Assembly (NCBI RefSeq): GCF_029960785.1
Contig: NZ_JASBQE010000026.1
Span: forward strand, 1 to 64,000
Length of the DNA: 64,000 bases
DNA from: Polyangium sp. 15x6
Lineage (GTDB): Bacteria; Myxococcota_A; Polyangia; Polyangiales; Polyangiaceae
Direction of reading: 5' to 3'
Part shown: piece after piece, positions 1 through 64,000 of the stretch
Layout: each line of letters begins with the position of its first letter
Numbering within the stretch: the stretch's first letter is position 1
Translations under genes and position numbers: made by a program
Notes under the pieces: generated by a model
Databases searched by the model: none
What the model was told of the DNA's origin: nothing
Seen by the model: only the letters and a program-made list of their open reading frames with translations

Positions 1-134
1 GGTATTGACTCGACCTGTTCGATGAACTGCGCATCGCGCAGTTCATCGACCCTGGGTCCAGCGCTTGCGCTGGTCCGGGTCCAGGGGCGGATAGCCCCTG
101 GTCGGGTCCGGGGTGAAACCCCGGCGCTGCGCCG
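1..134. repeat. Nested-hairpin intergenic repeat, copy A (right arm, cut by window edge)
   Basis: This is the right half of a repeat family that recurs at about 14.8, 38.4, 43.0 and 56.8 kb. It is a string of stem-loops. The first is a 12-bp stem, GATGAACTGCGC at 21-32 pairing with 36-47 around the triloop ATC. It is followed by the palindrome CCAGCGCTTGCGCTGG, an AGGGGC/GCCCCT hairpin and a GGGGTGAAACCCC hairpin. The repeat ends about 15 bp from the stop codon of the minus-strand gene at 149. Full-length copies carry a mirror-image left arm, which here would lie outside the window. Confidence 0.85.
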
Positions 135-148
135 TGGGTTCGTCCTGC

Positions 149-820
149 TCAGTTGCCGTCGTTCGAGCAGGCCAGGAACTGCATGCCGCAGCCGTTCGAC
201 GAGTTGTCGAGCAGGCAGTTCTCGCAGTCGGACGCGGGGACCTGGCTCGACATGCAGGCTTCGCCGCACACGGACGCGCAGGCGCCGAGACACTTGCAGT
301 CGGTGAAGGCCTCGTAGAGCGGGACGGACTCGGGGCAGAGCTCGGGCGGCATATCGTCGAGCAGGAACTGCTTGCACGACGCGCACGTCGATGCGCCGCC
401 CGATCCTCCCTCGCCGCCGGCGCCGGCCACGCCGCCGGCTCCGCCGCTGCCGAAGCCGCCGACGCCGGGGGCGCCGCCGACGCCCTGGGCGACCGAGGGC
501 CCGGGCGGGAAGGGGCCTGGCTCGGGGACGCAGGTCGCGAAGGTCGAGCTGTCCTCGGTCACGTCGTAACAGCAGGTGTCACCTTCGAATGAGCCCTCGC
601 TGTTCACCTCGGTGATGCTGCTCGAGCAGAAATCACCCTGGAAGAAGTCGAGCGCATCGCCTTGCGCGGGACAGGCGCCTTCGAGCTCGGTCCAGTAGAA
701 GCAGGCGCGATCGGTCCCGCATCCGGAGCTCGACACCGTGAGGAGCAAGCCGGTCGCGAGCGCGAGCGAGAGGAGGGGAAGCGGCAGCGAAGAGAAAGAA
801 AAGAAGCGCGGGTGTCGCAT
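149..820 (-). CDS. Cys-rich lipoprotein with Gly-rich linker, function unknown
   Basis: The ATG at 820 begins a lipoprotein signal peptide: MRHPRF, a hydrophobic stretch to about residue 30, then a lipobox ending SSGC, so Cys34 is the probable lipidated residue. A Cys-rich N-terminal segment follows, then a linker of Gly, Ala and Pro near residues 105-150 (GGAPGVGGFGSGGAGG). The C-terminal Cys-rich module contains CASC, CKCLGACASVCGEAC and CENC. Even spacing of cysteines suggests a disulfide-bonded outer-membrane or surface domain. An earlier in-frame TTG exists at 856, but the signal peptide fits the ATG better. I do not recognise a named family; similar linker-plus-Cys lipoproteins are common in myxobacteria. 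Confidence 0.75.
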   Translation of the reverse strand: MRHPRFFSFSSLPLPLLSLALATGLLLTVSSSGCGTDRACFYWTELEGACPAQGDALDFFQGDFCSSSITEVNSEGSFEGDTCCYDVTEDSSTFATCVPEPGPFPPGPSVAQGVGGAPGVGGFGSGGAGGVAGAGGEGGSGGASTCASCKQFLLDDMPPELCPESVPLYEAFTDCKCLGACASVCGEACMSSQVPASDCENCLLDNSSNGCGMQFLACSNDGN

Positions 821-914
821 GCCGTTCAGCGTGCCGCCTCGCGATCGAAAATTCAATCAGGCGCGTGAGATCGGCGCCGTCGAGATCGCGCGCCGTTCCC
901 TCGTGCGTGGGAGG

Positions 915-1808
915 TCAGCGCGGCGCGGCGGGCCGGTCCTCGGGCGGCGAGGCGAAGAAGCGGAGCAAGCGCTCGGCGAGCACCTCGGGCGCGGTCCAGT
1001 GCATCATGTGGCCGGCGTCGGGCAGGTCGACGTGCAGCGTGCTCGGGATGCACGCGAGCCGTTCGGCCTCATCGGGCAGACGCAGGCCGTTCACGCCGCC
1101 GCTCATGTAGAGCGTGGGCGCCGTGATGCGGCGGAGGAAGCATTTGAACGACTCGAGGTGGAACGGCACCGGCGCCGTCGTGCGGTGCATGGAATCGTAG
1201 GCCCAGGACAAACGGCCCGAGTGGGTGCGCGTGAGCAGGCGCGCGCGGCTCTCGAGGATCCCGCGCGGGACCTGCGGGTGCCTGCGCGCGAGGCGATCGA
1301 GGGCCTCTTCGAAGGAGCCGACGGGGCGCGGGGTGCGATCGAGCGAGCGCATGTCGTCGAGCCAGGTGCGCATGCGATCGACGGCGCTGCTCGGCTCGGA
1401 GGCGGGCGCGCCGAGGCCTTCGAGCAGGACGAGCTGATCGACGCGCTGGGGCCGCGCGCCGGCGAAGAGCGCGGCGATCGTGCCGCCCATCGAGTGACCC
1501 ACGAGCGCGAGGCGCTTCGGCGCGAGGATGTCGAGCAGCGACGAGAGGTCACTGACGTAGTCGGGGAAGTGGTAGTAGCCGCCTGCGCCGACGGAGTCGC
1601 TCTCGCCGAACCCGCGAAGATCGGGCGCGAGGACGTCGTGGCCGGCGCGCGCGAGGGGCTCGGCCACGAGATCCCACGTGGCGCCCGAGTCCAGGTATCC
1701 GTGGAGGAGCAGGACCGTCAGGCCGCTCGGACGGGCGCTGGCGGGCTGAAAACGGTGAATGTAGAGGCGGATTCCATTGACGAAGACGAGGCCCGACCCG
1801 CTCTGCAC
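915..1808 (-). CDS. Alpha/beta-hydrolase
   Basis: This 297-residue protein has the alpha/beta-hydrolase fold signature. LLLHGYLDSGATW near residue 35 provides the oxyanion HG motif, DLRGFGESD follows, and the nucleophile elbow is GHSMGG with Ser near residue 104. The catalytic His is probably in DAGHMMHW near residue 267. A predicted acid lies in the preceding segment. The start is a GTG with a purine-rich GGGTGG upstream. The substrate cannot be read from sequence; esterases, C-C hydrolases and haloperoxidase-like enzymes share these motifs. It is divergent from deoC, with about 170 bp between them. No signal peptide is seen, so it is probably cytoplasmic. Confidence 0.85.
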   Translation of the reverse strand: MQSGSGLVFVNGIRLYIHRFQPASARPSGLTVLLLHGYLDSGATWDLVAEPLARAGHDVLAPDLRGFGESDSVGAGGYYHFPDYVSDLSSLLDILAPKRLALVGHSMGGTIAALFAGARPQRVDQLVLLEGLGAPASEPSSAVDRMRTWLDDMRSLDRTPRPVGSFEEALDRLARRHPQVPRGILESRARLLTRTHSGRLSWAYDSMHRTTAPVPFHLESFKCFLRRITAPTLYMSGGVNGLRLPDEAERLACIPSTLHVDLPDAGHMMHWTAPEVLAERLLRFFASPPEDRPAAPR

Positions 1809-1877
1809 CTTGCCACCCTTAGCAGGGATGCCGCGGCGCGGATAGTTCTGCTAGCGTCCCGCGCCGGTAGGAGCACT

Positions 1878-1957
1878 GCCCGGACGAGCCGGGCTCTGCC
1901 TCGAACCTCAGCAGACGTTGGGGACTCCGCCCGGACGAGCCGGGCTCTGCCCCCAAA
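1878..1957 (-). repeat. Two copies of a hairpin with a CTCGT loop
   Basis: Read on the minus strand, both copies contain AGCCCGGCTCGTCCGGGC, a GCCCGG/CCGGGC stem around the loop CTCGT. They lie at 1878-1900 and 1929-1951. The second copy is also framed by TTGGGG and CCCCAA, which can form an outer stem. A third copy with a changed but still pairing stem (GCTCGG/CCGAGC) lies at 57892-57928 on the plus strand. All three are upstream of a gene read in the same direction: here the hydrolase at 1808, there a lipoprotein gene. They may be 5'-UTR structures or protein-binding sites; the function is unknown. Confidence 0.6.
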
Positions 1958-1976
1958 ACCCCCCGGAGGCCGGTCG

Positions 1977-2921
1977 ATGGCTGCAGAAGGCGGCAATGGC
2001 AAAGGCGCAGCGGGGCCGAGCGGGCCGCGGACGTACCCCGACTTCTCGGCGCCCACCGTGGACAAGGTGATGGTCGAGGAGCGCGCGGCGGCCCTCGGCA
2101 AGCGCAGCATCAAGAAGGAAGCGAAGGTCGCGGGGCTCTTGCTCTCCATCGCGATGATGGATCTCACGACCCTCGAAGGGAAGGACTCCCCGGGCAAGGT
2201 CACGCAGCTCTGCCAGAAGGCGATGCGCCCCCACGCCTCGCCCGAGGTGCCTCCGTGCGCCGCGATCTGCGTGTACCCGAAGCTCGTGCCCGTGGCCAAG
2301 CACGCGCTCGCCGGATCGAGCGTGAAGGTCGCGAGCGTGGCGACGGCGTTCCCGAGCGGGCTCTCGGCGCTCGACGTGAAGCTCGACGACGTGCGGCGCG
2401 CGGTCGCCTGGGGCGCCGACGAGATCGACATGGTGATCGATCGCGGCGCGCTGCTCGCGGGGGAGAAGACGCGCATCTTCGACGAGATCGCGGCGACGAA
2501 AGAGGCGTGCGGATCTGCGCACCTCAAGGTGATCCTGGAGACGGGAGAGCTCGGCACGTACGACCTCGTGCGCGAGGCGAGCCAGATCGCGATGCTCGCG
2601 GGCGCGGACTTCATCAAGACGTCGACGGGCAAGGTCACGCCGGCGGCGACGCCCGCGGTGACGCTCGTGATGCTGGAGGCGATCCGCGACTTCTTCTACG
2701 CGACGGGCAAGCGCATCGGCATGAAGCCCGCGGGCGGGATTCGCACGGCCAAGCAGGCGCTCCATTACCTGGTGCTCGTGAAGGAGACGCTCGGGGACGC
2801 CTGGCTCACGCCGGATCTCTTCCGCCTCGGCGCATCCACGCTGCTCAACGACGTGCTCATGCAGCTCGAGACGCAGCGCACGGGCGCCTACCAGTCAGGC
2901 GATTACTTCAGCAAGGACTGA
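1977..2921 (+). CDS. deoC: Deoxyribose-phosphate aldolase
   Basis: DeoC (DERA) reversibly cleaves 2-deoxyribose 5-phosphate to glyceraldehyde 3-phosphate and acetaldehyde in deoxynucleoside catabolism. The class I aldolase residues are present: the Schiff-base lysine in FIKTSTGK (Lys214), the second lysine in GMKPAGGIRT (Lys250) and the acid in EIDMVID (Asp151). The spacing matches the E. coli enzyme (Asp102, Lys167, Lys201). At 314 residues it is about 55 longer than E. coli DeoC; the excess is an N-terminal Gly/Ser/Pro leader and a charged helix. The ATG at 1977 is chosen because upstream in-frame sequence reads through non-coding DNA. Two aldehyde dehydrogenase genes follow, nine and zero bases apart, consistent with oxidation of the acetaldehyde product. 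Confidence 0.95.
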   Translation: MAAEGGNGKGAAGPSGPRTYPDFSAPTVDKVMVEERAAALGKRSIKKEAKVAGLLLSIAMMDLTTLEGKDSPGKVTQLCQKAMRPHASPEVPPCAAICVYPKLVPVAKHALAGSSVKVASVATAFPSGLSALDVKLDDVRRAVAWGADEIDMVIDRGALLAGEKTRIFDEIAATKEACGSAHLKVILETGELGTYDLVREASQIAMLAGADFIKTSTGKVTPAATPAVTLVMLEAIRDFFYATGKRIGMKPAGGIRTAKQALHYLVLVKETLGDAWLTPDLFRLGASTLLNDVLMQLETQRTGAYQSGDYFSKD

Positions 2922-2930
2922 GGAGACACG

Positions 2931-4460
2931 ATGACCGCCAAGGAAACGATCGCCTCTGCGACGAACGGCGAGACCCACGCGGCCCCGTCGTCGCCTGCGC
3001 AGCGAGCTGCGCTCGAGTTCGGCAAGGCGTGGACCTACGCGCCCGCGCCCGAGGCCGCCGATCACGTGCGGATCGATCCGCGTTACGAGCTCTTCATCGG
3101 CGGCAAATGGGTCGCGCCGTCGTCGGGCAAGTACTTCGACACCGTGAGCCCCTCGACCGAGCAGAAGCTCTCCGAGGTCGCCGAGGCCAACGAGCGCGAC
3201 GTCGATCTCGCCGTGAAGGCCGCGCGGAATGGCTACGAAAAATACTGGTCGAAGCTCTCCGGGATCGAGCGCGGCAAGTACATCTACCGCATCGCGCGGG
3301 TGATCCAGGAGAAGGCGCGCGAGCTCGCCATCGTGGAGACGATGGACGGCGGCAAGCCCATCAAGGAGTCGCGCGACGTCGATCTGCCGCTCGTGGCGGC
3401 GCACTTCTTCTATTACGCGGGCTGGGCCGACAAGCTCGCGTACGCGTTCCCGGGTCGCTCGCCGCGCCCGCTCGGCGTGGCGGGGCAGGTGATCCCCTGG
3501 AACTTCCCGCTGCTCATGGCCGCGTGGAAGCTCGCGCCCGCGCTCGCCGCGGGCAACACGTGCGTGCTCAAGCCCGCGGAGACGACGCCGCTCACGGCGC
3601 TCTTGCTCGCGAAGATCATCGAGGAGTGTGATCTGCCGCCGGGCGTCGTGAACATCGTGACGGGCGCGGGCGCGACGGGCGCCGCGGTCGTCGCGCATCC
3701 GGACGTGGACAAGGTCGCGTTCACGGGATCGACGGACGTGGGCAAGCGGATCCAGAAGGCCCTGTCCGGCACGAAGAAGAAGCTCACGCTCGAGCTCGGC
3801 GGCAAAGCGGCGAACATCGTGTTCGCGGACGCGCCGCTCGATCAGGCGGTCGAAGGGATCATCTCGGGCATCTACTTCAACCAGGGGCACGTCTGCTGCG
3901 CGGGCTCGCGCCTGCTCGTGGAGGAAGGCGCGTTCGAGCCGCTCCTGCAGAAGCTCCGCGATCGCATGCAGACGCTGCGCGTGGGGGATCCGCTCGACAA
4001 GAACACCGACGTCGGCGCGATCAACTCGAAGATGCAGCTCGACAAGATCCGCGAGCTCGTCGAGGCGGGTGAGCGCGAAGGCGCCGAGCGGTTCTCGACG
4101 CCGTGCGAGCTGCCGACACGTGGTTACTGGTTCGCGCCGACGCTCTTCACGGGCGTGTCGCAGTCGCACCGCATCGCGCGCGAGGAGATCTTCGGGCCGG
4201 TGCTCGCGGTGATGACCTTCCGCACGCCCGAGGAGGCGATCGAGAAGGCGAACAACACGATGTACGGCCTCAGCGCCGGCGTCTGGACGGACAAGGGCTC
4301 GAAGAGCTTCTGGGTCTCGCAGCGCCTGCGCGCCGGGGTCGTCTGGGCGAACACGTACAACAAGTTCGATCCGAGCTCTCCGTTCGGCGGTTACAAGGAG
4401 AGCGGCTTCGGCCGCGAGGGCGGCCGGCAAGGGCTCTTGCCGTATCTCGAGGTGGACTGA
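2931..4460 (+). CDS. Aldehyde dehydrogenase, catalytic member of an ALDH16-like pair
   Basis: This is a full-length NAD(P)-dependent aldehyde dehydrogenase of 509 residues. The cofactor segment GQVIPWNFPLLM and the FTGSTDVGK motif are intact. The general base lies in LELGGKAANIVF (Glu288) and the catalytic nucleophile in GHVCCAGSR (Cys322). The C-terminal oligomerisation segment FGGYKESGFGREGG is present. It begins nine bases after deoC and its stop overlaps the start of the next ALDH gene (ATGA), so the three are almost certainly co-transcribed. The natural substrate is probably acetaldehyde from DeoC, which is inference from context. The following gene encodes a truncated homologue, which recalls the two-module ALDH16 family. 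Confidence 0.93.
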   Translation: MTAKETIASATNGETHAAPSSPAQRAALEFGKAWTYAPAPEAADHVRIDPRYELFIGGKWVAPSSGKYFDTVSPSTEQKLSEVAEANERDVDLAVKAARNGYEKYWSKLSGIERGKYIYRIARVIQEKARELAIVETMDGGKPIKESRDVDLPLVAAHFFYYAGWADKLAYAFPGRSPRPLGVAGQVIPWNFPLLMAAWKLAPALAAGNTCVLKPAETTPLTALLLAKIIEECDLPPGVVNIVTGAGATGAAVVAHPDVDKVAFTGSTDVGKRIQKALSGTKKKLTLELGGKAANIVFADAPLDQAVEGIISGIYFNQGHVCCAGSRLLVEEGAFEPLLQKLRDRMQTLRVGDPLDKNTDVGAINSKMQLDKIRELVEAGEREGAERFSTPCELPTRGYWFAPTLFTGVSQSHRIAREEIFGPVLAVMTFRTPEEAIEKANNTMYGLSAGVWTDKGSKSFWVSQRLRAGVVWANTYNKFDPSSPFGGYKESGFGREGGRQGLLPYLEVD

Positions 4461-5410
4461 TGGCGCGCGCGAAGGACAAGGACACGGCGGGGGCGCCTGC
4501 CCGCACGGACGAGCGCGAGAATGGGTTCGTCCCGCCCGCCCGTTTGTCGGTACGCAAGGCGTACAAAATGCTGGTCGGCGGGCAGTTCGTTCGATCGGAG
4601 TCGGGCAGGTACATCCAGGTGGCGGATCCGATGAGCCTCGGTGGAACGAAAGAGAACGTGCCGTGGGCGTCCCGCAAGGACGTGCGCGACGCGGTCGTCG
4701 TGGCGCGCGGCGCGTGGGAGGGCTGGTCCGGCCGGACCGCGTACAACCGCGGGCAGATCCTCTACCGGCTCGCCGAGATGCTCGAAGCGCGGCAAGGCGA
4801 GCTCGCGCGCTCTCTCGAGCGCGGCGGGCTCGAAGCATCACGCGCGGCGACGGAGACGGCGGTCGCGATCGATCGCGTGGTCTCGTACGCGGGCTGGGCG
4901 GACAAGTACCAGAGCTTGTTCTCGAGCCTGAATCCCGTTGCCGGGCCGCACTTCAACTTCACCGTGCCCGAGTCGATGGGTGTGGTCGGCGTCGTGGCGC
5001 CGGCGCGTCCGGCGCTCCTCGGGCTGCTCGGCGCGGTCCTGCCGATCATCACGGCGGGCAACACGGCCATCGTGCTCGCGAGCGAGGAGGATCCGCGCAC
5101 GGCGCTCGTGCTCGGCGAGGCGCTCGCGACGAGTGATCTGCCGGGCGGCGTGATCAACGTGCTCACGGGCCGCGCGGCCGAGCTGCTCCCGCACCTCGCG
5201 AAGCACATGGAGGTGGCGGCGCTCGATCTGCACGGCGTGACGCCGGAGCTCGCGCGCAAGGCGGAGGAGGCGGCCATCGTGAACGTGAAGCGCGTGCGGA
5301 CGCGATCGATCGACGAGGCGGCCTGGTTCGACGCGGACGGCGCGACGAGCCCGCGCTGGATCGAGCGGTTCGTCGAGATGAAGACGATCTGGCACCCCTC
5401 CGGGGCGTGA
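4460..5410 (+). CDS. Truncated aldehyde dehydrogenase homologue without catalytic domain (ALDH16 second-module-like)
   Basis: The ATG at 4460 overlaps the TGA of the preceding ALDH. The 316 residues align with the N-terminal cofactor-binding part of an ALDH: MLVGGQFVRSESGR, the RGQILYRLAEML helix, YAGWADKYQ, and MGVVGVVAPARPALLGLL in place of the usual PWNFP. The chain ends shortly after VINVLTGRAAELLPHLAKH. It lacks the GSTxxG motif, the ELGGK glutamate and the Cys nucleophile, so it should be inactive as an oxidoreductase. Because the reading frame is intact and translationally coupled, it is probably a structural partner of the first ALDH, as in the pseudo-catalytic second module of ALDH16. 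It could instead be a decaying paralogue. Confidence 0.85.
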   Translation: MARAKDKDTAGAPARTDERENGFVPPARLSVRKAYKMLVGGQFVRSESGRYIQVADPMSLGGTKENVPWASRKDVRDAVVVARGAWEGWSGRTAYNRGQILYRLAEMLEARQGELARSLERGGLEASRAATETAVAIDRVVSYAGWADKYQSLFSSLNPVAGPHFNFTVPESMGVVGVVAPARPALLGLLGAVLPIITAGNTAIVLASEEDPRTALVLGEALATSDLPGGVINVLTGRAAELLPHLAKHMEVAALDLHGVTPELARKAEEAAIVNVKRVRTRSIDEAAWFDADGATSPRWIERFVEMKTIWHPSGA

Positions 5411-5443
5411 GCGCAACTTCCACCCACCGGCATCCCCACCTGC

Positions 5444-5800
5444 GCTGCGCCGACGCGAGCCGAAGGTTTCCGCGTGCGCGGCGTGTCTTGCGTGCATGCG
5501 AGACATGCGGGGCCATGTGCGCGGGGGGGCTTGCGCCGGCGCAAGACACCCCGCGCACTCGTGACGACCCCTCTTGAACGGGCGCAAGAGCATTCGAACA
5601 CACCGTTTCGGCGTGCTCGCGCCCGCGCAAGCGCCTCCGTGACATGTGTTTGGAGTGTCTTGCATCGGCGCAAGGCACCCCAAACAGTCGCGAGTGCACG
5701 GCTTGCGCGGGTGCAAGGGACGTCGCGACGCACGAGGGGTCGATTTGCGTGCGTGCAAGACACGCCTTGCAGAAGGCGTGGGGTTTTGCGTCGTGGATGG
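5444..5800. repeat. Tandem array of 16-bp palindromes at a 43-bp period
   Basis: Eight 16-bp units related to the palindrome CTTGCGCCGGCGCAAG start at 5444, 5487, 5530, 5573, 5616, 5659, 5702 and 5744, a spacing of 43,43,43,43,43,43,42. A weak ninth unit may start near 5785. The unit at 5530-5545 is a perfect palindrome. Units differ at several positions, and the 27-bp segments between them share no obvious sequence. Flanks often extend the dyad, for example GTGT before and ACAC after. The array fills the 480-bp gap between the ALDH pair and fmt; no convincing gene is present. It resembles a CRISPR in layout, but the repeat is too short and degenerate and no cas gene is nearby. Confidence 0.8.
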
Positions 5801-5890
5801 AGCCAGGGATCGCGTCTTTGATCTCTCCCGTCCCGAGTTCCAGCCCCTCATCGACTTCCTCCGCCGCCTCTGAAGCGCTACACCCCGCCC

Positions 5891-6823
5891 GTGCGCGCCC
5901 TCTTCTTCGGCACCCCCGCCATCTCCGTCCCCGCGCTCGACGCGCTCCACGCGATCGCCGAGATCCCGCTCGTCGTCTGCCAGCCCGATCGCCCTGCCGG
6001 TCGCGGCCTCGAGCTCCGCGCGCCGCCCGTGAAGCAGCGTGCCCTGGAGCTCGGCCTGCGCGTCGAGCAACCGCTCAAGGTCAAAACACCGGACTTCGCC
6101 CGCCTCATCGCGGAGACGAACGCCGACGTCGCGCTCGTCATCGCGTACGGCCGCATCTTGCCGAAGGCCGTGCTCGAAGCGCCTCGCCGCGGCTGCATGA
6201 ACCTCCACGCCTCCATCCTGCCCAAGTACCGCGGCGCCGCTCCGATCACGTGGGCGATCGTGAACGGCGAGCGCGAGACGGGCGTCTGCCTCATGCAGAT
6301 GGACGAGGGCATGGACACGGGCCCGGTCTTCTCCACGCACCGGATCCCGATCGGGGAGGACATGACCGCCGACGAGCTCTACGTCGAACTCGGCGATCTC
6401 GCGGCGCGTGTCGTGCGCGAGGATCTTTTCCGCGCGGTATCCGGAGACCTCGTCGCGCGGGAACAGGATCACGCGGCGGCGACGATGGCGCCGATGCTCG
6501 AGAAGGAGCACGGCCGCATCGATTGGTCGAAGCCTGCGCGCGCGGTGCACGATCACGTCCGCGGCATGACCTCGTGGCCCGGCGCGTTCACGACGTGCGC
6601 AGGCAAAGGGCTGAAGGTGCTCGCAACGAAGGTGGCCACCGAGCAAGGTGTGCGCGGCGCGCCCGGCGAGATCACCGCCGCGGACAAATGGGGCGCGGAG
6701 ATCGCGTGTGGCGCGGGCTCGATCACGCTCGTGCGCGGGCAACTCGAAGGACGGAAGCCTCTGTCCGCGCAGGAGCTCGTCGCCGGTCGTGCCCTCGCGA
6801 AGGGCATGACCCTCGGCGCCTAG
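5891..6823 (+). CDS. fmt: Methionyl-tRNA formyltransferase
   Basis: Fmt formylates the amino group of initiator Met-tRNA using 10-formyl-tetrahydrofolate. The 310-residue length is normal. The N-terminal formyltransferase domain begins RALFFGTPAISVPALDAL. The folate/catalytic region reads NLHASILPKYRGAAPI with the active Asn and His, followed by GVCLMQMDEGMDTGPV carrying the conserved Asp. The C-terminal domain contains IDWSKPARAVHDHVRGM and PGAFT. The start is a GTG. There is no def gene next to it, unlike the common def-fmt pair. Its TAG stop overlaps the stop codon of the convergent gene at 6820 by three bases. Confidence 0.96.
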   Translation: MRALFFGTPAISVPALDALHAIAEIPLVVCQPDRPAGRGLELRAPPVKQRALELGLRVEQPLKVKTPDFARLIAETNADVALVIAYGRILPKAVLEAPRRGCMNLHASILPKYRGAAPITWAIVNGERETGVCLMQMDEGMDTGPVFSTHRIPIGEDMTADELYVELGDLAARVVREDLFRAVSGDLVAREQDHAAATMAPMLEKEHGRIDWSKPARAVHDHVRGMTSWPGAFTTCAGKGLKVLATKVATEQGVRGAPGEITAADKWGAEIACGAGSITLVRGQLEGRKPLSAQELVAGRALAKGMTLGA

Positions 6824-7707
6824 CCGGCGCGCTTCTTCCGCTTCTTCTTCGCCGGCTTCGGCTTCGCGTCGCCGCCGTCGTCTTTCGTTCCGTCGCCGCC
6901 GCTCGGCGCCTTCGTCGCATCCGAGAGCTTCCCGGGATCGGCGCAGCAGCGAAAGCCCGTCTCGTAGAACGTGAACGACGGCTCGTGTGCGTCGTTCGTC
7001 CCGCGGCAGCCCGTCCACGGCTTCGCCCAGAACCCGCCCATCAGCGCGCCGGGGAATTTGCGTCCGGGCCGCGTCGCCACCCACTCCTCGACGTTGCCCA
7101 TCATGTCGTAGATGCCGAACGGCGAGACACAACTGAGGTACGAGCCGCTCGTCGACCCTTGCCAGAGCTTCGCGAGCTCCTTCTTTTCGTCCTCGCCTCC
7201 GGCCGCGAGCGCCCGCGCGTCGAACGGTCGCCACCCCTTGTCGCTGTTGCATTGCGTCCGGTTCACCTGCCAGCCGTACGCGAGCGGCCTGCGCTCGCCG
7301 CCCTCGCAGGCGAGCTCCCACTCCTGCTCGGTGCAGACGCGTTTTCCGCGCTCGCCGCACCAGCGCTCGGCCATCCGGAACGACTGCATCACGAGCGGGC
7401 GCGCGCCGCGCCGGTTTGGCGCCTCGAACTGATCCATGCAGACACGGACGTCCGTCCGCGGCCCTTCCTCCCCCGTCAGGCCCTCGAAATAAGCGAAGCA
7501 ATGCGTCGTCTTCGTGTCCTTGCGGGGATCGGTGCAGAGGTGCTGGACCTCGTCGGCGTGCGTGCCCGTGACGAGGCGCATGTCGCTCGGGCACTCGGGG
7601 TTCGGGCCTGGATCGAGCGAAGGCGCTGCGGGGACGTGCAGCAGGAAGGCAGCGAGGGACAACGTCGCGAGGACCGGATCGAGCAAGCGGCGGACTCCCG
7701 GGCGCAT
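6820..7707 (-). CDS. Secreted formylglycine-generating-enzyme (SUMF1)-like protein
   Basis: The ATG at 7707 starts MRPGVRRLLDP and a hydrophobic signal segment (LATLSLAAFLLHVPAAPS), so the protein is probably exported. The mature part has FGE-sulfatase-type signatures: VCMDQFEAPN, RMAERWCGERGKRVCTEQEWELAC, PFGIYDMMGNVEEWV and a terminal ETGFRCC. In this superfamily the domain either oxidises a sulfatase Cys to formylglycine or acts as a ligand-binding scaffold. The set of cysteines differs from authentic FGE, so the activity is uncertain. A Lys-rich C-terminal tail (KPAKKKRKKRAG) follows a Gly/Asp-rich linker. The gene converges on fmt with overlapping stop codons. In myxobacteria this family is large and often linked to kinase signalling. 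Confidence 0.82.
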   Translation of the reverse strand: MRPGVRRLLDPVLATLSLAAFLLHVPAAPSLDPGPNPECPSDMRLVTGTHADEVQHLCTDPRKDTKTTHCFAYFEGLTGEEGPRTDVRVCMDQFEAPNRRGARPLVMQSFRMAERWCGERGKRVCTEQEWELACEGGERRPLAYGWQVNRTQCNSDKGWRPFDARALAAGGEDEKKELAKLWQGSTSGSYLSCVSPFGIYDMMGNVEEWVATRPGRKFPGALMGGFWAKPWTGCRGTNDAHEPSFTFYETGFRCCADPGKLSDATKAPSGGDGTKDDGGDAKPKPAKKKRKKRAG

Positions 7708-8018
7708 GGTACCCGCCCCGGACGGGGGCGCTAGCCGTGGCGGGCTCTTCAAAAGCTCGGAGAAGGCCCTACGGGACCCCTGTGGCTCCCGAGGGCGGAT
7801 GAAATCTCCCGCAGAGGCCTGGCATGGCGCGTGCGTCGTGTCTACGTTGACCGCCGCCTCCGAGACCCCGCTCGGGCGTTGCTTGCTCCGCGGGGCTCGG
7901 GAGGACATCAAACCGATTGACGCTATTCGTGAGCTGGCCTCTGTAGGGTCCAGCAATTGCCGCCGATGCCGGTCGGAGCTGCTCCCGTCCCGGGTAGCTT
8001 CGCAGAGGAGATCGTCTC
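7708..8018. promoter_or_regulatory. Divergent control region between SUMF1-like gene and lon
   Basis: This 311-bp stretch separates two divergent genes and should hold both promoters. A candidate sigma-70 element for lon is TTGACG at 7917-7922 followed after 17 bp by a weak TCTGTA. Upstream of it lies a dyad, CCGAGACCCCG at 7860-7870 against CGGGGCTCGG at 7891-7900, which may be an operator or a hairpin. No heat-shock CIRCE element was seen. lon has a clear ribosome site, AGAGGAG, nine or so bases before its ATG. Confidence in the exact boxes is low. Confidence 0.35.
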
Positions 8019-10469
<2,451 letters not shown>

Positions 10470-10490
10470 CGCAGGTTTGTCGGTACTGAA

Positions 10491-10532
10491 CATCGGGGGC
10501 GGTGCTCCGCGCATCGCCCCCGATGTCTTTTT
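10491..10532 (+). terminator. Rho-independent terminator of lon
   Basis: An 11-bp perfect stem, CATCGGGGGCG at 10491-10501 and CGCCCCCGATG at 10515-10525, encloses a 13-nt loop and is followed by TCTTTTT. It starts 21 bp after the lon stop codon. Confidence 0.9.
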
Positions 10533-10612
10533 GTGGCGCCGATCCCCTCGCTCGCCCGACGTTCGCGGAGCGGGAGACCCGCGGCGGACAAAAATGTTAA
10601 TGTGGCGGGCGG

Positions 10613-11917
10613 ATGAAGCCCTGTCCCAGCTGTCAGTGGATGCTCAAGGACACGGACTCGGTCTGCAACATGTGCGGAGCGTCCGTGGGGGGTGGAGCAG
10701 GCGCACCGGCGCCGCCTCCGATGGGTGGAGCGGGGGCCTATGCGCCTCCGGGGCCCCCAGGGATGGGCGGCGGCTACCCCGCGCCTCCGCCGAAGATCAA
10801 CCCAGGCGGGATGGCGCCTCCGCCGCCCGTCACGCCCGGGGCCTATCCGCCGCCGCCCATGGCCGGAGGCGGGATGCCAGCCGCGAGCGCGTTCTCGTCA
10901 GCCGACGCGGACGACAGTCCCATGCGCTCGCCCTGGGCGCGCGAGGCGCCGAAGCCCGCGCCGCAGCAGCCGATGGGCGCGCCGCCCGGGATGCCCGCGG
11001 CTCCGGGCTTCGGAGCGCCGCCCGCGCCCGGCGGGATGCAGCCCGGGATGCAGCCCGGCGGGATGCCGTTCGGTGGGGCGCCGCTCGGTGGGGCGCCGCT
11101 CGGTGGGGCGCCGCTCGGCGCGCCGCCCATGGGGCAGCCGCCCATGGGGCAGCCGCAGGTGCCCGTCGCGCCTTCGTTCGGACAACCTCCGCCGATGGGG
11201 CAGCCCGCGCCGACGTTCGGCAACCCGGGCCTCGGCGCACCGCCGATGGCAGTGCCGCAGATGGCCGCACCTCCGATGGCGGCGCCGCAGATGGCCGCGC
11301 CTCCGATGGCGGTGCCGCAGATGGCGGTGCCGCAGATGGGCCCGCCGCCGATGATGCAGCAGGGCGGCGTGGGCGCGATGCCCGCGGCGCCGCCGCGCCT
11401 GACGGGGCCAGGTCAGCTCGGTGGGCTTGCGCCGCCGCCGATGGTCGCGCCGCCGCCGATGATGACGCCGGGCGGACTCGGGGGAGGCGGGATGGGGCAG
11501 CCGCCGATGGTCGCGCCGCCGATGGTCTCGCCGGGCTCGCTGTCGGGTCCTGCGGCCGCCGCTCCGCCCGTGGTGACGCCGGCGGGGCAACGCGTGCTCG
11601 TCGGTTTCCTCGTGACGTTCCAGAACGATCCGGGCGGGAGCTTCTGGCCGATCCACAGCGGCCGGACGCAGCTCGGCCGGAGCGGCGGGGACAGCGGCGT
11701 GGACATCGCGGTCTCGGATGGCAGCACGTCGTCGCGCCACGCCACGATCCACGCGGATCCCGCGACGGGTCAGGCGTTCGTCGAGGACGACAACTCGCGC
11801 AACGGGACCTTCCTGAACGAGCAGAAGCTCGTGCCCGGCGATCGCCGCCAGCTCCGCGACAACGATCGGCTACGCCTCGGCAGCACGACGTTCGTGGTCA
11901 AACTGCTCGTGTCCTGA
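10613..11917 (+). CDS. Zinc-ribbon / low-complexity / FHA-domain protein
   Basis: The protein has three parts. Residues 1-24 form a short zinc ribbon with cysteines 4, 7, 18 and 21 (CPSC, CNMC). Residues about 25-325 are a low-complexity linker of Pro, Gly, Met and Ala, with internal repeats such as GGAPLGGAPLGGAPLG and alternating APPM/VPQM units. Residues about 328-432 are an FHA domain, with LGRS, SSRHA and the NGTFLN loop that binds phosphothreonine peptides. No membrane segment is seen, so it is likely cytoplasmic. FHA proteins of this shape are frequent in myxobacteria and probably serve Ser/Thr-kinase signalling; no kinase is adjacent. It faces the lipoprotein gene at 11976 across a terminator. 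Confidence 0.88.
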   Translation: MKPCPSCQWMLKDTDSVCNMCGASVGGGAGAPAPPPMGGAGAYAPPGPPGMGGGYPAPPPKINPGGMAPPPPVTPGAYPPPPMAGGGMPAASAFSSADADDSPMRSPWAREAPKPAPQQPMGAPPGMPAAPGFGAPPAPGGMQPGMQPGGMPFGGAPLGGAPLGGAPLGAPPMGQPPMGQPQVPVAPSFGQPPPMGQPAPTFGNPGLGAPPMAVPQMAAPPMAAPQMAAPPMAVPQMAVPQMGPPPMMQQGGVGAMPAAPPRLTGPGQLGGLAPPPMVAPPPMMTPGGLGGGGMGQPPMVAPPMVSPGSLSGPAAAAPPVVTPAGQRVLVGFLVTFQNDPGGSFWPIHSGRTQLGRSGGDSGVDIAVSDGSTSSRHATIHADPATGQAFVEDDNSRNGTFLNEQKLVPGDRRQLRDNDRLRLGSTTFVVKLLVS

Positions 11918-11967
11918 AAAAACAAGCGAACCGCGCGCGTGGGGCGAACGTGCACCACGCGCGCGGT
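11917..11967 (-). terminator. Terminator between convergent genes
   Basis: A 13-bp stem, ACCGCGCGCGTGG at 11930-11942 and CCACGCGCGCGGT at 11955-11967, has a 12-nt loop. On the minus strand it is followed by a T tract (the A run at 11917-11922), so it best serves the minus-strand gene ending at 11976. It may also limit read-through from the FHA gene. Confidence 0.8.
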
Positions 11968-11975
11968 GTTGCGTC

Positions 11976-13214
11976 TCAGGGCGTGCCGCCCGAACCGCCG
12001 GCACCGCCCGCGCCGCCTGCGCCACCGCCGCCCGCATCAGGCATCGTGCACGCACCGGCGTCGACGTCGGCGCGGCACTTCTTCACGCCGTCCGTATCCA
12101 GCACGCAAACAGAGCCGGAGCTGCAATCGTCGTGGAAGATGCAGGTCTTGCACTCGCCACAGGCGTTGTTGCAGATGAGGCCGCAGTCCACGTCGCCCTC
12201 GCCGTCGTCGTGCGTCCCGTTCTTGCAGTTCGGGTTCGGTTGGCACACGAGGTCCCCGGGCTCGTTTTTGGCGCAGTTCCGAGAAGCACAGTCAGCGTTG
12301 ATCGCGCAGTACTTGGTGTCCGCGCAGCCCTTGCCGCAGATCACGCCGCAGTCCACGTCGGTCTCGTCCGGGTCCTTCTGCGCGTTGGTGCACGTGGAGG
12401 ACGCGCCCGGGACGCTGCATTCGAAGTACTCGACGACCACCGGCGGCTCGCCGCTCAGCGGATATTTCTCGTCGGTCGGCATGGGGATCATCGACGGCGG
12501 GTACACCACGCGGAACCGCACGAAGCCGTTCACGCCCACCGCGCCTGCGCTGGACAAGATCTCCGCCCTCGGCATGAGCTGGTCGTAGTCCTGCTCGATC
12601 TGCTGGTCGCCGTCGCACTTCGCGAGCTGCAGGCGGTTGAAGCGATGCGTCTCGCCGTTCGGGCATTTCGTGTCGATGAGCTCGCGCTCCGTGATCGACG
12701 TGACGGAGAACGTGCCACCGCACGTCTGCAACTCGCTGGAGCAATCCACGGCGCCGGCGTCACCCGTGCCGCCGTCCGGGATGGGCGGGTTCGACTCGAT
12801 GGAGATCGCAAACGCCCCGTCGTTGCCGACCGCGCCAGCGCCGCACAACGTGGCGTCGGCGTTGATGATGGCGAACGAGGCCGTCTTGACGGGGAACTCC
12901 GCGATGTCGAGCGGCGGATCGAAGACGACCCTTCCGCCCGCCGCGCTGTCGAACACGCAGAGGTCGAGTTTGTCGCGCTTGAGGAACGTTCCATGGCGCG
13001 GCGAAGGCTGGGCCGGATCGTTCGGCGGGGTATCGGCGTTGACGACCACGCCACACCGGTCCGTCACCTCCTGGGCGAACTTGCGGTAGCAGTTGTTGGT
13101 ATCGCCGAGCCAGCCGCAGAGGTCCTCGAGGTTGTCGGGGGGGCTGCAGGCGGCGAGGTAGGCGCCGATGGCGGTCGGGATGGCGGTGAGAGCAAAGGCG
13201 AGCCGGAAGCGCAT
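11976..13214 (-). CDS. Myxobacterial Cys-rich repeat lipoprotein
   Basis: The signal peptide ends in a lipobox-like AYLAAC, with Cys23 lipidated. A domain of about 250 residues follows, with scattered Cys and segments such as FDPPLDIAEFPVKTASFAI. The C-terminal third contains two copies of a Cys-rich repeat of the form DxDETDVDCG...CGKGC (ETDVDCGVICGKGC and EGDVDCGLICNNACGEC), each followed by a C-x5-C-type segment. These repeats are typical of delta-proteobacterial surface lipoproteins. The chain ends in a Gly/Ala-rich tail (GGGGAGGAGGAGGSGG). No enzyme motif is visible. It is probably an outer-membrane surface protein of unknown role. Confidence 0.8.
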   Translation of the reverse strand: MRFRLAFALTAIPTAIGAYLAACSPPDNLEDLCGWLGDTNNCYRKFAQEVTDRCGVVVNADTPPNDPAQPSPRHGTFLKRDKLDLCVFDSAAGGRVVFDPPLDIAEFPVKTASFAIINADATLCGAGAVGNDGAFAISIESNPPIPDGGTGDAGAVDCSSELQTCGGTFSVTSITERELIDTKCPNGETHRFNRLQLAKCDGDQQIEQDYDQLMPRAEILSSAGAVGVNGFVRFRVVYPPSMIPMPTDEKYPLSGEPPVVVEYFECSVPGASSTCTNAQKDPDETDVDCGVICGKGCADTKYCAINADCASRNCAKNEPGDLVCQPNPNCKNGTHDDGEGDVDCGLICNNACGECKTCIFHDDCSSGSVCVLDTDGVKKCRADVDAGACTMPDAGGGGAGGAGGAGGSGGTP

Positions 13215-13303
13215 GGATCGAGTTTACGTGAATGACACGCATCCGGACTACACCCGCGCGCGTCCTTCCCGTCTCGAGCCCCCTCCGCGGGAGGGCCGTG
13301 CGC

Positions 13304-13912
13304 TCAGAGCTCGGTGTACGGACCCGGGACGCCGTACACGTCGTCGGTGCCCGTGTACGCGAACATGCCCCAGCAAACGAGCTTGTGCTTGAGCGCGAAG
13401 GCGACCGACTCGGAGAGGCTCGTCTTCGGCGCGAGGACCGCGAGGTTCGACCGGCGCACCCCCCACCAGCCAGGGCCGTGATCGAGGAGCGATTCCTGCA
13501 GATCCCGCGTGGCCGCGAAGTGGTCGTCGAGGACCGCGAGGCGGAGGCGCACGAACTGCTGCGGCTCCCCCTCCTTCTTCTCGCCGGTGGGGAAGTCGAA
13601 CCAGTAGAGGTTGTCACGCGCCTTCTTGGGCTCGATCTTGAGCCCCTGGGTCTCCAGGAAACGCGCGAAGTCCTCCGGCCCGAGCCGCTGCGTGATCGGG
13701 TGGGTGTCGAGCCCCTTGCAGACGTCATCCTTGATGACGAATCCGTTCAGCGAAACGCTGGGGTCCGCGTCGCCCTCCGGTGTCGTCAGGTGCTCATCCG
13801 GCGAGGGCAAATCGCTCGGATAGTCGATGCCAGCCTCGAGACCGACGCAGCCGAAGCCGCCGAGCGCGAGGGCGAGGGATAGAAGGACACTACGTTCTGC
13901 GAGATACGTCAC
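13304..13912 (-). CDS. Lipoprotein of unknown function
   Basis: A GTG at 13912, preceded by GGGGAG at a good distance, opens a lipoprotein signal: VTYLAERSVLLSLALALGGFGC, Cys22 being the lipidated residue. An ATG further upstream at 13960 would place 16 residues before the signal and has no such support. The mature 180 residues include a DLPSPDEHLTTPEGDADP linker, a charged central domain and a C-terminal SVAFALKHKLVCWGMFAYTG segment. It has no motif I recognise. It is divergent from the lipoprotein gene at 14062. Confidence 0.72.
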   Translation of the reverse strand: MTYLAERSVLLSLALALGGFGCVGLEAGIDYPSDLPSPDEHLTTPEGDADPSVSLNGFVIKDDVCKGLDTHPITQRLGPEDFARFLETQGLKIEPKKARDNLYWFDFPTGEKKEGEPQQFVRLRLAVLDDHFAATRDLQESLLDHGPGWWGVRRSNLAVLAPKTSLSESVAFALKHKLVCWGMFAYTGTDDVYGVPGPYTEL

Positions 13913-14061
13913 GGTGCACTCCCCAGGCGCCGCGCGAGCGACGCCGGATCCTGGCATCATCTTGTCCGAAGCCGGCCCGATGATTCAACGGTCTCGGCGA
14001 GAAGGCCAAACTCATGAGCGATCATTTGGCCCCGCGACCAGGGTATCCTAAGTTAACCGTG

Positions 14062-14733
14062 ATGAGGCCCGTCGACCTCTCTGCCCCCAAGCTCCGCTCT
14101 GTTCGCCGTCTGGCCGTCGTGCTGGGCGCGCTGACCCTGCCCATCGTCTCGCTCGGCTGCGGTGGCTCGCCCACGGCGCCCCAGCGAGACGACGTGTTCT
14201 ACCTGCACGGCAGCGGGGTCATCGACAAGAACCAGAGCTACGAAGTCTACTTCCCGAAGCTGAACGCCGACGAAAACGAGCGCCTCCCGCGCCGCGTGGG
14301 CGTCGGCGTGCTCGACGGTGACGTGCGCCTCGCACGCCCGATCGACTGGTACGTGCGCGACGCGGACTACTCCCCCGGTCAACGCTTCATCTCGTACCAG
14401 TCGCCGCGCCAGTTCCTCTTCTCGATCTACGAACGGATCGATCACCCCGAGGACACCTGGCCCGACGTGATGAAGCGCTACGAGCGCGACTGCGAGGAGC
14501 AAGGCGCGCAGATCCTCGCAGGCCGAATGCCCGTGGCAACGGCGAACGCGCAAGCACGAAGCTACATCGTGAAGACGCGTGTCCCCGCCAAACCGGCGTA
14601 TCACTCGTACGCGCACGAAATTCTGATCCGCAGCGGCAATCGCCTCCTGCTCGTGCAGGTCGTTCACGGCGAGAACATCGAGTCGGTCGCCGACGAGATG
14701 GCGACAGCGCTGCGAAGCATGCTCGTGTACTGA
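14062..14733 (+). CDS. Lipoprotein of unknown function
   Basis: From the ATG at 14062 the protein starts MRPVDLSAPKLRSVRR and has a hydrophobic core and the lipobox IVSLGC (Cys33). The mature domain of about 190 residues has mixed alpha/beta character (SYEVYFPKL, RRVGVGVLDGDVRL, FISYQSPRQFLFSIYERI) and ends MATALRSMLVY. An in-frame ATG at 14014 would add 16 residues before the signal and is less likely. I do not recognise the family. It ends just before repeat copy B and is convergent with the T6SS gene tssG. Confidence 0.72.
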   Translation: MRPVDLSAPKLRSVRRLAVVLGALTLPIVSLGCGGSPTAPQRDDVFYLHGSGVIDKNQSYEVYFPKLNADENERLPRRVGVGVLDGDVRLARPIDWYVRDADYSPGQRFISYQSPRQFLFSIYERIDHPEDTWPDVMKRYERDCEEQGAQILAGRMPVATANAQARSYIVKTRVPAKPAYHSYAHEILIRSGNRLLLVQVVHGENIESVADEMATALRSMLVY

Positions 14734-14768
14734 GCGATTTCCTTCCTCACATCAGGATGGGTCTCTTC

Positions 14769-15088
14769 GGGGGGCCGCCGCGCCGGGGCGCTGCCCCGGG
14801 CCCCGCGGGGGCTATCCGCCCCTCGACCCGGACCAGGGCAAGCCCTGGACTCGTGATGGAAGAACTGCGCTCCGCGCAGTTCTTCCAACGGGCCAGTTGA
14901 ACCGTGTTGCCAGTCGAAAGGGCAGCTCGGCTGTCTTGGTTGGCAGCGTCCTCGCCGGTCTTGCCCTGGCCTGTTCGATGAACTGCGCATCGCGCAGTTC
15001 ATCGACCCCGGGTCCAGCCCCTGGCTGGTCCGGGTCCAGGGGCGGATAGCCCCTGGTGGGGCCTGGGGCAACGCCCCAGCGCGGCGGG
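14769..15088. repeat. Nested-hairpin intergenic repeat, copy B (full length)
   Basis: The element is about 320 bp and nearly symmetric. Its left arm carries hairpins in the order GGGGC/GCCCC, GGGGCT/CGCCCC, CCAGGGC/GCCCTGG and then GGAAGAACTGCGC (14858-14870) pairing with 14874-14886 around TCC. The right arm repeats them in mirror order, beginning with GATGAACTGCGC (14977-14988) pairing with 14992-15003 around ATC. The two leading hairpins differ at several stem positions, yet both pair fully. It fills the whole gap between convergent genes at 14733 and 15090, touching the tssG stop codon. No gene is seen inside. Confidence 0.88.
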
Positions 15089-15089
15089 G

Positions 15090-16259
15090 CTAGTACGGAA
15101 GCGGCGGCGGGTCGAGACGTTCTTCCTCTTCGTCTTCTCCCTGGCCGGTCTTCTGGGGTTTGTCGTTCAGCGGTACTTCGATCACGAAGTTTTGGCCGAC
15201 GGGGCCGCCGAGCCACGTCGTTCGCGCCAGCGTCGACGCGCGCGGTGATGCGAGCTGGAAGCGCGGCGCGTCCTCCGTCGCCACGTGCAGCTCGAGCATC
15301 GCGTCGCATGCGCCGCGCGTCAGCGTGTCGACTGCGGCTTTGAGGACGGAGCGGTTCGAGCCGCCTGGCAAGAACGAGATGTACTCGTCGTACTTCAGCG
15401 GCCCGAGCTTGATCTTGAATCGGCCTGTCCCGTCGTAGACCCATCGACCGATCGTCAGGCTCTCGCCGAGCTGATGGTTTGCCACGCCCATCTTGTTGCG
15501 CAGCGGTTTTTCCAGCAGCGTCCAGTGCCCGACGAACTGCTCGATGTCCACGCCCATGCTGCCGAAGATGTCCTTCAGCACCACCTCGAGCCCATGCGCG
15601 CTGCGGGACTTCGTCGCGAGCAACGGCGCGTAGCGCAGGTAGAGGAACCGGTGCAGCGGGCTCTTGTGCTCGCGGAACCCATCGACGCCTGCCGCGCAGA
15701 GCAGGCGCCGCGTGAACGGATCGTCGCCCTTCCTCCGGTAGCCGACCGAGTGCCGGTACTTCGTGAACGCCCGGTAAAACAGCGACAGCAGGCGATGGTT
15801 GAAGACGTCGAGGAACTCGCGCTTCGGCTGCGGACCACCCTGGTAGTCCTCCTGCGCGAGCTCCTCGACGTAGTACGTCGGAAGCGGCGAGACCGAGCCG
15901 TAGAGCCCGAGGAAGCCCGCCGTGATGCGCGCGCGCTCGACCTCGTCGGGGTACTTCGTCGACTTCAGCTCGCTGACGTCCGTCGACGCGAAGATCAGGC
16001 TCGTGTCCGCGCGCAGGCGGATGCGCTCCGTCGCGACGGGCCCGAGCTGACCCACGGGCGCGCTGCCTGGAAAGAGGCGCTCGAGGATGTAGACGAGCCG
16101 GAAGAACGAGTAGCGACGCGCGCTGTGCTCGAGCTCGGCCATCTTGGCCGCGATCATGGCCTTCGCCTGCCGCTCCGGATCGGGCGACGGCGCGAACGCC
16201 GCGTCGGGTTTGGGCCCGCCGCTCAGATCAGGTTCAGGCTGCCGCTCTTCGGCTCCCAT
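15090..16259 (-). CDS. tssG: T6SS baseplate subunit TssG
   Basis: TssG (ImpH/VasB) is part of the TssEFGK wedge of the T6SS baseplate. The 389 residues carry family features: the N-terminal SARRYSFFRLVYILERLFPG, IRLRADTSLIFASTDV, LTTYYVEEL-like PTYYVEELAQ, and FNHRLLSLFYRAFTKYR, which resembles the conserved FxHRxxSLFYRAW motif. LGESLTIGRWVYDGTGRFKIKLGPL is close to the usual LG...VG..V.D..G.F.I..GPL. The gene starts inside the 3' end of tssF with a 37-bp overlap, which implies coupled translation. It is last in the minus-strand run tssE-tssF-tssG and ends against repeat copy B. Confidence 0.94.
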   Translation of the reverse strand: MGAEERQPEPDLSGGPKPDAAFAPSPDPERQAKAMIAAKMAELEHSARRYSFFRLVYILERLFPGSAPVGQLGPVATERIRLRADTSLIFASTDVSELKSTKYPDEVERARITAGFLGLYGSVSPLPTYYVEELAQEDYQGGPQPKREFLDVFNHRLLSLFYRAFTKYRHSVGYRRKGDDPFTRRLLCAAGVDGFREHKSPLHRFLYLRYAPLLATKSRSAHGLEVVLKDIFGSMGVDIEQFVGHWTLLEKPLRNKMGVANHQLGESLTIGRWVYDGTGRFKIKLGPLKYDEYISFLPGGSNRSVLKAAVDTLTRGACDAMLELHVATEDAPRFQLASPRASTLARTTWLGGPVGQNFVIEVPLNDKPQKTGQGEDEEEERLDPPPLPY

Positions 16260-17992
16260 CGATAAACCACGCGCGTATTGGTGCCGGTGACGCTGAGCTG
16301 CGTGAAGGAGTTGAGCGAGACGTACGCCGCGAGCATCTCGTTCAGGATGCTCGCGAAGAGATACATCTCGCCTTCACCCGCGAAGCCCCCTTCGTCGAGC
16401 TCGACCTCCGTCGCCACGCCGCGCACGGGCGCGCCGCGGTAGAGCCGATCCGTGGGGCGGACGCGGATCGACTTGATCGCCTGCATGCGGAGCTGGTTCG
16501 CCCGCGCCGCCTGACGATCGACGAGCGCGGGGAAGTTGTAGATCTCGAGGACGGACCGGAGCACGTCGAGCTCCGTGATCGAGCGATAACTCATCGCCAT
16601 GTGCGAGAGCACGCGCCACTGAAGCTCGCGGCCCATCGGCGGAGGCAAGGGCGCGGTCACGCCCGTGACGTTCGTGAAGCTCGCGACCGCCGGCGACGTC
16701 GCCGTCGGCACGCGCAGATCGCCGACCTTGAGCTGCGCCGGCAGGCGTCGGTTCGTGCACGTCGCCTCGATGCTGATGACGTCGAACTCCGGGATCGCCG
16801 CGCCGTCCTGCGCCGAGCCGAACGACACGTAGATGTCCACGCCGTCGCCGATCGCCGCCGGCTTGATGTGCGTCTGGTAAAAGACGCCGCGCGACGACGC
16901 TTCCGGATCGAGCTCGTGCTCGAACGAGAAGAACGGCGGGATCTTCACGCGCTGGCTCGTGCGCCGCGCGATGCCGATCACGTTCTCGATGCTGTAGAGC
17001 TCGTAGGCGACCGGCGTCGAGCCCGCGGGGCGCGCGAGGTACTCGTACTTGCTCGGATCGGGCTTGATCGGATCACTCGAGTGCTCGAACAGGTTCACGA
17101 CCGGCGAGCAGAAGAGCCGGAAGTTCTCCTTCGACAGACGTGTCCCCGCCGGCAGACCGTCCTTGAACTGGATCAGGATCGAGAACCGGTCGGTGAGTTT
17201 GTCCGCGGGCATCGCTTCGAGGCCCACGACCTCGAAGAACGCGAACTTCTGCGGGAGCGTGAAGTACTCCTGGAGCAGCCGGAACCCTGCGTAAACCGTG
17301 GGCGGGTAGGGGATCAGCGCCTCGTCCTCGTCGAACCCGACGAGTTTTACGTTGCGCGCAGGAAGTGTTGCCAGCGTCGTGTCACGACCGGCGGCGTCGA
17401 CCGCGCAGAGCGCGACGGAGTCGACGTGCGCCCCGAGCCAGACGCGCACGTCGTCCTGGAGCCTGCGCTCGCCGTGGATGTAGAAGCGGATCCTCGAGAG
17501 CGCGAGCGCCGCGAGCGCCGCGCCGCCCGTCACCTTCACCTCGATCCGCAAGGACTGCGCGAGCTGCGCGCCCGTCTCGACGCGCACGTCCTCCACCGTG
17601 AGCGGCAGGAGCTCCACGTCTTGCGTCGTGCGGAATCGACACGAAACACCGTCGACGGGCACCGAGCCGACCTCGGCGTGCCGCGCGACGATGAGCTTCT
17701 CGCGGACCACGTTCGGCAGCGGCGTGAACTCCACGATCGACGTCGCCGGGATCTGCCTGAGGTAGTGCGGGAAGAGCAGCGACGCGACCGAGTGGATGAC
17801 CTCGGGCAGCTCGTCGTCGAGCTTCTGCCGGATCTTCCCCGTCAGGAACGCGACGCCTTCGAGCAACCGCTCGACGTCCGGATCTGCCCCGCGCTCGGCG
17901 AGCATCGGCGCGATCGCGGGGTACGCCTGCGCGAACTCGCGCCCGAGCTCGCGCAGGTAGGATAGCTCGTCCTGGTAGTACTTGTTGAACAT
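16223..17992 (-). CDS. tssF: T6SS baseplate subunit TssF
   Basis: TssF (ImpG/VasA) builds the baseplate wedge with TssG and contacts TssK. The start MFNKYYQDELSYLRELGREFA is the classic TssF N-terminus, followed by YPAIAPMLAERGADPDVERLLEG and GKIRQKLDDELPEV, then HYLRQIPATSIVEF. Length (589 residues) is normal. Conserved LFCSPVVNLFEHSSDPI occurs in the middle and SYRSITELDVLRSVLEIYNF near the end. It lies 80 bp after tssE and overlaps tssG. Confidence 0.97.
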   Translation of the reverse strand: MFNKYYQDELSYLRELGREFAQAYPAIAPMLAERGADPDVERLLEGVAFLTGKIRQKLDDELPEVIHSVASLLFPHYLRQIPATSIVEFTPLPNVVREKLIVARHAEVGSVPVDGVSCRFRTTQDVELLPLTVEDVRVETGAQLAQSLRIEVKVTGGAALAALALSRIRFYIHGERRLQDDVRVWLGAHVDSVALCAVDAAGRDTTLATLPARNVKLVGFDEDEALIPYPPTVYAGFRLLQEYFTLPQKFAFFEVVGLEAMPADKLTDRFSILIQFKDGLPAGTRLSKENFRLFCSPVVNLFEHSSDPIKPDPSKYEYLARPAGSTPVAYELYSIENVIGIARRTSQRVKIPPFFSFEHELDPEASSRGVFYQTHIKPAAIGDGVDIYVSFGSAQDGAAIPEFDVISIEATCTNRRLPAQLKVGDLRVPTATSPAVASFTNVTGVTAPLPPPMGRELQWRVLSHMAMSYRSITELDVLRSVLEIYNFPALVDRQAARANQLRMQAIKSIRVRPTDRLYRGAPVRGVATEVELDEGGFAGEGEMYLFASILNEMLAAYVSLNSFTQLSVTGTNTRVVYRWEPKSGSLNLI

Positions 17993-18072
17993 GGGGCCCG
18001 ACGCCGAACAGTCGACCGTTCCGCAGAGGCAGTGTCAACGATCGTGAAGAGGTTCGCGCCTCCGCGAACCGA

Positions 18073-18498
18073 TCAGCCGATCTTGACGTTGCCGCTCCCA
18101 TCCACGGAGGTGCTGAACCGAAGCCCCGAACGTCGTCCGTCCGGGTAGTGCAGCTGCCCCGTGATCTCGAACTCGAGGTACATGGTCCCCAGGACCTCGT
18201 TCTTGATGTGCCGCACCTGCACGTTCTTCAGGCGCGGCTCGTACTGCTGAATGCTGTTCTTGATGGCGCGTTGCACGATGCCGACCGCGTCGGGGAAGTC
18301 GTGCAGCATCTCCGACACCTCGATCAGCCCATAATCCGGGCAGGTCAGGGAGCTACCCTGCCGCGTGTTCAGCATCCGCGAGAGGTGCGTGATCACCCCC
18401 TGCTCGAGATCCTGATCCTTCCACGTGTGCCTCTCCAGCGAGTGCGGGTTGGCCGCGTGGGCGATGCGCGTGAGCAGCGAGGCTGCCATGCTGACCAT
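18073..18498 (-). CDS. tssE: T6SS baseplate subunit TssE (gp25-like)
   Basis: TssE is the phage gp25-like protein that links the baseplate to the first sheath ring. Features of the family are the helical N-terminus with HLSRMLNTRQGSSLTCPDYGL (the R-x-G-x-xxC.PDYGL motif), the AIKNSIQQYEPRL segment and the final strand YLEFEITGQLHYPDG. Two close ATGs are possible, at 18498 and 18489. The first has GGGTAG before it and gives 141 residues; the longer open frame to 18582 has no support. It is the first gene of the minus-strand T6SS run, downstream of an extended -10 promoter at 18573. Confidence 0.92.
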   Translation of the reverse strand: MVSMAASLLTRIAHAANPHSLERHTWKDQDLEQGVITHLSRMLNTRQGSSLTCPDYGLIEVSEMLHDFPDAVGIVQRAIKNSIQQYEPRLKNVQVRHIKNEVLGTMYLEFEITGQLHYPDGRRSGLRFSTSVDGSGNVKIG

Positions 18499-18572
18499 TC
18501 TACCCGTCGCCCCGCTCGACCAGAAGCCCCGAATCCCCGCGCCGCGCTTCCCCCTCGAAACGGCTCGTTGGC

Positions 18573-18581
18573 ATTGTATCA
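18573..18581 (-). promoter_or_regulatory. Candidate extended -10 promoter for tssEFG
   Basis: On the minus strand the sequence reads TGATACAAT, a TGn extended -10 with a five-of-six match to TATAAT, about 75 bp before the tssE start. No good -35 box is present at 17 bp. The AT-rich patch stands out in this GC-rich gap. Confidence 0.4.
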
Positions 18582-18696
18582 AAGGTCACCTGCCTTCGTG
18601 TGGAGGGGGCGTTGTCGGGGTTCGGGCCGTGGATCGTGCGCGGGGGGCTCACAGGGAATTTTCGTGGCAGGCGCCTTGCGTGATACGAAATGAGGC

Positions 18697-19644
18697 GTGA
18701 AGCCGTCTCTTCAAGACCGCCCGAACCAAGCGAAAACGGCGCGCCGCGGGAGCCTCGCCGCGCTGGCGCTGGGGATCGCCTCCACGATGGGCTGCGGCGC
18801 TGCGCCCGAGCAGCCGCACCTCGAGGCCAAGACGCGCGAGCAGACGCCGATCGCCGTGTGCACGCAGAAGCTCTCACCGCTGCGCGGGGGCCGCGGCAAG
18901 GCCGTGGTGCGCACGCTCGAGGCCGATCAGTGGGCCGAGATCGCGTTCCCGGGGTTCAACGCGGAGAAGGGGTTGAACCCGACCGACGTCGACTGCACGG
19001 GCCACTACGCCTTCGCGAACGAGTCGCTCCGCGGCGGCATCTCGGAGAAAGGCTGGCCGCGCAAGCTCGACGTCGAGGAGGTCGACGTCCGCTCCGGCCC
19101 GAACGGCCTGCGCACGCTCTGGTACCGCGTGCTCAAGTTCGAAAACGGCGACGAAGGCGGCCCGATCCTCCTCGCGCGCGCGGTCGACGATCGCGCCGAG
19201 ATCTACGCGATCGGCAGCTTCCGCGGGCCCGCCAAATCGCAGATCACGCCGGTTCGTCTCGGCGACGACAACCTCGTCGTGGCGGAGGCGAAGCGCTGCC
19301 CCGATCCCGATGATTGTCGCAAACAGGCGCACATGTTCCTCGCGCGCCGCGGGCGCTTGATCGAGGCGGCGAAGGTCGACATCGAGCGCGTGCAGGTGCT
19401 CCCGTCGGTCACCGAGCGCGGGCTCTACGCGCGCTATCAGCTTCGAACGGACGTCAGCTACAAGCCGAACGGGATCCAGCTCCTCGAGCAGGTGAAGGTG
19501 AGCATCATCCACTACGAGGATCCGAACCGGGACAGCGACCGCGCCCTGCGCAAGGTCGAGTTCTCGCGTTTCCTCAAGGTGGAGCGCGACGCGTTGTTCT
19601 CGTCGAACGACCCGCTCTGGGAGCGCGTCGTCGGTCAGGACTGA
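18697..19644 (+). CDS. Lipoprotein of unknown function inside the T6SS locus
   Basis: A GTG at 18697, following TGAGG, opens a signal peptide ending in the lipobox STMGC (Cys33). The mature region of about 280 residues has PLRGGRGKAVVRTLEADQWAEI, DVDCTGHYAF and a paired-Cys segment RCPDPDDCRKQ. A C-terminal half follows that begins AKVDIERVQVLPSVTERG. There are no enzyme motifs I recognise. It resembles small conserved myxobacterial lipoproteins. It is divergent from tssE and convergent with a PAP2-like gene, so co-regulation with the T6SS is possible but not shown. Confidence 0.7.
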   Translation: MKPSLQDRPNQAKTARRGSLAALALGIASTMGCGAAPEQPHLEAKTREQTPIAVCTQKLSPLRGGRGKAVVRTLEADQWAEIAFPGFNAEKGLNPTDVDCTGHYAFANESLRGGISEKGWPRKLDVEEVDVRSGPNGLRTLWYRVLKFENGDEGGPILLARAVDDRAEIYAIGSFRGPAKSQITPVRLGDDNLVVAEAKRCPDPDDCRKQAHMFLARRGRLIEAAKVDIERVQVLPSVTERGLYARYQLRTDVSYKPNGIQLLEQVKVSIIHYEDPNRDSDRALRKVEFSRFLKVERDALFSSNDPLWERVVGQD

Positions 19645-19651
19645 GGTTCCA

Positions 19652-19696
19652 AAAGGAAAAACCGTTGGCGCTCCGAACTTCGGAGGGCCAACGGTT
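19652..19696 (-). terminator. Terminator between convergent genes
   Basis: A two-part stem, ACCGTTGGC at 19661-19669 with GCCAACGGT at 19687-19695, encloses a CTCCGAA/TTCGGAG inner stem. On the minus strand it is followed by TTTTTCCTTTT (the A-rich run at 19651-19660), so it suits the minus-strand gene ending at 19742. It lies 17 bp after the plus-strand lipoprotein stop. Confidence 0.75.
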
Positions 19697-19741
19697 CAGG
19701 GAATGATGGAGACGCCCCGCCCGCGCGGGGCGTCTGTCATT

Positions 19742-20467
19742 TCACCAGCAGAAGATCGCGTTGCCGTAGCCGCAGGAGGGGCGCTGGAGGAGCGCGTAGG
19801 CGCCGCCGACGAGCAGGCCGGTGAAGAAGCCCGCGAACGTGCCGGCGATGATCTGGTTCGAGCTCTCGTAGGGGAGCGTCTGCGTGCCGAACTCGTCGAC
19901 CGCGGGCGACTCGACGCCGCGCCCGACCGACGTGAGGATCGAGGCCACGAGCGGGACGCCGATGTTGCCGATGAACGAGCCCGCGTTGAAGCGGCCCTTC
20001 GAGTACTTGATCGTGTCGACGAGGAAGATGCCCGTGCCGACGCCCGTCGCGCCCCACGACGCGAAGGCGTGTGTCGAGGGCCCGCCGAACGTCTCGCAGC
20101 CCGAGTCCGGGTTCGCGACGAGCGTCTGATCCACGGTGCAGCCTGGGCGCTCCGATTGGAAGGCGTTCCGGATGGGGCCGTCGACGAGGAACGTCGCGGC
20201 GGCCATCGTCATCGCGGGGGCGAAACTCGAGAAGTGCCAGCGGCCCTTCCAGCCGACCGTCGCTTCCGGGTCGCTGTAGTACACGCGCGGCATGAGAAAG
20301 ACCGTGCCGGCGCCGACGCCGAGCATGACGTGGCTCACCGTGCCCCACGTCTCGTCGCGCGGCGCGATGGCCGGGACGCCGGCGGTCTGGGCGGATGCCT
20401 CCGTGGAGTAGGCGAAGGAGGCTGAGACGAGGCCCAACGTGGCCAGAACGATCTCCCTGATACGCAT
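19742..20467 (-). CDS. PAP2-superfamily-like membrane protein with incomplete motif
   Basis: The ATG at 20467 starts MRIREIVLATLGLVSASFAYS, a signal peptide followed by ASAQ. Several hydrophobic segments lie in the mature chain (MLGVGAGTVFLM, AMTMAAATFLV, GIFLVDTI, FAGFFTGLLVGG). The lipid phosphatase-like motifs are visible as IRNAFQSERP and GGPSTHAFASW. The usual third SRxxxxxHxxxD motif is not obvious; SKGRFNAGSFIGNIG occupies its place. It may be a degenerate phosphatase or a structural membrane protein. A longer frame begins at 20515 and would overlap tagH by four bases, so the two may be co-transcribed. Confidence 0.6.
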   Translation of the reverse strand: MRIREIVLATLGLVSASFAYSTEASAQTAGVPAIAPRDETWGTVSHVMLGVGAGTVFLMPRVYYSDPEATVGWKGRWHFSSFAPAMTMAAATFLVDGPIRNAFQSERPGCTVDQTLVANPDSGCETFGGPSTHAFASWGATGVGTGIFLVDTIKYSKGRFNAGSFIGNIGVPLVASILTSVGRGVESPAVDEFGTQTLPYESSNQIIAGTFAGFFTGLLVGGAYALLQRPSCGYGNAIFCW

Positions 20468-20511
20468 TCGGATGAGCCTTCCGTATCCGCGCCCCGCGAT
20501 GCGGGCGCGGC

Positions 20512-21822
20512 TCATCGTTTGAGCTGGTTCGGCGAGAGAGTGAAGCGGCCGCGGTTCTTCGCACCCGCATCGCCGGTGGTTTTCTCGTCATCCCCGGCAG
20601 TCGCAGCGTACGCGCGAGAGAACTGCGGGCCAAAAATAATCAGGAAGGTCTCTTTCTGTTCTCCAGCGTAGTCGCCGTGGACGACCTCGTAGAGCTTCCA
20701 GAGAGCTTCGAATTTGTTCGAGAATAGGCCGCCCCGCTTACCACGACGCTCGAGCTCGTCCTCGATCGTCTTCGGCGACAGCTTCGTGAGCAGCGTGCGC
20801 ACGCCTTCCATCACGCCGTTGATGAGCGCGACCTGGTGGCTCATCACGTCGACGAAGATGTCCTGGAGCTGCCGCGGCGCGTCCGGTCCGCCTTGCTGGC
20901 CGAGCAGCACGTTGCCGAGCTCCTTCTCGTCCTTCGCCGAGGCGACGCGATCGTTCTCGTCCGGCGTGACCTCGCGCGCCAGCATCTCGGCCTCGAACTC
21001 CTGGTAGCCGTTCCGCAAGCTCACGAAGCACTTGAGGAAGACCTCCATCGCGTCGCGGAGCTTGCGGCCGAACGTCAGCACACTCTCCACGTCCTCGATC
21101 GGCTTCGAGCCAGGCGCGAGCGTGCGCGCGAGCTCGATCATCGCGGCGTGCGCGGCCTGCGCGGGGCTCGGCTCGCCGAGCATGCGCGGATCGACGCCGT
21201 AGTACTGCGAGAGCTTCTGGAAATCGTTCTCGGCCGCGAGGGTCGGCTGCTCCATCGCGACGCGCTTCAAATAGTTCTGCCGCACCTCGGGCGACAGGCG
21301 CGGCAGGTGATCGTAGATCACGCGATACACGCCGCCCCAGGCCGCGCGGTAGGCCTCGACGTAGGGCTGGAGCTGCCGCACGTAGGCGTCCTCGGCGCCG
21401 GGCGTGATCGGCTTCTGCTGCTGCCTCCACGACGCGGCGGCGTTGCCGGATTGCTCCTGGGCGAAGTCGAGGACCGTCCCGTCTTTCGGGGCCTCGCGTT
21501 TCTTCGGCGCCGCGTCGATGAGCTGCATCCGCATCACGATCGGCCCGATGGTCAGCTCCGGCGTGCTCGTGACGTCGGTCGGCGTGTCGCGCGTGAGGCG
21601 CCGACCCGCGAACACGGTCCCGTTCGTCGAGCCGAGATCCTTGACGATGATCTGCCGATCGCGGACGTCGATGGCCAGGTGGAACTGCGAGACGTACGGC
21701 CGATCGATGTGCAGGTCGTTGAGCTGGTTTCTGCCGATGCGGATGGGGAAGCGCTCGAATGTGACGTCGAAGCTTTGATTGGCCTGGGTATCGATGACCC
21801 GGGCCACGAGCGCCAGCGGCAT
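20512..21822 (-). CDS. tagH: T6SS FHA-domain protein TagH (Fha/ImpI)
   Basis: TagH/Fha proteins bind phosphothreonine on T6SS components and help trigger assembly. Residues 1-100 form the FHA domain: FERFPIRIGRNQLNDLHI, PYVSQFH in place of the common SR.H, and DLGSTNGTVFAGRRL. The remaining 330 residues are helical and fit the ImpI C-terminal domain, with PYVEAYRAAWGGVYRVIYD, LTFGRKLRDAMEVFLKCFVSLRNGY and KFEALWKLYEVVHGDYAG. It lacks the C-terminal low-complexity tail seen in some homologues. No PpkA kinase or PppA phosphatase is in the window. It is divergent from the lytic transglycosylase gene at 22001. Confidence 0.88.
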   Translation of the reverse strand: MPLALVARVIDTQANQSFDVTFERFPIRIGRNQLNDLHIDRPYVSQFHLAIDVRDRQIIVKDLGSTNGTVFAGRRLTRDTPTDVTSTPELTIGPIVMRMQLIDAAPKKREAPKDGTVLDFAQEQSGNAAASWRQQQKPITPGAEDAYVRQLQPYVEAYRAAWGGVYRVIYDHLPRLSPEVRQNYLKRVAMEQPTLAAENDFQKLSQYYGVDPRMLGEPSPAQAAHAAMIELARTLAPGSKPIEDVESVLTFGRKLRDAMEVFLKCFVSLRNGYQEFEAEMLAREVTPDENDRVASAKDEKELGNVLLGQQGGPDAPRQLQDIFVDVMSHQVALINGVMEGVRTLLTKLSPKTIEDELERRGKRGGLFSNKFEALWKLYEVVHGDYAGEQKETFLIIFGPQFSRAYAATAGDDEKTTGDAGAKNRGRFTLSPNQLKR

Positions 21823-22000
21823 GGGTGCGAGACTAGCAGACAGTGTCCCGGGACCAGAAGTAGCGGGCGACGATCAAGACGATCCTCCTTCGATCCCGCC
21901 AGGTTCGCCGCGGCGCGGCGCGTCACCCCGTTCGCGGGCCTTTGGGTCGGTCGTCCCGGTTTTTTGACACCTTTACCTACATCATGCGACCCTGACCGAC

Positions 22001-23842
22001 ATGAGCCTCCTCCACAGGATTCCGCCCCTCGTTTCGGCCCTTGCATTTGGGTACGGCGTGGGGATGAGCGCACCGGACGCGGCGCTGGCGCCTGTCCAGG
22101 CCGCCGTGGTGGCGGTCGCGCCGACGCCGGGGGCGCCCCGCCCCGAGGCCGCGCCGGTGCCGCTCGTCGTGGATCCTTCGCGAGCGCCCGCGCGGGGGGA
22201 GGCGCCGCGGGGCGGGGTCACGGCGGCGCGGATGGGCGGGCCGGAGTCGCAGCACCTCGGCAGGCTGCGCGAGGTCGAGATGCGGGAGGCGGCGCGCGGC
22301 GAGCAGTCCTCGCTCGATCGGCCGATGTACTCGCGTCCGCCGCGGCTCAACTCCGACGCGACGGGGGAGGGGGCCGAGGTCGACGATCTCGACGTGGCGG
22401 GCGCGGAGGCGCTCTCGCGGTTGCAGCTGCCGGATCTGAAGGTGTCGATCACGCGGCGCACGTTGAAGTACGTCCGCTTCTTCACGCGGACCGATCGAGG
22501 CCGCGGGATGTTCGAGACCTGGCTGAAGCGCAGCGGCCGCTACCAGGACCTCATCCAGGGCGAGCTCCGCGAGTGGCGTTTGCCCGAGGATCTGATCTGG
22601 GTCGCGATGATCGAGAGCGGGTTCGACGCGCGGGCGAAGTCGCCGGCGGGGGCGATGGGGCTCTGGCAGTTCATGCCGGCGACGGGCGCGGTGTACGGGC
22701 TCGAGCAGAACAAGCACGTCGACCAGAGGAAAAACCCGAGGCTCGCGTCGCGCGCGGCCGCGCACCACCTCCGGGATCTCTACATGCGCTTCGGCAACTG
22801 GGATCTCGCGCTCGCGGCGTACAACATGGGCTACGAGCAGCTCCTCGATCGGATCGATCGCTACGGCACGGCCGACTTCAACGAGCTCGCGCGGCAGGAA
22901 GCGCTGCCCTCGGAGACGGCGTCGTACGTCCCGAAGATCGCGGCGGCGGCGCTCGTCGCGAACAACCTGGAGCGCTTCGGGTTCGATCAGGTCGAGCTCG
23001 CGCGTCCCGTCGACGCCGCCGAGATCGCGGCGCCGCCTGGTTTGTCGCTCAAGACCCTCGCCAAGGCGGCCGGCGTGCCGCTGAAGACGGTGCGGCAGCT
23101 CAATCCGGATCTGCTCGGCGATAGGCTGCCGCCGGGGCGTGGCGACTTCCTCGTGAACGTGCCGGCCGAGTCGCTCTCGCGCGCGCATACGATGTTGCCG
23201 GTTCTCCTCCAGACCGAGCCGATCGTGACCGAGGACGCGGCCGTGCTCGATCCGGTCGATCTCATCGGCGGGCGCGATTTCGTGCGGCGTCGCGCGGCGA
23301 CGCGGGACAACGACAGCCTGCTCTCGCTCCTGCCTTCGTACAAGAAGCGGCGCGCGCTCCGGGATCCGGTCGAGGAGCTCGCGGCGCAGGCCGGCGTGGG
23401 CCCCGCGGCGGACGACGACGAGGGCGACGAGGAGCCTTTCCGGCCGCGCAAGAAGCGCACAGGGCGAAAGACGCTGCTTTACAAGGTTGGTCCGGGCGAC
23501 ACGCTCATCGGAATCGCGCGTCAATTCGCGATGGATGTGGACGACGTGGCGCGGGAAAACCGGCTCGGCGAAGAGGACAAACTCCGCGCAGGATCCATTT
23601 TGAGGCTCCACGTCAAGCCCGGCGTGCTCGGTGCGCTCGATCTCGGCGCGGCCGAGGGGGGTGAGGCGGGCGCCAAAGCGGAGGAGACGCAGCGCCGCAT
23701 CATCGATCCGGGCACGAGCGCGAACGCGAGCAAAGATAAGGACAAGGGTCCTTCCGACGCAGCGCGCGGTACCGAGAAGACGGACGCGCAAAAGGGTCGC
23801 GGCGATGGAAGGAAAGGATCGCGAGGCCGATCCCGCGGGTGA
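22001..23842 (+). CDS. MltD-like lytic transglycosylase with LysM domain
   Basis: The 613-residue protein begins with a signal peptide (LLHRIPPLVSALAFGYGVGM). An SLT domain of about 110 residues follows, with LIWVAMIESGFDARAKSPAGAMGLWQFMP. The catalytic glutamate in MIESGF is near residue 205, and AYNMGYEQLL is the conserved end of the fold. A Pro/Val-rich middle and a C-terminal LysM domain (residues about 491-540, YKVGPGDTLIGIARQF) bind peptidoglycan. The C-terminus is Lys/Gly-rich. It would cleave glycan strands in the periplasm. Position immediately before clpV suggests, but does not prove, that it makes room for the T6SS membrane complex; TssL here lacks a peptidoglycan-binding domain of its own. 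Confidence 0.9.
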   Translation: MSLLHRIPPLVSALAFGYGVGMSAPDAALAPVQAAVVAVAPTPGAPRPEAAPVPLVVDPSRAPARGEAPRGGVTAARMGGPESQHLGRLREVEMREAARGEQSSLDRPMYSRPPRLNSDATGEGAEVDDLDVAGAEALSRLQLPDLKVSITRRTLKYVRFFTRTDRGRGMFETWLKRSGRYQDLIQGELREWRLPEDLIWVAMIESGFDARAKSPAGAMGLWQFMPATGAVYGLEQNKHVDQRKNPRLASRAAAHHLRDLYMRFGNWDLALAAYNMGYEQLLDRIDRYGTADFNELARQEALPSETASYVPKIAAAALVANNLERFGFDQVELARPVDAAEIAAPPGLSLKTLAKAAGVPLKTVRQLNPDLLGDRLPPGRGDFLVNVPAESLSRAHTMLPVLLQTEPIVTEDAAVLDPVDLIGGRDFVRRRAATRDNDSLLSLLPSYKKRRALRDPVEELAAQAGVGPAADDDEGDEEPFRPRKKRTGRKTLLYKVGPGDTLIGIARQFAMDVDDVARENRLGEEDKLRAGSILRLHVKPGVLGALDLGAAEGGEAGAKAEETQRRIIDPGTSANASKDKDKGPSDAARGTEKTDAQKGRGDGRKGSRGRSRG

Positions 23843-23877
23843 CGTCGGGCCCCGGGTCCTTGTAGGATGCCCGGGCC

Positions 23878-26544
<2,667 letters not shown>

Positions 26545-26567
26545 CCGCGTAACACCCGCTCGGGGTC

Positions 26568-26606
26568 AAGGCCCCTCTCGCGCTCGGCGAGGGGGGCCTT
26601 TTGGTT
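26568..26606 (+). terminator. Terminator after clpV
   Basis: AAGGCCCCTCTCG at 26568-26580 pairs with CGAGGGGGGCCTT at 26588-26600 with one bulge, and TTGGTTTC follows. It could separate clpV from tssJ, or attenuate read-through, since both face the same way. Confidence 0.7.
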
Positions 26607-26671
26607 TCTGGGCCGACGCTTTCGGCAAAAAGCTAGGCCACTCGCCACACCTTCCGATAAAAAGGAGGGCC

Positions 26672-27361
26672 ATGGCGGCCTCAGCGTCCACCACCTCCTG
26701 GAAACGCAAGCGCGCGGCCCTGGCCCTTGCCTCTCTCTCCTTTCTCGGGCTCGGGCTTGGCGCGCTCTCCTCGTTTGCGATCGGCTGCGGATCCGCGCCG
26801 CCACCTGCCGCGCCGAAGCCGTGCGACGTCCAGATCGTCACGCTTCGCATCTACGCCGCGGACAACATCAACCCGAACGAGAACCAGAACCCGCGCCCCG
26901 TCGTCATCCGGCTGTATCAGCTCAAGGACGAGATGCGGATGCAGAACGCGACGTACGACGAGGTCCTCCTGTCCGACAAGGAGGTCCTCGCCGACGACAT
27001 CGTCAAGGTGGACGAAGTCAGCGTTTTCCCGAACGATCTCGTGGAGGTGAAGTTCGAGCGCGCGAAGGAGGCGAGCACGCTCGGAGGCGTCGCGCTCTTC
27101 CACAGCCCGAAGGGGCAGAGCTGGAAGACGTTCTACGCATTTCCTCTGATGCCGGGCGAGGCCCAGTGCGGCGGCCGCGAGAGCGACGCCGGTGCGCAGG
27201 CCGACCCCAAGACTGCCTTTTTCGTCGAGTCCACGAAGATCGACAACGGCAGCGAATTCGACGAATCGATGTTCCCGAACGCGACATCGGTCCGCAGGGT
27301 CAACCTCCCCAAGGCGTCGGGCGGCAACGCTCCGCCGAAGGCCGCTGCCCCGGCCCCCTAG
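26672..27361 (+). CDS. tssJ: T6SS outer-membrane lipoprotein TssJ
   Basis: TssJ (SciN/VasD) is the lipoprotein that anchors TssM at the outer membrane. The signal peptide ends in the lipobox SFAIGC (Cys39). The mature domain shows the TssJ pattern: RPVVIRLYQLKDEMRMQNATYDEV, SDKEVLADDIVKVDEVSVFPND and the C-terminal beta strands ending KTFYAFPLMPG. A rather strong ribosome site, AAGGAGG, lies six bases before the ATG. A Pro/Ala-rich tail extends the C-terminus. tssK starts 38 bp later. Confidence 0.93.
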   Translation: MAASASTTSWKRKRAALALASLSFLGLGLGALSSFAIGCGSAPPPAAPKPCDVQIVTLRIYAADNINPNENQNPRPVVIRLYQLKDEMRMQNATYDEVLLSDKEVLADDIVKVDEVSVFPNDLVEVKFERAKEASTLGGVALFHSPKGQSWKTFYAFPLMPGEAQCGGRESDAGAQADPKTAFFVESTKIDNGSEFDESMFPNATSVRRVNLPKASGGNAPPKAAAPAP

Positions 27362-27399
27362 GGCTGCGCGGCGAGTTCTGATAAGACTGACCGGGCGAT

Positions 27400-28758
27400 A
27401 TGATCCACCCGCGCAAGCCCGTCTGGACCGAGGGGCTCTTCATGACCCCTCAGCATCTTCAGCAAGGGGACCAGTACCACGAGTCGCTGCTCCAAGCGCG
27501 CACCAACGCGCTCTTGAGTTATCCGTGGGGCGTGACGGGCGTGCAGTTCGACGAGCGCGCCCTCGCCGCGGGACAACTCAAGCTCGTCAAGTGTCACGGC
27601 TTCTTCCCCGATGGCACGCCGTTCTTCGTCGGTGATCGCGGCGAGGACGTGGTCGAGGCGCGGCCGCTCGAGGGCGTGTTCCCGGCGGCCCTCGAGGCGC
27701 TCGACGTCTTCGTGGCGATCCCGAACGTGCGCGAGACGCACCCGAACGTCGCGCTCGATCCGGCGAAGGCGAACCCGGCGATCCGGTTCGTCGCGGCGAC
27801 CACGACGGTCCCGGACATGACGACGGGCCGCAACGACACCTCGGTCGTTTGGGCTCGTTACAACCTCCGCATCCTCTTCGGCACCGAGCCGCGCGACGCG
27901 TATCAGACCGTGCGGATCGGGCAGCTCGTGCGGGATCGGACCGGCGCGATCGTCCTCAAGAAGAGCTTCATCCCGCCGATCCCGCACATCGGCAGCTCCG
28001 ACCACATCATGTCGGGGATGCGGCGCATTCTCTCGGCGATGGTGGGCAAGCAGAAGTCCCTCGCCGAGGGGCGCAGGCTGCGCACGGCGGCGTCGGTCGA
28101 CTTCCAGTTCTCCGACACGGCGAAGTTCTGGATGCTCCACACGCTGAACGCGTTCATCCCCGCCGTCTCGCACATGGTCGATCATGGCAACGCACATCCC
28201 GAGGATTGCTACGTCCTCATCGCGTCGCTGATCGGCGAGCTCTGCACGTTCGCGGCGGACGGCGATCCGACGTCGATCCCGAAGTTCAACTACCTCGATC
28301 TCGAGGGCGTGTTCGAGCCGCTCTTCGATCGCGCGCTCACGCTCGTCGCCAGCGTGCTCGCGGAGAACTACACCGTCGTTCCGCTGGAGAAGCGCGAGGA
28401 CGGCATGTACCTCGGCAAGTTCGAGGATCCGAAGCTCCCGCGCACGCACGAGCTCTTCCTCGAGGCGAAGGGCGCCGACGAGGCGACGCTGCGCGAGCGT
28501 TTGCCGCGGCTCCTCAAGATGGGGTCGTGGACGCAGATCGGTTACATCCTGAACGCCGCCATGCCTGGCGTTCGTGTCGCGGTCGAGTACCGGCCCCCGG
28601 GCGCGATCCCGGTCAAGCCGGGCGTCATCTACCTCCGCGTCGACCAGGCTGGCGATTACTGGAACGATATCCTCGGCTCTGGCACGATCGCGATCTACCA
28701 GCCGATCGACCCGCAGAAGGTCGATCTGCGGCTGATCGCGGTCCAGGGCGGCAAGTGA
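27400..28758 (+). CDS. tssK: T6SS baseplate-membrane linker TssK
   Basis: TssK (ImpJ/VasE) trimers connect the baseplate to TssL and TssM. The N-terminal shoulder has the family start KPVWTEGLFMTPQHLQQGDQYHE, and FGTEPRDAYQTVRIGQL occurs centrally. The C-terminal head includes HELFLEAKGADEATLRERLP, PRLLKMGSWTQIGYIL and the end KPGVIYLRVDQAGDYW. At 452 residues the length is typical. The following gene, tssL, begins 35 bp later. Confidence 0.97.
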   Translation: MIHPRKPVWTEGLFMTPQHLQQGDQYHESLLQARTNALLSYPWGVTGVQFDERALAAGQLKLVKCHGFFPDGTPFFVGDRGEDVVEARPLEGVFPAALEALDVFVAIPNVRETHPNVALDPAKANPAIRFVAATTTVPDMTTGRNDTSVVWARYNLRILFGTEPRDAYQTVRIGQLVRDRTGAIVLKKSFIPPIPHIGSSDHIMSGMRRILSAMVGKQKSLAEGRRLRTAASVDFQFSDTAKFWMLHTLNAFIPAVSHMVDHGNAHPEDCYVLIASLIGELCTFAADGDPTSIPKFNYLDLEGVFEPLFDRALTLVASVLAENYTVVPLEKREDGMYLGKFEDPKLPRTHELFLEAKGADEATLRERLPRLLKMGSWTQIGYILNAAMPGVRVAVEYRPPGAIPVKPGVIYLRVDQAGDYWNDILGSGTIAIYQPIDPQKVDLRLIAVQGGK

Positions 28759-28793
28759 ATGAAGCGCGCGGCTTTTGAGATCATGGGGAGCGC

Positions 28794-29471
28794 ATGAGCC
28801 TGTCGCAGTCGATGTATTGGGTCTGCTCGGATGTCCTGTCGCTGATCCTGCAGCTCAGGAACTCTCGGGATCTGCCTGCGCCGGACATCCTTCAGCGCCG
28901 CGTCCTGCAGCTCTTCGACACGATGATGCAGAACGGCCGCGAGGCTCGGATCCCCGAGCAGGACATGATCGACGCGAAGTTCGCGCTCGCCGCCTTCGCC
29001 GACGAGGTCATCTACCACTCGAGCTGGCCGGGCAAGACGCAGTGGCTCAGTAACCCCCTGCAGCTGCAGTTCTTCCAGCTCAACACGGCCGGCGACCAGT
29101 TCTTCGTGAACCTGGACAACCTGCACGGCCAGCGCAACCGCGCGCACGTCGCACAAATCTACTTCCTCTGTTTGGCCCTTGGCTTTCAGGGGAAATATCG
29201 TTTGCGGCACCAGGAGGGGCTCCAGGCCGTGGTGGAGGGGCTCGGCAACTACGTCGCGCTGGCGGAGGGCGGGGGAGATCAGCTCTCGCCGAACGCGGAG
29301 CGCAAGGACGGCGGCGGCGGCGCTGTTCGTCGCGAGCTGCCGTATCTCTTCATCGCGATCGGGTTCCTCATCCTGGCGCTGATCGTGATCTTCATCCTTT
29401 GGCTCATCATCGGCTCGAACGCCGACTCCACTGCCGAAGCCATCAAGAAGCTTTTGGGCGGCGGCAAGTAA
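28794..29471 (+). CDS. tssL: T6SS inner-membrane protein TssL (DotU family)
   Basis: TssL is the inner-membrane partner of TssM, with a cytoplasmic DotU-type helical domain (MYWVCSDVLSLILQLRNSRDLP, FALAAFADEVIYHSSWPGK, FFVNLDNL, EIYFLCLALGFQGKYR-like IYFLCLALGFQGKYR). A single C-terminal transmembrane helix lies at about residues 182-206. A short tail follows with no OmpA-like peptidoglycan-binding domain, so peptidoglycan anchoring must be provided in trans. Length 225 is that of the short TssL class. Confidence 0.95.
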   Translation: MSLSQSMYWVCSDVLSLILQLRNSRDLPAPDILQRRVLQLFDTMMQNGREARIPEQDMIDAKFALAAFADEVIYHSSWPGKTQWLSNPLQLQFFQLNTAGDQFFVNLDNLHGQRNRAHVAQIYFLCLALGFQGKYRLRHQEGLQAVVEGLGNYVALAEGGGDQLSPNAERKDGGGGAVRRELPYLFIAIGFLILALIVIFILWLIIGSNADSTAEAIKKLLGGGK

Positions 29472-29510
29472 GAGTCCCGGGAAGTTGATCCGGACCGAGG
29501 GAGACGTTCC

Positions 29511-32500
29511 ATGTGGCTGTGGATCCTGAGCGCGTTGTTCCTCGCCCTCGTCTGGGGCGTATGGTTCATCCTGAGACCCACCGGGCCAGGGCCGAGCGCC
29601 GAGGTGTTCCCGACGTGGATCCCGATCGCCATCACGGCCGTCGTGGTCCTCGGGTTGGTTGGTCTCGTCGTGTATCGACGGATCCGCGCGGCGCGTGCGG
29701 CGCGCGCGCTGGAGAAGGCGATCGCGCAGCAGGCCCAGGAGCAAGCGCTCAACGCGAAGCCCGAGCGGCGCGCCGAGATCCAGGAGCTGCATCGTCAGCT
29801 CCAGGAGGGCATCAACGCGCTCAAGTCCTCGAAGCTCGGGGGCGGCACGAACGCGCTGTACTCGCTGCCCTGGTACGTGATGGTCGGCCCGCCCGGCGCG
29901 GGTAAGACGACCGCGCTGCGCCACTCGGGCCTCGTGTTCCCGTACCTCGATCCGCAGGGCGGCGGCGTCCGCGGCGTCGGCGGCACGCGCAACTGCGACT
30001 GGTGGTTCACGAACGAGGCGATCCTCCTCGACACCGCCGGCCGTTACACGACCGAGGCCGACGACCACGACGAGTGGATGGCCTTCCTCGAGCAGCTCCT
30101 CAAGTACCGCCCCGACAAGCCGGTGAACGGCGTCGTCTGCGCGGTGAGCATCTCGGAGCTCGTCGACGCGACGGAAGAGCAGGTCGAGTCGATCGCGAAG
30201 AAGGTCCGCGCGCGCATCGACGAGATGCAGTCGACGCTGAAGATGGTCCTGCCCGTCTACGTGATGTTCACGAAGGTGGACCTCGTCTCCGGGTTCGTCG
30301 AGTTCTTCGGCGATCTCAAGAAGAGCGAGCGTGGCCAGGGCTTCGGCGCGACCGTCAAGCTCGACGCGAACAAGAGCGAGCCCGGCAAGATCTTCGACGC
30401 CGAGTTCGACACGCTCGTCGAGCGCATGCACGACCGCGCGCTCCGCCGCATGGTCACCGAGCGCAATCGCGGGACGAAGGAAAAAGTCTTCCAGTTCCCG
30501 CTCGAGTTCGCGGCGATCAAGCAGAACCTCTCGCACTTCCTGAACGTCGCGTTCCAGCCCTCGAAGACGCCGGGCCTGGCGACGCCGATCATGCGCGGCT
30601 TCTACATGACGAGCGGCGTGCAAGAGGGAAAACCCCTCGATCGCGTCCTCGGCACGATGATGAGCGCGTTCGGCCTGCGCCCTGCGATCGCGGACGAGTC
30701 AGAGGCGGCGGGCGCCACGGAGGCGAAGAGCTACTTCCTCCGCGACGTCTTCATGAACGTCATCTTCCCGGACCAGGACATCGCGGCGCGGACCGCGGCC
30801 GAGGTCCGGAGGCAGAGGATCCAGCGCTTCGCGGCGGCGTTCGCGGCGGCGGCGCTCGCGGTCGTCCTGCTCATCCCGTCGGTGATGTCGTTCGCGAACA
30901 ACCGCGCGCTCGTCGCCGAGACCTCCCGGATCTCGGGCGAGGCGGCGGGCGTGAAGTGGACCGACGGCAGCTCGCCACTGGAGAAAGTCGACAAGCTCGA
31001 CAACCTCCGCGCGCACGCCCAGCTCCTCGATCAGTACCGCGAGGAGGGAGCGCCCGTGAGCTACCGCTGGGGTATGTACCAGGGCGACAAACTCTTCGAG
31101 CCGACGAAGGACCAGTACATCGCGTCCTTGCGCGAGGGCTTCGTCAAGCCCGTGCGTGCGCGCCTCGAAGAGCGCCTGAACGCGGCGACCGGCGGCAAGT
31201 ACCTCGAGGAGTACAACGACCTCAAGACGTATTTGTTGCTCGCCGACGAGCACAAGATCCACCTGCTCCCCGAGTCCGAGACCGCGTGGGAGACGGGCAA
31301 GCTCTTGCAGCTCTGGACCGACATCCTCCGCCCGACGACGGACATCCCCGAGGCCGACCTCAAGGCGAAGCTCGCGCCTCACGTAAAATACTACGTCGAC
31401 CTCCTCCGCCGCGGTGCGATCCGGGGCGAGGAGCTCGACAAGCGCACCGTGGAGCGCACGCGCGACATCCTCGCCCGTGTCGGCCCCACGCAGCGGTACT
31501 ACGACCGGTTCGTCACTGCGCTGATCGACGAGAAGTACGACGAGAACGGCCCGAACACGCGCGAGAACCTGAAGTATCCGCCCCTCTCGCTCGACGATCT
31601 CTTCTCGGATCGACCCGAGGTCCTGAGCAAGGTCCGCAGCGCCCAGAAGGAGCGCACGAGCAAGTGGTTCGTCGTGCGTGGTCCGTACACGGCGAAGGGC
31701 CACGCGCAGGTCGTGGCGAGCCTCGAGGAGGGCATCAAGGTCCTCGATCGCGAGCGCTGGGTCGTGCCGCTGACGCAGGAGGAAGAGCGCCAGGGCGACA
31801 AGATCGCGCAGGCCCTCGCCCGCGTGCGCCAGGACTACGACGCGCAGTACATCCGCGAGTGGCTCGAGTTCTTCCGGGACATCTCGGTCGAGATCCCGCC
31901 GAACAACAAAGAGGCAATCGAGGAGTTCCGCGTCCTCTCCACGCCCGACTGGCCCTACCAGCGCCTGCTCCGCGCGCTCGAGGACAACACGCAGTTCGAC
32001 CTGGTGGAGAACCAGGCCGAGCAGCAGGTCCTCGCGGATGGCGGCGTGCTCGATCAGGTCAAGGAGCGCGTGAAGCGCCGGATCGACTCGTCGTTCAGCA
32101 CGCGCACCGGCACGAGCGGCCGCCTCTCGCAGCTCGTGAATCTCGGCGGCGGCGGCACGGCGGGTCCGTACGATCCGATCCCGGACAAGTTCCGCTCGAT
32201 GGTGCGCTTCGGCGTGCCCGAGCAGCCCAAGCAGACTGCGGAGGGCGTGGCTCCGCCGCCTCCGACGCCGGCCGAGCTCTCGAAGTACATCGGTCACCTC
32301 GAGCAGCTCGCGGCCGAGATGGGCGGCATCGAGGACGCGCCTCCTGGTGCCAGCACGCAAGCCGCGCGCGAAAAGTTCGGCGAGGCCGTGCGCGAGACCG
32401 AGAAGCTCCTGCTCAAGATGGACGAGACGGGCCAGGAGCTCATGACGCCGCTGCTCATGAACCCGCTCCGCCAGGCTTACAAGGCTGTCATGCGCAGCGC

Positions 32501-33269
32501 CGGCGGGTCCGCGAGCGGGCTCTGGGAGGTCGTCGTTTGGCCGCCCTTCCGCGAGAACATCAAGGATCGGTATCCGTTCGATCTCGCGGCGTCGCGTGAT
32601 GCTTCGTTCGAGGACGTGGTCGCCTTCTTGAAGCCGAAGGAGGGCATCCTCTGGGGCTTCTACGAGCAGCACCTCGACGACTTCCACATTCGCGTGGGCC
32701 ACGACTTCATTCCGAAGGGCGGCCTCGAAGGTCGTCCGAAGCCGGCGAAGCCGTTCACGCCCTTCAACGCGATGCTTTATCCGTGCCTGCACAGGGCGCA
32801 CGAGATCACCGAGGCCATGTGGCCGAGCGGCGGCGGCGAAAAACCGCAGGTGACGTTCCACGTCAACCTGAAGACGGTGAGCCCGATCGTCAGCGAGGTG
32901 CTCTTCGAGATCGACGGCCAGAAGCGCCAGTATCGCAACGAGAAGGAGTTCTGGCACACGTTCACCTGGCCGGGCGAGAAGCAGACCGGCGCGCGCCTCC
33001 GCGTGCGTGGTGCCGGTGGGCTCGACGAGGAGCTCGTGCGTGAGGGCCCCTGGGGCATCTTCCGCCTGTTCGAGGCGGGCACGACGACGGCCGAGAAGGA
33101 CAAGGACAGCGTCTTCACGGTGACGTGGCAGATGACTGCGCCTCCCGTGACGGTGACGATGGAAGTGCGCCCCACCCGCGCCAATCATCCGTTCGTCAAC
33201 AGCTTCTTCCGCGCGACCAACTGCCCCCCCAGCATTGGCGACAGCTTCGGCGGCAAGAAGGGCTCTTGA
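29511..33269 (+). CDS. tssM: T6SS inner-membrane protein TssM (IcmF family)
   Basis: TssM forms the channel between the membranes with TssL and TssJ. The 1252 residues have two N-terminal transmembrane helices (about 1-21 and 35-55), then a Walker A GPPGAGKT at 126-133 in the cytoplasmic GTPase-like domain with LLDTAGRY as the Walker B/DxxG counterpart. A third helix lies at about 439-461. The long periplasmic region includes the IcmF-related and DUF1215-type segments (QKPVTFHVN and PWGIFRLFEAG near the end). The Walker box is intact, unlike some TssM proteins. Length is within the normal range. Confidence 0.97.
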   Translation: MWLWILSALFLALVWGVWFILRPTGPGPSAEVFPTWIPIAITAVVVLGLVGLVVYRRIRAARAARALEKAIAQQAQEQALNAKPERRAEIQELHRQLQEGINALKSSKLGGGTNALYSLPWYVMVGPPGAGKTTALRHSGLVFPYLDPQGGGVRGVGGTRNCDWWFTNEAILLDTAGRYTTEADDHDEWMAFLEQLLKYRPDKPVNGVVCAVSISELVDATEEQVESIAKKVRARIDEMQSTLKMVLPVYVMFTKVDLVSGFVEFFGDLKKSERGQGFGATVKLDANKSEPGKIFDAEFDTLVERMHDRALRRMVTERNRGTKEKVFQFPLEFAAIKQNLSHFLNVAFQPSKTPGLATPIMRGFYMTSGVQEGKPLDRVLGTMMSAFGLRPAIADESEAAGATEAKSYFLRDVFMNVIFPDQDIAARTAAEVRRQRIQRFAAAFAAAALAVVLLIPSVMSFANNRALVAETSRISGEAAGVKWTDGSSPLEKVDKLDNLRAHAQLLDQYREEGAPVSYRWGMYQGDKLFEPTKDQYIASLREGFVKPVRARLEERLNAATGGKYLEEYNDLKTYLLLADEHKIHLLPESETAWETGKLLQLWTDILRPTTDIPEADLKAKLAPHVKYYVDLLRRGAIRGEELDKRTVERTRDILARVGPTQRYYDRFVTALIDEKYDENGPNTRENLKYPPLSLDDLFSDRPEVLSKVRSAQKERTSKWFVVRGPYTAKGHAQVVASLEEGIKVLDRERWVVPLTQEEERQGDKIAQALARVRQDYDAQYIREWLEFFRDISVEIPPNNKEAIEEFRVLSTPDWPYQRLLRALEDNTQFDLVENQAEQQVLADGGVLDQVKERVKRRIDSSFSTRTGTSGRLSQLVNLGGGGTAGPYDPIPDKFRSMVRFGVPEQPKQTAEGVAPPPPTPAELSKYIGHLEQLAAEMGGIEDAPPGASTQAAREKFGEAVRETEKLLLKMDETGQELMTPLLMNPLRQAYKAVMRSAGGSASGLWEVVVWPPFRENIKDRYPFDLAASRDASFEDVVAFLKPKEGILWGFYEQHLDDFHIRVGHDFIPKGGLEGRPKPAKPFTPFNAMLYPCLHRAHEITEAMWPSGGGEKPQVTFHVNLKTVSPIVSEVLFEIDGQKRQYRNEKEFWHTFTWPGEKQTGARLRVRGAGGLDEELVREGPWGIFRLFEAGTTTAEKDKDSVFTVTWQMTAPPVTVTMEVRPTRANHPFVNSFFRATNCPPSIGDSFGGKKGS

Positions 33270-33276
33270 GATGGTG

Positions 33277-33307
33277 TTCCACAGGCGCCGCGTAGCAGCC
33301 TGTGGAA
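33277..33307 (+). terminator. Hairpin between tssM and tagF
   Basis: TTCCACAGGC at 33277-33286 pairs with GCCTGTGGAA at 33298-33307 with an 11-nt loop. There is no T tract, so it may be a weak terminator or a processing site rather than an efficient stop. A second C-rich/G-rich dyad (CCCCCTT...AAGAGGGGG) lies at about 33338-33358. Confidence 0.4.
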
Positions 33308-33386
33308 TGCCCTCCCAGGGTTCGCCCGCGGCAGCACGCCCCCTTGTAAAAAGAGGGGGTTCGTGTATTTGTGGGCCGGGCCGGTG

Positions 33387-34364
33387 ATGTTCTGGCGAAA
33401 GAAGAAGACGCCTGCGAGCCCCCCGCAGATCGGCTGCTTCGGCAAGCTCCCTGCGACGGGTGATTTCATCCGCTTCAATGCCGGCGGAGACGAGCTCGCG
33501 GCGTTCGATCGGTGGCTCGGCGGGGGCCTCGATTTCGCGCGTCGCGCGCTCGGCCCTTCGTTCGACGGGGCGTACCAGCCTTCCGTCGGGCTCTTCATCT
33601 TTCACGGCGAAGGCAAAGACAACGAGCCTCCCACGCGCGGCATGGTCGGCGCCTGGGCCGCGAGCGGCGACAACGCGGGTCGTACGTACCCGATGGTCGT
33701 TTTTGCTTCGTACGATTACGGCCAGCTCGTGTCGGCCGGCGCATCGCTCCCGATCGCGCTCTGGTCGCTGCTCGCTTCGTCGTACGAGATCGCCACGAGC
33801 GGACGAACCCTCCCGGTCGATGCGTTCGTCGATCGTGTTTCGCGCATCGTTCCTCCTTCGCTCGAAGACGCGGACGCCGCGGGCGCCGGTTATCGCTCGT
33901 GGCTCACCACGCAGTCGATGAAGGCGCTCTGGGAGACGGGCTTCGGCACGGATGCGGGGCGCTTCTGGGTCTTGCAGAACGTGTTCGCGTCCGTCGAGCC
34001 GTTCATGGGCCAGGAGAACCCGAAGACGGGGCTCTGCATTCGCCTGCCGCTCGGCGCGGGCGACGCCTACGCGGCGGCCGTGTGGATGGACATGACGCTG
34101 CGCCTGGCGCGCTGGAAGAACACGCTGCTCAATGCCTTCTGGGTCCCGCAGCAGACGATGCTCCTCCACCTCGGCCCGCCGCACGTGGCCTCGTTCCGGG
34201 AGCTCATCGCGCCGACGGGATATGCGGATCACATCGTGGAGCTTTGCCGTCCTCCGACGGTCGACGAGCCCACCTCGCGCCGCGCCCTCGGCGTGCAGCT
34301 CGACGCCCTCGTGGCGCGTTCGGAGCTGACCATCTCGGGCTTCCTCGACGGCCTCGGCCAATAA
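33387..34364 (+). CDS. tagF: T6SS accessory regulator TagF (ImpM)
   Basis: TagF (ImpM) represses T6SS post-translationally in several bacteria, acting with Fha. The ATG at 33387 gives MFWRKKKTPASPPQIGCFGKLPATGDFIRF, where GxFGKLPxxGDFI is the family signature. LAAFDRWLGGGLDFAR and AYQPSVGLFIFHGEG follow. MVGAWAASGDNAGRTYPMVVFA is the second conserved block. An upstream in-frame start at 33363 is less likely because it adds a hydrophobic YLWAGPV unlike the family. The C-terminal half is less conserved. Confidence 0.93.
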   Translation: MFWRKKKTPASPPQIGCFGKLPATGDFIRFNAGGDELAAFDRWLGGGLDFARRALGPSFDGAYQPSVGLFIFHGEGKDNEPPTRGMVGAWAASGDNAGRTYPMVVFASYDYGQLVSAGASLPIALWSLLASSYEIATSGRTLPVDAFVDRVSRIVPPSLEDADAAGAGYRSWLTTQSMKALWETGFGTDAGRFWVLQNVFASVEPFMGQENPKTGLCIRLPLGAGDAYAAAVWMDMTLRLARWKNTLLNAFWVPQQTMLLHLGPPHVASFRELIAPTGYADHIVELCRPPTVDEPTSRRALGVQLDALVARSELTISGFLDGLGQ

Positions 34365-34439
34365 CGAGCCCCGCGGCCGAACGACGCGCCTTTCGTTCGA
34401 GGCGCGCACACGTGGTGCGAACGCACGCGACCCGCGGGT

Positions 34440-36155
34440 ATGATGCCGTCCATGGCGGCGAGTGACGCGGTAGAGGCTGCAAAGAACCGAGTGTCGGCGT
34501 TGATCGAGCCGATCTCGGGGGGTGTTGGGCAGGACGTCTCGTACGACGAGTTGTTCGAGGCGATCAAGGCCGAGGTCGACAAGGCGCAGTCCCTCGAGGG
34601 CGGCAAGATCGACTGGTCGAAGATCGTGACGAACGCCGAGGAGCTGCTCACCGACAAGTCGAAGGACTTTCGTCTCGCGGTGTATTACGCGGCGGCGAAG
34701 GCGCACACGGACGGAGTCCAGGGCGCGGTCGATGGGCTCGTGGTCATCAACGAGCTGAACACCGCGTTCTGGGACAAGATGTATCCGCCCATCAAGCGCC
34801 CGCGGACGCGCGGCAACTTGATGAGCTGGTACGGCGATCAGGTCGCGGCCGCGATCGGGACCTTCAACCCGACGGCGAAAGACGCGGACATCATCGGCGC
34901 GCTCGATCAGCAGAGCCGCCAGCTCGACGGGGAGCTCCGGGACAAACTCGGCGACGCGTATCCGGGCATGGGGTCTTTGCGTGAGTCGGCGCGGCGCATG
35001 CTCGCGAGTGTTCCGAAGGAAGCGCCGCCGCCGCCTCCTCCGCCGCCTCCTCCGCCTCCTCCGCCTCCTCCGCCGCCGCCGCCGCCGCCTCCGCCTCCGC
35101 CTGCGGCCGTCGCGCGTCCCGCGCCGCCGCCGCCTCCGCCTGCGTATTCCGCGCCGGTCGTGGAGACGCCGGCCGTCGAGGTTTCGGTTCCGGATGGTAC
35201 GGCCATCACGGACGCGGACTCGGCGAACGCGGTGCTCGATCAGGTGAGCACCTTGCTCATGCGCGCGGGCGAGGCGCTGCGCGCGGCCGATCCGTCGAGC
35301 GCGTTCGCGTATCGCGTGAGCCGCACCGGCCTCTGGCTCTTCATGCAGCAGGATCCGCCGGCCGAGGGTGGACAAACCTACCTGCCTTCGCCGCCGGATC
35401 ACGTGCGCGGCGCGTTCGACGGCATGTCCGAGGCGAGCAACTGGGATGGGATCCTGGCGTCGGTCGACGAGGTTGTCTCGGAACATCGCCTCTGGCTCGA
35501 TCCGCATCGCCACGTCTCGAACGCGCTCGAGCAGCTCGGGTATACGGACGCGAAGCTCACGCATTTGCGCGAGGTCGCGCTCCTCTTGCAGCGCGCGCCG
35601 ACGCTGCCGGATCTCACGTTCAACGACGGCGTCCCGCTCGCCGACGACCTCACGAAGGCCTGGATCGACGCCGAGGTTCGTCCGGTCCTCGGATCGGGCG
35701 GAGGCGGCGGGGGCGGCGGCGCAGCGGCGGGCGGCGCGCCGGCAGGCAAGGGCTTCCGCGCGCTCGACAAGGCGATCGGCGAAGCGCGAAACCTCATCGA
35801 GAATGGGGATCCACTCGGGGCGATCCAGGCCGTGGCGAAGGTCGCGGGGACGGCGGTGACGCCGGTCGACAAGTTCCGCGGCAAGCTCGCGATCGCGCAG
35901 GTTTGCCTGCAGCTCGGGCAGCTCGCGATCGCGCGGGCGCAGCTCGATGGTCTCGAGCGCATGGCCAGGCAGCACAAACTCGACGAGTGGGATCCGGAGC
36001 TCTGCGCGGAGCTCTACGGTGCGCTTTACACGGCGCTTCGCGGGTTGAACCAGGGATACGAGGTGAGTGAGGAAGCGCGTAAGAGGGAGAACGAGGCGTT
36101 CGAGCGCCTCTGCGAGCTGGATGCCGCGGCGGCCTTCCGCATCTCGGCCACCTGA
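34440..36155 (+). CDS. tssA: T6SS protein TssA (ImpA) with a 26-proline tract
   Basis: TssA caps the growing T6SS tail and helps start and finish sheath polymerisation. The ImpA_N domain at the start is clear (LIEPISGGVGQDVSYDELFEAIKAEV, NTAFWDKMYPPIKRPRTRGNLMSWYGDQ). A tract of 26 consecutive prolines follows at about residues 196-221, coded by nt 35025-35102. A second, shorter run of six and an Ala/Val/Pro linker come next. The C-terminal domain is helical (LDKAIGEARNLIENGDPLGAIQAV, RAQLDGLERMARQHKLDEWDPELC). A Gly-rich segment (GSGGGGGGGGAAAGG) precedes it. TssA C-termini vary by class; this one cannot be assigned firmly. A start at 34452 is also possible. Confidence 0.9.
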   Translation: MMPSMAASDAVEAAKNRVSALIEPISGGVGQDVSYDELFEAIKAEVDKAQSLEGGKIDWSKIVTNAEELLTDKSKDFRLAVYYAAAKAHTDGVQGAVDGLVVINELNTAFWDKMYPPIKRPRTRGNLMSWYGDQVAAAIGTFNPTAKDADIIGALDQQSRQLDGELRDKLGDAYPGMGSLRESARRMLASVPKEAPPPPPPPPPPPPPPPPPPPPPPPPPPAAVARPAPPPPPPAYSAPVVETPAVEVSVPDGTAITDADSANAVLDQVSTLLMRAGEALRAADPSSAFAYRVSRTGLWLFMQQDPPAEGGQTYLPSPPDHVRGAFDGMSEASNWDGILASVDEVVSEHRLWLDPHRHVSNALEQLGYTDAKLTHLREVALLLQRAPTLPDLTFNDGVPLADDLTKAWIDAEVRPVLGSGGGGGGGGAAAGGAPAGKGFRALDKAIGEARNLIENGDPLGAIQAVAKVAGTAVTPVDKFRGKLAIAQVCLQLGQLAIARAQLDGLERMARQHKLDEWDPELCAELYGALYTALRGLNQGYEVSEEARKRENEAFERLCELDAAAAFRISAT

Positions 36156-36351
36156 GCGCCCGCGTAGTGAAAAAGAGCGAACTCGTTCGGAAAGATAAGG
36201 ATGGACGAAGTCGGGGTAGTTTGCGGTATTCTTCGAGCGCCTGTCGAGGTGGGCCCCGACCTGACGGCAATCACGTTTTCAACGTAGGGCGGCTCGGAAC
36301 GGCCGCTCGGAGCATGTAGCTCCCAAGCGTAGGGGAAAGGAGCCTTCCGCG

Positions 36352-36843
36352 ATGAAAGAAGGATCAGTCGCGCCGAAAGAACGCGTGAACATCACGTACA
36401 AGCCAGCGACGGGGAACGCGAAGGAAGAGGTCGAGCTCCCGCTGAAGCTCCTCATGCTTGGCGACTACACGATGCGCCCCGATCCGACGCCGCTCGAGGA
36501 TCGGAAGCCCATCAACGTCGACAAGGACAACTTCCAGAAGGTGATGGCGGAGCAGAAGTTGTCCCTCAACATGGCGGTCAAGGATCGTCTGTCGGAGAAC
36601 GAGGACAACGAGCTCAACGTCAACCTCAAGTTCCGCCGGTTGTCGGACATGGAGCCCGCGGCGATCGCCAACCAGGTGCCCGAGCTGAAGAAGCTGCTCG
36701 AGCTCCGCGCCGCGCTCACCGCGCTGAAGGGCCCGCTCGGGAACGAGAAGGCGTTCCGCAACAAGATTCAGACGATCTTGAACGATCCGGCCCAGCGCAA
36801 CCGGCTCATCAACGAGCTCGGTCTCAAGCAGGGGGAGGAGTAA
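36352..36843 (+). CDS. tssB: T6SS sheath small subunit TssB
   Basis: TssB (VipA/ImpB) pairs with TssC to build the contractile sheath. At 163 residues it has the normal length. VELPLKLLMLGDYTMRPD, FQKVMAEQKLSLNMAVKDRLS and LNVNLKFRRLSDMEPAAIANQVPELKKLLELRAAL match the family, and the C-terminus LINELGLKQGEE carries the helix that completes the sheath domain. A leader of 196 bp separates it from tssA. Inverted repeats are visible there (CGGCTCGGAACGGCCGCTCGG) and it may hold its own promoter. tssC follows after three bases. Confidence 0.97.
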   Translation: MKEGSVAPKERVNITYKPATGNAKEEVELPLKLLMLGDYTMRPDPTPLEDRKPINVDKDNFQKVMAEQKLSLNMAVKDRLSENEDNELNVNLKFRRLSDMEPAAIANQVPELKKLLELRAALTALKGPLGNEKAFRNKIQTILNDPAQRNRLINELGLKQGEE

Positions 36844-36846
36844 CCG

Positions 36847-38331
36847 ATGGCTTCCGAGCATCAGGCGCAAGGCGGCGCGGGCGTACAGACGCTCGAAGGT
36901 GGCAGCCTTCTCGACGACATCCTCTCGGAGACGAAGATGGCTCCGGGCGACGAGGGTTACGAGGTCGCCAAGCGCGGCGTCCAGGCCTTCATCGCGGAGC
37001 TCATCGCGCCGAAGCGCGAGGGCGAGAAGGTCGACAAGGCCCTCGTCGACGCGCTGATCGCCGAGATCGACGCCAAGCTGTCGCGCCAGATCGACGAGAT
37101 CCTCCACCACCCGACGTTCCAGAAGCTGGAGTCGGCGTGGCGTGGTCTCAAGTTCGTCGTGGACCGCACGGACTTCCGCGAGAACGTCAAGGTCGAGCTG
37201 CTGAACTGCTCGAAGGAAGACCTGCTCGCCGATTTCGAGGACGCCCCCGAGGTGCCCAAGAGCGGTCTTTACAAGCTCGTCTACTCGGCAGAGTTCGGCC
37301 AGTTCGGCGGCCGTCCCTACGGCGCGATCATCGCGAACTACGAGTTCGGCCCCGGCCCGCAGGACATCATGCTCCTGCAGAAGTGCGCCTCCGTCGCGAC
37401 GATGTCGCACGCGCCCTTCATCGCAGCCGCCGGCCCGCAGTTCTTCGGCCTGAAGGACTACCTGAACCTGCCGAACCTGAAGGACCTCAAGGCGCTCTTC
37501 GAAGGCCCGCAGTACACGAAGTACAACGCCTTCCGCGAGACCGAGGACTCCCGCTACGTCGGCCTCGTGATGCCGCGCTTCCTCCTTCGCCTCCCTTACG
37601 GCGCGAACACCGTGCCCGTGAAGGAGTTCAACTACGATGAGAACGTCATCGGCCAGCACGATTCGTACTGCTGGGGCAACGCCGTCTTCGCGTTCGCGAC
37701 GCGCCTGGCGGACAGCTTCGCCAAGTACCGCTGGTGCCCAAACATCATCGGCCCGCAGGCGGGCGGCTCGGTCGAGAACCTGCCGCTCCACCAGTACGAG
37801 GCGATGGGCGAGATCCAGACGAAGATCCCCACCGAGATCATGCTCACGGAGCGCCGCGAGTACGAGCTTTCGGAGGAGGGCTTCATCGGCCTCACCTACC
37901 GCAAGGACTCGGACAACGCGTGCTTCTTCTCGGCGAACAGCGTGCAGAAGCCGAAGTACTTCGGCCAGAGCGAGGAGGGCCGCGCCGCCGAGCTCAACTA
38001 TCGCCTCGGCACGCAGCTCCCGTACATGTTCATCATGGCCCGCATTGCGCACTACCTGAAGGTGCTGCAGCGCGAGCAGATCGGTACGTGGAAGGAGCGC
38101 GCCGATCTCGAGAAGGAGCTCAACGACTGGATCTCGCAGTTCGTCGCCGATCAGGACGTCGTCTCGGCGAGCATCCGCGGTCGTCGCCCCCTCCGCAAGG
38201 CGCGTATCATCGTGACCGAGGTCGAGGGCAACGCGGGCTGGTACAAGGTCGACATGCAGGTGCGCCCGCACTTCAAGTACATGGGCGCATTCTTCACGCT
38301 GAGCCTCGTCGGCAAGCTCGACAAGGAATGA
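36847..38331 (+). CDS. tssC: T6SS sheath large subunit TssC
   Basis: TssC (VipB/ImpC) is the main sheath subunit. The 494-residue chain shows HPTFQKLESAWRGLKFVVDRTDFRENVKVELLNCSKEDLLADFEDAPEVP near the N-terminus, LKASVATMSHAPFIAAAGPQFF-like KCASVATMSHAPFIAAAGPQ, RFLLRLPYG and PNIIGPQAGGSVENLP. The C-terminal NAGWYKVDMQVRPHFKYMGAFFTLSLVGKLDKE is typical and full length. A good terminator follows 28 bp later. The fused homologue at 38735-40651 faces this gene across repeat copy C. Confidence 0.98.
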   Translation: MASEHQAQGGAGVQTLEGGSLLDDILSETKMAPGDEGYEVAKRGVQAFIAELIAPKREGEKVDKALVDALIAEIDAKLSRQIDEILHHPTFQKLESAWRGLKFVVDRTDFRENVKVELLNCSKEDLLADFEDAPEVPKSGLYKLVYSAEFGQFGGRPYGAIIANYEFGPGPQDIMLLQKCASVATMSHAPFIAAAGPQFFGLKDYLNLPNLKDLKALFEGPQYTKYNAFRETEDSRYVGLVMPRFLLRLPYGANTVPVKEFNYDENVIGQHDSYCWGNAVFAFATRLADSFAKYRWCPNIIGPQAGGSVENLPLHQYEAMGEIQTKIPTEIMLTERREYELSEEGFIGLTYRKDSDNACFFSANSVQKPKYFGQSEEGRAAELNYRLGTQLPYMFIMARIAHYLKVLQREQIGTWKERADLEKELNDWISQFVADQDVVSASIRGRRPLRKARIIVTEVEGNAGWYKVDMQVRPHFKYMGAFFTLSLVGKLDKE

Positions 38332-38358
38332 GCCGTTTCGGCTGATTCCGACAAACGC

Positions 38359-38395
38359 CGAAGGCCGGCTCGAAAGAGCCGGCCTTCGTGTTTTT
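38359..38395 (+). terminator. Rho-independent terminator of tssBC
   Basis: A 13-bp perfect stem, CGAAGGCCGGCTC at 38359-38371 and GAGCCGGCCTTCG at 38376-38388, has a GAAA tetraloop and is followed by TGTTTTT. It ends the plus-strand T6SS run. Confidence 0.93.
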
Positions 38396-38396
38396 G

Positions 38397-38723
38397 GGGC
38401 CGTCGCGCTGGGGCGTCGCCCCAGGCCCCACCAGGGGCTATCCGCCCCTGGACCCGGACCAGCGCAAGCGCTGGACCGTTTGTCGAAGAACTGCGCGATG
38501 CGCAGTTCTTCGAACAGGCCGAAACAAGACCAGAGACGACCCTGCCAACCAAGACCGCCGCGTCGACATTGCGATCGGCAACGCTGTCGCTGGTCTTGCC
38601 GCCGGCTCGTGGAAGAACCGCGCATCGCGCGGTTCTTCCAACCCGAGTCCAGCGCTTGCGCTGGTTCGGGTCGAGGGGCGAACAGCCCCCGCGGGGCCCG
38701 GGGCAGCGCCCCGGCGCGGCGGC
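38397..38723. repeat. Nested-hairpin intergenic repeat, copy C (full length)
   Basis: About 327 bp directly after the tssC terminator and ending 12 bp before the stop of the convergent fusion gene. The left-arm head hairpin is CGAAGAACTGCGC (38484-38496) with GCGCAGTTCTTCG around the triloop GAT. The right-arm head hairpin is GGAAGAACCGCGC (38611-38623) with GCGCGGTTCTTCC around ATC. Both arms include CCAGCGCAAGCGCTGG-type palindromes and GGGGC/GCCCC hairpins. The centre contains CAAGACCAGAGACG and CGCTGGTCTTG, again inverted. No gene is seen inside. Confidence 0.88.
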
Positions 38724-38734
38724 GACGGCTTGAA

Positions 38735-40651
38735 TCAGCCGACGAGGAACTCGAGGGAAAACTCTTCCAGGGCGACGCCGAGGAAGCGGCGCGGGCGGAT
38801 CGTGACGGCGACGGCAGTGCCGTCCGAGGTCGCGTGCGCGTTCACTGCGATCTCCAGGCTGCCGGGCTTGGCGTCCTCGAAGAGCGCCCAGAGTGAGCGA
38901 TCCACGACGGATTTCGCCTCGGAGGGCGCGACGTTCCCGGGCAAACGGCCGGCGAGGACACGCAGGAACTGAACGATTCGGGCCACGAAGAGCTGATCGA
39001 CCAAGGAGACCCGTTCGAGCCGCGCCTCGGGCTCCGTGGAGGCGCTGTCGTACGTGCGCTTGGGCGGCGGCACGTAGGACGTCGGGGCCGCGAGCACGTA
39101 AATCGAGTCGCTGTTCGGGGCCGACGCGAGGAGGAGCACGCCCGCCTTGGAGAGCTCGCGCTGCGAGTCTGTCGAGACAAACGCTTGCGTGGGGATCGCC
39201 ACGACCTCGGCGTCGTCGACCTGCCCACTCACCTCGTGGATCGGCAGGTTTCCGAGCGTGCCGCCGCTGCGGGCGCCCACGACGCGGCAGGGCCAGCGCG
39301 TCTCGTGGAAGCTCGTCGTGATGAGCGCGCCCACGCCGTAGGCCGGCGCGATCCAGACCATCGCGCCCTCGTCTGCCGGCTCCTCCTTGACCACCATCTC
39401 CCGCACGCGCGACGTCGATTTGTCGTAGGCAGCGCGCGCCAGGATGCCGTTCATCGCCATCGTCACCCAGCGCATCGCGGGCTTCTGCGCCGTGGACTGC
39501 CAGCGCACCTGATCCGGCGTGGAGAAGAGAGCGATCTTGTTGTCGAGCCGCTCGAGATCGGCGAGCCGATCCAGGCCGAGGAGCGCGTGCGACGCGTTCA
39601 CCACGACGGGCACGGTCTGCGCCTCGGCGACGCGGGCGATCTCTTCGAGCTGGGAGAGCGTCGCGGAGGTGCCCGTGATCGTGACGTCCACGATCGCGCA
39701 GGAGACCGGGGGCTCGCCGCCGGCGGTTTGACGGGCCGCGCGCTCGAGCGCCATCGCCGCGAGCTCGGGCCGCGCGCAGACGACATCGATCTTGAGGCCC
39801 TTGGTCCCCTTCGAGCGATCGGCGAAGAGCTGGAGACCTCGCCAGGCCTCTTCCAGGCGGCGCACCTCGGGGTGCTGGAGGATCGCGCCGAGCTGCGCGC
39901 CGATGGCCTTCTCGACGCGCTGGATGGCCTCCTGCGGGCTGAAGCGGGTCGAGCTCGACTTGCCGGCGTTCGCGACGGCCGAGATGAGCGCGCCGAAGCG
40001 GGCGTCGGAGGCAGGGGCACTTTGCCGCGCCGGCACGACGGGCGCGGGCGCGGATTCGGCGCGGCTCGGGCCGGTCTCGATCATGTCGAGGATCGAGGCG
40101 ACCGACGCTTCGCTCGTGTCCCGCGCGGGCGCGGAGAAGCTCGCGGCGCGGGGCGCGCTGCCGGCCTCCGAGACGAGGCGGAGGACATCACGTACGAAGG
40201 GCGAGGAGTTCCAGATTCGATCGAGCTCCACGCGGGCCTGATCGCGATCGATCGAGCCGTCGCGGAGCTTCTCCAGCGTGAGCTTGCCGTCGAGGAGCGA
40301 GCGGAGAAGCGGGACCTCCGTGAGCAGGCCATCGGGCCGGAAGCTCTTGAGGCTCGTCGGCGCGAGATCGACACGCGCGCGGTTGCCCTCGGCGAGCACG
40401 CTCGGCACCTCGATCGACACACGCGGGCGCAGGCGCGTGAAGAGGTCGTCGAACGCGAGCGGATCGACCCGCACCGCGAGCTCGGGCGCGCTGGCGCCGG
40501 CGTTGTGCTCGTCGCGCGGCAAGAGATCCGCGACGACGAGCACGCGGAGCGGCAGAAGCGGCCCCTCCGTTTGCTCCAGTTGGTCGGGGGCCTCGTCGCC
40601 CACGTTGAAGTTCATCCCACCCTTCATGAAACCCTTCGTTTCGGCGGCCAT
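38735..40651 (-). CDS. Divergent TssB-TssC fusion (single-gene sheath paralogue)
   Basis: This is one chain of 638 residues. Residues about 33-130 resemble TssB (LRVLVVADLLPRDEH, FDDLFTRLRPRVSIEVPS, SLKSFRPDGLLTEVPLLRSLLDG). A Ser/Ala/Pro-rich linker follows at about 180-225, then a TssC-like part (HPEVRRLEEAWRGLQLFAD, RWVTMAMNGILARAAYD, SFHETRWPCRVVGARSGG, TLGNLPIHE, LVDQLFVARIVQFLRVLAG). Each TssC block has an evident counterpart in the neighbouring canonical TssC, but identity is low. The ATG at 40651 follows no clear ribosome site; 40627 is an alternative. It is convergent with tssC. It could cap or modify the sheath, replace it in some conditions, or be a non-polymerising regulator. The function is not known to me. 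Confidence 0.85.
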   Translation of the reverse strand: MAAETKGFMKGGMNFNVGDEAPDQLEQTEGPLLPLRVLVVADLLPRDEHNAGASAPELAVRVDPLAFDDLFTRLRPRVSIEVPSVLAEGNRARVDLAPTSLKSFRPDGLLTEVPLLRSLLDGKLTLEKLRDGSIDRDQARVELDRIWNSSPFVRDVLRLVSEAGSAPRAASFSAPARDTSEASVASILDMIETGPSRAESAPAPVVPARQSAPASDARFGALISAVANAGKSSSTRFSPQEAIQRVEKAIGAQLGAILQHPEVRRLEEAWRGLQLFADRSKGTKGLKIDVVCARPELAAMALERAARQTAGGEPPVSCAIVDVTITGTSATLSQLEEIARVAEAQTVPVVVNASHALLGLDRLADLERLDNKIALFSTPDQVRWQSTAQKPAMRWVTMAMNGILARAAYDKSTSRVREMVVKEEPADEGAMVWIAPAYGVGALITTSFHETRWPCRVVGARSGGTLGNLPIHEVSGQVDDAEVVAIPTQAFVSTDSQRELSKAGVLLLASAPNSDSIYVLAAPTSYVPPPKRTYDSASTEPEARLERVSLVDQLFVARIVQFLRVLAGRLPGNVAPSEAKSVVDRSLWALFEDAKPGSLEIAVNAHATSDGTAVAVTIRPRRFLGVALEEFSLEFLVG

Positions 40652-40765
40652 GGCCGAGGAGTGTAGGGGGGGAGCGCGCGCGGGAGAAGCGGCAAACGCG
40701 GCGCTCGAAATCACGGCTTCGCGGCTTTCTTTGACGTGGGCCGGGCCCTGCTAAGCTCCGCGCCC

Positions 40766-42112
40766 ATGCGTGGCCCTGCGAACGCCGAGGAGGCCTCGGC
40801 GACGACTCCGCGGCGCGGCTCGATTCGACTCGGCCTGCTCGGGTGCGGCACCGTCGGCGGCGGCGTGCTCGAGCTCTGCGCCGCGAATGCGCGATGGCTC
40901 GAAGGGCGGGTCGGCGCGCCGCTCGAAGTGCGCCGTGTGCTCGTCCGCGATCCCCGGAAAGAACGCGTCGCCGCCTGTGATCCGCGCTGGATCACGACAC
41001 GTCCCGAGGACGTCGTCGACGACCCGGAGATCGACGTCGTCGTCGAGGTGATGGGCGGCGAGGAGGCCGCGCTCGAGCTCGTGGAGCGCGCGATCGCGGC
41101 GGGCAAGGGCGTCGTCACGGCGAACAAGCTGCTCCTGGCCAAGCACGGGCCGCGGCTCGTCGACCTCGCGATCGCGCGTGGGACAGATCTCGCGTTCGAA
41201 GGCGCCGTCGGCGGAGGCATCCCGATCATCCGCACCCTGCGCGAGGCGTTCGCGAGCGACTGGGTCGAGAGGCTCGTGGGTATCGTCAACGGCACGTGCA
41301 ACTACGTGCTCGGGCGCATGCGCGAGGGCGGGCTCGGTCTCGACGAAGTCGTGCGCGAGGCCCAGGCGAAAGGGTATGCCGAGGCGGATCCCTCGCTCGA
41401 CACGGGCGGTCACGACGCCGCGCACAAGCTCTGCGTGCTGGCGATGCTGGCCTTTGGCGCGAGGGTCCCGGCGAGCGCGCTCCACGTGGAGGGGATCGAG
41501 GGCATCGAGGAGCGGGATCACCGGTATGCAGAGCGCTTCGGCTACGTGATCAAGCACCTCGCGATCGGCCGTGATTTCGGCGACGCGATCGAGCTCCGCG
41601 TACATCCGACGCTCATCCCGAAGACGAGCGTGCTCGCGAACGTGTCGGGCGTCCTGAACGCGATCCTGCTCGAAGGCCGCGCGCTCGGGCCCTGCATGCT
41701 CTACGGACGCGGCGCCGGTGATCTGCCGACGGCCGTGAGCGTGGTGAGCGACATCCTCGACGTGGGGCGCTCGATCGTGGCCGGCGCGTCGGGGCTGCTC
41801 ACGCGGGGCATTGCGATGGATCCGCGCCCGCTCAAGCCGCACGAGGACGTCGAGACCCGGTATTACCTGCGCCTCTCGGCGCCGGAGCGGCCAGGGCTCA
41901 TGGCGCGGATCGCGGGCGGGCTCGGGGAGCTCGGCGTGAGTTTGGAGCAGATGGTGCAGCCGGAGCGCCCCGCGGCGCCAGGGGATCCCGTGGACATCGT
42001 GGTGATCACCCATGTGGCGCGAGAAGGGAATGTGACCGCGGCGCTCGAACGTATGCGGACAGAAGGGCTCTTCGCGGCGCCGCCGCGCCTTTACCGCATC
42101 GAGGTTTCGTGA
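40766..42112 (+). CDS. hom: Homoserine dehydrogenase
   Basis: Homoserine dehydrogenase reduces aspartate semialdehyde to homoserine in the methionine/threonine pathway. The Rossmann motif is GLLGCGTVGGGVLEL. The catalytic region reads EGAVGGGIPIIRTLREA and GIVNGTCNYVLGRM with AKGYAEADPSLDTGGHDAAHKL, which includes the substrate-binding Glu/Asp. A C-terminal ACT domain (RYYLRLSAPERPGLMARIAGGLGELGVSLEQMVQ) suggests feedback control, probably by threonine. The protein is monofunctional, with no aspartokinase part. The ATG at 40766 is preferred to the upstream start at 40736. Its stop overlaps the murI start (GTGA). Confidence 0.96.
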   Translation: MRGPANAEEASATTPRRGSIRLGLLGCGTVGGGVLELCAANARWLEGRVGAPLEVRRVLVRDPRKERVAACDPRWITTRPEDVVDDPEIDVVVEVMGGEEAALELVERAIAAGKGVVTANKLLLAKHGPRLVDLAIARGTDLAFEGAVGGGIPIIRTLREAFASDWVERLVGIVNGTCNYVLGRMREGGLGLDEVVREAQAKGYAEADPSLDTGGHDAAHKLCVLAMLAFGARVPASALHVEGIEGIEERDHRYAERFGYVIKHLAIGRDFGDAIELRVHPTLIPKTSVLANVSGVLNAILLEGRALGPCMLYGRGAGDLPTAVSVVSDILDVGRSIVAGASGLLTRGIAMDPRPLKPHEDVETRYYLRLSAPERPGLMARIAGGLGELGVSLEQMVQPERPAAPGDPVDIVVITHVAREGNVTAALERMRTEGLFAAPPRLYRIEVS

Positions 42113-42936
42113 CGAGCTTCCACCTGGATCCCGACTCGCCGCTCGGCGTTTTCGACTCTGGACTCGGCGGTTTGACCGTCGTGCGCGCGCTCCGCGAGCG
42201 TTGCCCCGCGGAGGACATCGTGTACCTCGGCGACACCGCGCGCGTGCCTTACGGGACGAAATCCGCAGAGACGGTCGTGCGGTACGCGCTCGGTTGCGCG
42301 CGGGTCCTCCTGAATCGTGGCGTGAAGGCGATCGTGGTCGCGTGCAACACCGTCAGCGCCGTCGCGCTCGACATGCTGCGCGTAGAGCTCGACAGGCCCG
42401 TGCTCGGCGTGATCGTGCCGGGCGCGCGCGCGGGGGTCGCGGCGGCGAAGGGCGGAGCGGTCGGCGTGCTCGGCACGATGGGGACGATCACCTCGGGCGC
42501 GTATCCACGCGCGGTGGCCTCGCTCTCCACACGGACCGAGGTGTTCGGTCAGCCCGCGCCGCTGCTCGTCTCGCTCGCGGAGGAGGGGTGGCTCGACGGT
42601 GAGGTGCCGCGGCTCGTGTCGCAGCGATACCTCGAACCGCTCGTGCGCGCGGGGGCGCGCTGTGTGGTGCTCGGATGCACGCACTTCCCCCTGTTCCAGA
42701 GGGTGATCGAGGCCGAGGCCGCCTCGCTCGCGGGCGCGCCGATCCCGATCGTGGACAGCGCGTCGGCGACAGCGGACGACGTCGCGGCGTTCCTCGCGGA
42801 GCGCGGGCAACGAACGACGCGGTCGGGGCGCGGCAAACTCGAGCTCTTCGTGACGGATCTTCCGAAGAGTTTTTCCGTGGTGGCCGAGCGCTTCCTCGGC
42901 GAGCCGCTCGGCGACGTGCACCAGATCGATCTCTGA
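42109..42936 (+). CDS. murI: Glutamate racemase
   Basis: MurI makes D-glutamate for peptidoglycan by cofactor-independent racemisation. LGVFDSGLGGLTVVRALR and YLGDTARVPYGTKS are family blocks. The two catalytic cysteines are in VACNTVSA (Cys79) and LGCTHFPL (Cys190). The GTG start overlaps the hom stop by four bases, indicating translational coupling. Length 275 is typical. Linkage to hom is not functional in an obvious way. Convergent aceA lies beyond repeat copy D. Confidence 0.96.
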   Translation: MTSFHLDPDSPLGVFDSGLGGLTVVRALRERCPAEDIVYLGDTARVPYGTKSAETVVRYALGCARVLLNRGVKAIVVACNTVSAVALDMLRVELDRPVLGVIVPGARAGVAAAKGGAVGVLGTMGTITSGAYPRAVASLSTRTEVFGQPAPLLVSLAEEGWLDGEVPRLVSQRYLEPLVRAGARCVVLGCTHFPLFQRVIEAEAASLAGAPIPIVDSASATADDVAAFLAERGQRTTRSGRGKLELFVTDLPKSFSVVAERFLGEPLGDVHQIDL

Positions 42937-42954
42937 GAGGGGGCTGCCACAGGG

Positions 42955-43309
42955 ATGCGCGGGGCGTTGCCCCGCACCCCAGCAGGGGGCTGTCCGCCCC
43001 CTGCACCCCGGACCAGGCACGGCCTGGACCGAGGGCCGAGAAACCGCGCATCGCGCGGTTTCTCGGACGGGCCCGTGGCAAGACCAGCGACGACCTTGCC
43101 AGCTGAGACAGCAGCGCTGCCGCTCTCGTCGAGCGGACACGTCAACGCCGCGGTCTTGGCTGGCAACGCCGTCGCTGGTCTTGCCTCGGCCTGTTCGATG
43201 AACTGCGCGCAGCGCAGTTCATCGACCCCGGGTCCAGCGCTTGCGCTGGTCCGGGTCCAGGGGTGGACAACCCCTGGTCGGGTCCGGGGTGAAACCCCGG
43301 CGCTGCGCC
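42955..43309. repeat. Nested-hairpin intergenic repeat, copy D (full length, most symmetric)
   Basis: About 355 bp between the convergent genes murI and aceA, nearly touching both. Left head hairpin CCGAGAAACCGCGC (43036-43049) pairs with 43053-43066 around ATC. Right head hairpin GATGAACTGCGC (43197-43208) pairs with 43212-43223 around GCA. A core pair CAAGACCAGCGACG (43079-43092) and CGTCGCTGGTCTTG (43170-43183) is a perfect 14-bp inverted repeat. The outer GGGG/CCCC hairpins mirror each other. The order of structures is symmetric about a centre near 43131. No gene is seen inside. Confidence 0.9.
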
Positions 43310-43315
43310 TTCTCG

Positions 43316-44602
43316 CTAGAACTGGTGCGCCTCGGTCGACTCGTTCAACGCGAGCGTCGAGGCGAGGCCGCCGGAGACCACCTGCGCGACCTGATCGAAG
43401 TAGCCCGTGCCCACTTCGCGCTGGTGGCGCGTGGCCGTGTAGCCGGATTTTTCCGCGGCGAACTCGGCCTGCTGCAGCTCCGAGTATGCGCTCATGCCGC
43501 GCACCTTGTACTCGCGGGCGAGCTCGTACATCCCGTGGTTCAGCGCGTGGAAGCCGGCCAGCGTCACGAACTGGAACTTGTAGCCCATGGCCCCGAGCTC
43601 GCGCTGGAACTTCGCGATCGTCAGATCGTCGAGGTTCTTCTTCCAGTTGAACGATGGCGAGCAGTTGTATGCGAGCAGTTTGCCCGGGAACTTCGCGTGC
43701 ACGCCCTCGGCGAATTTGCGCGCTTCTTCGAGGTCCGGCGTGCTCGTCTCGCACCAGAGCATGTCCGCGTACGGCGCGTAGGCGATCGCGCGCGCGATCG
43801 CCGCGTCGAGACCACCCTTGAACTGGAAGAAGCCCTCGGGCGTGCGCTGACCCGTGAGGAACGGGCGATCCCGCGGATCCACGTCGCTCGTGAGCAACTT
43901 CGCGCTGTCGGCGTCCGTGCGGGCCACGAGGAGCGTCGGCACGCCCATCACGTCGGAGGCGAGCCGCGCTGCCACGAGCGTCCGGACGAACTGGCTCGTC
44001 GGCACGAGCACCTTGCCGCCCATGTGGCCGCACTTCTTCTCCGACGCCAGCTGATCCTCGAAGTGCACGCCCGACGCGCCCGCCTCGATCATCCCCTTCA
44101 TCAGCTCGAACGCGTTCAGCGGCCCGCCGAAGCCTGCCTCCGCGTCCGCGACGATCGGCGCGAGCCAGTGCCGCTCGCGCTTGCCCTCGGCGTGATCGAT
44201 CTGATCGGCGCGGAGCAGGGCCTGATTGATCCGGCGCACCACGCTGGGGACGCTGTTCGCCGGGTAGAGGCTCTGATCCGGGTACATCTCGCCCGCGAGA
44301 TTCGCGTCCGCTGCGACTTGCCAGCCGCTCAGGTAAATCGCCTTCAGCCCCGCGCGCACCTGCTGCATCGCCTGGTTACCCGTCAGCGCGCCGAGCGCCG
44401 CCACGTAGTCCTCGCTGTGCAGCAGCTCCCAGAGCCGCTGCGCGCCGAGCTTCGCGATCGTGTGCTCGATGTGGAACGAGCCGCGCAGCCGCTCGACGTC
44501 GGCCTCCGTGTACGGGCGGACGATGCCTTGAAAGCGGTTCGGCACGAGGCCGCTCTCGGAAACGGCAGCGGTGCGGATGGGAAGCGGATACGCGACGGAC
44601 AT
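43316..44602 (-). CDS. aceA: Isocitrate lyase
   Basis: Isocitrate lyase splits isocitrate into succinate and glyoxylate, the first step of the glyoxylate shunt. The catalytic cysteine is in KKCGHMGGK (Cys191, matching E. coli Cys195). [15 protein letters not shown] and [14 protein letters not shown] surround the Mg2+ site, and [14 protein letters not shown] is the other conserved block. At 428 residues it is of E. coli type, not the longer mycobacterial type. It starts 21 bp after aceB and is co-transcribed with it. It ends beside repeat copy D. Confidence 0.97.
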
Positions 44603-44623
44603 GCGACTCTCTCCTTCAGCGGT

Positions 44624-46264
<1,641 letters not shown>

Positions 46265-46307
46265 GGCTCAACGCTCCGCGTCCAACGCTGCGCGTCGTGA
46301 CATACGA

Positions 46308-46336
46308 ACTATTTGGCGTTTGCCATCTGTCGTCAA
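46308..46336 (-). promoter_or_regulatory. Candidate sigma-70 promoter of aceBA
   Basis: On the minus strand TTGACG (46336-46331) and AATAGT (46313-46308) are 17 bp apart. The -10 matches TATAAT at four of six positions. The aceB start is 44 bp downstream. The region is unusually AT-rich for this genome. Confidence 0.5.
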
Positions 46337-46381
46337 TGAACGAAACAAATTCATGATGTTACGTATGTATGGTTCTCTCGT

Positions 46382-46445
46382 TTGACTTGCAGTCACACTT
46401 GTAAAGGTTGTAAACTCCCTTGCGAGTCATGTAGCAAACTGCAAG
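46382..46445. promoter_or_regulatory. Operator-like repeats in the aceB-regulator control region
   Basis: The stretch holds the inverted pair CTTGCAG (46386-46392) and CTGCAAG (46439-46445), and two direct copies of TTGTAAA at about 46399 and 46408. A GCAAACTGCAAG run closes it. RamB-type sites are built from related TTTGC/GCAAA elements, so this is a candidate binding site of the divergent regulator. A TTGACT at 46382-46387 could be a -35 box for the regulator gene. The assignment is inference. Confidence 0.4.
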
Positions 46446-46464
46446 AGCTCCGCTGCTTTGCGCT

Positions 46465-47904
46465 ATGGCCGAAAACACGATGCTGGGCGGAAAAGTGAGG
46501 GCGCTGCGTCGACGCGAGAACATGACGCAGGGGCAACTCGCCGAGCGTCTGGGGATCTCGCCGAGCTACCTCAACTTGATCGAGAACAACCGGCGCCCGC
46601 TCACGGCGCCCATGCTCATCAAGCTGGCGCAGCTCTTCGAGCTCGACCTGTCCACGTTCGGGACGGGCGGTGATGCCTCGATCGTCTCGGATTTACGCGA
46701 GGCGTTCGGCGATCCGCTCTTCGACAACCACGGCGTGACGACGGGCGATCTCAAAGAGCTCGCCGGAAGCTCTCCCGCGCTCGCGAAGGCCGTGCTCGCC
46801 CTCTATCGCGCCTATCGCGATACCCGAGAATCAGCCGAGACGCTCTCCGAGCGGCTCGAGGGCGGCGAGGGCGTGGCCGGCGTGGAGCCCACACGATTGC
46901 CGACGGAAGAGGTCAGCGACCTGCTCCAGCGGCACATGAATCACTTCCCCACGCTCGAGGACGCCGCCGACGAGGTCCGTGCCCGCGGCAGGCTCGAATC
47001 CGACGACGTCTACCGTTCGCTCGTGCGTTACCTCGATCAGGAGCACGGCGTCGAGGTACGCCTGCTGCACGTCGCCGACGAACGCAAGGCCATGCGTCGC
47101 TACGATCGCGAGGGGCGGCGCCTCAGCCTGTCCGAGCTCCTGCCCCCGCGCAGCCGTCGCTTCCAGCTCGCCCACCAGATCGGGCTGCTCTCCGCGAGCG
47201 ACACGATCGACAAACTGCTCGAAGGCGAGAGCGGTCTCTCGACGCCCGAGTCCCGCGCGCTCGCCCGCGTGGCGCTCGCCAACTACTTCGCGGCCGCGCT
47301 GCTGATGCCGTACGTCCCATTTCACGGCGCCGCGCGCGCCGAGCGCTACGACATCGAGCTCCTGGCCCATCGCTTCGGCACGAGCTTCGAGCAGGTCTGT
47401 CACCGCCTGACCACCTTGCGCAAGCCCGGCGCGGAGGGCGTGCCCTTCCACTTCTTGCGCATCGACATCGCCGGCAACATCTCCAAGCGCTTCAGCGGCT
47501 CGGGCATCCGCTTCGCGCGCTTCAACGGCGCCTGTCCGCGCTGGGCCGTTCATACGGCGTTCCTGACGCCGGGGATGATCCGGGTGCAGCTCTCGCGCAT
47601 GACCGACGGGACGAAGTATTTCTGCGTCGCGAGGACCGTGCGCAACGATCGCGGCGGCTACCACGCGCCTCACTCGATGCTCTCCGTGAGCATCGGCTGC
47701 GAGGCGAGGTTCGCGCGAGAGCTCGTCTATTCGGACGGCGTCGACGTGGAGAGCAACGAGGCGCTCGTCCCCGTGGGCGTGACGTGCAGGCTCTGCGAGC
47801 ACCACGACTGCGAGCAGCGGGTCTTCCCGCCGATGCAGCACCCGCTCCGGATCGACGAGAACATGCGCGGCGTGAGCTTCTTCGGGCCCACGCCGAAGCG
47901 ATGA
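46465..47904 (+). CDS. ScfR/RamB-type XRE-family transcriptional regulator
   Basis: This regulator controls acyl-CoA or acetate use genes in other bacteria, for example RamB of Corynebacterium on aceA-aceB. Residues about 10-65 form an XRE helix-turn-helix (GGKVRALRRRENMTQGQLAERLGI, PSYLNLIENNRRPL). A long helical middle carries the IrrE-like region (DSYLARYLDQEHG-like RYLDQEHGVEVRLL, PRSRRFQLAHQIGLL, RVALANYFAAALLMPY). The C-terminal domain has HFLRIDIAGNISKRF and the Cys pattern CRLCEHHDC followed by QRVFPP. Length 479 is typical. It is divergent from aceB, so it probably controls the shunt. Confidence 0.88.
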   Translation: MAENTMLGGKVRALRRRENMTQGQLAERLGISPSYLNLIENNRRPLTAPMLIKLAQLFELDLSTFGTGGDASIVSDLREAFGDPLFDNHGVTTGDLKELAGSSPALAKAVLALYRAYRDTRESAETLSERLEGGEGVAGVEPTRLPTEEVSDLLQRHMNHFPTLEDAADEVRARGRLESDDVYRSLVRYLDQEHGVEVRLLHVADERKAMRRYDREGRRLSLSELLPPRSRRFQLAHQIGLLSASDTIDKLLEGESGLSTPESRALARVALANYFAAALLMPYVPFHGAARAERYDIELLAHRFGTSFEQVCHRLTTLRKPGAEGVPFHFLRIDIAGNISKRFSGSGIRFARFNGACPRWAVHTAFLTPGMIRVQLSRMTDGTKYFCVARTVRNDRGGYHAPHSMLSVSIGCEARFARELVYSDGVDVESNEALVPVGVTCRLCEHHDCEQRVFPPMQHPLRIDENMRGVSFFGPTPKR

Positions 47905-47944
47905 GCCCGAGAGAGCCACTTATGGAAGTGATTCGTGAAGTCGG

Positions 47945-49747
<1,803 letters not shown>

Positions 49748-49763
49748 CGTGCGGAGAGTTGTA

Positions 49764-51158
49764 TCACCGCTTCTCTTTCGCGAGCGCCTCCGCGAAGAGC
49801 GTGTCGTACCGTCCACCCACGAACGCCTCCGATGCAAGGACCTGGCGGAGGAACGGGAGGTTCGTCGCGGCCGGACCGGCGGGACCCACGAGCTCGAGCG
49901 TGGTCTGGGCGAGCGCCTCGTCGAGCCGGGCGATCGCCTCGGCGCGGCTCCGGCCGGACGCGACGATCTTGGCGATCATCGGATCGTAGAAGGGCGTGAC
50001 CTCCGAGCCCTCCTCGACCCCGGTCTCGATCCGCAGATCCCCGCCGGCCGGGGCCCAGACGAGCTTCTCGATGCGCCCGGGCTGCGGGGCGAACTTTTTC
50101 GCGGGATCCTCGGCGTAGACGCGCGCCTCGATCGAGTGCCCTCGCCCCTCGGCCGCGAGCACCTCGGGCGCGAGGCGCTCGCCGGCGGCGACCCGGATCT
50201 GCTGCTCCACGAGGTCGATCCCCCAGACCATCTCGGTCACGCAGTGCTCGACCTGGAGCCGCGCGTTGACCTCGAGGAAGAAGATTTCGCCCTCGCCCGA
50301 GGCGACGAACTCGACCGTACCCGCGCCGACGTACCCGACGCTCCGAACGATCCGCTTGGCCTGCTCGAAGAGATCCTTTCGTTTGGCCTCGCCCGCTTCG
50401 CCCTGGAAAAACGGGGCCGGCGAGGGCGTCTCCTCCACGATCTTCTGGTGCCGGCGCTGCACGCTGCACTCGCGCTCGCCGAGCGCGACCACGCTCCCGT
50501 GCGTGTCGGCCAGGATCTGCACCTCGATGTGCTTGGGCGCGCGCATGTAACGCTCGAGGTAGACGCGCGCGTCGCCGAACGCGCTCTTGCCGCGATCCGA
50601 GCAAGCCGTGAGGGCGCGCGGGAGTTTTCCGAGGTCCTCGACGATCTGCATGCCGATGCCGCCGCCGCCGCCCGCGGCCTTCACCAGGATCGGCAGGCCG
50701 ATGCGCTCGGCCTCGCGCGTGGCGAATTCGACATCATTCGCGCTGATGGGCCCGTCCGTGCCGGGGGGCGGGGACACGGAGACGCGCTTGGCCACCTCGC
50801 GCGCCTTGATCTTGTCGCCGAAGGCGTCGAGCGCCTCGGGGCGTGGGCCGATGAAGACGATGCCGGCCTCGTTCACCGCGCGGCAGAAGGCCTCTTTCTC
50901 GCTGAGCAGGCCGTAGCCGGGGTGGATCGCGCGCGCGCCGGTCTGCTTGGCCGCGGCGATGACCGCCTCGATCGAGAGGTAGCTGTCCTTGACGGGCGGC
51001 GGTCCGATCCGCACGGCTTCGTCGGCCATGCGGACATGCGGCGCGTTCGCGTCGGCGTCCGAGTAGACGGCGACGACGGGAATCCCGAGGCGCTTGCAGG
51101 TGCGGGCGACGCGGCAGGCGATTTCGCCGCGGTTGGCGATGAGGATCTTTTCGAACAC
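49764..51158 (-). CDS. accC: Biotin carboxylase subunit
   Basis: It carboxylates biotin on a carrier protein using bicarbonate and ATP. The chain begins MFEKILIANRGEIACRVARTCKRLGI from a GTG start. The ATP-grasp region has KAAGGGGGIGM, EVQILADTHG and ECSVQRRHQKIVEE. EVNARLQVEHCVTE is the catalytic loop. At 464 residues it is AccC-like and ends without a biotinyl domain. No accB or accA/D gene is adjacent, so it might instead serve a propionyl- or methylcrotonyl-type carboxylase. It lies 16 bp upstream of the phosphoglucomutase gene, in the same direction. Confidence 0.93.
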   Translation of the reverse strand: MFEKILIANRGEIACRVARTCKRLGIPVVAVYSDADANAPHVRMADEAVRIGPPPVKDSYLSIEAVIAAAKQTGARAIHPGYGLLSEKEAFCRAVNEAGIVFIGPRPEALDAFGDKIKAREVAKRVSVSPPPGTDGPISANDVEFATREAERIGLPILVKAAGGGGGIGMQIVEDLGKLPRALTACSDRGKSAFGDARVYLERYMRAPKHIEVQILADTHGSVVALGERECSVQRRHQKIVEETPSPAPFFQGEAGEAKRKDLFEQAKRIVRSVGYVGAGTVEFVASGEGEIFFLEVNARLQVEHCVTEMVWGIDLVEQQIRVAAGERLAPEVLAAEGRGHSIEARVYAEDPAKKFAPQPGRIEKLVWAPAGGDLRIETGVEEGSEVTPFYDPMIAKIVASGRSRAEAIARLDEALAQTTLELVGPAGPAATNLPFLRQVLASEAFVGGRYDTLFAEALAKEKR

Positions 51159-51206
51159 GGTCCAGCGATGTGGGCGTGTGTCCGCGGGACGTCAAGAGTG
51201 GTCGAT

Positions 51207-52394
<1,188 letters not shown>

Positions 52395-52589
52395 GATGGC
52401 GTCGTGGTTAGTGCGCGCGAGACGGAGCGGCAAGAGAGCGAACAAGAGTTGCCGCGAAGACAGGGTCGAAACGTCGGGATCGGCCGCCGAAACGGCCGAG
52501 ACGGACGCTTGGGCCCGTTTGCTTTACGGGTGATGGAATCTGTCGTAGCCTGGATGAATCCCGAAAAAGAACGGACCTAGGGAGTCACC

Positions 52590-53195
52590 ATGGGTGTCAG
52601 CTTTTCCCAGGCAGCGCGGCGAGTGGCGACGAAGTACGTCGATGGTTCGTCCCTCGACGCCGCTGTGGAGGTACTGGGAGCGCGTGCCGAGAAGGACATC
52701 GACGCGCTGGATTCCGAAGGCAAGGCGAGCCTGATCAGCTTCCTCGTGCGCAACCTCCGTGAGCTCAGCGTGGAAGAGGCCACCGAGCTCGAGCGCAAGC
52801 TGCTCCGCGAGATGGGCGCGGTGCCGAAGCCGATGAAGACGATCGTCGTGAAGGACGACATCTCGGTGATCACGCTGCGCAACTACGTCCGCTACCTCTG
52901 CGTCTACCTCGGGATGGAGTGGAACCGAGGCATGCTCCTGCAGTCGGCCGTCTCGGATCTCGCCCGCTTCGCGCTCACGCGTGGCGCCGGAACGTTCGAG
53001 ATCTCGGCCGCGCGCGAGAAGGTGAGCTTCCGCGTGCACATCGACGGGCAGGTCGCGATCGGCGGCGCGTGGCTCTCCACGTCGAACGAGCCGTTACTCG
53101 CCGGCGTGCGCAACCTCGCGCGAGGCCTCCGGAGCACCTCGGGCGCGCAAGGGTCGCAGCTCGAGTTCGACGTCGAGTGGGCGGCCGTCGCCTGA
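52590..53195 (+). CDS. Small protein with RsbT-like ATPase fold, function uncertain
   Basis: The 201 residues have an N-terminal helical part with LISFLVRNLRELSVEEATELERKLL. A C-terminal part follows with KTIVVKDDISVITLRNYVRYL and LLQSAVSDLARFALTRGAGTFEI, which recalls the N-box helix of GHKL ATPases of the RsbT/RsbW type (TAVSELARNI). The nucleotide-binding DxGxG motif is not seen; REKVSFRVHIDG occupies the strand region. It may be a degenerate anti-sigma kinase or a structural relative. A clear ATG at 52590 follows GGAGTCACC. It is divergent from the RlmN gene. The assignment rests on pattern only. Confidence 0.5.
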   Translation: MGVSFSQAARRVATKYVDGSSLDAAVEVLGARAEKDIDALDSEGKASLISFLVRNLRELSVEEATELERKLLREMGAVPKPMKTIVVKDDISVITLRNYVRYLCVYLGMEWNRGMLLQSAVSDLARFALTRGAGTFEISAAREKVSFRVHIDGQVAIGGAWLSTSNEPLLAGVRNLARGLRSTSGAQGSQLEFDVEWAAVA

Positions 53196-53246
53196 CCGTC
53201 GGGCTCGCCTCGCGACTCTCGCGAACAAGGGGAAGAGAAGAACGTC

Positions 53247-53885
53247 ATGGCGATTGTGCTGGACTTGTTCGCGCTTCCGCGGGCCGAGCGCTCGCGGACG
53301 CGCAAGCTTCGTAACGCGTTTTTCAGCGCATACCTGGAGAAGAACCCCGACGCGCATCGCGTCGAGATCGATCTCGTGCGCGACGTGGACAAGCTGCCGG
53401 CCTGGGACGAGTGGGACGTCCAGACCAAGTTCGAGATGCTGTACGGCGAGGGCAACCTCGACGAGGAGATGGCCACGCGCTGGAACGCGCTCAGCCGGTG
53501 GACCGATCAGCTCCACCAGGCGAACCTGATCGTCCTCTCGACGCCCATGTGGAACCTCTCGATCCCGTGGCAGCTCAAGCGCTGGATCGACGCGGTCGTG
53601 CAGGCGCGCCTCACGTTCGAGGTGCAAAAAGGCGAGTTCAAGGGCCTGCTTGGCGGGCGCCCCGTCGTCCTGCTCGTCTCGCGCGACGGCGCGTATCCGC
53701 CGGGATCGCAGTTCGCGTCGTGGGATTTTCAAGTGCCGTACCTCAAGACGATCCTCGGGCTCATGGGCCTCGGTCCGTTCCACGAGATCATCGCGGAGCC
53801 CATGGGCCTCGGTGGCCCGGCTGTCGCGAAAGAGGCGCTCGAAGCGGCCATCGGTCGCGCCGGCGAGCTCGCCAAGACGCTGTAG
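53247..53885 (+). CDS. Flavodoxin-fold NAD(P)H quinone/azo reductase
   Basis: The 212-residue protein is like FMN-dependent NADH-azoreductases (AzoR). It begins AIVLDLFALPRAERSRTRKLRNAFF and has VEIDLVRDVDKLPAWD. The FMN loop reads STPMWNLSIPWQLKRWIDAV, close to the azoreductase PMYNFxIPxxLKxxxD. It would reduce quinones or azo compounds by two-electron transfer in the cytoplasm. It follows the RsbT-like gene by 51 bp and faces a beta-propeller gene only five bp away. Confidence 0.88.
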   Translation: MAIVLDLFALPRAERSRTRKLRNAFFSAYLEKNPDAHRVEIDLVRDVDKLPAWDEWDVQTKFEMLYGEGNLDEEMATRWNALSRWTDQLHQANLIVLSTPMWNLSIPWQLKRWIDAVVQARLTFEVQKGEFKGLLGGRPVVLLVSRDGAYPPGSQFASWDFQVPYLKTILGLMGLGPFHEIIAEPMGLGGPAVAKEALEAAIGRAGELAKTL

Positions 53886-53889
53886 TCGT

Positions 53890-55062
53890 TCAAGGCGACG
53901 CCGAGGCGCTGTCCTTCGGCGTCCGCTTCACCCGCTCCAGGCTCTGCGTGCTGAAGTAAACGTGCGTCGCGTCCACCGCGACGTAACACGGCCGATCCTG
54001 CCCGCTCGCGAGGACTGTCGGCTCACCGCCCGCGAGGGGCTTCTTCAGGATGCGCCCGCGCGTGCTCGCGCCCGTCCCACCGATCTCGCCAGGATCCGAC
54101 CAGTAGACGGCCTCGCCGTCGATCGCCATCGAGCACATGCGGCTCTCGGCGACCGCGACGTCGAGCGCGGGGCCGCCTTTGATGGGCGCGCTGCGCACCG
54201 CGGCGCGCGTCCCATCGAGATCCTTCGCGGAGATCCAGTACAGGTTCGTCCCGACGATCGTGATGCGTTTGACGCGGTCCTGGCCCGACGAGACGACCTC
54301 GATCGGGCCGCCGCCGATCGGCATCCGCACGACCTCGCCCTGCTTGTTCACGTCTTGCCGCGCCCAGTACACGTGCGTCGCGTCCACGGCGAGCCCGCTC
54401 GGCGCGCGTTCACCCGCCGCGAGCACCGTGTGCGCCCCGCCCGCGAGCGGCGCGCGCGCCACGAAGCCGTCGGTGTAGTCACGCTCCACGGTGCCGCCGT
54501 CGATCCAGTACGCGTGCGTCGCGGACACCGCCACCGCGCTCGGCAGCACGAGCCTCGAAGCGAGCACGCGCGGCTCGCCCGATCCATCGAGCGGAAAGGC
54601 TGTGATCTTGCCTTGTCCGTCGACCATGAGGCCACCCGCGTCCGCGACGACGAGCACGTCCTTGCCGAGCGCGACGTCGAGCGGCATGCCCCCCGATCCA
54701 AGCGTGGTCTCCGCGCCGCCCGCCACGGGGACCGCGAGGATCCGTTGCCCGAGGAGCGACTCGCCGAAGTAGACGCGTGTCCCATCGGTCGCGAGCCCCG
54801 CGACGAGCGCCTTGCCCTGCGAGACCACGAGATCCCCGGGCTGCGCCGGCGCGCGCGTGCCGAGCATGCCCCGATCCTGGATGCTCGGTCCATCGAGGTA
54901 CGGGTTCGGCATTCCAAACGTGCCCTGGGCGCGGCGCTCGTCCCCGTCGCAACGGGAGTAGAAAAACACGGCCTGGGCGGCGACGACGACGGCGAGGACG
55001 GCCCAGCGCCACGAGCGCGCCGGCGCGGGCGGAGAGGATTGCGAGGCGTTCACGCGCGGCAT
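53890..55062 (-). CDS. Membrane-anchored beta-propeller protein
   Basis: Residues about 19-37 are a single hydrophobic segment (WAVLAVVVAAQAVFFY) at the N-terminus, after a Pro/Ser-rich cytoplasmic tail, so the rest is likely periplasmic. The remaining 340 residues are repeated blade-like units with the pattern LAVDATHVYWxxxxxxxG, for example VAVSATHAYWIDGG, LAVDATHVYWARQ, MAIDGEAVYWSDPG and VAVDATHVYFSTQ. This matches the myxobacterial DUF5050-like/TolB-like propeller proteins. It has no catalytic motif I can name. It might bind ligands or partner proteins. Confidence 0.8.
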   Translation of the reverse strand: MPRVNASQSSPPAPARSWRWAVLAVVVAAQAVFFYSRCDGDERRAQGTFGMPNPYLDGPSIQDRGMLGTRAPAQPGDLVVSQGKALVAGLATDGTRVYFGESLLGQRILAVPVAGGAETTLGSGGMPLDVALGKDVLVVADAGGLMVDGQGKITAFPLDGSGEPRVLASRLVLPSAVAVSATHAYWIDGGTVERDYTDGFVARAPLAGGAHTVLAAGERAPSGLAVDATHVYWARQDVNKQGEVVRMPIGGGPIEVVSSGQDRVKRITIVGTNLYWISAKDLDGTRAAVRSAPIKGGPALDVAVAESRMCSMAIDGEAVYWSDPGEIGGTGASTRGRILKKPLAGGEPTVLASGQDRPCYVAVDATHVYFSTQSLERVKRTPKDSASASP

Positions 55063-55136
55063 GGTAACCGGCCTCGGGAGCGCGTGGGCGGGATAGGAGG
55101 ACGGACCGCGCGGGCCCCGCGTGCTACGGGTTCGTC

Positions 55137-55982
55137 ATGGCCAGGCCATTTGATCCCGTCGTCGTGCCCCCGCTCGAGGAGCAGCGCGGTCAGACCTTCC
55201 CCCGCCTCGTCGAGCTCATGCAACGCCTGCTCGCGCCGGACGGCTGCCCCTGGGACAGAAAGCAATCGTTCGAGACGCTGCGCAAGTACGTGCTCGAAGA
55301 GGCGTGCGAGGTGATCGACGCGATCGACGCGGGCGATCGCCAAGAGCTGCGCGGCGAGCTCGGAGACCTCTTGCTGCAGGTCGTGTTCCAGGCGGAGCTC
55401 GGGCGCGCGGAGGGAGCGTTTGGTCCGGACGACGTGGTCGCCGCGATCTGCGAGAAGCTCGTGCGACGGCATCCGCACGTCTTCGCGGACATGACGGTCG
55501 AGGGCGCGGACGAGGTCCTGCGCAACTGGGAGCTCATCAAGGCGAAGGAGCGCGCGGACAAGCCCGAGCAGGGGATCTTGTCGGGCGTGCCGCGCAGCTT
55601 GCCGGCGCTCGTGCGGGCGCAGCGCATCGGCGAGAAGGTCGCGCGCGTGGGCTTCGACTGGCCGGACGTCGCGGGATCACGAGCCAAGGTGGCCGAGGAG
55701 ATCCGCGAGCTCGACGAGGCCATCGCGACGGGCGACACGGGGGCGATCGAGGCGGAGCTCGGGGACGCGCTCTTCGCGCTGGTGAACCTCGCGCGGCACG
55801 TGAACGTGGACGCCGAGAGCGCGCTGCGCCGCACGATCGACAAGTTCACGCGCCGCTTCGACCACGTCGAAGCCCGCGTTCGCGAGCGCCATGGCGGCTG
55901 GCCCGATCCGGGCGGGGAGGATCACCTCACGCTCGAGGAGCTCGACGTCTACTGGGAGGAGTCCAAGAAATCGGGTAGGTAA
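55137..55982 (+). CDS. mazG: Nucleoside triphosphate pyrophosphohydrolase MazG
   Basis: MazG hydrolyses (d)NTPs to monophosphates and pyrophosphate and limits damaged nucleotides. The two-domain layout is clear. The first MazG domain has CPWDRKQSFETLRKYVLEEACEVIDAID and GELGDLLLQVVFQAELG with the EExxE/ExxD metal motif, followed by KLVRRHPHVFAD. The second domain repeats EEIRELDEAI and AELGDALFALVNLARH. Length 281 is typical. An enoyl-CoA hydratase gene begins five bp later. Confidence 0.95.
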   Translation: MARPFDPVVVPPLEEQRGQTFPRLVELMQRLLAPDGCPWDRKQSFETLRKYVLEEACEVIDAIDAGDRQELRGELGDLLLQVVFQAELGRAEGAFGPDDVVAAICEKLVRRHPHVFADMTVEGADEVLRNWELIKAKERADKPEQGILSGVPRSLPALVRAQRIGEKVARVGFDWPDVAGSRAKVAEEIRELDEAIATGDTGAIEAELGDALFALVNLARHVNVDAESALRRTIDKFTRRFDHVEARVRERHGGWPDPGGEDHLTLEELDVYWEESKKSGR

Positions 55983-55987
55983 AGCGC

Positions 55988-56773
55988 ATGTCCGAACAGG
56001 TCCTTTTGGTCGAGCACGAAGGCCCCGTCGCCGTCGTCACGTTGAACCGGCCCCGGGCGAAGAACGCGCTCGACAACGAGCTCCTCGGCGCGCTCCTCGA
56101 GACGTTGCCGCGGCTCGGCGAAGACGCGTCGGTGCGCGCGGTGGTCCTCACGGGCGCGGGCGGCGCGTTCTGCGCGGGCGCCGATCTCAAGAGCGCGATG
56201 GGCAGCCTGCAGGCCGCGGGCGGCTTCGACGCGATCATGGATCGCTACCACGGGATCATTCGCGCCATCGTGAACGCGCCGAAGCCGTTCGTCGCGATGG
56301 TCGAGGGCCCGGCCGTGGGCTTCGGCTGCGATCTCGCGCTGGCGTGTGATCTCCGGATGCTCGGCCAGGACGCCTACCTGGAGGAGCGCTTCGTGAAGAT
56401 CGGGCTCATGCCGGACGGCGGCGGATCTTTCTGGCTGCCGCGCCTCGTCGGCCTCGGGCGCGCGATGGAGATCATGCTGACGGGCGATCGCATCTCGGCC
56501 GATCACGCGCTCTCGCTCGGCCTCGCGAACCACGTGCACCCTTCGGCCGAGCTCCGCGCGGAGACGATGAAGCTCGCCGGGCGCCTCGCGAAGGGACCGC
56601 CGCTCGCGTACGCCGAGATCAAGCGCTCCGTTCGCCTGAGCCTCGGCAGCACCATCGACGAGGCGCTCGATCGCGAGAAGGCCGGGCAGGTGAAGCTCCT
56701 GCAATCGGCCGACTGCATGGAAGGCGTGCTCGCCTGGATGGAAAAGCGCGATCCTTCGTTCCAGGGCAAATGA
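55988..56773 (+). CDS. Enoyl-CoA hydratase/isomerase family protein
   Basis: Crotonase-fold enzyme of 261 residues. The oxyanion-hole residues are in GAFCAGADLKSA and VEGPAVGFGCDLALACDLRM. The C-terminal block EERFVKIGLMPDGGGSFWLPRLVG carries the conserved Asp; a Glu at the second catalytic site is not evident in the first block. This pattern fits paaF/paaG-type hydratases or isomerases, and the true substrate is not known. It lies in the same run as mazG and ends at repeat copy E. Confidence 0.9.
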   Translation: MSEQVLLVEHEGPVAVVTLNRPRAKNALDNELLGALLETLPRLGEDASVRAVVLTGAGGAFCAGADLKSAMGSLQAAGGFDAIMDRYHGIIRAIVNAPKPFVAMVEGPAVGFGCDLALACDLRMLGQDAYLEERFVKIGLMPDGGGSFWLPRLVGLGRAMEIMLTGDRISADHALSLGLANHVHPSAELRAETMKLAGRLAKGPPLAYAEIKRSVRLSLGSTIDEALDREKAGQVKLLQSADCMEGVLAWMEKRDPSFQGK

Positions 56774-56893
56774 TCGGGCCTTGCATCGACCGCACCGCGG
56801 TCGATGCACCCGAGGTCCAGGGCTGCGCCCTGGTTCGGGTCCAGGGGCGAAGAGCCCCTGGTCGGGCCCGGGGTGAAACCCCGGCGAGGCGCC
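56774..56893. repeat. Nested-hairpin intergenic repeat, copy E (single arm)
   Basis: About 120 bp between convergent genes at 56773 and 56907. The head hairpin is TGCATCGACCGC (56782-56793) with GCGGTCGATGCA (56797-56808) around ACC. It is followed by a CCAGGGC/GCCCTGG hairpin, the AGGGGC/GCCCCT hairpin and GGGGTGAAACCCC. This is the right arm only; the left arm and core found in copies B-D are missing. Confidence 0.85.
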
Positions 56894-56906
56894 TCGAACG
56901 CACCTC

Positions 56907-57731
56907 CTAGTGGAAGCGCCGCCCGAGCTCCTGCACGTTGATCTCCGCGAACACGCCGTAATGATCGGAGGCTGCGACGCCGTCGTGGTTCTCGGTCATC
57001 ACCACCTCGGCCGAGAGCGGCTTACCGCGGCCCGTGCCGAGCTCGGGTCCGCGCACGAGGATGTAGTCGATGCGCCGCGGGAACTCGTGCGTCAGCGCGG
57101 CGTACGGGTTCCTCTCCGAGTCGAACGTGTAGCCCGGGAGCGCGCCGAGGTGCTCGAAGCAGTCGGTGAAGTGCACGCTCTTGCCCCCGAGCGACTGGAG
57201 CCCGAGCAAGAAGCGCATCTCGGCCGAGTGCGGCACCGCGTTGAAGTCGCCCACGAGCACGGCCGGAAGATCCGCGCCGATCGGGGTCTCGTGCATCACG
57301 TACTCGGCGATGGAGACGACCTGGGACTCGCGCGCCACGCCGTCGTGGAACTTCCAGTTCAGGTGCGTCACGAAAAACGGCAGCGTCCCCGCGGGCGTGC
57401 GGATCTTCGCGTGGAGGAGCGCGCGCCGCTCCTCGTCGCCGGCCGTGGGCAGCGGGTGCACGACGCGCTTTTCGATCGGGAAGCGCGAGAGCACGGCGTT
57501 GCCGAAGTGCATGCCGTCGCCGAGATCGTGCGCCATCCCGAAGGCGGCTTCGTAGCCGAAGCCTTCGCGGATCTCGTCGGCCTGCGTGCGATCGTTGTAG
57601 AAGATGACCTCTTGCAGCCCGATGACGTCCGGCGAGAGGCGGCGGATGCCCTCGCGGATGAGCTCGAGCCGCCGCTCCCAGGGACCCTTCTTGTTCCAGA
57701 TGTTGAGCGTGAGGACGCGCAGCCGTTCCAT
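56907..57731 (-). CDS. Endonuclease/exonuclease/phosphatase-family protein
   Basis: The fold is marked by LTLNIWNKKG, the metal-binding glutamate in VIGLQEV, FVTHLNWKF, GDFNAVP, RRIDYIL and SDHYGVFAEI. The same motifs occur in DNase I, exonuclease III-like and neutral sphingomyelinase proteins, so the substrate is open. No signal peptide is seen at the N-terminus (MERLRVL), so it is probably cytoplasmic. Length 274 is typical for the smaller members. It is divergent from the small lipoprotein gene at 57954. Confidence 0.9.
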   Translation of the reverse strand: MERLRVLTLNIWNKKGPWERRLELIREGIRRLSPDVIGLQEVIFYNDRTQADEIREGFGYEAAFGMAHDLGDGMHFGNAVLSRFPIEKRVVHPLPTAGDEERRALLHAKIRTPAGTLPFFVTHLNWKFHDGVARESQVVSIAEYVMHETPIGADLPAVLVGDFNAVPHSAEMRFLLGLQSLGGKSVHFTDCFEHLGALPGYTFDSERNPYAALTHEFPRRIDYILVRGPELGTGRGKPLSAEVVMTENHDGVAASDHYGVFAEINVQELGRRFH

Positions 57732-57891
57732 GCTCCTCTCGGGCTACGCCACGATGGCGGCTCAGGCGAGCGGCCGAGGAGGCGTCGCGTGGCGTAATTT
57801 TTTCGGACTCCGAGCGCGCGCGCGGGCGCGGCCTCCGTGGCCGACCGAGACGGGCGCGCCGAGCCGTGGTAGCAAGGCGCTCGGACGGGGT

Positions 57892-57928
57892 TTGGGGCGT
57901 AGCTCGGCTCGTCCGAGCGCAGCCCCAA
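57892..57928 (+). repeat. Hairpin with a CTCGT loop, third copy
   Basis: Outer TTGGGGC (57892-57898) pairs with GCCCCAA (57922-57928). Inner GCTCGG (57902-57907) pairs with CCGAGC (57913-57918) around CTCGT. Compared with the copies at 1878-1957, the inner stem has changed on both sides (GCCCGG/CCGGGC to GCTCGG/CCGAGC), keeping pairing. It ends 25 bp before the lipoprotein start codon. Confidence 0.55.
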
Positions 57929-57953
57929 GCGTCGGAGGGAAAGGACGGAGGCG

Positions 57954-58337
57954 ATGAAGCGTGTCGTGACCCTGGGAGCCCTGGCCTTCTTGGCCCTTTT
58001 CTCGTCGCTCGGGTGTTCGAGCAAGATGGACCCGAAGGAGTGCGACAAGATCCGCGGGGAGGCCTTCGACCTCCTCAACAAGGCGCAGCACTGCAACGTC
58101 GACGCAGACTGCAAGCAGAGCGAGTGGCCGGGCTGCGCCAAGCCCGTGAACGGCCAGACGCTCGACACGATCAAGCCGATGGCCGAGAACTACAAGAAGG
58201 GCCAGTGCGAGGAGCCTCAGCTCAAGTGCGACTCGCCGACGCCCGACAGCTACTGCAAGCAGGGCCTCTGCGTGCACCGCCACAAGGGCACGCCCGAAGG
58301 CGCGGGCGCGCCGGCCGGCGACATCATCCTCAAGTGA
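57954..58337 (+). CDS. Small Cys-rich lipoprotein
   Basis: 127 residues with a signal peptide and the lipobox FSSLGC (Cys21). The mature part is Lys-rich and has nine or so cysteines with spacing such as CNVDADCKQSEWPGC, CEEPQLKC and CKQGLCVHR, which suggests disulfides in the periplasm or on the surface. GGAGGCG lies before the ATG. It is in front of the sugar-nucleotide genes with a 16-bp gap, so it could be co-transcribed; the role is unknown. Confidence 0.78.
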   Translation: MKRVVTLGALAFLALFSSLGCSSKMDPKECDKIRGEAFDLLNKAQHCNVDADCKQSEWPGCAKPVNGQTLDTIKPMAENYKKGQCEEPQLKCDSPTPDSYCKQGLCVHRHKGTPEGAGAPAGDIILK

Positions 58338-58353
58338 GGAACCAGGATCCGTG

Positions 58354-59355
58354 ATGGAAGCGAGCTCGTTTTACGCAGGCAAGCGCGTGGTCGTGACCGG
58401 CGCGGGGGGCTTCATCGGGAGCCACCTCGTGGAGGCCCTCGTGCGCGAGGGCGCGAACGTACGCGCGCTCGTCCGCTACACGTCGAGCTCGCAGCGTGGC
58501 CACCTCGATCGCGTCCCCGCGAGCGTGCTCGCGAATGTGGAGATCGTCCTCGGCAACGTCGAGGACGACGCCTGCGTGCGCAAGCTCGTGCGGGGCGCGG
58601 ACGTGGTCTTCCACCTCGCCGCGCTCATCGGGATCCCCTACTCGTACGTCGCCCCGCACCAGTACGTCGCGACGAACGTGTCGGGCACGTTGAACGTGCT
58701 CGAAGCCGCGCGCGAGCACGGCGCCCGCGTCGTGCACACGTCGACGAGCGAGACGTACGGATCGGCGCGGTATGCGCCGATCGACGAGGCGCACCCGCTC
58801 ACGGGGCAGTCGCCTTACTCGGCCACGAAGATCGGCGCGGACAAGCTCGCCGAGAGTTATTTCCTCTCGTTCGGCACGCCCGTCGCAACGATCCGCCCCT
58901 TCAACACGTACGGCCCGCGCCAGTCGTCGCGCGCGTTCATCCCGAGCGTGATGAAGCAGCTCGCCGCCGGGCGCGACGTCGTGCGCGTGGGCAGCACGCG
59001 GCCGAAGCGCGACCTCAACTTCGTCGACGACACGGTGGCGGGCTTCCTCGCGGTCGGCGCGAGTGATCGCGCCCTCGGGCAGGTCATCAACGTGGGCAGC
59101 GGCCGGACGATCTCCATGGGCGAGCTCGCCGAGCTCATCTTCGAGGTCTCCGGCAAACCGGCGCGCCTCGAGACGGACGACGCGCGCGTGCGGCCCGACG
59201 CGAGCGAGGTCGAGCTCTTGCTCGCCGATTGCCGCAAGGCCAAGGAGCTCGTCGGATACGAGCCGCGCGTGACCCTCGAAGAGGGCCTCCAGAAGACGTG
59301 GGCGTACGTCCTCGAGCGCATCGCCGATTATCGGCCGGACGAGTACGCGATCTGA
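58354..59355 (+). CDS. NAD-dependent nucleotide-sugar epimerase/dehydratase
   Basis: Extended short-chain dehydrogenase of 333 residues. The NAD motif is VVVTGAGGFIGSHLVEAL. STSETYGSA and PYSATKIGADKLAESY carry the YxxxK catalytic pair, and RPFNTYGPRQSSRAFIP follows. RDLNFVDDTVAGFL and INVGSGRTISMGEL are typical of dTDP-glucose/UDP-sugar 4,6-dehydratases and LegB-like enzymes. The exact sugar is not determined. The first codon may be the GTG at 58351 or the ATG at 58354. The partner aminotransferase is 12 bp downstream. Confidence 0.9.
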   Translation: MEASSFYAGKRVVVTGAGGFIGSHLVEALVREGANVRALVRYTSSSQRGHLDRVPASVLANVEIVLGNVEDDACVRKLVRGADVVFHLAALIGIPYSYVAPHQYVATNVSGTLNVLEAAREHGARVVHTSTSETYGSARYAPIDEAHPLTGQSPYSATKIGADKLAESYFLSFGTPVATIRPFNTYGPRQSSRAFIPSVMKQLAAGRDVVRVGSTRPKRDLNFVDDTVAGFLAVGASDRALGQVINVGSGRTISMGELAELIFEVSGKPARLETDDARVRPDASEVELLLADCRKAKELVGYEPRVTLEEGLQKTWAYVLERIADYRPDEYAI

Positions 59356-59367
59356 TCGGATCCGAGC

Positions 59368-60528
59368 ATGTGGAAGATCCCCCTCTGCGACCTTCATTTT
59401 GGCCCTGAAGAGACCCAGGCCGCGGCCGACGTCGTGGCCTCCGGCTGGCTCACGATGGGCGAGCGCACGCAGGCCTTCGAACGCGCGCTCGGCGAGGCGT
59501 TCGGCACGACGGGCGTGCTCGCCATGACGAACTGCACGGCGGCGCTGCACCTCGCGTACCTCGCCGTGGGCGTGGGCCCCGGCGACGAGGTGATCTGCCC
59601 GAGCCTCACGTTCGTGGCGACGGCGAACGCCGCGCTCACGACCGGCGCGGACGTCGTGCTCGCCGACATCGTCGGGCCGGACGATCTCACGATCGATCCC
59701 GCGGACGTCGAGCGGAAGATCACGAAGCGGACGAAGGCGATCGCGGTCGTGCATTACGCCGGCTACCCGTGCGACATGGACGCGATCCTCGCGATCGCCG
59801 AGCGGCACGGCGTCGCGGTGATCGAGGACGCGGCGCACGCGCCGCTCGCGACCTGGAAGGGCCGCGCGCTCGGGACGATCGGCGACGTCGGTTGCTACAG
59901 CTTCTTCTCGAACAAGAACCTCTCGACGGGCGAGGGCGGCGCGGTCGCCGCGCGCACCGACGAGCTCAGGCAGCGCTGCAAGCTCCTGCGTTCGCACGGG
60001 ATGACGACCCTCACGCTCGATCGCCACAAGGGGCACGCGTTCTCCTACGACGTGGTCCTCGCGGGCCAGAATTACCGCATCGACGAGATCCGCAGCGCGA
60101 TCGGCCTCGTGCAGCTCGGCCGTCTCGCCGAGGGCAACCGCATGCGCCGCGCGGTCGTGATGCGGTACCGCGAGCGCCTCGCCGCGATCGAGCGCGTGAG
60201 CATCCCGTTCCGCGATTTCGAGGCGCGCGGGGTGGGGGAGAGCGCCTACCACATCATGCCCGTGCTCCTGCCCGAGGGCGCGCCGCGCGAGGCCGTGATG
60301 GCCGCCATGAAGGCGCGCGGCATCCAGACGAGCGTGCATTACCCGCCGATCCACGGCTTCTCCTTCCACGGCGGAAGCGATCGCGTGCGTCGGGAGGGCC
60401 TCGCGCGCACGGACGCGTTCGCCCCGCGCGAGCTCACGCTCCCGCTCTACCCGCGCATGACCGACGCGCAGGTCGACGAGGTGTGCGCGGCGCTCGACGC
60501 GTCGCTGCGAGAGGTTTTTCCGGGCTGA
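59368..60528 (+). CDS. DegT/DnrJ/EryC1/StrS-family sugar aminotransferase
   Basis: PLP-dependent aminotransferase acting on keto-sugars linked to nucleotides. The chain starts KIPLCDLHFGPEETQAAADVV, and MTNCTAALHLAYLAVGVGPGDEVICPSLTF is the cofactor-phosphate region. EDAAHA and the Schiff-base lysine in YSFFSNKNLSTGEGG are conserved, as is ILRSHGMTT-like LLRSHGMTT. Length 386 is typical. Together with the upstream dehydratase it would convert a nucleotide sugar to a 4-amino-4,6-dideoxy sugar, as in the LegB/LegC or PseB/PseC pairs. No glycosyltransferase is adjacent. Confidence 0.92.
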   Translation: MWKIPLCDLHFGPEETQAAADVVASGWLTMGERTQAFERALGEAFGTTGVLAMTNCTAALHLAYLAVGVGPGDEVICPSLTFVATANAALTTGADVVLADIVGPDDLTIDPADVERKITKRTKAIAVVHYAGYPCDMDAILAIAERHGVAVIEDAAHAPLATWKGRALGTIGDVGCYSFFSNKNLSTGEGGAVAARTDELRQRCKLLRSHGMTTLTLDRHKGHAFSYDVVLAGQNYRIDEIRSAIGLVQLGRLAEGNRMRRAVVMRYRERLAAIERVSIPFRDFEARGVGESAYHIMPVLLPEGAPREAVMAAMKARGIQTSVHYPPIHGFSFHGGSDRVRREGLARTDAFAPRELTLPLYPRMTDAQVDEVCAALDASLREVFPG

Positions 60529-60892
60529 ACGAAGCTCCCGGGGTCGCAACACGCTCATGAGCGGCAGCGCGTTCGGACTCGTGGGGAACGGGTCCTCGAG
60601 GAACCTGCCGCACGCCGAGCAGCGCGTCGGCGAGGTGCAGATCCAGCGCCCCGCGAACACGACCGCGAGGGAGGCGCATGCATCCGGAGGATGAGCCGCC
60701 AGTGGAGCGTGTTGCTGATGACGATGCGGATCGTTCGTTGGGATCCGAAGGTTCCGCGCTCTTCCAGCGTCGTGCAATTGACGTTGCCGCCGCGCACCTT
60801 TCGCTTTGCTCGTGGACGAACTTCGGCTTCTACGAGGCTACCCTTCGAGGCGGGTCGAGGATATAAGGGCCCCCTTCCCGAGGGACGATGCG
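60529..60892. other. 364-bp gap with no convincing gene
   Basis: This stretch between the aminotransferase and rubredoxin genes holds only short open frames without recognisable domains or ribosome sites. A plus-strand frame at 60678-60866 (62 codons) and a minus-strand frame at 60434-60679 show no family resemblance. The last 30 bp contain GGATATAAGG, which could be a -10 region for rubredoxin. Nothing else stands out. Confidence 0.5.
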
Positions 60893-61063
60893 ATGAAGAA
60901 TAGGAAATACCGCTGCCTCGTGTGCTCCCACGTCTACGATCCGGCGATCGGCGATCCGGACACCGGCGTCGCGCCGGGCACGGCGTTCGAGGACATCCCG
61001 GCCGACTGGTATTGCCCTGAATGCGGAGCCTCGAAGGCCGATTTCGAGCCGATGGACGATTGA
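60893..61063 (+). CDS. Rubredoxin
   Basis: A 56-residue iron protein for single-electron transfer. The four Fe ligands are in [12 protein letters not shown] and [10 protein letters not shown], giving C-x2-C ... C-x2-C. The spacing and the aromatic residues next to the ligands are normal. AGGGACGATGCG precedes the ATG. It could serve alkane hydroxylation, oxidative-stress defence or nitric oxide reduction; no partner gene is adjacent. Confidence 0.95.
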
Positions 61064-61506
61064 ACTGCGATAACGTCATCGGCCGGCTCGTGCGCTCTGG
61101 GCGTGCGGGCACACGCGTTCATGCGTGGCAAGATCCCGGCGAGGCGGCCGCGAGGCGGACCTTGACGGGACTTTTCCACGTCGGCTAGGATCGGCTCGTT
61201 ACTTACCATCTAAAGGTTATAGAGGATACACCACCGACGCCCCTCGTCGGTGCTGCCGATGAAGGCTGGTCGAGGCTGGTCGTTCGTCGAGCAGGCGAGC
61301 AGCCCAGAGGAAGTGGGCTGCTACGGAAAGGAACGGCGCATTCGAATGGACGTATGGATCCGGCCTCGCTGCGCGTGTTCCGCGCGGAGCCTGTCTCCGC
61401 GAGGGTGTTCGTCCGGGAAGACGCGGAGGAAGTCGGGGTTTGTCCCCGTACCGAAGCCTGCTGATCGTGGTACCCTCGTGACCCATTGCCGGAAAGGGAG
61501 GTTTGC
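61064..61506. other. 443-bp region with promoter and long leader
   Basis: It holds a sigma-70-like promoter at 61162-61191 and then an approximately 310-bp leader before the GTG at 61507. Candidate hairpins in the leader are CCGACG/CGTCGG at about 61229-61246 and CTCCGCG/CGCGGAG further on. A short open frame of 86 codons at 61250-61510 overlaps the start of the next gene and has no recognised family. No RNA family is recognised. Confidence 0.45.
61162..61191 (+). promoter_or_regulatory. Candidate sigma-70 promoter
   Basis: TTGACG at 61162-61167 and TAGGAT at 61186-61191 are 18 bp apart. The -35 matches TTGACA at five of six. It would start a transcript with a 300-base leader for the IgGFc-binding-like gene. 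Confidence 0.5.
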
Positions 61507-63315
61507 GTGAAAAAGTCCAGCTGGGCTTCGAGCTTCTCGCTCGCGATCTCGGCGCTCCTCGCCGCCACGGCGTATGCCGCGTGCACCGATTCGTATACGG
61601 ACCCGCAAGCGTCGGGCCAGGGCACGGGGCCTGGAGGACCCGGCGGAACGGGGGGCGACGGCGGCTCCGGCGGCGTCATCATCGACACCGACAGCGGTGT
61701 CGGCTGCGATGACACGTGCTCGAACGATCTCACGGCGGTCGTCGATTGTTATGGTCAGGTCAAGCAGCAATGCACCTCGGACCAGGGCTGCGCGAATGCG
61801 AAGTGCATCGACAACCCCTGCCAGGCCGCCGAGGAGTCGAAGAGCTCGTACGGCTGCGATTACTGGGCGCTGAAGACGGCGCTCCGCCCGCAGGCGGACG
61901 GCGCCTGTTTCGCCGCATTCGTGGCGAATACCTGGTCGAAGCCGGTGCACCTCGAGGTCTCGCGCAAGGGCTCGACGCTCGATCCGTCGACGTTCGCGTA
62001 CATCCCGAGCATCGGCGCGAACGGCACGATCCAGTACGACGCCTACAACGCGGCGACGGGGATCGACGTGGGGCAGGTGGCGATCCTGTTCCTGTCGCGC
62101 AAGTCGCAGGGCGCGAGCGTCGTCGACTGCCCGAAGCCCGCGGCGCTGAACCTCGAGACCGGCGTGATCGACACGGGCAAGGGCGACGCCTTCCACATCA
62201 CCACGGACTACCCCGTCGTGGCCTACCAGATCTCACCGTACGGCGGCGGTCAGGCGTACGTCACTTCGGCCACGCTGCTGCTCCCGACGAGTGCTTGGGA
62301 CACCAACTATCTCGCGATCAACGCGTACAAGGCGAGCGAGATCTTCGCCGACGCCTGGCCCTCGATGGCGATCCTCGCGCATGAGGACAACACGAAGGTC
62401 ACGCTCCTGCCGAACGTGGCGGTCGTCGGCGGCGGCGGCATCCCCGCGTCCGAGGTGAACAAGCCCGTCGACTACATGCTGAACGCGGGCCAGTTCCTGC
62501 AGATCACGCAGCCCGAGGAGCTCACGGGCAGCCCCATCGCCTCGGACAAGCCGATCGCCGTGTTCGGCGCGTCGAAATGCATGAACGTGCCGGCGATGCA
62601 AGACGATTGCGATTCGGGCCAGCAGCAGCTCGCGCCGGTGCGCGCGCTCGGCAACGAATACGTGGCCGTGCGGTACAAGAGCCGGTCGAGCGGGTCGGAG
62701 GAGTCGTCGCGGTGGCGGCTCGTCGGCGCGGTCGACGGGACGTCCCTCACCTGGACGCCCACGAAGCCCGCGGGCGCGCCCACGACGATCAACCAGGGCC
62801 AGGTCCTCGAGTTCGACGATCCAGGGCCGTTCGTCGTGCGCAGCCAGGACGTGCAGCACCCGTTCTACCTGGGCGCCTACATGACGGGCGGCGCGCCGTT
62901 CGCGGCCGTCGGCGATCCGGACTGGGTGAACGTGGTGCCGCCGCAGCAGTTCCTGCGGCGGTACGTGCTCTTCACGGACCCGACGTACCCGGAGACGAGC
63001 CTCGTCGTGGTGCGTGTCAAGTCGAAGGTAACCGGCGAGTTTGCCCCCGTCACGCTGAAGTGCAAGGGCGAACTCGACGGGTGGCAGGCCATCGGCGACT
63101 ACGAGTACACCCGCGTGGACCTCGTGAAGGGTGATTTCCAGGGCGTCGACGGCTGCACGAACGGGCCGCAGGAGATGTCGAGCACGCAGCCTTTCGGCGC
63201 CACGGTGTGGGGCTGGGGCACGACGCAGCAGACGCTCCGCGTCTCGTACGCCTATCCGGCGGGCGCCGGATTCCTGCCCATCAACGAGATCGTCGTCCCG
63301 CCGACGCCGAAGTGA
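61507..63315 (+). CDS. IgGFc-binding-like lipoprotein
   Basis: The GTG at 61507 after GGAAAGGGAGG opens a lipoprotein signal ending AAC (Cys26). A Gly-rich linker (GQGTGPGGPGGTGGDGGSGG) and a Cys cluster (CDDTCSNDL, CYGQVKQQC, CANAKC) follow. The remaining chain carries the IgGFc-binding-type domain, with VSRKGSTLDPSTF, PVVAYQISPYGG, SATLLLPTSAWDTNYL, ALGNEYVAVRYKSR and FYLGAYMTGG. This domain is found in many myxobacterial surface proteins; the name comes from a human homologue and does not imply antibody binding. It is probably exposed on the outer membrane. A TTG at 61486 is a weaker start. Confidence 0.85.
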   Translation: MKKSSWASSFSLAISALLAATAYAACTDSYTDPQASGQGTGPGGPGGTGGDGGSGGVIIDTDSGVGCDDTCSNDLTAVVDCYGQVKQQCTSDQGCANAKCIDNPCQAAEESKSSYGCDYWALKTALRPQADGACFAAFVANTWSKPVHLEVSRKGSTLDPSTFAYIPSIGANGTIQYDAYNAATGIDVGQVAILFLSRKSQGASVVDCPKPAALNLETGVIDTGKGDAFHITTDYPVVAYQISPYGGGQAYVTSATLLLPTSAWDTNYLAINAYKASEIFADAWPSMAILAHEDNTKVTLLPNVAVVGGGGIPASEVNKPVDYMLNAGQFLQITQPEELTGSPIASDKPIAVFGASKCMNVPAMQDDCDSGQQQLAPVRALGNEYVAVRYKSRSSGSEESSRWRLVGAVDGTSLTWTPTKPAGAPTTINQGQVLEFDDPGPFVVRSQDVQHPFYLGAYMTGGAPFAAVGDPDWVNVVPPQQFLRRYVLFTDPTYPETSLVVVRVKSKVTGEFAPVTLKCKGELDGWQAIGDYEYTRVDLVKGDFQGVDGCTNGPQEMSSTQPFGATVWGWGTTQQTLRVSYAYPAGAGFLPINEIVVPPTPK

Positions 63316-63409
63316 CCGTCCATGACGTCGGGGTGGCCTTGTGCGCACGATGAAGGCGCGCAACGGCCACCCGGTCTGGCCGGGACAATGATACAGAGGA
63401 CATCGCGTG

Positions 63410-64000
63410 ATGGTTCGACGACATACGGGACCCGCATGGGCATTGCGGGCGAAGAAGACCCTCCTGCCCGGCGCCACCCTCCTTGCGACCTTGCTCGTGC
63501 CGCTCGCGGCGCACGCGCAGGACAAGACGTTTTACCTCGACCGGCTGCAGATCGGCGGCGCGCCAGCCGACGGCCTCGCGATCTGGCGGCCCGATATCGG
63601 CCAGACGCGCCTCTACGGCCAGTTCGGGCTCGGCTTCTCGCTGAACCCGCTGCGTGTCGACAACCACGTCGACAACCTCAACAAGGCCGAGACGCTCCAA
63701 GGCCCGCCCGTCGCGAATCAACTCGCGGCGTACATCACGGCCGGCGCCGAGATCCTCGAGCGCGGCGCGGTGCAAGTGACGCTGCCGCTCGCGCTCTACC
63801 AGAGCGGCAACCCCACGGGCAACTCGGCCGTCGGGCTCAACCAGAACGTCAACATGCAAGTCTTCGCGCCGATGGATCTGCGGCTCGACGGCCGCTTCAT
63901 CGTGTTCCGCACGGAGGACAAGTCCTTCAAGCTCGGCCTGCGCGCGTCGGCGTTCTTGCCGACCGGCGACGAGTTCTCCTTCGGCGGTGACAAGGAGACG
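63410..64000 (+). CDS. Outer-membrane beta-barrel-like protein, partial (runs off the window)
   Basis: The ATG at 63410 (or GTG at 63407), after ACAGAGGACA, starts a signal peptide (LLPGATLLATLLVPLAAHAQ). The 197 codons that follow stay open to the window end. The mature part reads TFYLDRLQIGGAPADGLAIWRP and RLYGQFGLGFSLNPLRV. NMQVFAPMDLRLDGRF and LGLRASAFLPTGDEFSFGGD follow. These are alternating beta strands resembling the N-terminal part of myxobacterial OmpA-family porins. The C-terminal part, which could hold an OmpA domain, is outside the window. Confidence in the family is moderate. Confidence 0.7.
   Translation, partial: MVRRHTGPAWALRAKKTLLPGATLLATLLVPLAAHAQDKTFYLDRLQIGGAPADGLAIWRPDIGQTRLYGQFGLGFSLNPLRVDNHVDNLNKAETLQGPPVANQLAAYITAGAEILERGAVQVTLPLALYQSGNPTGNSAVGLNQNVNMQVFAPMDLRLDGRFIVFRTEDKSFKLGLRASAFLPTGDEFSFGGDKET

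What the first reader, a model, noticed from the sequence alone, without database searches (positions are those of the whole stretch)
5444..5800. Array of palindromes at a rigid 43-bp period
Eight 16-bp dyads related to CTTGCGCCGGCGCAAG start 43, 43, 43, 43, 43, 43 and 42 bp apart, while the 27-bp segments between them are unrelated. The period is about four helical turns, so all dyads face one side of the helix. The dyad is symmetric and the unit at 5530 is perfect. This suggests repeated binding of a dimeric protein, a tandem stem-loop RNA, or an eroded CRISPR-like array. It does not code for protein, since 43 is not a multiple of three.
Basis: partly seen in the sequence, partly recalled or inferred. 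Interest (0 to 1): 0.75.

Follow-up and report, generated by a model that had tools for sequence, protein, structure and literature searches.

The report
Chromosomal 43-bp dyad arrays in Polyangium
This soil bacterium and its sister species carry several chromosomal arrays in which a 16-bp mirror-symmetric DNA site recurs every 43 bp, laid out like the centromere of the F plasmid; the spacing and the sites persist across species while the DNA between them changes, so it looks like a docking lattice for an unidentified two-fold protein.

Summary
Window 5444-5759 holds eight 16-bp dyads (CTTGC-N6-GCAAG type; seven clear, one weak) at 43,43,43,43,43,43,42 bp; no shuffled window reached more than three in a row. 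It is one of 33 such arrays (271 dyads; 229 of 238 intervals exactly 43 bp) that I fetched from five of six Polyangium genomes, all intergenic. At the orthologous ALDH-fmt site of other species the TTGC/GCAA half-sites are about 90% conserved, the spacers only 48-68%; array size changes by whole 43-bp units. Left and right arms do not covary, which argues against stem-loop RNA or cruciform function. In one species the half-site has shifted (TTGC to TCGA) in all seven arrays. Further array families in the genus also have a 43-bp period, and a related genus has TTGC dyads at 42 bp. The closest known layout is F-plasmid sopC: twelve 43-bp repeats, each with a 16-bp inverted repeat bound by SopB. 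No second ParB shared by the array-bearing species was found, so it may work like sopC but is not shown to be one. Best reading: a DNA lattice for an unknown dimeric protein, all sites on one helical face. Main rival: a satellite without function. CRISPR-like origin is rejected.

The parts
5444..5459 (.). dyad 1 (weak): GCTGCGCCGACGCGAG
   Evidence: matches the left-end dyad of the orthologous arrays in G002 and G005
5487..5502 (.). dyad 2: CTTGCGTGCATGCGAG
5530..5545 (.). dyad 3: CTTGCGCCGGCGCAAG, perfect palindrome; symmetry extends over 5517-5558
   Evidence: (I4)
5573..5588 (.). dyad 4: CTTGAACGGGCGCAAG
5616..5631 (.). dyad 5: CTCGCGCCCGCGCAAG
5659..5674 (.). dyad 6: CTTGCATCGGCGCAAG; symmetry extends into both spacers
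5702..5717 (.). dyad 7: CTTGCGCGGGTGCAAG
5744..5759 (.). dyad 8: TTTGCGTGCGTGCAAG; this unit and the DNA just downstream are the best conserved end in G005, G002 and G003
4460..5410 (+). left neighbour: aldehyde-dehydrogenase-like gene, array starts 34 bp after it
   Evidence: homology to the preceding dehydrogenase reading frame
5799..5873 (+). remnant of the 3' end of a DUF3226 gene that is intact in G001 and G003
   Evidence: sequence comparison; Pfam PF11536 on the G003 copy
5891..6823 (+). right neighbour: methionyl-tRNA formyltransferase-like gene (fmt), used as synteny anchor
   Evidence: the name fmt rests on my reading of the sequence

Best explanation
The array is a DNA-level docking lattice: each 16-bp dyad (YTTGCRY-SS-RYGCAAR, two half-sites) binds one homodimer of a sequence-specific DNA-binding protein. 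The 43-bp period, about four helical turns, puts all dimers on one face of the duplex so that they can assemble into one nucleoprotein body, as SopB does on F-plasmid sopC. Several such arrays are scattered in intergenic DNA of each array-bearing Polyangium chromosome and evolve by gain and loss of whole 43-bp units while the sites are kept by selection. Shown: anatomy, spacing, conservation pattern, lack of arm covariation, intergenic placement. Inferred: a bound dimer, cooperative assembly, and a role in chromosome organisation, segregation or silencing. The protein is not identified.
For: Chance excluded. 33 arrays, 229/238 intervals of 43 and nine of 42. Orthologous ALDH-fmt arrays: TTGC/GCAA identity 0.89-0.93 against spacer 0.48-0.68. 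Small indels are rarer inside arrays than in flanks (6 per 274 substitutions against 19 per 326; Fisher P 0.04) and the large length changes are about 43 or 86 bases. Half-sites vary independently: about 50:50 A/G at the third base from the centre, yet arm complementarity equals that of shuffles (0.45 against 0.47; 81.4% against 80.9% paired), as expected for protein half-sites and not for a hairpin. Palindromicity has a secondary peak exactly at the half-period, 21.5 bp = two turns. In G001 the half-site TCGA makes up 39% of half-sites (at most about 4% elsewhere) and occurs in all seven arrays, some orthologous to TTGC arrays of other species: a concerted shift, as expected if sites follow one trans-acting factor. 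Perfect dyads outside arrays are near chance level. 33/33 arrays are intergenic with no promoter-like orientation bias (12 convergent, 15 codirectional, 5 divergent, 1 undetermined). Published precedent for exactly this geometry: F-plasmid parS, twelve 43-bp repeats with 16-bp inverted repeats bound by a ParB dimer (PMC6238139, PMC9178275).
Against: No binding protein is known. PF02195 finds one ParB common to all six genomes, including G004 which has almost no type-1 arrays, and canonical GTTTCACGTGAAAC parS sites exist elsewhere in G000 and G005. Presence is polymorphic: the fmt site is empty in G004 and array-free in G001, and G004 has only a two-dyad remnant of a type-1 array. The L055/L067/L073 locus shows little or no extra conservation of the cores. 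Concerted change could also come from gene conversion between arrays. Near-identical units in some arrays (L072, L182, L207) are what a plain tandem repeat does.
Confidence: 0.55

Rival explanations
1. Non-functional satellite DNA: 43-bp units multiply and are lost by slippage and unequal exchange, and exchange between arrays (gene conversion) spreads unit variants; the apparent conservation of the dyad is descent plus palindrome repair by template switching.
For: Some arrays are nearly homogeneous (within-array spacer identity up to 0.81). Copy number varies, arrays are lost at orthologous sites, and several sequence families share the 43-bp period. In G005 arrays lie in the terminus-proximal, typically accessory, part of the chromosome. 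L019 looks like a recombinant of the L060 and L061 loci.
Against: Cores at about 90% while orthologous spacers are at 48-68%; exact 27-bp spacer length although spacer sequence is nearly saturated at the window locus; half-site changes without arm covariation, the opposite of palindrome repair.
Confidence: 0.27
2. Selfish extragenic palindrome element (REP/BIME- or MITE-like) mobilised by a transposase encoded elsewhere.
For: Dispersed, intergenic, palindromic; paralogous arrays share unit order and spacers; empty and filled orthologous sites exist.
Against: No terminal inverted repeats or target duplications were noticed (not examined systematically); arrays persist at orthologous sites over the genus; REPs are usually single or paired units without a rigid long array; no adjacent transposase was recognised in the limited set of neighbours examined.
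Confidence: 0.1
3. Tandem stem-loop RNA (or single-stranded DNA hairpins): each dyad folds as a hairpin in a transcript.
For: The + strand folds more stably than shuffles (z -7.4) and so does the - strand (z -5.3); some units have extended symmetric arms.
Against: No compensatory change in the stem (177 units; 55 aligned triples); stable folding is automatic for any dyad array; no consistent orientation to neighbouring genes; no Rfam family.
Confidence: 0.06
4. Remnant of a CRISPR or another guide-RNA array.
For: Short partly palindromic repeats with differing 27-bp spacers.
Against: Spacers recur in the same order in paralogous arrays of one genome and across species; repeats are degenerate; the array has no match in plasmids or phages; no Cas gene recognised among examined neighbours.
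Confidence: 0.01

Closest known systems
F-plasmid centromere sopC / parS_F, bound by SopB (ParB_F)
   Same: 43-bp tandem period; one 16-bp inverted repeat per unit; about ten sites (PMC6238139, PMC9178275)
   Different: Chromosomal and dispersed in several loci, no adjacent parAB genes recognised, spacers divergent, different half-site (YTTGCRY), no second ParB shared by the array-bearing genomes
Non-coding prokaryotic satellite families (Leptospira interrogans 37/46 bp, Methanocella conradii 37 bp; PMC6749651)
   Same: Dispersed non-coding tandem repeats with a period that is not a multiple of three
   Different: Here the unit is a conserved dyad with divergent spacers, held over species, and several sequence families share one period
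REP/BIME palindromic repeats
   Same: Intergenic, dispersed, palindromic
   Different: Rigid 43-bp arrays of 7-11 dyads; membership not established
Chromosomal parS sites
   Same: 16-bp dyad bound by a dimer
   Different: Canonical parS (GTTTCACGTGAAAC) is present elsewhere in G000 and G005, single sites near the presumed origin
CRISPR arrays
   Same: Regularly spaced repeats with differing spacers
   Different: Degenerate dyads, spacers shared among arrays, no Cas genes recognised

Membership tests
sopC-type (type Ia) centromere | tandem units each carrying a dyad at constant spacing | tested here: met
   229/238 intervals 43 bp, 16-bp dyads
sopC-type (type Ia) centromere | cognate ParB-family protein encoded in the array-bearing genomes | tested here: not met
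   only one ParB_N protein common to all six genomes, also in nearly array-free G004; extra matches are not shared by the array-bearing species. A ParB without a recognisable PF02195 domain is not excluded
sopC-type (type Ia) centromere | adjacent parA/parB operon | tested here: inconclusive
   not recognised next to the arrays, but only some neighbours were scanned
sopC-type (type Ia) centromere | partition function | not testable with these tools
   needs a plasmid stabilisation assay
CRISPR array | near-identical repeats with unique spacers | tested here: not met
   repeats degenerate, spacers shared in order between arrays
Structured RNA / stem-loop array | compensatory base changes in the stem | tested here: not met
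Non-coding satellite | tandem repeat, non-coding, unit gain and loss | tested here: met
   length changes of about 43 or 86 bases, no overlapping gene
Non-coding satellite | no part of the unit under selection | tested here: inconclusive
   cores conserved over spacers at the fmt locus, little or not at the L055/L067/L073 locus
REP/BIME element | GTAG- or CGTC-type tag and a RAYT transposase in the genome | not tested

The most novel reading that the evidence does not exclude
Polyangiaceae chromosomes use a dispersed centromere-like or architectural system: one or more dimeric proteins unrelated to ParB read half-sites on a fixed helical lattice (43 bp in Polyangium, 42 bp in a related genus), and several sequence families of arrays share that lattice, with species-specific half-sites co-evolving with the protein.
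Probability: 0.25. Interest if true: 0.85.

Novelty: new variant of a known kind. Interest (0 to 1): 0.62.

Why it matters
A sopC-like geometry recurring many times on bacterial chromosomes, without an evident ParB partner, would point to an undescribed nucleoid-organising or segregation system in some of the largest bacterial genomes. The near-loss of these arrays in one sister species (G004) and the half-site shift in another (G001) make the search for the protein directly testable. Even if it is a satellite, non-coding satellite families with long units are rarely reported in prokaryotes (PMC6749651), and a period shared by several sequence families needs an explanation.

Tried and rejected
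Rfam at gathering threshold and at E 1: nothing credible. No tRNA. BLAST of the array against plasmids and phages: no match. GTDB-wide and viral pattern scans: in GTDB, Polyangium sp. 6x1 shows the 42-43-bp spacing as repeated chains; most other hits have scattered spacings (the L094 Bacteroidales contig with three similar intervals was not examined). A second ParB as binder: not found. The 238-aa orphan protein (p238) next to arrays at six loci (L019, L061, L063, L069, L077, L182) as binder: judged unlikely, because it belongs to a larger paralogous family found also in the nearly array-free G004, and it has no Pfam domain; its structure was not predicted. Protein coding: period not a multiple of three, no Pfam match. 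Literature searches for a Polyangium or myxobacterial 43-bp repeat and for the written motif found nothing relevant. Laying the whole genome for scripts was not possible.

Full report
Observation. The array is present as described. Eight dyads start at 5444, 5487, 5530, 5573, 5616, 5659, 5702 and 5744; the first is weak. A run of eight motif matches at 43+-1 bp is far outside 200 dinucleotide shuffles of the window (maximum three), while symmetry without the motif is not unusual. The array lies between an aldehyde-dehydrogenase-like gene (ends 5410) and a gene I read as fmt (starts 5891); no gene overlaps it.

A family in the genus. A spaced-dyad pattern and a three-dyad profile (R1) found the same arrays at other loci of this genome (C44, C84, C144, C273) and in four other Polyangium genomes (one of them matches contigs of Polyangium sp. 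6x1). The sixth, G004, the nearest sister by fmt identity, has only a two-dyad remnant of this type plus arrays of another type. I fetched 33 arrays with 271 dyads: 229 intervals of 43 bp and nine of 42. These counts come from a chain search that mildly penalises other spacings, so the exact share of 43 is slightly favoured. A control scan of reversed sequence (346 kb) gave no chain.

Orthologous site. Between the two anchor genes, G005 has nine dyads; G002 and G003 have the array plus an AAA_15 ATPase and a DUF3226-family gene (full-length in G003, apparently shortened in G002); G001 has the two genes without the array; G004 has 41 bp and nothing. The window keeps about the last 75 bp of the DUF3226 gene. 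G003 has a variant with 15-bp dyads. Length differences inside arrays are mainly about 43 or 86 bases, and small indels are fewer than in flanks (6 per 274 against 19 per 326 substitutions, Fisher P 0.04; the split into small and whole-unit events was made by hand). At the L055/L067/L073 locus the cores are little or no better kept than the spacers, so some arrays appear to decay.

DNA site or hairpin. The third base from the dyad centre is A or G about equally, and its partner T or C, yet complementary pairs are no commoner than after shuffling (0.45 against 0.47 at 168 units; similar after removing related units). A second test on 55 aligned triples gives 81.4% standard pairs against 80.9%. 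Only the central four bases covary clearly, where a hairpin cannot pair all of them; part of that may be the CG/GC bias of the genome. Moderate covariation at 9-10 bases from the centre weakens when related units are removed. In G001 most units of array L207 are asymmetric (CTTGC...TTCGAG), again against a stem. I conclude that half-sites are read independently, as by a two-fold protein. The low folding energies are what any dyad array gives.

Concerted change. In G001, TCGA half-sites make up 39% and occur in all seven arrays; in the other four genomes they are at most about 4%. Three of the G001 arrays (L207, L208, L209) are at sites that share flanks with arrays of other species. Either the sites follow a changed protein or the arrays exchange sequence.

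Beyond this array type. A search for a 15-bp variant found further array families at 43 bp in the genus (TTGCAACGCGTGCAA and others); the search pattern imposed the TTGC/GCAA letters and the period, so it does not show by itself that the period is general. A tandem-repeat run without any motif on 864 kb gave, among periods of 25-100 bp that are not multiples of three and have three or more copies, 40, 43, 43, 43, 58, 86 and 94; one of the 43s is the G005 fmt array. Most of that sample is G005 sequence, part of it taken at regions with known arrays, so the excess of 43 is suggestive only. In a genus of the same family (G036) TTGC dyads recur at 42 bp, in two arrays with a second dyad at the half-period. 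In type-1 arrays, too, the strongest secondary symmetry is at 21.5 bp.

Position on the chromosome. In G005 (two contigs), four canonical parS sites lie at 12.90 Mb. If that is the origin, all eight type-1 arrays lie more than 3.3 Mb away, out of 6.6 (P 0.004, post hoc). GC skew agrees only weakly, and accessory DNA tends to gather there, so I do not lean on this.

Mechanism. The geometry is that of F-plasmid sopC, where each 43-bp repeat holds a 16-bp inverted repeat bound by a SopB dimer (PMC6238139, PMC9178275). I infer a similar one-face assembly. Membership is not claimed: only one ParB is common to the six genomes, and canonical parS sites are there for it. Function, partner and transcription remain untested. 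A functionless satellite is the main rival and is not excluded.

Noticed in passing
window 5799-5873; G001, G002, G003 fmt loci (L147, L149, L150): Two-gene unit AAA_15 ATPase + DUF3226 between array and fmt in relatives; in the window only about the last 75 bp remain, and G002's second gene looks internally shortened.
   Followed up: partly
L019:6488-7192, L061:4383-5099, L063:6356-7072, L069:134-850, L077:4536-5252, L182:5749-6435: A 238-aa protein family without Pfam domain sits beside an array at six loci; G004 keeps only a short 3' remnant next to two leftover dyads.
   Followed up: partly
G005:C1:2.76, 2.90, 2.96, 4.56, 5.89, 7.05, 7.24, 7.52, 10.36 Mb; G004:C42:549459-549725: Other 43-bp array families (TTGCAACGCGTGCAA; TTGGAAGGGGCGCAA; TTGGCGCAGGTGCAA) in Polyangium genomes.
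   Followed up: partly
G036 loci L245:5893-6228, L247:5801-6052, L248:6027-6278: Arrays of TTGC dyads at period 42 in another genus of the family.
   Followed up: partly
L229:5568-5702 (G005 12.0 Mb): A 43-bp tandem repeat of unrelated sequence built from two 21-22-bp halves.
   Followed up: no
L094:5561-5786 (Bacteroidales MAG contig): Three similar dyad pairs about 85 bp apart matching the spaced TTGC pattern in a distant phylum; may be coincidence.
   Followed up: no
L019 against L060/L061: The L019 locus looks like a recombinant of two array loci that lie 11.5 kb apart in G005 and G003, suggesting that arrays recombine with each other.
   Followed up: partly
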